In this document: one piece after another, positions 1-37,706 of the stretch | How the letters are laid out: every line of letters begins with the position of its first letter | Position numbering within the stretch: the stretch's first letter is position 1 | DNA from: a virus | Virus record (IMG/VR): IMGVR_UViG_3300010375_000035 | Coordinates: 1-37,706 of that record | DNA: 37,706 nt | Reading direction: 5' to 3' (one strand) | Position numbers and translations under genes: made by a program | Notes under the pieces: model-generated | The model's database searches: none | What the model was told of the DNA's origin: nothing | Seen by the model: only the letters and a program-made list of their open reading frames with translations

Positions 1-1634
1 CTGGTTATAGGGCGTGATCGAGGATGACGGCGCATTGTCTAGCGCCGATAGAACACGCAGACCGAAGAAATAACCGATGCCGAGGACGTCGGGCAGCGTG
101 CCAGATGCCGCGAAAATCTTTAGCGTGATGTTATACGTTCGTCCAGCTTTCAGAATCGTAGACGGCCAATCGATGACCTTCCCGAACTTCGAGTCCGCTG
201 GCGACCACGGGTCCGTCGTCGAAAGACGCGCGACATAATTCTGCGGCCAGCCACCGCTGGTGCCTTCGCGCGTAATGGTTCCGCTGCCGCTCGTGCTCCA
301 TCCGTCCGGCGGATTGCTGGGATTTGTCCAGATCGTAAACAGGCCCGCATCGGCAAGCACGTCATCAACACCTGGAATCTGATATTGCGCCCCGACATTC
401 GAGAAATCACCGGTCAGCTTTCCCGCGGGCTCGACCTGCGTCAGCAGTCCCGTGAAATCGTTCGTCGGTGTGTAATCCGGCGGCGTCCCGTTGGGGTCCA
501 GCGGATCGCCTTGATCGCGCAGCACGCCAATGTTGGTGATTGCCTGATCGCTGATCTGGTAAAGAAAGCGGCCGTCTTCTTGCTCCTTGATGAGCGTCGG
601 CTCCACGTTGCGCACGGCGCCAAGTACAATTGGCAGAGGACGTCCCGCCGCGCCCGCATTGAGGTACGGCGGGAAGATGCGCGTCTGCAGCGGGCGCTGG
701 ATTGCCGAGATCGCATCTTTCAGCGAGAGCCTGAGCTTTGACTCGCCGTCTGTCTTGACGCTATCGATGATCGGGGTGCCTACCACGAAGGAATCGGCGA
801 AGGTTCCGTTATAAGGAACGAGACGACACGTCACCTTCCCATTGCGCGCATCGGCATCGAGCACGAAATCATAGCGCCCGTCGTTGTTGTCGGCCGGGAG
901 CGACGCATAGTTCGCGGAAAAGTTCTGGTCCGACCATACCCAGACACCGACCTTGCGGCTGATCGAAAACGTGGTGTCGTCGAGGATATCGGGCATGTAA
1001 CCAATATTGGCCGGCGTATCGCTCAATGATGTAAGAAAGCCGGTGCGCGCACTCAAGTGAAGCGTGCCGCTGCCGCTGGTCTCGGTGAACCATGCCGGCG
1101 CATTCGGTTGTGGATAGGCGAACGCAACAGCACCCGTGACAATATAGGCGTTCGTGTCGAAAGCGATTGTGCAACCGCAGCTCACCGCGCCGTACCATGT
1201 CTGGCCGCTCGGTATTGCGACTGAGGCAATGACGGTATTGCCGCTGAAGAAGGTCACCGTGTCGGCGTCCCCATCGACGAGAACACCTATGACGACCTCC
1301 TTAGCTGTCGCATCGCATGTCGCAACCGGCGTAGCGCCACTCTCGACATTGCCATCGCCCGCGAGATATCCGACACCGCTCGCGTCCTGACCGACATATT
1401 GATTCAGTGGATGCGCGGCCGTGACGATGCCGACGGCGACTTTGCCAGGCAGATCGCCTTCACCATAGAACGTGCACTCGAAGTAATGCAGTCCCGATGA
1501 GAATCCTTCGGTGAAGCGAATCAAGCGCTGATTGTCATCGCCGCTGACTAGACATGTCGCAATCGTGCCGCCGGCTTCGATCGCCATATCGGGGCCGACG
1601 GCATGCGGGTCGAGAACGGCATAGGTCTTCGTCG

Positions 1635-1638
<4 letters not shown>
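1..1638 (-). CDS. Tail-tip/baseplate-like protein, C-terminus cut by window edge
   Basis: An open frame runs from an ATG at 1638 (ATGA overlap with the stop of the upstream fibre gene) to the window edge without any stop, giving at least 546 residues. I checked every in-frame triplet. Residues about 40-170 look like a lectin/SPRY-type beta-sandwich (a YFECTFYGEG strand, later CTIAFDTNAY). Residues about 330-400 hold a stretch with PLPIVLGAVRNVEPTLI and YQISDQAITNIGVLRD, which resembles a family of phage tail proteins placed after the tape measure; I recognise the type, not a named family. The rest is beta-rich and includes a WSTSGSGTITREG stretch like a carbohydrate-binding fold. Position downstream of tape measure and fibre supports a tail-tip role. 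The 3' end lies outside the window, so length and C-terminal domains are unknown. Confidence 0.8.
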
Positions 1639-4045
<2,407 letters not shown>

Positions 4046-4046
<1 letters not shown>

Positions 4047-7000
4047 TAGCGCACCCGGGCCGGGAGGGCTGGATTATTACCGCGCGTGGTGCGCGAGCCC
4101 GCGCCGCTGCGATCGCGCAGATTCCGATTGAGGTCTCTGATTTGCTGAGTATTTTCCTGGACATCTTGTGAGGTAGCGCCAGCAGCGCCCGGGCGCGCAT
4201 GTCCGCCGTGCCCTGTCGGATCGCGCGCGATAGCATCGTCGGCATTGGGCGTCCCATGCGTCGAATGACCGCCGGGATTCAGGCCGTCGCGGATTTCGGT
4301 CAGGAGTTCGTTCGTTGTGTCCAAGCGTCCGGCGATATCGCGTGTATTGTCGCCCGCGCTATCCGTCTGCTTTTCGAGACTCTCGATGAAGGCATCGAAG
4401 CCTGCCTTGTCCTTGAGGCCCAAGTCCTGAATGAATTGCTGCAAGCCCTTATTGTCGATGCCGAGATCGGCGAGCGCCTGATCGATGGTCTCGCCGGTCG
4501 CAGAGACGATATCGGCGACGTTCTGCGCGAGCTGCAACGAATCGGCGTGCCGCTGCGCTTCTTGCAACTGCGTACGGCGTTCCTGCAGATCGTGTAGCCG
4601 CTGCTGATCGGCGGCGCTGAGACCGCCCCCTCCGCCGCCGCCCGAGGCACCTCCGCCGGGGCGGCCGCCGGTATGATCGCCGATCGCCTGTACCTGTGCG
4701 AAGAGCGCAGCATAATCGCTGCCGGTCGCATAGAGGCGCCGACCGATTTCGAGCACCTGCTGCTGACTGACCGTGCCCGCGCGCAAACCTGCTAGGGCCT
4801 GCTGCAGCTTCTGCTGATCGTTCAGCGGCGAGAGATCGCCGAGCAAGAGATTCATCGCGTCGGTCGCGCGCTGCGCGGCCGTCGTCATCGCGTTACCGAA
4901 TCCGCCGATCGCGCGGCCGCCGGAGTTCGCCTTTCCTTCGAGCGCGGCAATCTCGTTATTGATGTCGTCGATATTGTTCGGCAGCGCGTAGCCGAGGCTC
5001 GCCGCGAGCGAGTTCGATGCCGCCTTCAATTGTGCGACGGCGGCCGCGAATTGCTGCGCGGCGTAGGCGTGAATATTCGCCAAGTCCTGAGTAGCGGCAC
5101 CCTCGGCACCCGCCGCGCGCGCATAGGCATTCGCCTGAGCGATGTTTTGTTGCAGCTGTGTATCGATGCCGGCCAGGACTTGCTGGAAATTCGAGGCGAA
5201 CGTCGGCTGCGGCTTGAACTGCCCAACGAATTGATCGTATTGCGCCTGTGCCTGTTCGAGCCGTTGAATCGTCTGATCGATCGATTCGCCGAACTGCTGC
5301 GCCCCCTGCGCGAGCTTCAGGAGCGCCGTCAGGGATTGATCGGTACCGAGCGCGAGGAAACTGCCACCTTGTTGGATATAGGCTTCGGCGCCAGCGAGCG
5401 CTTGCGTGACGGCCATCAACTGATCGGCGCTCTGCCGATACTGTTCGACGGCGTCACTGAGCCCTTTGTCGATCTGGTTCAGCACCGCAATCATGTTCTC
5501 GGCCGCGAGCCGAGTCTGGAATGCTTGCTGATCCTCACTGTATGTCTTGCCAAGGACCGTCGACTCGGTCTTCGTGACATTGCCTTTCTTGTCGAAGGTC
5601 GCGATGAACTGACCGCCGACGACGTCTCCCATCGTGACGCCGAACTGTTTCGCGAAGTCCTCTGTCTGCGATTTCAGGGATTCAAAGAATTGGTTTGCGG
5701 CATCGATCGAGGCTTGGTCAGGCGTCAGTGTCTGCCAGCTGTGAGTGCTCCCGCCGAACAGGGGCTTCTGACCCTTCAGATCGTATCCGGCCGTAACGGT
5801 CGCACCTTGCGGCCCGATATTGATCGCCTGCTCGCCGAAATTGAACTTGCCCTTCGTTCCGAACAGCTTGCCGCCGCTGATCATGTCGACGAGCATCGCG
5901 GCAATCGCGATCCAGCCCACCACAGGAATTGCTGCAAGCCCGGCTGAGAGCGAGCCGGTCGCCGCAACCGTCGCAAGGCCCGCGCCGGCGGCATAGGTGC
6001 CATATCCGTACGCAAGCCCACCCGCGACGCCGCCAATGCCGCCGCCGCTCTGTTGATAGCGGTTGTATCCGGCATAGACGCCGCCGGCAATGCCGAGCGC
6101 TTGTCCGAAGCCGCTCGTATAACCGCCGCCGTAGTACGAGCTAGTCGAGCCGCCCACGGTCGGCGGTCCCATCGTGTAGGCATCCGCACCGCTGAAGAAG
6201 CTCGAATAGCCGCCCTGGAAGCCCTGCCATAACTGACGGCCCATGGAGATGAAGGAAAAATCTCCGGTCGAGCTTTGCGTATAGCCACCCGAAGACGCCG
6301 TATTCGCCCCACCGCCCGAGAACATGCCGCCGGCAATGCTATTCATCGTCGGCAACAAGCCGCCGCCCGTACCTCCGGCCGCCGAACCGAAGATGGAGTT
6401 CATGATCGGATTGATGATCGAGAGCTTGACGAACTGCGAGATGATCGAGGCGACAATCTGTTTGGCGATGTTGACGAGCTCGTCACCAAAGCTAGACCAG
6501 CTATCGATTTGACCCGTGAAGAATTTGCCGATGTCATCGGCGAGCTGATCGAATCCCGTCTTCCATATATTGACCCAGTCTTCTTGAACCTTTTTCGAGT
6601 TCTCGACTGTATGTTCGTATTCGAGATGCGCTTCCGAAAGACGCTTGATGGAAGCGACTTCCTGCTCCGTCAAGGCCGGCGTATCGCGAAGATGCTGCTC
6701 ATAGAGCGAGCGCGCTTCGGTCTCGGCCTTGATGATCTCCTCCATCGTTTTGTGCGCATCTCCGCTAAGACCGACCAGGCGTTCATCGTTGGCATATTCC
6801 TGCGCGAGATTGCCGACGATGTCCTGCTGTGCCTTGATCTTGTCGCTCGTCTGCTGAAGGATTTGCGCGAGCATTTCCTCGCCGTGTTGCCACAACGGAA
6901 TGATGTCGGCGACATTACCGCCCGCAATCGCGAGCGCTTCCATGTCCGTCTCAAGCTGGCGCAAGCCCTTCGAGTAATCAGCCTGAGCTTGTGCGGCAGG

Positions 7001-8353
7001 GCCGCCGAGCTTACCGGCCAAAGTATCGAGGTCATTATTGACCTTGTCCCAGGCCTGCGCGAGCGCCAGTGCTTGCTGTGCCGTTTTATCGGCCGCATTG
7101 CCGGCATCGACAATGGGCGCCTTCCCGTCGCGTGCCTTTTTCGCTGTCGTGTCGAATCCGGAGGCGACATTTGAGAACGCGCCGAACAGTTTCTGGTATT
7201 GCTTGACGACGCCATCGATCGAGCTCGCGGACGCGCTGGTGATGTTCGACGAAATGCTCTTGAAGCGCGCCGCAACCGAAGTGCCAATCTTCGCGAGCTG
7301 CGCGGCGTATTGATCGCCGGCCTTGGAGAAGGCGTCGCCATCCAGAGTGAAGGCGGCCTTGATGCGTTCCTTTGTCGCCGTCGCCCATGCCGCCACGATT
7401 TGACCCGCAGCCGAGAACGATGAGGCGACGGCATCGTAAAATCCAATAAGGATGGTGACCGCCGTCGACAACGCCTCCTTGATCGCGCCGAACGCCAGGA
7501 TCATTGCCTTGATGATCGTGACGACGCCCGATGCGCTCGATGAATAGCGATCGTTCGTCTTTGCTGCCTCATCCATATCGCCGGTCAGCGAGACCAGCGA
7601 GGGCAGCAATTCCTTCATGACCGCGTTCGCGAATCCGGACGCTGCTTGCTCCAGCTTCGTGAGGTTATCCTTGAACTCCTCGGACTGCTTGGCTTGTTCG
7701 CCTCCGATGACTTGGTTATACGCCTCGGCTTGCTTGACGACCTCCGCGAATCCTTTCTCGCCGAGTTCATTCAACAGCGGGATGAGCTGGGCTCCGGATT
7801 TGCCGAATAACTGCTGCGCGAGCGCCGTCTTAGATGCGCTGTCAGCATAGCCTGCGAATTTTCCAGCAACGTCCTGCAGAATCTGTTGCATCGGACGCAT
7901 GCGCCCGGTAACGTCGGTGACGCTGACACCCATCGATTGGAACGCAGCAGCCTGTTGCTTGGAACCAGCCGCGGCTTCCGTTGCCGTGCGTGCCAGTTTT
8001 GCCATGGACGCGCCAAAATCCTCGAGCCCCACATCCGACAGCTGGGCTTGAGCACGCAACGCCGACAAATTCTCGACGCTCACCCCAATCTTTTGTGACA
8101 TCTTATTCAGCTGATCGCCGAGTTCAATCGATGCGCGTCCCATCTCGACGAATTTATCGACCGAGAAAGCGAGCCCGAGCGCCCCCGCGATATTCCCCAA
8201 TGTGTCCTTGACGCCGCGCCCGAAATCATCCCACTGTTTCTGCATCGCACGTGCAGCTTTTGCGTTCTCTTGCTGCGCTCGGCCGAGGTCACTCACCATA
8301 TTCGCGATGTTGGCGAGTACGTCGATTGAGACTTGGCCGAGCGAATTTGCCAT
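4046..8353 (-). CDS. Tail tape measure protein
   Basis: 1435 residues, the longest gene here, directly after the tail assembly chaperones as in most siphophages. The N-terminal third is Ala/Gln-rich and helical (VSDLGRAQQENAKAARAMQ). Residues about 588-651 contain the segment around WVNIWKTGFDQLADDIGKFF and FVKLSIINPIMNSIFG, matching the C-terminal domain of lambda gpH-type tape measures. Residues about 780-825 are Gly/Ala-rich and hydrophobic and could insert in the host membrane. At the usual 0.15 nm per residue the tail would be near 215 nm (inference). ATG at 8353 has AAAGG eight bases upstream and lies just after the chaperone stop. The protein sets tail length and is probably ejected ahead of the DNA. 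Confidence 0.95.
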
Positions 8354-8364
8354 TGCCTATGCCT

Positions 8365-8966
8365 TTAGTCGGTCGTGTGCGAGGCGTCGAAAAATTCTGC
8401 TTCGGGCGTGCCTTCTGGAAACGGATTGATCGGCGAAGAAATCTTCTTGCGATGGCGCTCGGCCTCGCGCTGCTCCATCTTCTTGAACGCAAACCAATCC
8501 AACATCTCGCCAACGCTCATGCGCATCTCCATTTCGGCGACCGTCATTCCTCCGAGTTCGCGGGCGAGCTCGTGTCGGAATCGGAGGAAGACGTCGCCGG
8601 CGATTTTCCCTCGGCCTCCTCCGCATTTTTCTTCGTCACGCCATTGACCTTCTGGCAAGCCTCATACACGGCCAGAATGACCGGCGCAGGCCACGCCTCG
8701 ATATCCGGTTTGCCGTATACGGCTTTGCCGTTCTCGTCAACAATGCATTTCGAGATGACCGCAATCTGACTCATCGCGACCTTGCGCGGATCGATCTCGT
8801 TGCCACTCAGGATGCCGACGAAGACTTCGTTGGCCTCCTTGAAACTGAGGCGGCGCACACGAACGTTGCCGGCGACGTCGCCGGCCACGCCCTTGAACTC
8901 GATCGGCACTTCGACGATGTCGGGGCCCGCCGCCGCGACCATTTGTTCGATCAAAGGAAGATTCAT
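8365..8966 (-). CDS. Tail assembly chaperone, frameshift fusion product (gpGT-like)
   Basis: Predicted product of a minus-one ribosomal frameshift: codons from ATG 8966 through AAA at 8606-8604, then re-reading base 8604 in the minus-one frame to a TAA at 8365-8367. This joins 121 residues of the shorter chaperone to 79 more, 200 in all. The added part (IAGDVFLRFRHELARELGG then MTVAEMEMRMSVGEML) has the typical look of the T segment of lambda-like GT proteins, with a short helical WFAFKKME region. In lambda, G and GT bind the tape measure and recruit tail tube subunits. Gene position between tail tube and tape measure is the standard one. The frameshift itself is inferred from sequence. Confidence 0.85.
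8544..8966 (-). CDS. Tail assembly chaperone, unshifted form (gpG-like)
   Basis: 140 residues from ATG at 8966, with GGAG six bases upstream. The fold is predicted mixed: N-terminal VEVPIEFKGVAG beta strands and a helical middle (APVILAVYEACQKVNG), then a Ser/Glu-rich tail (SSSDSDTSSPANSEE) that is only made when the ribosome does not shift. Low-complexity acidic tails on the unshifted form are common among G-like proteins. It lies between the tail tube gene and the tape measure gene. Role: chaperone for tape measure and tail tube assembly, not expected in the mature virion. Confidence 0.9.
   Translation of the reverse strand: MNLPLIEQMVAAAGPDIVEVPIEFKGVAGDVAGNVRVRRLSFKEANEVFVGILSGNEIDPRKVAMSQIAVISKCIVDENGKAVYGKPDIEAWPAPVILAVYEACQKVNGVTKKNAEEAEGKSPATSSSDSDTSSPANSEE
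8604..8610 (-). promoter_or_regulatory. Minus-one frameshift slippery heptamer GGGAAAA
   Basis: On the minus strand the zero frame reads GAG-GGA-AAA-TCG, so the heptamer is G-GGA-AAA, the X-XXY-YYZ form. Lambda uses GGGAAAG at the same point of its G/T overlap. After the slip both tRNAs can re-pair (GGG and AAA) and translation continues with ATC in the frame that stays open to 8365. The heptamer lies 60 bases before the zero-frame stop. Confidence 0.85.
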
Positions 8967-8994
8967 CTCTTGCTCCTAGAAAGAGATCGCAGGA

Positions 8995-9020
8995 CGGCGT
9001 GCCGTAGGAGCGGCACGCTG
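8995..9020 (-). other. Short hairpin between tail tube and chaperone genes
   Basis: Eight Watson-Crick pairs (GCGTGCCG at 8997-9004 with CGGCACGC at 9011-9018) close a six-base loop, and one G-T and one C-G pair extend it. No T-run follows in the direction of transcription, so it is not a clear intrinsic terminator. It sits in the 114-base gap between the tail tube stop and the chaperone start, and may tune the ratio of tube protein to chaperone by RNA processing or attenuation (inference). Confidence 0.35.
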
Positions 9021-9080
9021 CGGGGGCAAACGCGCCCGGTCACGCCGCCTGCGAACTGGTGATGCCCCGCATCAGATGGT

Positions 9081-9593
9081 TTACGGATACGCCTTGCCCT
9101 TGACGTACGTCGTGATGGCGCCGGAGAGCTGCACGCCCGCCTGCACCTTGATGACGTCGTCGACCGGCGCATCCGCCTGAAACATGGAGAAATAGCCGAT
9201 GAAGCCAAACCCTGAGCGTGTGATGAATCCGCCCGAGACCGGCGGCGCGAGCTTCGCATTGACCGCGTCGTAGGTTGGCAGCGTGGTGTTGTCGCTGGAT
9301 GCGAGAAAGAATGCGCGGTTGTTGCTGGACTCGGTGAGGCTCTGGACGAGCACCTGATTGGCGTTCGTGAAATCCCAGATCAGGGTGAACGAGGCTTCGC
9401 CGGAATCGATCAGGCCGCCGGCGTTCTCGGTGTATTTCACCGAGTCTTGATTCGTGATATCGATCTTCTTTTTCTTGCCGCCAAGGCCCGTGACGCCGGT
9501 AGCCTGGTCGACTTTCGCCACGACAATCGGCGAGCCGCTGTCGTCCGAAAAATACAGCTTCATTCCCTGGGTGGGGGTGAATTTCGTAGCCAT
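9081..9593 (-). CDS. Major tail (tube) protein
   Basis: 170 residues. The start is ATG 9593, with GGAG seven bases upstream; a longer in-frame extension to 9686 has no ribosome site and an unlikely charged leader. The sequence (MATKFTPTQGMKLYF, VDQATGVTGLGGKKKKIDITNQDS, SGEASFTLIWDFT) matches phage tail tube proteins of the TTP type, which have a hydrophobic beta-barrel core and a T-N-x-D-S loop after an acidic/basic turn. It polymerises into the tail tube around the tape measure. It follows a 214-base non-coding leader, the longest in the tail block, which fits the need for high expression. Confidence 0.9.
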   Translation of the reverse strand: MATKFTPTQGMKLYFSDDSGSPIVVAKVDQATGVTGLGGKKKKIDITNQDSVKYTENAGGLIDSGEASFTLIWDFTNANQVLVQSLTESSNNRAFFLASSDNTTLPTYDAVNAKLAPPVSGGFITRSGFGFIGYFSMFQADAPVDDVIKVQAGVQLSGAITTYVKGKAYP

Positions 9594-9807
9594 GTTTTGA
9601 CTCCATCGATGGGAAAGCAAGCGCCTCTCGGCGGTGCGACGGCCGTCCTCTCGACGGTCGTTTGTCGGGCCAGCTGGACCCGGCATCCTTTGAGGAAAGC
9701 CCCGCTATGAAGCGGGGCTCTCCGGACTCCCTCCCTCTAATGGGGACCGGCGCTTGCCTGCGACCGGGTCGGGGCGCCTCTCGGCGTGCCCAGGGTGAAA
9801 TCGGCGT
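9594..9807 (-). promoter_or_regulatory. Non-coding leader of the tail tube gene, repeats, no clear promoter
   Basis: No convincing ORF lies in these 214 bases. A 13-base direct repeat GCGCCTCTCGGCG occurs at 9621-9633 and 9774-9786, and a 9-base inverted repeat at 9617-9625 and 9749-9757 (GCAAGCGCC/GGCGCTTGC). The region also holds the hairpin listed separately. I see no good -35/-10 pair; a phage-type or host alternative promoter cannot be excluded. Position before the most abundant tail protein suggests a control point. Confidence 0.4.
9698..9719 (-). terminator. Terminator-like hairpin upstream of the tail tube gene
   Basis: AGCCCCGC pairs perfectly with GCGGGGCT (8 base pairs) across a six-base loop. 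In the minus-strand transcript the stem is followed by TTTCCTC, a short and imperfect T-run. That makes a weak intrinsic terminator or an RNA end that protects the upstream head-completion transcript, with the tail tube gene then served from a promoter further down. Both readings are inference. Confidence 0.5.
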
Positions 9808-10176
9808 TTAGCTGCCGTGCTGCAAAATAAAGTTCCAGTCGAATGAAACCGTGTAACGCTTCGTATCCGGATCGTAGCCGCTAAAGTTCAGCGACGCCAG
9901 ATAGCCGTTGGCCTCCAGCGCTGCGCGCGCGGCCTCGTAGAGCGCATCTCGCTCGGTCGCGGACATCGCATAGATCTGCAGCGTGGTGCGCACATGATCG
10001 GCGGGCGGCGGCGCATCCATGAGGTTGTAGGCGCTCCCGACGGTCGTCGACCAGACAATGTAAGGCGGCGTTGCGGCTTGAATCGCCTCGTCGGGGAATA
10101 TCCGCGAAGGATTCGCACCGATGATCGCCGTCACAGCGCTCGAAGCCACCAGCAGCGAGACGATTGGCGGCGTCAT
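9808..10176 (-). CDS. Tail completion/terminator protein (DUF3168 family)
   Basis: 122 residues. The pattern of DUF3168 proteins is visible: a short N-terminal helix (PPIVSLLVASSAVTAIIG), the R-I-F-P turn, then PPYIVWSTTVG and a long beta-rich body ending FDWNFILQ. Members cap the tail tube and join it to the head (gpU-like role). ATG at 10176 overlaps the stop of the gp10-like gene by four bases (ATGA), so translation is coupled. Order connector, closure, gp10-like, DUF3168, tail tube is the canonical HK97-type order. Confidence 0.9.
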   Translation of the reverse strand: MTPPIVSLLVASSAVTAIIGANPSRIFPDEAIQAATPPYIVWSTTVGSAYNLMDAPPPADHVRTTLQIYAMSATERDALYEAARAALEANGYLASLNFSGYDPDTKRYTVSFDWNFILQHGS

Positions 10177-10697
10177 CGGCGTACCTCGCGCGCGGCGGCT
10201 TCGACATCCTGCGCCAGCGACTTCTTGAAGGCCTCGATCGCCTCGTTTTTCTTCGCCTCAAACGCTGGACGAAGATATGGCTGTGCAATGATCTTGCCTC
10301 GGTTCTCGCCCTTCGTCGTGCGCCGTTCGGTCGTCCCGAACTCATACCAATGCCAGAAGAAAGTGTCATTCTCAAGCTGACCGGCTTGCCCGGTATTACG
10401 CAATACGCGCAGAACGCGTTTTAGGCGCTTCGACAGCTTTACGCGGCGGACGCCAACGGCGTAGTGCGCGGTGCTGGGGTCCGGGTTGCGTCGCGCAAAA
10501 ACCGCAATGTTCTTGGAGATCTGCTCCATGGCCTGGGCGTACAACGGAGCTCCCGCCGCACGTATTACTGCGTCGTCGGCGATCGTCCGCGCTGCCTGAT
10601 AGGTTCCGCGGCGCAGATATTTCTTGCCGATGACCTCAGGGAACTCCTTGAGCGCGCGGCCAAGGTCGTCCAATCCCTTGATGGGGACGGTCGTCAT
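10173..10697 (-). CDS. HK97 gp10-like neck/tail-joining protein
   Basis: 174 residues. The N-terminus IKGLDDLGRALKEFP with a following helix, the conserved FWHWYEFGTTER segment near residue 115, and AQPYLRPAFEAKK near the C-terminus are the hallmarks of the HK97 gp10-like family (Phage_HK97_TLTM-type neck proteins). ATG at 10697 has AAGG eight bases upstream. The longer middle section with ARRNPDPSTAHYAVGVRRVKL is common in this family. Role: head completion and tail joining. Confidence 0.92.
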   Translation of the reverse strand: MTTVPIKGLDDLGRALKEFPEVIGKKYLRRGTYQAARTIADDAVIRAAGAPLYAQAMEQISKNIAVFARRNPDPSTAHYAVGVRRVKLSKRLKRVLRVLRNTGQAGQLENDTFFWHWYEFGTTERRTTKGENRGKIIAQPYLRPAFEAKKNEAIEAFKKSLAQDVEAAAREVRR

Positions 10698-10701
10698 CGC
10701 G

Positions 10702-11052
10702 CTAGCCTTGATTCAATCCGGACTCGCAGAAGATCGCGAGCCAGCGCCCGCGCCGCTGCTGATCCGGAATGCTCTTGATATCGAGCGGCGTGCCCCGCCA
10801 GACGATGCGCATGTTCGCGTCGAGATCGCCGCGCCAGCGTACCCATACCGTGTAATCGCCCTCGGCCTCGATCTGGTCGGAGATGTGGCGCTCGTTCGCG
10901 CGGATGGCATCGACGCAGCCCCAGCATGTAATGACGTCCTGCCACGACACCGGTATCTCGCCATTGACGGGATTCTGCGTGCCGTTGACCTTGCGCTGAA
11001 ATGTGATGCGCTGATCGAGGCGTTGCGCGGGAACGTTGGCGCGGATACTCAT
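10702..11052 (-). CDS. Head closure (head-tail joining) protein
   Basis: 116 residues. RLDQRITFQRKVNG at the N-terminus, WQDVITCWGCVDAIRANERH and the final IKSIPDQQRRGRWLAIFCES fit the phage head-tail joining family (SPP1 gp16/HK97 gp7-like, Phage_H_T_join). It forms the ring below the connector that closes the head after packaging. ATG at 11052 lies seven bases past the connector stop. Ends four bases before the next start. Confidence 0.9.
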   Translation of the reverse strand: MSIRANVPAQRLDQRITFQRKVNGTQNPVNGEIPVSWQDVITCWGCVDAIRANERHISDQIEAEGDYTVWVRWRGDLDANMRIVWRGTPLDIKSIPDQQRRGRWLAIFCESGLNQG

Positions 11053-11058
11053 CGGCGG

Positions 11059-11757
11059 TCAGAACGAATAGACCTGGTAGCCGGTCAAAATGTTCTTGAT
11101 GGCCTCGTCGTAGACATCGGATTGATCTTTCGCGAGAGGATCATACATGCGCTGCACCCATAGTTTGATGGCTGTCTTGATGTCCTCTGGAATGCCATCG
11201 GTCAGGTCCGGCGGTGAACCGGTGCCTTCGTAGCCGGCGCGGTAAAGGATTTGCAGTCCTCGTCCCGCGACACCTGATTGCGGCCATGCCGCATCACCTA
11301 TCGATTCGATGAACGCGACCTGCGTGCCAGAATTGACGAGGCGATAGGACGCCGGAGCCATGACGACCGGATTTCCGTCGGCATCGATCGACGAAACGGA
11401 GAGGACGCCGATGACCGGAGGCCGGAACAGCTCGATGCGATTCCAGCCAGATGGCCCCGGAAGATTCACCGGCGGCAGATAATAACAGCCAGAGAACCAG
11501 CCCATTACGCCCTCAGGCGCGCCGGGATAGGGATCTTGGTCGATGATCGAGTACAGGATCGTCTGCGCCACCAGCGAGCGCCGCGTCGATTTCTCGACGT
11601 ATTGCCGCCCAGCTTTGATGAGCGAGCGGAGCATGGCCTCGTCGGGGTGAGTCGGAGGGGAACCCTCGGGATCGAGGCGCAGCCAGGAATAGATTTCATC
11701 GAGGGAGACGGGCTCGACCTCAGGCTCAACGGTGACTTGGAGGCGGCCGCGGATCAC
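11059..11757 (-). CDS. Head-tail connector (gp6-like/phiE125 gp8 family)
   Basis: 232 residues. The pattern VEPVSLDEIYSWLRLDPE, DEAMLRSLIKAGRQYVEKSTRRSLV and the late helix IPEDIKTAIKLWVQRMYD is that of the HK97 gp6-like adaptor family. The N-terminal half is helical, the middle beta-rich (IELFRPPVIGVLSVSSIDADGN). The chosen start is GTG at 11757, preceded almost directly by AAAGG, so the exact start is a little uncertain. It resumes the head module after the sugar cassette; normally this gene sits much closer to portal and capsid genes. Confidence 0.9.
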   Translation of the reverse strand: MIRGRLQVTVEPEVEPVSLDEIYSWLRLDPEGSPPTHPDEAMLRSLIKAGRQYVEKSTRRSLVAQTILYSIIDQDPYPGAPEGVMGWFSGCYYLPPVNLPGPSGWNRIELFRPPVIGVLSVSSIDADGNPVVMAPASYRLVNSGTQVAFIESIGDAAWPQSGVAGRGLQILYRAGYEGTGSPPDLTDGIPEDIKTAIKLWVQRMYDPLAKDQSDVYDEAIKNILTGYQVYSF

Positions 11758-11852
11758 CTTTCAGCTGCCTGCGTCATCGGGGAGCCCGCCCTCTCAAGTT
11801 GCCGCCTCCCGGCGGTCGCGCGGGAGTCTAACGTAATAGGCCCAGCATTGCA

Positions 11853-12563
11853 TTATCTAACACCCGCATCCCGAGCAGCCTCAAGCCACATGTCATCATA
11901 TGGCCCACCCTTCCAGCCTTTGAGCCAGCACGATCCGAGCGTTAAATGAGCGATGTCGACCCGATCTGGCTTCTCGCGCACGCCGCATAGCCAGTTCCAA
12001 GAATCGGGTAGCTCTCCGATCTCCTCATCGTGTAGCCAACGGAAGGCGTGCAGATCGCGACCCGGCGTATTGTTCAAGACACCGAGTGTCAGACGACGGT
12101 TAGCCGTATGGTCGGCGTTATAGAGCACGACGCTGCTCCAGTTCTTTTTCGGATACGACGTCTGCAGGGCCCCGACCATTTTCACCGACGACGAATCAAG
12201 CTCCGGATGCTTCACGCACATGACGGCATAGCGGTCGTCGGCGAGCGCGAATAGTTTTGCGATGTCCGATTGCACAATGACATCGCAGTCTAGAAATAGG
12301 CCCCAGCCCGAATGCGCGAGGATCGGCACAAAGAAGCGTGTAAGCGCGAATGTCGACGACATCGGTGCTTTAGATAGGATGTCCCACGTAATGCCCTCGC
12401 GGACCTCGAAGCGGCGCCATAGCAATTGCCATTTTCTGAGTTTGTCCAGATCGAGTGGGATGACTTCGACTGGGCAGCTCGCATGCTTGCGCAGAGAATG
12501 TTCGGCCACGCGATAGGCATCGTGCTCTTTGGGATCATAGCCGATCCAGACGCGGGCAATCAT
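11853..12563 (-). CDS. GT8-like glycosyltransferase
   Basis: 236 residues. The fold signature is clear: ARVWIGYDPKEHDAYRVAEHS at the start, STFALTRFFVPIL near residue 70, then GLFLDCDVIVQSD with a metal-binding D-x-D at residues 92-94, and later LHAFRWLHDEEIGELPDSWNWL. This matches a family of glycosyltransferase family 8-like proteins known from phages and bacterial surface-polysaccharide loci, which transfer a sugar from a nucleotide sugar. Donor and acceptor cannot be read. ATG 12563 has a strong GGAGG four bases upstream, which lies in the remnant of the preceding gene. It is the last gene of the sugar cassette. Confidence 0.85.
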   Translation of the reverse strand: MIARVWIGYDPKEHDAYRVAEHSLRKHASCPVEVIPLDLDKLRKWQLLWRRFEVREGITWDILSKAPMSSTFALTRFFVPILAHSGWGLFLDCDVIVQSDIAKLFALADDRYAVMCVKHPELDSSSVKMVGALQTSYPKKNWSSVVLYNADHTANRRLTLGVLNNTPGRDLHAFRWLHDEEIGELPDSWNWLCGVREKPDRVDIAHLTLGSCWLKGWKGGPYDDMWLEAARDAGVR

Positions 12564-12640
12564 GTCGCCTCCAGTGCTAAAATAGCGAGGCCGGCGGCGA
12601 CTGCAAATCGCGCGACCGGCCCCTCACCAATCAGCGTCTG
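12560..12640 (-). pseudogene. C-terminal remnant of a small membrane protein
   Basis: A minus-strand frame ends at TGA 12560-12562, overlapping the next start by ATGA like nearly all cassette junctions. Its last residues, VARFAVAAGLAILALEAT, look like a membrane helix. There is no plausible ATG, GTG or TTG with a ribosome site in the part that is not the complement of the plus-strand gene at 12650. The simplest reading is that the plus-strand gene displaced the 5' part. A non-functional chance frame is the alternative. Confidence 0.35.
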
Positions 12641-12649
12641 GAGCGCGTC

Positions 12650-12907
12650 ATGGCTGTTCGCAATCTTACAGCAGAAAGAATCCGCGAAGTTGTGTTCTAC
12701 GATCCCGATACGGGGATCATGACTTGGCGCATTAGCCGTCCAAAATGCGCTATCGGGAAACGTGTCGGGATGGAACGTTCTCCAAGAAGTTACTGGATCA
12801 AACATCATCTCAGGGAAATCCATTTAGGATGGTTTACTTCATTTGAAGAAGCTGTTCGAGCCAGAGAGGAAGCCGAACAAAAGCTATTCACTCATCTCAG
12901 GGTTTGA
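12650..12907 (+). CDS. Small AP2/HNH homing-endonuclease-like protein, probable core deletion
   Basis: 85 residues, the only convincing plus-strand gene. GGAG lies six bases before ATG 12650. The N-terminus (LTAERIREVVFYDPDTGIMTWR) is the classic start of HNH/AP2 endonucleases, and the C-terminus (REIHLGWFTSFEEAVRAREEAEQ) is the end of an AP2 DNA-binding domain. The catalytic D-H-I-N-G/N-R core that normally sits between these is absent, so it probably cannot cut DNA. Codon use (AGA, TTA, AAA) is more AT-rich than in neighbours. It converges on the methyltransferase gene with an 11-base tail-to-tail overlap. Alternative: an intact small DNA-binding protein. Confidence 0.7.
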   Translation: MAVRNLTAERIREVVFYDPDTGIMTWRISRPKCAIGKRVGMERSPRSYWIKHHLREIHLGWFTSFEEAVRAREEAEQKLFTHLRV

Positions 12908-13400
12908 TTGCCTCTAGCCGAAAATCCCTGAACTCTCTCCCAGCAGGATGAAAGAATGTTTCGCATTCCGTGAGTCCCACGAATCCCGCCGCCGCAACGA
13001 TTGGGCTCAGTGTGTTGAACGAATACGCATAGCGATGAAGCATGTGCTCATCTTCATCGCGGACGTCCCCATACAAAGCCCAGAGACCGAGTTGATCCGG
13101 ATGCTTACCACCGCGCATACGGCCGTCCACGATGTTTTGGCACGCCTTGAACAAGTCAGGCATTTCGAGAATCAACTTACCGCCTGACTGCAGCAGCCGA
13201 TACCACTCGCGAAGCGCAAAAGGAAGTCGCCACGGGAGTAGATGCTCGCAGAGATGAATTGCCATGATCTCGTCAGCGCACCCGTCAGGCAGTGGTATCG
13301 CATCTGCCGGCGCAACGATATCGGCGGCATCACGCGCAACCGCGTCGACGCCAGTGTAGCCGTCTAACCTGCGTTTCCCGCAGCCTACATTGAGCTTCAT
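12897..13400 (-). CDS. SAM-dependent methyltransferase (cassette copy 2)
   Basis: 167 residues of a class I methyltransferase: motif I is LNVGCGKRRLDGYTGVD (SAM-binding Gly loop at residues 3-8), motif II-like DAIPLPDGCADEIMAIHLCEHL, then SGGKLILEMPDL. This is the compact form often found beside glycosyltransferases, where it methylates a sugar or an amino-sugar; the true substrate is unknown. A very strong GGAGGGG lies across the previous stop, three bases before ATG 13400. It ends in an 11-base overlap with the plus-strand remnant gene. Confidence 0.85.
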   Translation of the reverse strand: MKLNVGCGKRRLDGYTGVDAVARDAADIVAPADAIPLPDGCADEIMAIHLCEHLLPWRLPFALREWYRLLQSGGKLILEMPDLFKACQNIVDGRMRGGKHPDQLGLWALYGDVRDEDEHMLHRYAYSFNTLSPIVAAAGFVGLTECETFFHPAGREFRDFRLEAIKP

Positions 13401-14144
13401 TCACCCCTCCGGAATAGATCGAAGAAATTCCCAAATCTGCGGCGCTTCCTCGATCCGCCAATTCCAAGCACCGAGTCGGTCCAGAAATTCGCGTCGCAAT
13501 ACTGGATCGCGGGTTGGTTTGAGCGCCAACGCAGCGCCATCCACGACATCGTGCGGAATGCCTGCGATGATGCCGTCAATTGCGACATTCGAGTGATGTG
13601 CGACGACTTTCGAACAGCCCTGCAGTGCGAGTTCGATCGGAGGCAACCCGGAATCCGCCTTGCGCGCGGGCTTCGGACGAAAGACGATGGGCGTCGAGTC
13701 CTGCGCGAGTGCTGCGCGACGCTGACCGTCCCAGTCGCCATGAACCCGGCGCGACTTGTCTCCCATGCCCGCGAAGAGGATCGGCCCGGTCGGATCGTAG
13801 TCGTCGCGAAGAGCCACCGGATAGCCGCGCCCTGGCAGGATCGGCACGCGATACATCATCCGGTGCGGGTGCTCGTCGTCAACGGCGATCCGCTGATAGT
13901 TCTCGCGGTCCCAATACCCTAGGTCGAAGACGACCGTGCGGCGCCCGCTCGCGCGATGACGGAGATAGGCCGGATATCGGTCGCTGCCACCGGCGCCGAA
14001 TAGCATGAGCCATTGGCAGCGGCCGGCGTAACTTCGCGTGTGGGCAATGCCAACATCCGAGGGACGATGCTCGTCCAAGGCTTCAAGCATACGGCGTCCG
14101 CGGCGCGAGGTGTTTTCGGTGATTAGGATCTCGACGGTCAGCAT
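13401..14144 (-). CDS. Glycan-enzyme-like protein, related to the 16699-17499 product
   Basis: 247 residues. N-terminal Rossmann-like half with SYAGRCQWLMLFGAGG, then RRTVVFDLGYWDREN, and a second half with TPIVFRPKPARKA followed by LALQGCSKVVAHHSNVAIDGI and IAGIP. The order (G-Y-x-x-R-E, R-P-K/H-P, then a small-residue loop before a helix and G-I-P) is the same as in the other protein of this type and resembles the two-domain GT-B fold of capsule or Kdo-type glycosyltransferases. Function is not established. ATG 14144 is six bases beyond the stop of the GT1-like gene; no strong ribosome site, so coupling is likely. Confidence 0.65.
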   Translation of the reverse strand: MLTVEILITENTSRRGRRMLEALDEHRPSDVGIAHTRSYAGRCQWLMLFGAGGSDRYPAYLRHRASGRRTVVFDLGYWDRENYQRIAVDDEHPHRMMYRVPILPGRGYPVALRDDYDPTGPILFAGMGDKSRRVHGDWDGQRRAALAQDSTPIVFRPKPARKADSGLPPIELALQGCSKVVAHHSNVAIDGIIAGIPHDVVDGAALALKPTRDPVLRREFLDRLGAWNWRIEEAPQIWEFLRSIPEG

Positions 14145-14150
14145 TGACGT

Positions 14151-14987
14151 TCAGCACAATCGAGCCAATTGATCCGCGTACTGCTGCGCTATCTGCGCCA
14201 AAGTCGGAGGCGCATCCACGCTGGCGCAGAGCTCGGCGTAACGTGCGGGATCTGCCAGCGTATCGAACGCGGCCTGCAAATCCTCCGGCGACTCGATCCA
14301 TATAACGCCGCCGGTCGATGTTTCCTTGTAACCCGATTCAGGCGAGCAGAGTGCAGGTATGCCGATGGCTTGCGCATTGGCTAACTTCACGTTGGATTTA
14401 TAGTGCTCTGGAGCATAGCCCCTACAATCTCGTAGGCATATAGCGAGCACCGCGTTCTCGACGGAATGTCGATCCCAAACGAGACGACGCTTCTCACACT
14501 CCAATCGAATCATTTCATCATAGCGCCCGAGATAGTGAAGGCCACCCTCGTATCCAACCGTAAACCAGTTAGTGCGTTTTTTAAGGTATTCGGGCCGCGC
14601 ATGATGATAGATCACGCACGCATTCGCATACTCCGCGTCGGCGAGCATGTCACGCGTCGAGCAGATGAGGAGGTTGGGGCGAACATCCTTAATGGACGTA
14701 TGCAACCAGGTCAGTGCGCGATCGGCGTTCCACTCGTTGCCGTCAGGTTGCGGCCACGAATCGACGACATCCCAAGCGAATGGCTTACCGCTTTGACGTA
14801 TCGCGTCTAGCAATTCAAACGTCGGTCGCTTGACCAGCACGATGATGTCGTAGCTGCGCATCTGCTCGACGCTCGCTTTGGGGATGGCATCGGCTTCAAT
14901 GCCAAGATAGCGCAGGCCTTGGCAGACCTGATTGCCTCGTATTTCCCAGGCACCGCTTTTCCCTTTGCCGGTGAAGAGGACTTTCAT
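14151..14987 (-). CDS. GT1-like glycosyltransferase
   Basis: 278 residues from ATG 14987 (GAGG seven bases upstream; ATGA overlap with the HTH gene stop). A longer frame up to 15116 is only the shadow of that upstream gene. MKVLFTGKGKSGAWEIRGNQV opens a GT-B N-domain (G-K-G-x-S-G-A-W). The C-domain has YKSNVKLANAQAIGIPALCSPESGY and a helix with WIESPEDLQAAFDTLADP, the usual nucleotide-sugar-binding region with a Glu near ESGYKE and a loop-helix typical of GT1/GT4. Sugar and acceptor unknown. Part of the coupled cassette. Confidence 0.75.
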   Translation of the reverse strand: MKVLFTGKGKSGAWEIRGNQVCQGLRYLGIEADAIPKASVEQMRSYDIIVLVKRPTFELLDAIRQSGKPFAWDVVDSWPQPDGNEWNADRALTWLHTSIKDVRPNLLICSTRDMLADAEYANACVIYHHARPEYLKKRTNWFTVGYEGGLHYLGRYDEMIRLECEKRRLVWDRHSVENAVLAICLRDCRGYAPEHYKSNVKLANAQAIGIPALCSPESGYKETSTGGVIWIESPEDLQAAFDTLADPARYAELCASVDAPPTLAQIAQQYADQLARLC

Positions 14988-15241
14988 TTTAACGCCTCGC
15001 CCTCCCATATCAGTCGATTCAAAAACTTCTCCGCATGCACACGCAATGTCCCGACGCCGTAGGTACTCTTCTCTCCGCCGATCCGCGCGAAGACACGTGG
15101 ATTCGCCTCGCGACACACCTGCGTCACGATCTGGCGCACACGCTCATAGGAGATTCCAGTGTCGGAGCCGACCTCTCGGATCGAATAACCTTGCAGGACG
15201 CGACTGGCGATGCAGCGATCGCGAGCGGTGTTCTTTCTCAT
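14984..15241 (-). CDS. Sigma region 4-like HTH DNA-binding protein
   Basis: 85 residues. Residues about 5-45 read as a sigma-70 region 4-type helix-turn-helix: DRCIASRVLQGYSIREVG, SDTGISYERVRQIVTQV; GISxERVRQI is close to the recognition helix of RpoD. The rest is basic. ATG 15241 is chosen because AGGA lies seven bases upstream and it overlaps the preceding stop by ATGA; both neighbours are coupled at four-base overlaps. It lacks regions 2 and 3, so it cannot be a full sigma factor. It could act as an activator or anti-sigma-binding regulator of the cassette or of late genes; an HTH without partner is the cautious call. Confidence 0.7.
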   Translation of the reverse strand: MRKNTARDRCIASRVLQGYSIREVGSDTGISYERVRQIVTQVCREANPRVFARIGGEKSTYGVGTLRVHAEKFLNRLIWEGEALK

Positions 15242-16074
15242 TTGCATTTCCTGCGGCCCGCTGTAGCGACGATTGTTCGATAGACGTCTTCGCCGAGTCC
15301 GGCGGGGCAATGCAACTCTTGCTTCGTATCGACAAAAATAATTCTATCGGACTCCGCCGGTCGCGGGTAAGGAGAGGTTTTCCGCTCTATGAAATTATAG
15401 TACTCGCACTCGCAATCGTCATAGCCTTTGCGTTGCTTACCGCTCAAGAAAAGAAAATTACCTGCGTAGGCCTTCACATATCTAGGTTGCAGTTCGCTGA
15501 TATAGCCAGCTTTTTCATAGGCTTCGTCAAAACGGCCTGAACCGGACCAGCTCACTGAAATAGAACCGCTATCTTTTCCAGGCCTCCATTCTTTTGAATA
15601 GGACAGAGTCCCATCATCGCCGGGCACGTGCCCTTCTATGAATTGAATCTCTTTAATCAAACTAAGATTCAAAGACCCGCAGTGCCGCAAATAACCACGC
15701 TTTGCAACGAAGGTAAGGAAGTCACCGAAGGCGACGCATTCAAATGAGAAGGAGGCGACATCTTCCTCATGCGCCTTCGCGTACTCCTCCATTTTCTGAT
15801 CCCGGACCTTAAGCGCTTCGAGCTCGGCTTTGGCAAAGATCGCGGCGTCATGCTTCTTGCGCGCTTCCTCGTCAGATAAAATAGGCACCGCCTTATCCTC
15901 TTGGGTGGATACAGAGCAGACGACCCAATCTGCTTCGTTGGGTGACAAAATTCCATTGTGAGTTTTTCGCCCAGATTTTTCGATCCGTTCGAGCCGCATC
16001 CAATTGAGTATGAGCAAGATCAAACAGCCGGCGACCAATAGAATCCATATCGCCATATAGTTCGGGCACGTCAT
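15238..16074 (-). CDS. Membrane-anchored protein of unknown function, AT-rich
   Basis: 278 residues from ATG 16074, which overlaps the methyltransferase stop by ATGA; the much longer in-frame extension upstream is a shadow of that gene. An N-terminal transmembrane anchor (residues about 6-26, IWILLVAGCLILLILNW) is followed by a soluble helical region rich in Glu/Lys and then beta-rich C-terminal part with DCECEYYNFIERK. I do not recognise a family. Codon use and base composition are visibly more AT-rich than in neighbouring genes, which suggests separate acquisition. The topology (short N-terminus in, bulk outside or in the periplasm) fits a periplasmic or exported partner of the glycan enzymes, but this is inference. 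Confidence 0.7.
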   Translation of the reverse strand: MTCPNYMAIWILLVAGCLILLILNWMRLERIEKSGRKTHNGILSPNEADWVVCSVSTQEDKAVPILSDEEARKKHDAAIFAKAELEALKVRDQKMEEYAKAHEEDVASFSFECVAFGDFLTFVAKRGYLRHCGSLNLSLIKEIQFIEGHVPGDDGTLSYSKEWRPGKDSGSISVSWSGSGRFDEAYEKAGYISELQPRYVKAYAGNFLFLSGKQRKGYDDCECEYYNFIERKTSPYPRPAESDRIIFVDTKQELHCPAGLGEDVYRTIVATAGRRKCK

Positions 16075-16610
16075 CGCTTCACTCCCCATCCGTACGTCTC
16101 GCATCGCGGCACATGAAAGGGATGTTCCTTCGTCGGCTTTGGGTACTCTGAGGTAAGGCCGTCGCGCTGCGAGAAATAAAGAAGGTCGGTCCATTCGATT
16201 TGATCGAATAGGATAGGCAGCGCATCTGGTGTCATCCGCCAATAATCGGAAGGATATCCATGTCGGCGCCACACAAAAGGCACCGCAACGAAGAGGGTTC
16301 CTCCCGGCCGCAATATAGTCTGCAGATTGGTTGCTGCGAGCCATGGTCTGCGCACATGCTCCAGCGTGGATACGCAATCGATGTGATCGACGTATTCGCG
16401 GCCGTCAGTCATGGGCTTTTCCATATCCCACACCATATCGACTCCGTCGCCATCTTCGATGTCGATCCCCACAACCACGCCCGAGAACAGCGCTCGCCGA
16501 TCCTGGCGGCTCTTATAGATTTTGCTGCCGGTGACAATCGTCAATCCCGATTGTGGAACGCGCCAAGGAATCATGTCTTTGTCCGTGCGTTGGGGAGGAC
16601 CGGATTTCAT
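16071..16610 (-). CDS. SAM-dependent methyltransferase (cassette copy 1)
   Basis: 179 residues from ATG 16610. Motif pattern: VTGSKIYKSR, then VVVGIDIEDGDGVDMVWDMEKPM with the acidic residue after strand 2, DHIDCVSTLEHVRRPW, and LRPGGTLFVAVPFVWR. The DxxSxxxHV block matches Methyltransf_11-type enzymes that use a small substrate. The usual GxGxG loop is degenerate (VTGSKIY), so activity is uncertain. ATG lies in an ATGA overlap with a tiny membrane-protein gene, and the start of the following gene overlaps its stop likewise. Confidence 0.8.
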   Translation of the reverse strand: MKSGPPQRTDKDMIPWRVPQSGLTIVTGSKIYKSRQDRRALFSGVVVGIDIEDGDGVDMVWDMEKPMTDGREYVDHIDCVSTLEHVRRPWLAATNLQTILRPGGTLFVAVPFVWRRHGYPSDYWRMTPDALPILFDQIEWTDLLYFSQRDGLTSEYPKPTKEHPFHVPRCETYGWGVKR

Positions 16611-16702
16611 GACCACGTCACCGCATCGAAGACATAGACGACGAAGGCGATTGCGACGTATAAGGCCAACAGCACGCCGAGCGTCCTGAGATATTTGATC
16701 AT
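16607..16702 (-). CDS. 31-residue single-helix membrane protein
   Basis: A tiny ORF exactly fills the gap between two cassette genes: its ATG at 16702 overlaps the upstream stop by ATGA, and its TGA overlaps the methyltransferase ATG likewise. The product, MIKYLRTLGVLLALYVAIAF followed by VVYVFDAVTWS, is one transmembrane helix with a basic N-terminus. Perfect four-base overlaps at both ends make chance unlikely. Possible role: anchoring or regulating the membrane-proximal glycan enzymes. It is too short for most gene finders. Confidence 0.7.
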   Translation of the reverse strand: MIKYLRTLGVLLALYVAIAFVVYVFDAVTWS

Positions 16703-17499
16703 TCCGAAAACGCCCTCTCGATATCTTTTTGCTCGTCATGTAGCGTGAGCAACCTTGCAATCGCCGATCCGTCTTCGATTTCGCGTTCGCGATACATAGC
16801 GCAAGCGATATCGGCGAACATCGAACTTCGCTCGCCGTGAAAGGGTTCGGGAAGTATGCCGACGGACAATCCGATCGGCCATGATGCTCTGCGTCCGATC
16901 CAGTTATAGAGTCCGTGATAGCACGGAATGCCCCACGCAATGGCTTTGACCGCAGCACCGCTGCCCCATGTCATAACGCAGCGCGCGCGCTCCAGATCAG
17001 CGCATAGGGTGTCGTCGGCATTGCGGCCCGGATGCGGCCGGATTCGCCCTCCGAACTCGGCCTGGATTTGCTCTGCCCATCCGGCAGGCATTGCGACGCC
17101 CGGCTCTCCGATCCCTCGCTGCGGGAGAATAACGATCTCATTACCGCCTTCGCGCCAAGGTTCGAGTTCGAACCCGATCGCACGCCAGCGTCGTCCATCG
17201 TCGCGCGGCCACAGACCGGCGCCGTTGTGGTGATCGAGCGCAAGTGCGAACCATATATCGCCCTGCCATTCGCGCCCGAAGTATCCGTTCTCAGCGACGA
17301 GCACCGCCGCGCCTTGGCGTGCGGCCTGATTTGCATAGTCGTTGTAGCTGCTGTGCCGATTCCAAGTCAGGAGAACATCGCCTGGGCCGAGGTCATCGAC
17401 TGACATCGTCAGCGTGAACCCATTTGCATGAAGGCCGCAGGCGAAATTGTCGGCGGCATAGTGCGCGCTAGTGCGCAGGAGAGAGCAGGCGCGTTTCAT
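16699..17499 (-). CDS. Glycan-enzyme-like protein, related to the 13401-14144 product
   Basis: 266 residues. N-terminal half: GPGDVLLTWNRHSSYNDYAN and AAVLVAENGYFGREWQG; C-terminal half: FGGRIRPHPGRNADDTLCAD, ARCVMTWGSGAAVKAIAWGIPC. The layout G-Y-F-x-R-E, R-P-H-P, then W-G-S-G-A-A before G-I-P is that of GT-B capsule-type or CDP-glycerol-like transferases, and mirrors the other protein of this type. RPHPG is reminiscent of the Kdo/glycerophosphotransferase HP motif. ATG 17499 overlaps the upstream stop (ATGA). Function is not established; likely surface or virion glycosylation. Confidence 0.65.
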   Translation of the reverse strand: MKRACSLLRTSAHYAADNFACGLHANGFTLTMSVDDLGPGDVLLTWNRHSSYNDYANQAARQGAAVLVAENGYFGREWQGDIWFALALDHHNGAGLWPRDDGRRWRAIGFELEPWREGGNEIVILPQRGIGEPGVAMPAGWAEQIQAEFGGRIRPHPGRNADDTLCADLERARCVMTWGSGAAVKAIAWGIPCYHGLYNWIGRRASWPIGLSVGILPEPFHGERSSMFADIACAMYREREIEDGSAIARLLTLHDEQKDIERAFSE

Positions 17500-17693
17500 T
17501 GCATGGTCGCCAAGCGATGATCTGACTCGACCGCAGTCAGCCGATGCATGAGCCCACGCACAACATGCGTATATTCGACGAGTGACCCATCATCGTTGTA
17601 CTTGCCCTGCCAAAGACGCGAAAAATCCGGCGACGTGTCATCGACACCCGCATGAATGCCGCAGATCGGGCAATACCAGAGCCAGCGCATCAT
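17496..17693 (-). CDS. Small protein with a zinc-type CxxC motif
   Basis: 65 residues from ATG 17693, in an ATGA overlap with the stop of the preceding gene (a second ATG follows directly). WLWYCPICGIHAG gives one C-x-x-C pair; HTHV..MHR..ESDHR could add His ligands. I do not recognise a family. It is coupled at both ends to cassette genes. Possibly a zinc-ribbon cofactor protein, but no partner can be named. Confidence 0.6.
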   Translation of the reverse strand: MMRWLWYCPICGIHAGVDDTSPDFSRLWQGKYNDDGSLVEYTHVVRGLMHRLTAVESDHRLATMQ

Positions 17694-17944
17694 GCGGCGA
17701 CTCTCATTCCGGCCACCCAAACGCAATCGCATTCTTCGAGCGGCTTCTCGCAACCCGCACAATAGCCAAGCTCTTCGCAACGGTTCTGGAATAGGCGTTG
17801 CAGGCGCTCATCTTCCATGCGAGCGACGTATTTCGCCAGAATAAGCTCACGTTCCAATCGCTCTATTTCAGGCGCGGAATGACGCTCATTGCGCTGGATG
17901 AGCAAGCGCAGTTTGACAAGCATTTGATCGAATGGAAGCGCCAT
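17690..17944 (-). CDS. Small coiled protein with Cys-rich C-terminus
   Basis: 84 residues. ATG 17944 is chosen over the in-frame ATG 17965 because GAGGAG lies nine bases before it and the first ATG has none. The N-terminal two thirds form amphipathic helix (MLVKLRLLIQRNERH..EIERLERELILAKYVARM). The C-terminus has CEELGYCAGCEKPLEECDC, a compact zinc knuckle-like block. Unknown function. It follows 14 bases after the DUF115-like gene stop. Confidence 0.65.
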   Translation of the reverse strand: MALPFDQMLVKLRLLIQRNERHSAPEIERLERELILAKYVARMEDERLQRLFQNRCEELGYCAGCEKPLEECDCVWVAGMRVAA

Positions 17945-17957
17945 AGCGACAGGCTCC

Positions 17958-18515
17958 TCAGCCATCGCAAAATGGAAAACACGTCAGGGCCGAGCGCGCC
18001 GAACAGTTAAAAATCGGCGGCCGATCCACCCGCGCGGCGAGTCTACACCATGCCGAACGCGCGCGGGGGAAGTCATCGGAACGTATCTGACGGAGCGCAG
18101 GCATGTGCTCGCCGTGCCAATGCGTGAGCTCGTCGTCGCGAAGATCGACCCCATAGAGCCTTATTTCGCGGGCCTTCGCCTGGATCGCCGCATAGGCGGC
18201 ATGCAGGGCGGAGTTCCTTCCTTCGCCTTTGTCGCGGGGCAGGAAAATGTGAAGGCCGCGTTCCTCCGCCGTCTCCTGCGAGCAAACGCGCAGCCCCATG
18301 AACTCACGCGCGTCCGAGTGCGCGAGCCACCAGCCCATGTCCGCCGCGAACAGCCAGTCCGCCCACGGCATGCGCCGATAGTTGTTATTGATCGCGATCG
18401 AGGCAATACCGCTCGATCGGATGGATTCGATGATAGCGTCCGTTGCTGAGGGACCACCCGCCACGATCGCGACCACGCGGCCCTCGAACAATGGCTCGGG
18501 CTCCCAAGGCGTCAT
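17958..18515 (-). CDS. DUF115-like phage protein, predicted sugar/nucleotide-binding Rossmann fold
   Basis: 185 residues. The conserved pattern of a large phage family is present: VVAIVAGGPSATDAIIESIR, IASIAINNNYRRMPWADWLFAADMGWW, RNSALHAAYAAIQAKAREIRLYGVD and HWHGEH near residue 130. AGGPS is the glycine-rich loop of DUF115/MptE-like folds, some of which act on sugar or pterin phosphates. These proteins are often seen with glycan genes in phages; reaction unknown. ATG 18515 has GAGG seven bases upstream. It heads the sugar cassette. Confidence 0.7.
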   Translation of the reverse strand: MTPWEPEPLFEGRVVAIVAGGPSATDAIIESIRSSGIASIAINNNYRRMPWADWLFAADMGWWLAHSDAREFMGLRVCSQETAEERGLHIFLPRDKGEGRNSALHAAYAAIQAKAREIRLYGVDLRDDELTHWHGEHMPALRQIRSDDFPRARSAWCRLAARVDRPPIFNCSARSALTCFPFCDG

Positions 18516-18524
18516 AGAACCGCC

Positions 18525-19373
18525 TCAACGCGCGCTGGCGGCGTCGCGGCCTTTGTCCCCGCGCTTGGTCATGAGGGTCCATGCCTTCGCGCCCTCGACT
18601 GTCTCAGGCCGCTCCTCGGTGTGTTCGTTGCAATGCCACGTCGAGCCGCCCCAAGTCACGACGTCGCCGCGCACGAAGGCGCCGGCGCGCCATACGCCGC
18701 GGTAAATCATCTCTTGCGTCATCCGGCGCGTTACAGCCTCTTTGCCGGATGCGAAGACGTGCCGCGTCTCGATCTCGCGCTCGCCAATATGGCGCTCGAC
18801 GACGTCGTGCAAGCCATCCAGGAGGCATTCCCAACCGTCCATGCCCTCCGTCGATCGCATTGCGCGCCAGATGCCACCGCGATGCGCGGCGTAGGTATTC
18901 TTCGGATACGAGCGCGCCTCATCGATCGAGGGCTGGATTTGCAGCGCGATTGCATCGCGCCCCGGCTCGCCCGGGATGCCGTCGCGGCCGTCCCTTGGTT
19001 CGGGGATGGCGGCAAGAAAATCTGTCACCTGTTTCTTGACGTCGCCGACGACCGCGGCGACATCGACGCTAACACCATCGGCCCCATCGGCACCGTCGCG
19101 TCCATCCTTGCCATCCTTCGGCGGCTCGATCGCGCCGAGAAATTCCCCGACACGCTTCTCGACGTCGCGTAGAACCGCATCGACATCGATGCTGACCCCG
19201 TCGGCACCCTTGGCGCCGGGCTCACCGTCTCTGCCGTCGCGTGGCGTCGGGAGCGCATCCAGGCGTTCGCCGATGGCGCGCAGCTGTTCGGAGATCGGAG
19301 CCAGCGCGGCTCCGATCAGCGCCTTGAAGGAAGAGACGGTCGCAGCCGCCAGTGCCTCGTGTTCGGTATTCAT
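18525..19373 (-). CDS. Collagen-like fibre protein with C-terminal carbohydrate-binding-type domain
   Basis: 282 residues. Helical N-terminus, then three short Gly-X-Y/RDGRDGEPG blocks near residues 44-60, 86-101 and 126-140, each followed by a repeated helical segment (VSIDVDAVLRDVEKRVGEFLGAI and its copy VSVDVAAVVGDVKKQVTDFLAAI). Residues about 225-275 (YRGVWRAGAFVRGDVVTWGG then STWHCNEHT) are a carbohydrate-binding module 5/12-like domain often found on phage fibres. ATG 19373 has AGGGG seven bases upstream. Likely a trimeric accessory fibre. Neighbour of the lyase, which fits surface-glycan recognition. Confidence 0.8.
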   Translation of the reverse strand: MNTEHEALAAATVSSFKALIGAALAPISEQLRAIGERLDALPTPRDGRDGEPGAKGADGVSIDVDAVLRDVEKRVGEFLGAIEPPKDGKDGRDGADGADGVSVDVAAVVGDVKKQVTDFLAAIPEPRDGRDGIPGEPGRDAIALQIQPSIDEARSYPKNTYAAHRGGIWRAMRSTEGMDGWECLLDGLHDVVERHIGEREIETRHVFASGKEAVTRRMTQEMIYRGVWRAGAFVRGDVVTWGGSTWHCNEHTEERPETVEGAKAWTLMTKRGDKGRDAASAR

Positions 19374-19424
19374 GCATTACCCCTTTGCGCCGTCGCGCGC
19401 GTTAGATGCGAAGTCTTGCTGTTC

Positions 19425-21734
19425 TCAATTCGTCGGTTCAAGTTTGACGCGATAGTTCGTCGTCGAACCTTTCACATCGACGCGCCAGCCAGAGTTGAAG
19501 TCATTGCCATAGCCAGGCACATTCACCGTGCGCATATCGACCGCCGAAATCTGCGCAGTGGGCGGCGAGAGCACAGTCATTCGGAGACCTGCGGTCGTCA
19601 CGATGTTGCCGCTTACGATCGGTTGCGTCGGCACATTCAGCTGAAACGTTGCCGTCGTTCCGGCGCCCAAGGTAAGATCATCGTTCACCGTCAGCACACC
19701 CGCAACGAAGTCCAGGGTGCGCGTCCATGACACGCCGGTCTGATACATAGGTGTGAGGTTGCCGGTGATATGGAGGTCGCCGTTTGCGCCCGCTGTATAG
19801 CTCGTTACATTGACGCTATGGCCCATGCGCTGAGGAAGGACGTTGCCGGCGCTCTCGAAGCGGACAATGTTCTTGTCGATCGTGGATTGATTGATGCCAG
19901 AATGCGACCAGATATTGTTGGTGACCGCGAGCCAGGTCCCCTTATACAGCGTGAATCCGCCCTGCTCCTGATGTGCGTGCGATTGGTTGTAGGTGCCGAA
20001 GAGTGCGGCCACCCATACTGCATTCGTATCCCAGCTCGTCCGCGCGAAGACGGCCCCAACCTCGGGTGCTCGATAGGTCAACGCCGAAGGATTCGTGGGC
20101 GACGCACCGACCGGAATCAGGTTGTAGCGGTAGTTGAAACTGTTCTGCATGTTCTGATCGCTGATGTGCGCCAGCCACCATGCGACATCCGACGCGGCCG
20201 CCGGATTATTGGTTTGGTGATAGACCTGCAGGCCCAACGTCCTTTGGTAGTCGTAGATGACGGGCTCGGATACTCTGGATTGGTCGCCGAAGGGCACGAA
20301 TTTCTCGCGCGTGGGAACCGTTGCGTGCAACCAGAACAGGCCGCTATTGGTCATATGCTGATTCGCGTTCGCGAGGTCGCCTTGGCCGGAGTCGTGCCAG
20401 ACCTGATAGAGTTCGAATAGATCTTTGTGCGAAACGCCGTATCCGGTGCCCTCAAGCGAACCGCCGCCCGGAATCGTGGCATAGAAATTCGTCAGCAGCG
20501 GCCAGCGATCGTTGCGAAGAAACGCAATCAGGTCAGTGTTGTTCTTGGCGAGCGCCCAGAACTCCGTCGCCTTCATGAAGCTGTAGTAGTAGTTGTTGGC
20601 GGGGTCGTTTACCGCCCAGCCCGACCACGATGCAGGACGTCCGCCCCAAGATGCTTGTGCGGGATGCCAAACATTGAAGATAGCTTGGTCGGCATAGGCC
20701 TTCCAACGCCCCTTCTGCGCATCCGTGAGCGTGCTATTGCACCATGCGTACGTCAGAGCGAGCGATGAAATCGCACTCCCGACGCCGAGATAGCTATCTC
20801 CAGCGACGGAGGGATTCTGACCGTTCGCAATCGCAGCTTCGGCCGCGCTGACTTGCTGCTCGCTTAGTTGCTTGGCGAGCGCGCAATATTGTGGCGCGCC
20901 GTCCAGCTTCGCCATGTACGCGGCATCGGTCGCTGAGAACAAATAGTCGAAGCTGCCGCCTACGGCTCGGTCGACGTATTGCTTGAAGCGCGAATAGGCG
21001 GCACCGGAGCGGTCCACGTACGAGAGGTCGAGAACGAGATTGCCGGGAGGCGGCACAACACCGGTTGTTGTGACCTGTTGCGTCTTGGTATTTGTGGCGC
21101 CGCCGTTGTCGGTTACGGTCAGCGTGACGTTGTAGGTGCCGTTCTGCGCATAGGCGTGCGCAGGATTCGATATAGTAGCGGTTCCGCCGTCGCCGAAATT
21201 CCAGGATCGAATGACGATCGTGCCGTCGGCGTCCGTCGACGTATCGACGAAATTCACCTGAAGTCCGTTTACCGAGAACGCGAAATTCGCAACCGGTGGC
21301 TGATTCGCAATTGGCGGACAGGAACCCGCTGGCGGCGAAGTCGGTAGCCACGGTTGGATGACCCAGCACACCGGATAGTCCACGCTCGCCCAATCCTGCG
21401 TCTGCGTCCAGGTGCCTTGCGTGCCAGCAGGACATTGGACGATACGCGTCGCAATCGGCGGCTTCGGCGGGCACTTCGGCCAAGTCCCCGTGTACCGAAC
21501 TGTCAACGCATTACTATTCGGGAACAATTTAGTCGTTGCGCCCTGAGTCACCGTCAGCGTGTTGTTGCGATTTGGTGTGACCGTGAAGGGCTGCGTTCCA
21601 TCCAGCACCGGCGCAACCGCATTGGTGCCGGTCTGCGAAATACGAGTCTGCCGCGGGGGTGTCGTGGTTTGCGCGAACGCAGACGAGGCTAGAAAGACGA
21701 CTAACCCTATGAAATAGACCTTGAAGCTGCGCAT
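19425..21734 (-). CDS. Secreted PKD-domain polysaccharide lyase (heparinase II/III-like)
   Basis: 769 residues from ATG 21734 (AAGAGG seven bases upstream). A longer frame up to 21908 is shadow. Residues 1-21 are a Sec signal peptide ending ASSAFA before Q22. Residues about 85-140 are Cys-rich; residues about 146-224 form a PKD domain (NFGDG near 179-183). Residues about 240-750 are heparinase II/III-like: an alpha-toroid with NNYYYS and EGTGYG, then the signature SHAHQEQGGFTLYKG with two His at about 586 and 588. The family cleaves uronic-acid polysaccharides by beta-elimination. Presence of a signal peptide is unusual for a tail protein. Predicted capsule or biofilm depolymerase; the exact polymer is not known. 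Confidence 0.85.
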   Translation of the reverse strand: MRSFKVYFIGLVVFLASSAFAQTTTPPRQTRISQTGTNAVAPVLDGTQPFTVTPNRNNTLTVTQGATTKLFPNSNALTVRYTGTWPKCPPKPPIATRIVQCPAGTQGTWTQTQDWASVDYPVCWVIQPWLPTSPPAGSCPPIANQPPVANFAFSVNGLQVNFVDTSTDADGTIVIRSWNFGDGGTATISNPAHAYAQNGTYNVTLTVTDNGGATNTKTQQVTTTGVVPPPGNLVLDLSYVDRSGAAYSRFKQYVDRAVGGSFDYLFSATDAAYMAKLDGAPQYCALAKQLSEQQVSAAEAAIANGQNPSVAGDSYLGVGSAISSLALTYAWCNSTLTDAQKGRWKAYADQAIFNVWHPAQASWGGRPASWSGWAVNDPANNYYYSFMKATEFWALAKNNTDLIAFLRNDRWPLLTNFYATIPGGGSLEGTGYGVSHKDLFELYQVWHDSGQGDLANANQHMTNSGLFWLHATVPTREKFVPFGDQSRVSEPVIYDYQRTLGLQVYHQTNNPAAASDVAWWLAHISDQNMQNSFNYRYNLIPVGASPTNPSALTYRAPEVGAVFARTSWDTNAVWVAALFGTYNQSHAHQEQGGFTLYKGTWLAVTNNIWSHSGINQSTIDKNIVRFESAGNVLPQRMGHSVNVTSYTAGANGDLHITGNLTPMYQTGVSWTRTLDFVAGVLTVNDDLTLGAGTTATFQLNVPTQPIVSGNIVTTAGLRMTVLSPPTAQISAVDMRTVNVPGYGNDFNSGWRVDVKGSTTNYRVKLEPTN

Positions 21735-21745
21735 ATTATGGCCTC

Positions 21746-23170
21746 TTATTGATGCTTGAAGACGGTGATTTGTCCATCGACGATAAACGTATCGGGATCG
21801 GTCCACGTCACCGTGGCCGCGATATATCCGGCGGTCGACACTTTGCCAATACAGACGATGTGACCGACGTTCAACGCACAATTGAAATGATTGCGCATCA
21901 TCTGCCATCCAGCCGGAGGAACGAACGCGACGTTCGTCGGTGTATTGTTCATATCGATTGTCACGGTCAGTATTGCGATATCTCCGATTTGCGCATCGGT
22001 GCCCGTCGTCGTGACCGTGATCGTCTGAATTGTGTTCGGATCGGGCGGTGTAACGGCCGCATGCTCCACATGCGTGCTACCCGTGCAGCGTACGGGATTT
22101 CCTGATGTATCGATGCCGGGAATTTCTAAGACACTAAAATAACCGTCGGCGCTGGTTCCGGCGTTGATGTCGGGAGGCGTTATGACGTGCGTGGCTGTCG
22201 TCGGTGATGCCTGATAGCACACCTGTTGAACCATCGGTCGGTTCGTATTGACTTTGACCGGGTTATAGATCGCAGTGAACGTCCCATTGTTGTCGGTCGG
22301 CAACGCCGAAGCGCCTGATGTATCTTGCGTGTCCCACCATCCGCCAATGCTGACTAGGAGCTTATTCGTTCCGGAAGAAACGGCGCGCGAAATGGTCGTC
22401 GGTGACCAGACGCTCGAACCCCACGTCATTACGCACTCGCCGCAATCAACGATGCTCCCCGGCGTGGCGAACTTAACGATGACGGTCGAGCCGAACCAAA
22501 CGCAGGTCGGCGAACAGGAAAAAGCGCCTCCTTGTGTCGCTAAAGTCGTTGTAATTTTATGACCCGAGGCGCCGCCCAGATTGGCATTCCCATCCGCCTG
22601 CGAGAATCCTGCGACGTAGGGCGACGTGACACTATTCGATGTCGAACCGCCGCTGTTGTCGCGCCAGATTGACGAGGTAACGGCATCCAGTATCGATTGA
22701 CTTGCGGTCGTTACAAATGTTGGGGTCGTGCTCGAACCGTTCTGATCGCGACTCGTATCAAGCGCACCAAGCGGCGTGTATTCGATGCAGCACGCATTGA
22801 TGAACCACGGATTGCCCCCTGCGGCATGCGCGATCGATACTTGGCTGCTACCGCCAGTAAGATTGTCCGCCTGCCACCACTCTACACAGGCCGCGCCACC
22901 CGTCGATTCTCGATAAATAAGCGACGCTGCATTGCCTCCAATGGTGACGCCGGTCAGACGTGTCGATCCCGAACGATAAGTCGATATTTCCGCAATGGCG
23001 GAATTGCCGGCCGTAAAATTGCCGGTCATATTGAAATTATTCGGAGACGACGTCGTATTGTTGAATGATTGGGACGCGGATTGTTGGGCGAGCGCGCCTT
23101 TACCGGATATCGCGCCGAGCGTCGAGGTGACGACCGACTGCGCCATCTGGATGGCTTGCGCGGGCCGCAT
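21746..23170 (-). CDS. Tail-associated beta-sandwich repeat protein
   Basis: 474 residues. ATG 23170 follows the fibre TAA with no gap. It carries two related domains, each roughly 200 residues, with AIAEISTYRSGS / KLLVSIGGWWDTQ, later FINACCIEYTPLGALDTS / SVLEIPGIDTS, and VTTASQSILDAV / VTTTGTDAQIGDIAI. This tandem pattern is known from many phage and bacterial secreted proteins with a concanavalin-like sandwich. No transmembrane segment. It lies between fibre and lyase, suggesting a receptor- or glycan-binding virion part. Confidence 0.7.
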   Translation of the reverse strand: MRPAQAIQMAQSVVTSTLGAISGKGALAQQSASQSFNNTTSSPNNFNMTGNFTAGNSAIAEISTYRSGSTRLTGVTIGGNAASLIYRESTGGAACVEWWQADNLTGGSSQVSIAHAAGGNPWFINACCIEYTPLGALDTSRDQNGSSTTPTFVTTASQSILDAVTSSIWRDNSGGSTSNSVTSPYVAGFSQADGNANLGGASGHKITTTLATQGGAFSCSPTCVWFGSTVIVKFATPGSIVDCGECVMTWGSSVWSPTTISRAVSSGTNKLLVSIGGWWDTQDTSGASALPTDNNGTFTAIYNPVKVNTNRPMVQQVCYQASPTTATHVITPPDINAGTSADGYFSVLEIPGIDTSGNPVRCTGSTHVEHAAVTPPDPNTIQTITVTTTGTDAQIGDIAILTVTIDMNNTPTNVAFVPPAGWQMMRNHFNCALNVGHIVCIGKVSTAGYIAATVTWTDPDTFIVDGQITVFKHQ

Positions 23171-25054
23171 TTAGGTCAAGCCCGTGCCAGAAATAATCCA
23201 TTCCGTGCTGGCGATCTTGACGGCCGTCGCGACGCCATCGGCCGCCAGCGACCGGCTTCCCGTGGTGCCTGCACCCGCGAGTCGCATAGTGTCCGACGTG
23301 ATCGCGATCGTAATCACGCCAGCGCCATGCTGATTGATGAAGGTCAGCGTCGTGCCGACGTCATAAGGGACATTGGCATTCGAGTCGATGGTGAACGTTC
23401 GCGCCGTCGTATCTGCCGCAGGATGAAAAAGGCACTTCCCCTTATCCGAAGCGACTGTTGTGTAGGCCGTGCTCTGGGAGTTCAGCGGGATCTTAGAAAT
23501 CGCCGCCTGCACGAAGGCTGTCGTCGCGAGTTGCGTCGTGTCGGTTCCGACGGAGGCCGTCGGTGCCGCAGGCGTCCCTGTCAACGTAGGCGACGCGAGG
23601 GGTGCATAGCTTCCAAGCGCGGACTGAACGAAAGCGCAGGTCGCGAGCTGCGTCGTGTTCGTGCCGCCCGTAGCCGTCGGCGCGGCCGGGGTTCCGGTAA
23701 ATGTCGGAGAAGCCAGCGGCGCGAAACCCGAAACCACGAACGCCGTGGTCGCAATCTTCGTGCTGTTATCGCCCCCGCTCGGGGTTGGTGCTGCGGGCGT
23801 ACCCGTAAAGGTTGGGCTAGCAATGTTCGCCTTCAACGCAGCGATGGCATCGGCATAGGCCGTCGTGGCAATCTGGGTCGAGTTCGTCGCCGGCGTCGCA
23901 GTCGGAGCGGTCGGCGTCCCTGTGAGTGCGGGCGACGCGAGCGGGGCCTTCAGCGCCAGATTCGTAATGGTCGCGTACGTCGAGGCGGCCGTCGCGGCGG
24001 TAAGGCCGTCGGTGATGCCATAGCCCGATAGTGTCGTCGGTGCGCTCGTAATCTGCGACCAGCTGATCGAGAGCGACGCTTGGTGCTGCGTGACATTGCC
24101 TGCCGTGACGCGGCCATTTGGGATCGATCCTGTTCCGAGGTCCGAGGCACTGCCGGAAGTCGCGATCGCAGCGAGGCTCGAGCTGGTGGCCTTGGCATCG
24201 AGCGCTGATTGCAGGTCCGTCTGGGTGCTGAGCGTCCCGGTGATGTCGCCCCATGCGACGCCCCCACCGGAGGGCGGCGATGCGAACGTCCCATCTGCGC
24301 GAAGGAAATCGGTCGTTCCGCCGGGAAAGCCTGTGAGATCGCCCACATCGCCGGAGGTCGCGACCGCGGCAAGGTCTCCAGGCTGCACCGCCGAATCTGC
24401 CGTGGCGCCCTGCGCCGCCGTCGCGAAATCGGTGGCCGCATGCGTGGCCGCGGTACCGAGATCCGCACTGTCCGCCTTCAGGTCGAGTGCCGTCTGCAAG
24501 TCGGACTGAGCTGACAGTGTCCCAATGATCGCGCCCCAGGTCGCGCTGCCGCCCGTGACGGCCTGCTCCCACGTTGCGTTCTTACGCCAATACGGCAGAT
24601 TGTCGACAGGCGCATCGGTGATACCGGAAGCACCGCCACCGCCCCCACTCCGATCGTTGACGTAGCGACTTTCGCCCGCGCGACCGGGCTCACCGGGCGG
24701 ACCCTGCAGATCGGTGAAGGCACCCCAGACGCCGGGCGCGAGCTCGAACGCGAGCTTCGTGCCGTTCCACACATGCTTGGGCATCGGCCCGGCGGGACCG
24801 CGCGGACCCTCGGGGCCGGTAATGGAATTGCCGGGAATGCCCGGGCGCCCCGGATCACCCTTGGGGCCTGGCGGACCTTCGGGACCGATGATCGATTCGC
24901 CGGCGGGACCCCGCTCACCTTGGGGTCCCTGTGGACCCTCGGGACCGGCCGGACCTTCTGGACCTACCGGGCCGCGCGCGCCGGATTCACCCGGGGGGCC
25001 CGGAGTTCCCGGTGCGCCGTCGCGGCCGTCGCGGCCGTCACGCGACGAAGCCAT
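23171..25054 (-). CDS. Collagen-like tail fibre
   Basis: 627 residues from ATG 25054 (GAGG six bases upstream, 17-base overlap with the previous gene); an upstream in-frame ATG at 25096 lies inside that gene. Residues 5 to about 90 are near-continuous Gly-X-Y collagen-like repeats ([20 protein letters not shown]). A small globular part ([19 protein letters not shown]) follows. The middle holds the fibre repeat [20 protein letters not shown]; residues about 400-540 are four copies of a [15 protein letters not shown]...[11 protein letters not shown] repeat, typical of siphophage side-fibres. The C-terminus (VTIAI...RLAGAG) is beta-rich. Probably a homotrimeric side or tip fibre for host recognition. 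Confidence 0.9.
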
Positions 25055-25490
25055 GCTCGACCTCGCGCGCCGTCGCTTGCTCGATCGAACGCACAAAATC
25101 TGCGATCGTGGCGCGTTCCTGCATCAACTCCGCCAATTGTCGGCCAATCTCCTCGCTGATGATCGGACGAACATCGTCCAAAGTGACCGACGTTCCGTCG
25201 CGACCGGGATCGCCGGGCGGTCCGCGGTCGCCGTCCCGCGCGACCGGCAACGCTGCCAGCGCCGCGCCAATCGCCGTGTCGATCATGGATTGGATGATCT
25301 CGACTGTGATCGCCGATCCAGCCGGTTCCTGCGGGATGCCGATGGCTTTGCGCAACGCCTCCGGATTCGATAGGAGCTCCATTTGCATCGGCGTGAGCGC
25401 GCGCGCCTTGATGGCAGCGATATCCGCGACAATCGCCTTTAGCGTCGGCGCGAGGCCGCGCAGGATCGCTTCGAGATCGGTAGCGTTCAT
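25038..25490 (-). CDS. Small collagen-like/coiled protein between portal and fibre
   Basis: 150 residues. ATG 25490 overlaps the portal stop (ATGA) with GGAGGG just upstream. Alpha-helical N-terminus and C-terminus flank one collagen-like insert ([15 protein letters not shown], residues about 85-99). The whole layout matches one repeat unit of the 18525-19373 product, hinting at a common origin. Possibly a fibre-attachment or capsid decoration protein. Its gene sits where a head protein would be expected. Confidence 0.65.
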
Positions 25491-28030
25491 GCACCCTCCG
25501 CGGCGAGCGCGCGTTCGATGTATTCGTTCGTACGCGCAATGATGTCGTAGGACGTCAGGGCCTTCCCTTCCTCGTCAGCCTCATCCGCCGGAGCCGGAGG
25601 AGCCTCGGCGGTTGGCGTGACCGGAGTGACTTCGACAACACCCGGCGGCGATCGCTCGGCGAGGATGCTGAGCGGCCAATACTGCTGCTGCGACAACGGC
25701 TCGTCGCCGCCTTCGACCGGCGCCAAGTTTTCCATGAGCCGCGCCTCGTTGGGCGCCAATACCATCGACTGCACGCCCGTCTGATACGTCGCATACCGCG
25801 CCTGCGTATCCATGCGCAGCAACGGCGACAGATCGAACTCGGTTCCTTGGTCAGATGGCAGGTCGAAGCCCTCATCCAGCAGGAGCTCTATGCCCTCCAT
25901 GATCGCCTGCAGCGTCTGCGTGTAGTACATGCGCTGCATCGCCTCGATGTTCTTGTCGCCGGGGATAGGGCCGGCGTCGAGCATATAAAGCGGAACCCGG
26001 AAGCAATTGTGTGCAACGCCACCCACGGTCGTATAGGAGTGGTCATCTTCGACTTCGAGATTATAGACCGGCCCTGAATACATTGACTTCTCCGCTTCAT
26101 CCAGCGAGAAGAAAGCCAGTTCTTCGGTCAGCCCCATCGATCCTCTCCTATTCGAATCGTGGCGCCATTGCAGCTGGTAAATCTCTCGGTTCATACCGGA
26201 CGAACCATTTATCTCGTAAGCAGCCTCCGCAACAGTTTGCATAGAACTGTTGATGCCTTGCGCCCACAGGATGACGCGCGCCTGCCAGATTGCCGTCTTG
26301 CTGACCATCTTCAGGACCGTGCGGTCGCCGTCAACGCAGCCATCGCCATCGACGAGTCCATCTATGACTCCGGCTAGGAATTCCGCCGACTGGGCCATGC
26401 ACCATTCTGGCATTGCCTTGTTGTGTGCGCCGACGCCGAACTGTTTGAAGAATCCAGTGACAACAAGATTGGATATCGTTGTGCGCGTCACCGCGCGCGC
26501 TGTCTTTGTGTCTGACCTAGCACCGAAGACACTGGATATGCGACTCTCCAGAAGCGCAGTGATGTCGCTCTCATGCTCGCCGATATAGAACGAGACTTGG
26601 TGATCGGAGGCGGTCCCATCTGCCGCGAACAATCCGCATAGCCAGCCCAAGTCGTAATCGGCCTTGATATGGCGATTGACCCATGTAGCGCGATGATTCA
26701 TTGATGCACGCACGCGGTCTGCTTCGATGTTGGCGCCTTCCGGCGCCCAAAGCGCTACGTCAACTATCTCGGTAGTGCTATTGCGCAAGCGCGGCATGAC
26801 CAGATTGTGGAACGGACGACGCGAGCGGACACCGTTTCCCAATCGTGGTGCCGCGATCAGCTGATCAGCGCGCATCCATTCAGCATCGCCCATGGCCTCG
26901 ATGCTATGTGTGCGATTCGGCTTTGCGGTCTGGACAAGAAATGGATGATTACCTGTTGAAGTTATTTCCTTAAGGCCTTTGGCGCGCATGCGCACAACGG
27001 GTCCGACGTAATCATTTTTCAACGTCTCATACACACGACGCCAGCGACCCTTATGAGTCAGCACCATGTCGCCGACCACGACATCTTCAATGGCCTTAAT
27101 GCCATTGCTGGTAATGATCTCGGTACCAGGAATGAAGCAGCGCGCGACATCCTCTACGGTCCATTTCAGCTGCTCGATGAGCTGCGCATCGGTTGCAGGC
27201 ATCGTCATCGCCTCGTACTTGAGGCCGTTGCCGGCAACAAGGAGGCGACCAATGTTCGTCCCGCCGAGCGCTTGCTCGAACTGCGTCTTGAGGCGCGCCG
27301 CCGTTTCGTCGTCGATCTGCGCCGGCGCCGTCAGCATGCCGGAGGGGCGTGACATGTTCTCGAAGAATTTCGCCGACTGCGCCTGGATGCGATTACCTTG
27401 CGTCGCCGAGGCGCCGCAGGCGTAGATCGGCGAAACACCGACCAGCGGATGCCATAGGCAATTGATGCGATCGTGAATGATTTCGGAGGCGGGAATGCGC
27501 ACGCCATCCGGAATGCCGGCGAGGCAATTGCTCGCGAGTTGGTACCAGATGCTCCCGTCCTCGGCGACGCAGGGCATCGCCATGTCGCCACGGAGCACGT
27601 AAAGGTTCGTGACGACGCCGCGTTTGTCGCGCTCCTTCAGCACGTAGGTATTGCCGAAGAGCATCAGCGAGATGACCCACTGCGTGAAGAACTGAATGCG
27701 CGTCTGATAACGGTTAGGCTTGCGCAGCGGAATCCAGAATGGCGAGTTCGCCGGCGCGGGTTTCCAGATGCCGTTCTCTTGCCGCTGCGTGAGATTACAT
27801 GGCAGCTTGCCGATGTCGCTTGAGACGATTGAGACGCAGCTGTACACCGCTGAGAACGCGAGTACGCAGGCGCGATTATCGCATTCGAGATTCCTCTGCC
27901 AAGCACCCGTGAACGGTTCGCGCACCACGCCGTAAACATCGCGAGCCGTCAGCGCCGAAATGATGGATTTCGTGCGCCCGACCACCCACGCACCACCGAC
28001 GCGGGCAATCGTCATTCCGAAGGCTTTCAC
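25487..28030 (-). CDS. Portal protein with in-frame intein
   Basis: 847 residues as read, GTG start at 28030 (GTGA overlap with the preceding stop, AAGG seven bases upstream). The first 297 residues and the last 172 together form an HK97-type portal (Phage_portal): ACVLAFSAVYSCVSIVSSDIGKLP, SLMLFGNTYVLKERDKRG, ENMSRPSGMLTAP and, when joined, WTVEDVAR-CFRVPLYMLD. A 378-residue intein (298-675) interrupts the protein inside the conserved EDVAR/FRVP helix. After splicing the portal would be 469 residues, normal for the family. The portal forms the dodecameric DNA entry ring at one capsid vertex. C-terminal residues are Pro/Glu-rich. Confidence 0.95.
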   Translation of the reverse strand: MKAFGMTIARVGGAWVVGRTKSIISALTARDVYGVVREPFTGAWQRNLECDNRACVLAFSAVYSCVSIVSSDIGKLPCNLTQRQENGIWKPAPANSPFWIPLRKPNRYQTRIQFFTQWVISLMLFGNTYVLKERDKRGVVTNLYVLRGDMAMPCVAEDGSIWYQLASNCLAGIPDGVRIPASEIIHDRINCLWHPLVGVSPIYACGASATQGNRIQAQSAKFFENMSRPSGMLTAPAQIDDETAARLKTQFEQALGGTNIGRLLVAGNGLKYEAMTMPATDAQLIEQLKWTVEDVARCFIPGTEIITSNGIKAIEDVVVGDMVLTHKGRWRRVYETLKNDYVGPVVRMRAKGLKEITSTGNHPFLVQTAKPNRTHSIEAMGDAEWMRADQLIAAPRLGNGVRSRRPFHNLVMPRLRNSTTEIVDVALWAPEGANIEADRVRASMNHRATWVNRHIKADYDLGWLCGLFAADGTASDHQVSFYIGEHESDITALLESRISSVFGARSDTKTARAVTRTTISNLVVTGFFKQFGVGAHNKAMPEWCMAQSAEFLAGVIDGLVDGDGCVDGDRTVLKMVSKTAIWQARVILWAQGINSSMQTVAEAAYEINGSSGMNREIYQLQWRHDSNRRGSMGLTEELAFFSLDEAEKSMYSGPVYNLEVEDDHSYTTVGGVAHNCFRVPLYMLDAGPIPGDKNIEAMQRMYYTQTLQAIMEGIELLLDEGFDLPSDQGTEFDLSPLLRMDTQARYATYQTGVQSMVLAPNEARLMENLAPVEGGDEPLSQQQYWPLSILAERSPPGVVEVTPVTPTAEAPPAPADEADEEGKALTSYDIIARTNEYIERALAAEGA
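26006..27139 (-). mobile_element. LAGLIDADG homing intein in the portal gene
   Basis: Residues 298-675 of the portal product. The first residue is Cys (CFIPGTEI, block A). Block B has TSTGNHPFLV with the T-x-x-H motif. Two LAGLIDADG motifs are visible: LGWLCGLFAADG (about residues 461-472) and FLAGVIDGLVDGDG (about 551-564), so the homing endonuclease looks intact. Block F is VYNLEVEDDHSYTT, and block G is GGVAHN followed by extein Cys676. All nucleophiles required for splicing (Cys298, Asn675, Cys676) are present. The DNA is visibly more AT-rich than the flanking portal, fitting recent acquisition. Removing it leaves an ordinary portal. Confidence 0.95.
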
Positions 28031-28305
28031 GGATCGGCCTTGAGGTTCCGGTTCTGATATCGGTTACGACGTTCCTTGCGGTTTGCGCGCGGAGGCTGAG
28101 GCCGCTCCGGCGCTCTATCGGTACGCATATCCTCGCGCGAATACTCCTGCGGTTTCTTCTTAGCGCGCCGCGCGAAATTGATGGCAATGAGATCCGCAGC
28201 CTCGCTTTCGGAATCGACTTCGAACTCGTCGCCGGTATAAAGCTGCCGCCCGTCGTAGATCTGACGGGCGGCAGCAACGAGGAGAACTTTCGACTCCTGG
28301 CTCAT
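28027..28305 (-). CDS. Small conserved-type head-region protein
   Basis: 92 residues from ATG 28305; an in-frame upstream ATG (28407) would put the gene inside the capsid gene. The pattern KVLLVAAARQIYDGRQLYTGDEF followed by EVDSESEAADLIAINFARRA resembles small SH3-like phage proteins with the TGDxFEVD and D-L-I-A motifs that sit after the capsid in many siphophages (DUF7302-like layout). The last 40 residues are basic and Pro-rich. Head stabilisation or decoration is possible; unproven. Stop overlaps the portal start (GTGA). Confidence 0.65.
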   Translation of the reverse strand: MSQESKVLLVAAARQIYDGRQLYTGDEFEVDSESEAADLIAINFARRAKKKPQEYSREDMRTDRAPERPQPPRANRKERRNRYQNRNLKADP

Positions 28306-28307
28306 GC

Positions 28308-29684
28308 TCAGTAGCTGACGCCCTTGAGGTAGGCCACGGCACCGTCGCGGCGACGCTTCCAACCGACGCGGTGCTCGGAACGCAAGCCGACGAGGTTGGA
28401 TTGCCATAGCGACGTGAATACCGTCGACGCCGACGGCGGATTGTCCGGAGCGGTATTCATCTGCAGCGATGCTTCGCGCGAGATGTCGAGCTCGATGCCG
28501 CCGTCTTCGGCGAGGAAAATCTCCGCCGCATCCATCAGCACGATGTAGGTGTCGTCACCCGTGTCGATCGGCACGTTCGCGGACGTCACGACCGGCCAGC
28601 CGAAGAAGGTGCCGCCGGTCATCGAGATGCCCGGGAACGCGAGAACATCCTGCGTCGTGCGCAGCGTGCCGAGATACTGCGCCGTCCGCGGATGCATGAC
28701 GAACACGCCGCGCTCGGGATAGATGTTCGCGGCGATGAAGGCCGTGACGAGCTTGTTGACGTCGGTCGTGATGGCCGCGATCGTCGTGCCCGAGATCGTA
28801 TAGTTCGTCGCGCCATTCGTGATGGCCGCCGGACGCACCCCGGCCGACACCGCCACGGTGGGATCGATGAACTGCTGATCCTGATACTGACGGATCGAGG
28901 CGAGCAGATCGTCGCGAATGACCGCTTCCGCGGAGGGCGTCGAATAGCGCGCCAGCTCCTCGGTGATGACGGTGATGACCGAGATCTTTGTCGGCGGCAT
29001 CTGGATGGTTTCGAACGCCTGCTTGGACACCGGCTTCGGCGCACCCTCACCCACCCATCCCGCGCTCGCACCGCCCGTCTGGCGCGGCATCGAGACCATG
29101 AACGGGATGTTGCGCAGACCACCCGGAATGCGGCCGATGATCGTGGTCGGACGCAGGAGCTCGATAAACTCGTTCTGCATCGGGATATATGGAGCCAGCG
29201 GACCCGCGAAGGTCGAGTCGGTAATCGTGCCGGATGCCACCGCCGTCTTCCAGAACATCTCGACCTCGGGCGTATCCTTCCACGCCGGGTCGTTTTTCGC
29301 GATCTCGACCGCGTGCATCGGGTTGCCCTTGGCGCGAATTAGCGCCTGCACCGAACGCACGAACGCGGTGCCCTTGGGCAACTGGCGCTGCGCGGTGACA
29401 TACGACGAGCGCGAGCCTTCGGTGACGGTGTCGCGGCGCGCGTTGTTTGTATTCGTATCGACGACCTGCGCAGTCGCCGCGGCCGTCTGGGCCTGCTTGC
29501 GAAGGCGTACGAGATGCGCGTCAATGTCGTTGACATCGGATTCGAGACCGTCGTATTCGGTCGCCTCTTCGGTGGAAAGGCCACGCCCTTCCTCCGCTGC
29601 CTTGTTCATCATGTCGGACATGCGCGCGGCCTTGGCCTGGCGCGTGCCCTCGAAGGCTTGGATCTGTTCCTGCCACGTCTTCAT
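28308..29684 (-). CDS. Possible internal-start product: capsid with delta domain alone
   Basis: ATG at 29684 is Met185 of the fusion (MKTWQEQIQAFEG), exactly where an HK97 capsid precursor normally begins. GAAGAGG at 29693-29699 lies eight bases upstream, better than the site of the full gene. The 458-residue product would be a normal delta-domain-plus-capsid chain. In this model the fusion supplies a few protease chains and the internal start supplies most capsid. Proposed from sequence only; the frame is identical to the fusion gene. Confidence 0.55.
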   Translation of the reverse strand: MKTWQEQIQAFEGTRQAKAARMSDMMNKAAEEGRGLSTEEATEYDGLESDVNDIDAHLVRLRKQAQTAAATAQVVDTNTNNARRDTVTEGSRSSYVTAQRQLPKGTAFVRSVQALIRAKGNPMHAVEIAKNDPAWKDTPEVEMFWKTAVASGTITDSTFAGPLAPYIPMQNEFIELLRPTTIIGRIPGGLRNIPFMVSMPRQTGGASAGWVGEGAPKPVSKQAFETIQMPPTKISVITVITEELARYSTPSAEAVIRDDLLASIRQYQDQQFIDPTVAVSAGVRPAAITNGATNYTISGTTIAAITTDVNKLVTAFIAANIYPERGVFVMHPRTAQYLGTLRTTQDVLAFPGISMTGGTFFGWPVVTSANVPIDTGDDTYIVLMDAAEIFLAEDGGIELDISREASLQMNTAPDNPPSASTVFTSLWQSNLVGLRSEHRVGWKRRRDGAVAYLKGVSY

Positions 29685-30236
29685 CGGGGATGCCTCTTCG
29701 GTCGATTTCGCCGAGACGCCGGCGATGAGTTTCACGGGGGGGCGGCCTGACGCGGCCAGAATGGATTTGTCATAGGAGCGGATTTCGCTGATCGTCGCCT
29801 TCGGCTGGGCCGGAATGCTGACCAACGAAAGCTCCAGAATTTCGCATTGTAGGAAGCGAAGGCCTCCGTTCTGCATGACCTCGACAGCATTGTCGAGCGC
29901 GCGGAAACCGATCGATACTGCGCGGATAAGCCCGTATTTCAGCGACTGCCAGGCCTCGTCGACGCGATCCTTGAGCGCCCCCGGCTCGGTGACCTTGGGC
30001 AAGCGCGCCTCGAAGGTGATGCCATCCGCCGTAGGCTTATCGAACTTGACCGTTCCGATCGGTGCCAGCGAATCATGCTGCCAGAGGAGCGGCGAGGGAT
30101 TCTTGAACTTGGCGCCCGTCGGTACGACGATGTCGCCCATCCGGTCTGGAGAAGGCGTGGTTGCGGTACCGCGGATGACACGCTCGTCTTCATCGACAGC
30201 CTTGACTGTGAGCTCGGAATAGGCGCGCTTGAGCAT
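28308..30236 (-). CDS. Prohead protease-major capsid fusion protein
   Basis: 642 residues. Residues 1 to about 160 are an HK97-type prohead protease (S78): LLWQHDSLAPIG with His54, IRAVSIGFRA with Ser108, then LELSLVSIPA with acidic residues near 132-135. Residues about 185-280 are helical and acidic, like the HK97 delta scaffold domain. Residues about 285-640 are an HK97 major capsid: NEFIELLRPTTIIGRIP, PPTKISVITVITEELAR, and SREASLQMNTAPDN...TSLWQSNLVGLR at the end. Such fused protease-capsids are known in a minority of phages; self-cleavage would free the capsid. The start ATG 30236 has GGAG ten bases upstream. An internal start at 29684 could give free capsid as well. Confidence 0.95.
   Translation of the reverse strand: MLKRAYSELTVKAVDEDERVIRGTATTPSPDRMGDIVVPTGAKFKNPSPLLWQHDSLAPIGTVKFDKPTADGITFEARLPKVTEPGALKDRVDEAWQSLKYGLIRAVSIGFRALDNAVEVMQNGGLRFLQCEILELSLVSIPAQPKATISEIRSYDKSILAASGRPPVKLIAGVSAKSTEEASPMKTWQEQIQAFEGTRQAKAARMSDMMNKAAEEGRGLSTEEATEYDGLESDVNDIDAHLVRLRKQAQTAAATAQVVDTNTNNARRDTVTEGSRSSYVTAQRQLPKGTAFVRSVQALIRAKGNPMHAVEIAKNDPAWKDTPEVEMFWKTAVASGTITDSTFAGPLAPYIPMQNEFIELLRPTTIIGRIPGGLRNIPFMVSMPRQTGGASAGWVGEGAPKPVSKQAFETIQMPPTKISVITVITEELARYSTPSAEAVIRDDLLASIRQYQDQQFIDPTVAVSAGVRPAAITNGATNYTISGTTIAAITTDVNKLVTAFIAANIYPERGVFVMHPRTAQYLGTLRTTQDVLAFPGISMTGGTFFGWPVVTSANVPIDTGDDTYIVLMDAAEIFLAEDGGIELDISREASLQMNTAPDNPPSASTVFTSLWQSNLVGLRSEHRVGWKRRRDGAVAYLKGVSY
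29693..29699 (-). promoter_or_regulatory. Internal ribosome binding site for capsid
   Basis: GAAGAGG followed by an eight-base spacer and ATG, inside the protease-capsid fusion gene. Spacing and purine run are close to ideal and sit at the domain border, which chance placement would rarely do. Confidence 0.5.
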
Positions 30237-30319
30237 AGCCAGAAGGCTCCGTCGTGCGGGACCAGGGCGCCCTCGCGGCGGCCGGTTGCGCGGAGATTAC
30301 ACAAACGCTAGCGCGCGCG

Positions 30320-32062
30320 CTATAGGGCGAAGACCTGAAAGGTCGCGGCCGGCTTCGCTCCGGCCGCGATCCCAAAACCCATCACCGATGCCACCGCTCC
30401 GTCGATCCGCCCCGTTGCTTTGGCCTTGTCGAGCTTGCGATTACCTGCCGGATCTTGCCAAAACACCGCGTTTGCTGCATTCCAATTGAGGCATGGATTG
30501 TTGGGATGCCGCAATGTTTCTTCGACAAGCGAACGCTCGAACTCATCGATTGCCGGCGTCATGCTCACGACACCTTGACCAAAGGGAACCAACGGCCATT
30601 TGATGCCGAGGCGATTCGCGGACGCCTGTAGAACATCGATTCGATGACGGTCATAGGGCGCGCTCGATATGGAAATACCATGCGCGCCAATGGCCGCCTC
30701 GACGTCCATCATGACCTTGTCCTTATCGATCGCGGCGCCCGGTGTCGTCAGCACATGACCATTCCGCACCCAGACGTCATAGGGAACGTGATCGCGCTTC
30801 ACTCGCTCCATGAGTCCCTGTTCTGGAATCCAGAACATCGGCCAAAGCCAGAACTCTGGGCCCATCTGAAAGAGCAGAACGACCGCCGTCAAATCCGTCG
30901 TCGCCGATAGATCAATCGCGGCAATGCACGACATGCCGCGGAATTTATCCAACGTATAGGCGCGCTCGGCGGCTTTCCATTTTTCGTATGAGATCGCTGG
31001 ATTGTGCGCTTCAGTCCATTCGCAAAAATTGAGACGACGGACCATGCTCTCTTTGCTCGGCATGCCCCGCGCCGTATTCACCTGATCGCGCAGGTACTGA
31101 ATCGTCACGATATCGCCAAGGAGCGGATTGGCCTTCGGCCAACAGGCCTCGCTCGCAAATGGATCGTCGCCCTCATCGAGCGCGCACACATAAGCGAAAA
31201 AGGTGTCGTCTTGATCGATGCCGGAGCAAACGCGAATTGCTTTCTCGCGATATTCCCAGCACACGCTCTTGCGGTCGGTACCCGAGTTCGTAATAGCGAC
31301 GACCAGCGGCTGCAGGCGCCATTTCGTGCCCGCCGCCATCATATTGATGACCGTCGGCTTCGTATGCTCATGGAGCTCATCAATGAGGCCGATGTGCGGA
31401 CGCGGCCCGGACTGACCTTCATCCGCCGCAATGGGCCGGAAGAAACTATTCGACTTGGGGTGATACAGATTCCAGACCTTATCGTCGCGACCGGATTTCT
31501 TAATCACGCGCGAGAGCCCGGGCGACTGTTCAACCATAGCAACCGCATCGCGGAATAAAATCATTGCCTGATCACGTTTCGTCGCTGCGGCATAGATTTC
31601 TGCGCGAGGCTCATGATCTGCGACCATGCCCATGAGCCCGATGCCGGCTACGAGCGGACTCTTCCCGTTCCCTTTGCCTTCCTCGATATAGGCGAGACGA
31701 AAGCGCCGTGTACCGTCGGCACGCACCCATCCGAACAGTGAGCCCACGATGAATATTTGGGAGGGATGCAGATAGAACGGCTGCCCTTCAAATTGGCCGC
31801 CATTCAGGCGCAAAACCGTTGGGAAGAATCGAAGCGCGTAATCGGCCTTTTCTACATCGAAGGTCAAGCCTCGCGCGGGCGCCGATTCTAAATCGCGCAG
31901 ATGGCGCGCGCAGGCTGCTCGGACATGCGGACCCGCAACAATGGATCCCGCGGCAATGTCCCGCGCATATCGCGATACCGCATGGTCCTCAGCCGTTGAG
32001 GAATTCGTCGGTGGGGTCGGTGGCGGCCGTCGGATTGGCGGAGACTTTTCCGCGAGTGGCAT
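30320..32062 (-). CDS. terL: Terminase large subunit
   Basis: 580 residues. ATPase: Walker A GKGNGKS at about residues 129-135, Walker B IGLIDE at 224-229 (Asp228, catalytic Glu229), coupling motif ITNSG near 258. Nuclease: CIAAIDLSATTDLTAV (Asp384, Asp390) and later IDKDKVMMDVE and the acidic patch near the C-terminus, as in Terminase_1/HK97-type enzymes. It pumps and cuts DNA into the prohead through the portal. The start ATG 32062 lies 74 bases inside the small subunit gene. Length is normal. The stop lies in a 14-base palindrome TAGCGCGCGCGCTA. Confidence 0.96.
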   Translation of the reverse strand: MPLAEKSPPIRRPPPTPPTNSSTAEDHAVSRYARDIAAGSIVAGPHVRAACARHLRDLESAPARGLTFDVEKADYALRFFPTVLRLNGGQFEGQPFYLHPSQIFIVGSLFGWVRADGTRRFRLAYIEEGKGNGKSPLVAGIGLMGMVADHEPRAEIYAAATKRDQAMILFRDAVAMVEQSPGLSRVIKKSGRDDKVWNLYHPKSNSFFRPIAADEGQSGPRPHIGLIDELHEHTKPTVINMMAAGTKWRLQPLVVAITNSGTDRKSVCWEYREKAIRVCSGIDQDDTFFAYVCALDEGDDPFASEACWPKANPLLGDIVTIQYLRDQVNTARGMPSKESMVRRLNFCEWTEAHNPAISYEKWKAAERAYTLDKFRGMSCIAAIDLSATTDLTAVVLLFQMGPEFWLWPMFWIPEQGLMERVKRDHVPYDVWVRNGHVLTTPGAAIDKDKVMMDVEAAIGAHGISISSAPYDRHRIDVLQASANRLGIKWPLVPFGQGVVSMTPAIDEFERSLVEETLRHPNNPCLNWNAANAVFWQDPAGNRKLDKAKATGRIDGAVASVMGFGIAAGAKPAATFQVFAL

Positions 32063-32513
32063 CGGTCAGTCCGAAATGGCAGAGCCATCGCTGGTATTCG
32101 CGGCGCGCTTCCCGGAGGAGCTTGTACTCGGCGCGGATTGTCTGTTGAAAGGCCACCATGCGCGAACTCGCGTCCGCAGGATCTTCGTGTTCGTACAACG
32201 TGATGACCATTCCGTGTTCGCGCACATCGAGATTCAGCCTCTCCTCTTCGGCTGCGACCTCGGCCATCTTTCGCAGACTAGGCCCCGAGTCTACCGCGAG
32301 CTGCCCCCGATCCCGCAACAATCCAGCAAACACATGCCAGTGACGTTGCTCGGACTCCGTCATGTCCATCGGCATACCGGGATCGCGATAATTGCGCTTC
32401 GGCAGCGCGCTGGATTTGTCCCGCCCAGTGCGTACCCGATCCTTGCGCTTGTCCGCCAACGACGCGCGAGCCTCGCGTTGTTCCTCGGACATCCTGGGGC
32501 GGCCTGGCAGCAT
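31989..32513 (-). CDS. terS: Terminase small subunit (P27-like)
   Basis: 174 residues. GRPRMSEEQREARASLADKRKDR, then DMTESEQRHWHVFAGLLRDRGQLA and a late LREARREYQRWLCHFGLTDATRGKV resemble P27-family small terminases, which bind the packaging start site and recruit the large subunit. ATG 32513 has no strong ribosome site; Met8 is a possible alternative. The long 74-base overlap with terL is unusual. A 70-base gap without ORF precedes it. Confidence 0.88.
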   Translation of the reverse strand: MLPGRPRMSEEQREARASLADKRKDRVRTGRDKSSALPKRNYRDPGMPMDMTESEQRHWHVFAGLLRDRGQLAVDSGPSLRKMAEVAAEEERLNLDVREHGMVITLYEHEDPADASSRMVAFQQTIRAEYKLLREARREYQRWLCHFGLTDATRGKVSANPTAATDPTDEFLNG

Positions 32514-32582
32514 TACTGAACTGGGGACTGGTTTGCGTTTGGTATCGTTTGCCCGTTTTGTGAGGAAACGATCGCAGCCGGT

Positions 32583-32927
32583 TTACAGATGATCGACATC
32601 TTTAGCCGAAGATACCCCCCTTTGTCCAGAACTTTCTGCGACCGGGCTCCAGCGCCCGTCGAGGGGTAGTCCTTGAACGTCGCACCCTGCGATGGTCCCT
32701 GACTTTTCGAGCCGCTGTTTCACCGAATTGTGGCAGTGCTCGCAGACCCCTTGCAACAGACCCTCTCTGAATAGCCTCTCATTGCCCCTGTGCGGCTCTA
32801 CATGGTCCGCGCGTGTCGAGGGGCTACGGTGGCATAGGGTACAGACAGGATCGCGCTGTAGACACGCTGAGCGCCTTCTACGCCATTCCCGGGTGTTGTA
32901 CAGGTGATGGTACTCGTGGGCCTTCAC
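32583..32927 (-). CDS. HNH endonuclease (packaging-associated type)
   Basis: 114 residues. GTG start in a GTGA overlap. YNTREWRRRRSACLQRDPVC begins the fold; C29-x-x-C32 and C62-x-x-C65-H66 are zinc ligands; RADHVEPHRGNERLF holds the catalytic Asp41-His42 and His46, and the second His/Asn is in CEHCHNSVK. HNH proteins of this form next to the terminase genes (HK97 gp74-like) are needed for cutting DNA during packaging. The last 35 residues are variable. All catalytic residues appear present. Confidence 0.92.
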   Translation of the reverse strand: MKAHEYHHLYNTREWRRRRSACLQRDPVCTLCHRSPSTRADHVEPHRGNERLFREGLLQGVCEHCHNSVKQRLEKSGTIAGCDVQGLPLDGRWSPVAESSGQRGVSSAKDVDHL

Positions 32928-33112
32928 AGTTCGGGCTCGTCGTCCAGGGTCGCCAACGGGTTCTTCGGCCTCGCTTCGGCCTCGTCTTCGCGCATCAGCA
33001 CCATCGCAATGATGGCAAACGAATGCGCGATCGATTCGGCAGCGAGGAGGGCGCGTTCGATCTGCTCGTCGGTCATGCTCGGGTTGTGCGTTATCGATGG
33101 GGCTCCTGTCAA
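32924..33112 (-). CDS. Small acidic protein upstream of the HNH gene
   Basis: 62 residues from a TTG at 33112 that overlaps the previous stop (TTGA-type overlap), or 50 from ATG 33076, which gives MTDEQIERALLAAESIAHSF. The body is one or two amphipathic helices ending in an acidic tail (ATLDDEPEL). AGGAG lies 25 bases before the ATG and nothing good precedes the TTG, so the start is open. No family recognised. Coupled to HNH by GTGA. Confidence 0.55.
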   Translation of the reverse strand: MTGAPSITHNPSMTDEQIERALLAAESIAHSFAIIAMVLMREDEAEARPKNPLATLDDEPEL

Positions 33113-33213
33113 GGGTCTAATCCCGGTGCGTGTTTACCGCCGAGCAGTGCCAACGCATAGGCACGGGCATGAACGGCACGGTGATGCTGGCGATAGAGCG
33201 GATTCACTTTCAT
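33109..33213 (-). CDS. Tiny basic protein, 34 residues
   Basis: ATG 33213 has AGGA eight bases upstream (AGGAACCATTTATG), and a longer frame upstream lies in the inverted repeat. The product MKVNPLYRQHHRAVHARAYA, then LALLGGKHAPGLDP, is basic and helical. Its stop overlaps the next start. No family recognised; short size makes it uncertain, but the ribosome site and coupling support translation. Confidence 0.5.
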   Translation of the reverse strand: MKVNPLYRQHHRAVHARAYALALLGGKHAPGLDP

Positions 33214-33230
33214 AAATGGTTCCTGAATTT

Positions 33231-33323
33231 GACCGCCCTGTGTCGCCCTTGTTGCGTGAGGAAGAGATGAGAATGAGATGACTGACTGACTCGCGCATGC
33301 AACAAGGGCGCTACGGGGCGGTC
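33231..33323. repeat. 93-base near-perfect inverted repeat, possible cruciform or RNA hairpin
   Basis: Arms 33231-33258 and 33296-33323 pair over 28 positions: 24 Watson-Crick, three T-G/G-T wobbles and one mismatch (33243 with 33311). The core is a perfect 12-base block, CGCCCTTGTTGC and GCAACAAGGGCG. Loop of 37 bases with a purine-rich run and GACTGACTGACT. All wobbles are G-U in plus-strand RNA but A-C in minus-strand RNA, so a plus-strand transcript would fold best. It lies between primase and packaging genes. Candidates: terminator/attenuator, replication origin, or antisense RNA. Confidence 0.8.
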
Positions 33324-33334
33324 GCATTTATCAA

Positions 33335-35818
33335 TCATTCATATTCGGCCTGTTCTCGCTTGTCGTCGGCCGACCCCATGATGGCCTCGCGTGCCTGTTC
33401 CCTCCGTTTCTGTTCAGCTTCAGCCAGGTGTCCAAACGATTCATGGACTCTCGGGTTCAGGTTCCAGGCGAGGTTCGTCGAGCCCCTACCGCGCGGCGCC
33501 TGCTCGACCCATCCGCAGACGTCGAGCCTATCCATGATGGCGCGGCGCGTGGTCCATCCGGCGTTGCGCCAGGCGCTGACGCCCTTGGCGATATGCCAGT
33601 TTGTGAAGCGGGCCGGCGCCGCAGCAATGAGCCATCGCGCGACCTTGTGCATGAGATCAATCTCACCGGTCGAATCGCCGAGAATGTCCTCGTAGAAGTG
33701 CTTGAGATGCCAGAACAAAAACTCGAACAGCAACGATTCGACGCGCTCGGCGGTGAAGGTATTGATCTGGCCGTTAACGGGCTCGCCAAGGGCCGCGCAG
33801 GCAATGGCGTGATAGGTCAGGCAGAGCCGGCAGAATAGGCCTGACCACTTTCCAAGCTGGTAGCGCATACGCATCGGCAATCGATCGAGCCGTGTAAATT
33901 CATGCAGTTGCAGCTCGATCCTGCGCAATACCTCGCGCGCTCCGGCGTCGAACTCAAGCGGGTGCTCGGGATCACCTTCGCAGGTTGATAGCCAGTCCAG
34001 AATCGCTCGGTATGTGGCGGCGGCCTCGATGTCCTGCCGTCGATCCTCGCCGACGGCGTCGCCCGATTCGGCGACGACGATCATGAAGCGCTGCAGCAGC
34101 CCATCCTCGACCATGCCCTTGGCCTTGTCGCGGATGGCGGCCGGCTGGATGCCGCCGAGAATGCAAGTGCTGAGATTCGGCACACTGCGCGCCTCGCGTC
34201 TGATGCGATCGATTCGACGCGGGCCGCCGTTGTAGGACTCCAGCCAGAAACTCCGATCCTTGCCTTCCTGCGCGCGATAGGCGTCCATGCTGCCGAAGAA
34301 ACCGGAGAGCTCGTCAAAGAGGACGAGGACACCCTGCGGATTGTCGGAGAGAACATCGGCAACAGCCTCGATCGTCGCATCCTGCACGATCAGGCGCCGA
34401 ATGGCCGGCCGCTCGGGCGGGTCGGGCAATGGCTGCGGATGTTGGTTTTTGGCGCTGGCATCAATGTAGCGTTTTTCCTGAGCGTCGTAGACCCGCTTTG
34501 CGATCTTGTAGCGGCGCACGGCCTCCTCGCCAGCCTCGGCAAACTGGAGATCGAGGCGGCGCAAGTGCGAGGTCGCGCGATTCAGCGGGGGTGTCTTCTT
34601 CACGCTCGGGTCGCCGACAAAGGCGCCCCAGAGGCGCGCGCATTCTTTCCACCCCGTCTCGAATTGCTTGGGCTGCAGCTTCAGGCTATCGCTCGTCACC
34701 GCGGCGCACGCCACTAGTGCTGAGATCGCGAGAATGCACGGATCGCTGCCGATGATTTGGGACTGGTCGAAGATGAAGTTTGAAAGCGAAGGCGGCAGCA
34801 TCCGTGGCTCAAGCTTCGGCAATGGTGCCTTGTCGAAAAGGTTCGTCGGCTCCGGGTGCTCCTCGATCATGTCTGGGGCGTACGCTGACACGAGGTCGAT
34901 GGTTTCATGTGGAACCTCTATTTCAAGCTCTTGTTTCGGCTCCGGAAACCATTCCGTCATGCGCGGCTTAGCCCACGCCTGCACCCGCGCGCTATCCCAG
35001 CCGTCGGCGAGCGCATCCGCCGCGTCCCAGGCTTCTGACATGCCTTCGACGTCAATGATTCGGCATGGCTGGTCGAGCCGCTCCGCGAGCTTGCGCATGG
35101 CCTCGATGCCCGGCGCGTCGGCGTCCGGCCAGAGTTTCAACACGCGCCCGCGCAGCGGCGCCAGATCCGCTTTGCCGATCGCCTGCGCACCGCCGCTCCA
35201 GGTGACGGCTACCATCCCCGGCAGGAGTTCCTGCGCGGCGTCGGCGGCCTTCTCGCCCTCGACGACGAGCACTGGCGCGTCAGGACGAGCGGCCAGCCGC
35301 TCGAGCCCGTATAACGGCCGCGGCTCGTCGAACCCTTTCCACGTCCACGCGCCATCGCGGAAGGTCTGAGGCCGGAGTTCCTTGCGGCTTCCGGGAGGGT
35401 CGTAGCGATTGACGTAGCCGAGGATGCCGCCGTAGGCGTCTGTATAGGCCCATGTGCGCGACGGAGCGCCGAGCTGCGGGTGGACATGGGAAGGCGCTGG
35501 GATCGCCACGCGCGGCCTAGCATGGCCGTTCGTGCGGGGCTCAATGCCGAGCCAGTCTTCGGCCTCTCGAAAGGCAGTCGCGACGTCGACGCGGCGCGTC
35601 TGTTGCCAGAGACCGATCAGATCGCCGGATTCGCCGGCTGCAAAGTCGGCCCAGACCCCGGCTTTGTCGCCGGCGAGCACGACACCGAGACTGTCGCCTG
35701 CTTCGCCGTCCACGCTGCCGGCTTTCCATTCGCGGCCTTTGCGATGACCATTCGGAAGGAGGTAGCGGCACACATCCTCGGCGCGATCGGCAAGAAGTTT
35801 CGCGACCTCGATCGTCAC
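33335..35818 (-). CDS. Primase/helicase-like replication protein (Toprim plus DUF3987)
   Basis: 827 residues, GTG start in a GTGA overlap. Residues 1 to about 95 are a primase-type N-domain (RYLLPNGHRKGREWKAGSVDGE, WADFAAGESGDLIGLWQ). Residues about 180-260 are Toprim: VLVVEGEKAADA (Glu at about 187) and LWPDADAPG. Residues about 335-790 are a DUF3987 ATPase: a degenerate Walker A GDPSVKKTP near 402-410 and Walker B VLVLFDELSGFFG near 510. These proteins combine primer synthesis and helicase-like ATPase and often are the main replication protein of phages lacking a DnaB. The missing Gly in the Walker A loop is common in DUF3987. No zinc finger of the DnaG type. Confidence 0.9.
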   Translation of the reverse strand: MTIEVAKLLADRAEDVCRYLLPNGHRKGREWKAGSVDGEAGDSLGVVLAGDKAGVWADFAAGESGDLIGLWQQTRRVDVATAFREAEDWLGIEPRTNGHARPRVAIPAPSHVHPQLGAPSRTWAYTDAYGGILGYVNRYDPPGSRKELRPQTFRDGAWTWKGFDEPRPLYGLERLAARPDAPVLVVEGEKAADAAQELLPGMVAVTWSGGAQAIGKADLAPLRGRVLKLWPDADAPGIEAMRKLAERLDQPCRIIDVEGMSEAWDAADALADGWDSARVQAWAKPRMTEWFPEPKQELEIEVPHETIDLVSAYAPDMIEEHPEPTNLFDKAPLPKLEPRMLPPSLSNFIFDQSQIIGSDPCILAISALVACAAVTSDSLKLQPKQFETGWKECARLWGAFVGDPSVKKTPPLNRATSHLRRLDLQFAEAGEEAVRRYKIAKRVYDAQEKRYIDASAKNQHPQPLPDPPERPAIRRLIVQDATIEAVADVLSDNPQGVLVLFDELSGFFGSMDAYRAQEGKDRSFWLESYNGGPRRIDRIRREARSVPNLSTCILGGIQPAAIRDKAKGMVEDGLLQRFMIVVAESGDAVGEDRRQDIEAAATYRAILDWLSTCEGDPEHPLEFDAGAREVLRRIELQLHEFTRLDRLPMRMRYQLGKWSGLFCRLCLTYHAIACAALGEPVNGQINTFTAERVESLLFEFLFWHLKHFYEDILGDSTGEIDLMHKVARWLIAAAPARFTNWHIAKGVSAWRNAGWTTRRAIMDRLDVCGWVEQAPRGRGSTNLAWNLNPRVHESFGHLAEAEQKRREQAREAIMGSADDKREQAEYE

Positions 35819-36072
35819 GACGGCACCGCCGCGGCGAACACGCCGGGCGCGTCGTCGGGCGGTGCGTTGGCGCAGGCAATATAGCCGAGGACGAAGCCGA
35901 CCTCGGCACGGCTCAAGTGACGATTGGCCTCTTGCACCTCGGCCTCGTACTCCGCGCGGTTGCCGGAGAAAGCAAGATCCGCGAGTCGCGCTGCGAGGTT
36001 GACGAGATGGCTTTGGTTATCGAAAGCGGTAGCGTCCGGATCGACCGGGAGCCGGCGTTTCTTGGATGGCAT
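35815..36072 (-). CDS. Small protein coupled to the primase
   Basis: 85 residues from ATG 36072 (GGAG about seven bases upstream); a longer frame from 36126 lacks a site. PSKKRRLPVDPDATAFDNQSH is followed by LVNLAARLADLAFSGNRAEYEAEVQEANRHL, a helical region, and LGYIACANAPPD. I do not recognise a family. Its stop overlaps the primase start (GTGA), so it may be a loader or accessory of that protein. Confidence 0.6.
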   Translation of the reverse strand: MPSKKRRLPVDPDATAFDNQSHLVNLAARLADLAFSGNRAEYEAEVQEANRHLSRAEVGFVLGYIACANAPPDDAPGVFAAAVPS

Positions 36073-36176
36073 GGGGCTCTCCCTGGTAGAGATGCGCCGG
36101 TTAGCCCTGATTACCAGGCAAGGCAAACGCCAATCCGTAGAGGGCGCTTGTCCCGGCGTGTGATTGTTGCGCGTGT

Positions 36177-36287
36177 CTATGCCGTTTCGTCAACGGTCTC
36201 GTCCACATCCGTTTTCGCCGTTGCGAAAAACAGATCGCCTTGCTTGCCGATCGCATGCAGGTTCTCGCTGGATGACGAGCGCCACAT
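36177..36287 (-). CDS. Tiny ORF, 36 residues, acidic C-terminus
   Basis: ATG 36287 to TAG 36177-36179, too short for a standard ORF call. Product: MWRSSSSENLHAIGKQGDLF then FATAKTDVDETVDETA. The weak purine site GCGGGCAG precedes it. A different longer frame crosses this interval but has a Cys/Arg-rich, low-quality product. It fills what would otherwise be a 300-base gap. Function unknown. Confidence 0.45.
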   Translation of the reverse strand: MWRSSSSENLHAIGKQGDLFFATAKTDVDETVDETA

Positions 36288-36294
36288 CTGCCCG

Positions 36295-36381
36295 CTACAG
36301 CTTGAAGTGATTCGTCGACGGTGATAGCACGATCTCGTTCGGATTCGTCCCAATAGCTCGACGCCGCGTGGTGTTGGTCAC
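36295..36381 (-). CDS. Tiny ORF, 28 residues
   Basis: GTG 36381 to TAG 36295-36297, preceded by AGAGGGG only three to four bases away. Product: VTNTTRRRAIGTNPNEIVLS then PSTNHFKL. Ends eight bases before the next tiny ORF, so the two would be coupled. Small size and close ribosome site make this the weaker of the two. Confidence 0.35.
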   Translation of the reverse strand: MTNTTRRRAIGTNPNEIVLSPSTNHFKL

Positions 36382-36396
36382 GCCCCTCTGTCCGGC

Positions 36397-36612
36397 TTAG
36401 GCTCGTTTCGCCCAATAGACAGTTCTAATTATGATGATCAGTGGGATCATAATCGGCCACATAGAAGAAAGCGCCAGCACCACCGCGAAACAACCGACGA
36501 ATCCAGGCAAAGATTTGACAGCCTCCTGCGCGCCTTCAGTTTGGGCAACGGATGCGCCAATGAATGCGCATGCGATCCATGCGCATATGAAATAAGTAGC
36601 CGCAAAGTTCAC
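36397..36612 (-). CDS. Small two-helix membrane protein A
   Basis: 71 residues, GTG start overlapping the previous stop (GTGA). Two hydrophobic segments: residues about 3-22 (ATYFICAWIACAFIGASVA) and 38-66 (GFVGCFAVVLALSSMWPIMI then PLIIIIRTV), ending YWAKRA with positive charges inside. DNA is more AT-rich than average. No holin signature or nearby lysis genes, so it is not called a holin. Coupled with the next membrane protein and DUF6745 gene. Confidence 0.65.
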   Translation of the reverse strand: MNFAATYFICAWIACAFIGASVAQTEGAQEAVKSLPGFVGCFAVVLALSSMWPIMIPLIIIIRTVYWAKRA

Positions 36613-36836
36613 GTCCGCTTCCCCCGCGCACGCAATTTCTCGATCGCTTGCAATAGGCTATTGCGCAGCCACATCCCGACGAAGACAGGCCATGCCGCCG
36701 CAATCGCGATGATGAAGAGAACCTGATACCAGCGCGAAGCCGTGCGGTCCCACGCAGTCATGGTCGAGCCGTTCAGTACACCGACGAGCGTCAGAGCCAG
36801 CGCGAGAATGATGCCGATGAGATAGATGTAGATCAC
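36609..36836 (-). CDS. Small two-helix membrane protein B
   Basis: 75 residues from GTG 36836, with GGAG ten bases upstream. A longer frame to 36896 runs into the DUF6745 gene and is less likely. Two helices: IYIYLIGIILALALTLVGVL and WYQVLFIIAIAAAWPVFVGM; the loop has TMTAWDRTASR. C-terminal LRARGKRT is basic. The stop overlaps the start of membrane protein A. Unknown function. Confidence 0.65.
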   Translation of the reverse strand: MIYIYLIGIILALALTLVGVLNGSTMTAWDRTASRWYQVLFIIAIAAAWPVFVGMWLRNSLLQAIEKLRARGKRT

Positions 36837-36840
36837 AGCA

Positions 36841-37706
36841 TCACGTCTCCAGAACAGGCTTATACGTCTCAGCGGTTTCCCCGAACGTCCATGCAACGGC
36901 CTCGTGCGCCGTGCGCATGGTCGGGGGCACCCTGATCATATATTCCTTGAAGCGCGCATCTGACGGAGCGCGGACTGCCGCACCTGCGGCATCGCCGAAG
37001 GCTGCGATAGCTTCTTCGCGCGACATCACGCCGTCGGGCTCCGGCGTCGAATTGAGCACGCGCACCATGACGATCGGTTCGTCGTCAGTTACCTCTTTGC
37101 GGTACAAGAGGCCAACCGAATCTCGGTGGATGATCTTGGCGTCGGTGTCGAGCAGATAGCGGATCGCGCCATAGCGCTCAATCATCACGCGCCGAAGTTC
37201 GGCATTGCTCTCAGCCGTAATATGTTCGGTCGTGATGCTCTTCGGATTCTCAATAATGTCGGATGGAACGATGACACCATGCACAGCATGGATAGCCCAA
37301 CCGTCGCGATACGCGATTGCTGGACCGTCTGCGCAATGCAGGCGCCCCTGATCGTCGCGATTGACTACGCTTGGACGGTCGCTGATAGCGAGCACGTTTT
37401 CGTGCCACCAGACCCAACCGCATGACTTCGACAGTTGTTCGTCGATCTCGAATCTTTCGAGAACGGGATCGCTCCAGCCGAGCACGTCGCGCATGAAGGC
37501 GACATACGCAATCCAGCTGGCCCAGAAAGCGCCACCGCGGGAGTTGTAGAGAGCCGACCTGACCTGCGACCCGACCTGCGACCCGACCTGCGACCAGACC
37601 TGCGACTCGACCTGCGACCAGACCTGCGACTCGACCTGCGACCTGACCTGCGACTCGACCTGCGACCCGACCTGCGACCAGACCTGCGACCTGACCTGCG
37701 ACCAGA
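36841..37706 (-). CDS. DUF6745 protein with SQV repeat, N-terminus cut by window edge
   Basis: The frame is open from the window edge at 37706 to TGA 36841-36843 (at least 288 residues read here). An internal ATG at 37494 is not the true start. The N-terminal part is twelve tetrapeptides W/G/E/R-S-Q-V, then a short aromatic linker ([12 protein letters not shown]). The main domain has [37 protein letters not shown], then [17 protein letters not shown] and [10 protein letters not shown], the DUF6745 pattern. DUF6745 is of unknown function and is widely seen with QV repeats. The stop lies just before a coupled membrane protein gene. A structural, repeat-tethered, membrane-linked protein is a guess. 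Confidence 0.85.
37561..37704. repeat. 12-bp tandem repeat encoding [WGER]-S-Q-V
   Basis: Twelve uninterrupted 12-base units GACCTGCGACNN (plus strand), of which only the last two bases change: CC, CC, CA, TC, CA, TC, CT, TC, CC, CA, CT, CA. The minus-strand reading is one variable codon (GGG, TGG, GAG or AGG) plus TCG-CAG-GTC. It runs to the edge, so the total count is unknown. Confidence 0.97.

Follow-up and report, generated by a model that had tools for sequence, protein, structure and literature searches.

The window, i.e., the whole stretch of 37,706 nucleotides analyzed here, is an IMG/VR virus contig in which a phage portal gene is interrupted by a coding insert. With a probability of about 0.93, we regard this insert as a complete, bifunctional mobile intein of class 1, which excises itself to leave the native HK97-type portal of 469 amino acids and probably homes via its LAGLIDADG domain. 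The intein would be translated in frame inside the portal precursor, after which an N-S acyl shift at Cys1, transesterification to Cys+1 and cyclization of the terminal Asn would release it and leave the native portal behind. The probable target of the LAGLIDADG domain is an empty portal allele, cleaved at the conserved codons of the helix end and the FxVP motif; repair of the cut allele would copy the intein into it, which would constitute homing. The element is relevant mainly to specialists in inteins and in phage packaging; it gains additional interest from its closest relative, which another portal carries in the corresponding helix at a distance of exactly two codons.

The Interrupted Portal Gene and Its Surroundings

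The precursor ORF (positions 25487–28030, on the minus strand, as are all window features given below) starts with GTG and encodes 847 amino acids. It consists of an N-extein of portal residues 1–297 with WTVEDVAR as its last residues (27140–28030), the intein of 378 amino acids (precursor C298–N675; 26006–27139), and a C-extein of 172 amino acids plus the stop codon (25487–26005), which begins with C676-F-R-V-P, this Cys (26003–26005) being the +1 nucleophile. The first-pass annotation had predicted that an ordinary portal would be restored by removal of the intein, and this proved correct: the joined exteins (297 + 172 = 469 aa) are matched by the profiles PF04860 (Phage_portal, E 3e-72) and TIGR01537 (1.6e-59), each in two stretches, and the spliced sequence matches an HK97-type portal of solved structure (8cez, E 9e-26) as well as other portals. 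Judging by these sequence matches, the host gene is the HK97-type portal gene of an uncultivated tailed phage. A 6-bp direct repeat, TGCTTC, is present at both junctions of the intein (27134–27139 and 26000–26005), where it encodes Cys-Phe at either end.

A single ORF of 642 amino acids (28308–30236) encodes the prohead protease fused to the HK97 major capsid protein, and the order of the protease/capsid fusion, a small gene and the portal gene is common to the window and Salmonella phage FSL SP-016. Two more genes, 25038–25490 and 18525–19373, about 6 kb apart and separated by collagen-like/tail-fiber and PKD-domain genes, match phrog_1289 (“portal protein”) at positions 60–157 and 95–329, respectively. 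At the contig end, a DUF6745 protein is encoded (36841–37494, E 2e-60). The megablast search of window positions 12001–37000 against 50,697 phage records returned no match, and the search for tRNAs and Rfam families found none.

Splicing Blocks and Intein Class

The ends of the intein are exact, as shown by the joining of the exteins and by the NCBIfam splice-region models, of which TIGR01445 (intein_Nterm) matches from residue 298 and TIGR01443 (intein_Cterm) at residues 654–676, both with E-values of about 1e-5 to 1e-6, and the Hint models PF13403, PF14890 and PF05203 together with the LAGLIDADG_3 model PF14528 match within the insert. A chance resemblance is excluded by the portal match (E 3e-72), by these intein-end matches and by 33 relatives free of the insert (see below).

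The complete set of splicing blocks noticed in the first-pass annotation was found at these exact ends. Block A provides the nucleophile Cys1 (C298; 27137–27139), and block B, GLKEITSTGNHPFLV (26933–26977), contains the TxxH motif in the form T62-G-N-H65 (intein numbering). Blocks F and G, VYNLEVEDDHSYTTVGGVAHN (26006–26068), supported by TIGR01443 and by an alignment of 30 inteins, end with His-Asn immediately before the +1 residue (VAHN/C676; here and below, a slash marks the junction or insertion point). The first LAGLIDADG motif, LGWLCGLFAADG, forms block C (26615–26650), and the second one, LAGVIDGLVDGDG, forms block E (26339–26377; PF14528). The block D Lys (K241; 26417–26419) is presumably the catalytic residue of the endonuclease, as established knowledge of LAGLIDADG enzymes would have it. 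In the 30-sequence alignment, C1, H65, K241, N360, H377 and N378 are invariant, while T62 and G265-D266-G267 are nearly so. Class 3 is ruled out, as block F, VYNLEVEDDHSYTT, is devoid of Cys and Cys1 is present; therefore, the intein belongs to class 1.

Predicted Fold, Activity and Composition

The AlphaFold model of the intein (pLDDT 92.3, pTM 0.89) consists of a Hint domain and a two-motif LAGLIDADG endonuclease. The Hint fold was also recognized by Foldseek, whose best PDB matches are homing-endonuclease inteins, TliVMA (7qsu, E 3e-19) and PI-SceI (1vde), and which matched intein-bearing viral proteins as well. The presence of two LAGLIDADG motifs, reported earlier from reading the sequence, is confirmed: both retain their Asp (LCGLFAADG and IDGLVDGDG), and in the model they lie on two helices, 162–174 and 252–266, with acidic residues. 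It was sound to call the intein “apparently active”, because its blocks are intact and its fold is confidently modeled. Considering the sequence together with the model, splicing is very likely and endonuclease activity is likely.

The GC content of the intein is 54.8% versus 61.9% in the exteins (GC3, 61% versus 78%), the other ORFs of the window having GC of 51–67% and GC3 of 46–81%. Hence the first-pass description of the intein DNA as AT-rich is valid in comparison with the exteins, but not with the other ORFs of the window. The direction and timing of the transfer we infer, and the argument for recent entry that had been drawn from composition is weak, because the GC content of the intein lies within the range of other window genes.

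Empty Sites and the Insertion Point

The search of IMG/VR with the N-extein returned 36 portal loci. All 33 loci spanning the insertion site (including a few near-duplicates) carry no insert, their N- and C-extein matches being contiguous. Aligning inteinless portals at the junction had been proposed as a check, and the relative L020 reads VEDVARCFRVP there, which is exactly the predicted spliced junction of the window portal. Of the 38 alignment rows (the window portal counted), 18 have Cys at +1, and the others have A, T, V or P or are cut off at this point; among the inteinless relatives, the share with Cys is slightly below one half. By the established chemistry, splicing is expected only in alleles with a nucleophile at +1. 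In a published case, +1 Ser versus Pro distinguishes invaded from uninvaded sites (PMC10643990), and the pattern at the window site agrees with it.

Within the clade, the site is not unusually conserved, as 10-residue segments around it rank about 147th–246th of 460. In a structure model of the inteinless relative L012, which is of moderate confidence (pLDDT 70 overall and about 80 at the junction), the junction is located where helix 271–290 ends, directly before the FxVP turn. The site had been placed inside a conserved helix; it does belong to the helix, but to its last turn before FxVP rather than to its middle. Without splicing, the portal would be expected to lack activity.

The IMG/VR relatives provided no second allele at precisely this insertion site, so that homing there is unobserved. 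The site differs from those of the portal inteins compared, of which L139 and the second intein of L063 lie two residues upstream and most others at a site further upstream (site a, see below). Junction-pattern scans of IMG/VR for the exact site gave one N-side and 15 C-side matches, all attributable to chance by their reading frames and neighbors. The single-sequence search of IMG/VR with the intein and the search of GTDB genomes with the N-extein returned no match; a profile search of these genomes did reveal intein relatives, but their flanks are not portal-like.

Alternative Interpretations

It is rather doubtful that only the splicing half works, the endonuclease being dead or decaying and the intein being inherited vertically after the loss of homing. 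The lack of a same-site allele elsewhere, with 33 of 33 spanning relatives empty, and the PF14528 match covering just 55 of 82 positions are in line with such decay; however, both LAGLIDADG Asp residues and the block D Lys are intact, the domain fold is predicted with high confidence, and the sparse distribution fits recent or rare homing equally well. Much less probable is conditional splicing, dependent, e.g., on redox state or temperature, which would make the intein a switch on portal assembly and not a parasite only. Control of this kind was proposed by other authors for terminase inteins (PMC7156551), the nucleophiles of the window intein are Cys, and splicing of the portal presumably has to precede ring formation, so a delay would time packaging; nevertheless, neither a sensor nor a supporting motif was seen in the intein sequence, and inteinless relatives encode the same portal without such control.

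The insert could also be thought of as a domain native to the portal or as a chimera produced by assembly, since the contig is a metagenome assembly without a close isolate. This idea is hardly credible and is largely refuted by the exact intein ends, the presence of all splicing blocks in a single open frame, the 33 relatives lacking the insert and a 49% identical relative on an independent contig.

A Related Intein Two Codons Upstream

The closest known relative of the window intein, which very likely splices and probably homes, is the intein of L139 (IMGVR_UViG_3300047160_014581), with 49% identity over the full length. It likewise resides in an HK97-type portal, in the same helix, and has matching splicing and LAGLIDADG anatomy, but it belongs to a different portal lineage and is inserted two codons upstream (FDIEEL/CRWFHVP versus VEDVAR/CFRVP). 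The offset was reproduced in three alignments, at positions 227 versus 229 of PF04860, 242 versus 244 of TIGR01537, and in MAFFT columns 571 versus 573, gapless. Both empty forms exist in nature, that of the window in L020 and EEICRWFRVP in Paraburkholderia phage IPK (L252). Each of the two inteins uses the local native Cys of its own portal lineage as the +1 nucleophile, this Cys preceding the F of FxVP by three residues in the L139-type portals and by one residue in the window-type ones. Compared across their flanking DNA, the two joined empty forms have 41 of 81 positions in common. The TGCTTC repeat was considered as a cause of the offset; it may blur the insertion point in DNA, but downstream only, and therefore it leaves the offset unexplained.

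The endonuclease of an intein is usually regarded as tying it to a single insertion point. Being 49% identical and residing in homologous portals, the window and L139 inteins provide a small, testable case of intein site change. Tentatively, a single portal-invading lineage with a sliding target may have shifted its insertion by exactly 6 bp within the conserved helix, tracking the available native Cys, so that the two inteins would descend from a common ancestor and not from separate long-range transfers; we consider this possible, though short of probable.

In the intein tree, the window and L139 inteins group together (support 100/99), terminase inteins are next to them in the larger tree (94/81), and the other closely related portal inteins form a separate group (100/100). 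A single clade of portal inteins (seven tested) is unsupported in the larger tree but not rejected (AU p 0.26), and constraining the “site-b” inteins to one clade makes the log-likelihood worse by 33.7 (AU p 0.077), both groups having been named after the tree was seen. As their sequences indicate, other portals and the large subunits of terminases harbor more distant kin of the window intein.

Portal Inteins Elsewhere and Comparison with Known Systems

Profile searches of IMG/VR revealed portal inteins in L059/L060, L061, L062, L063, L081, L139 and L147. With these, nine portal inteins besides that of the window, recognized by sequence on IMG/VR contigs, are new here, five of them sharing an upstream site. 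In the spliced-portal alignment, the column of this site (site a) is common to L059, L061, L062, L063 (first intein), L147 and Eggerthella phage LE2-3; the insertion position of L081 is uncertain in this alignment, and the window portal is empty at site a (VYS/CVSIV). The second intein of L063, at FAETRI/CGAFGV, lies two residues upstream of the window site. The portal ORF of this contig (L063:865–4647) contains two separate full inteins (LVYS/C at site a, and FAETRI/C), both ending with His-Asn, and an ORF of L062 (3530–9166) encodes a portal fusion of 1879 amino acids with two inteins, the second of which is inserted away from site a and ends with Cys-Gly-Asn/Thr instead of His-Asn. Host genes of the remaining intein relatives were mostly called from flanking peptides and confirmed by Pfam or PHROGs for some only. 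On the viral contig L069 (3431–5743), a LAGLIDADG intein interrupts a transposase gene of the IS110 type, and the flanks in L152 and L155 are similar. On IMG/VR contigs, portals thus appear, like terminases, as a recurrent intein niche, several of these portals being invaded at a common upstream position and two of them bearing a pair of inteins each.

The first-pass remark that inteins are less often reported in portals needs correction, since they are already on record for cluster C1 mycobacteriophages, Gordonia phage Lahirium and Eggerthella phage LE2-3. Six portal inteins were described in cluster C1 (PMC5050341); these PORT inteins reside, like the window intein, in phage portal proteins, and their host portal was assigned to the orthologous group POG1190 (PMC5050341). 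In Gordonia phage Lahirium, an intein-like Foldseek match to the window intein falls in the annotated portal. The intein of Eggerthella phage LE2-3 is full-length and has the blocks in common with the window intein, but its identity to the latter is 24–26% and it occupies the upstream site a (VMRA/CLEVY), aligned to VYS/CVSIV of the window portal. TliVMA and PI-SceI (7qsu, 7qss, 1vde) share the Hint plus two-motif LAGLIDADG architecture with the window intein, whereas their identity to it is 13–15% and their hosts are VMA ATPases. Because portal inteins are already present in the literature, the window intein is a well-supported addition to an already known type of element.
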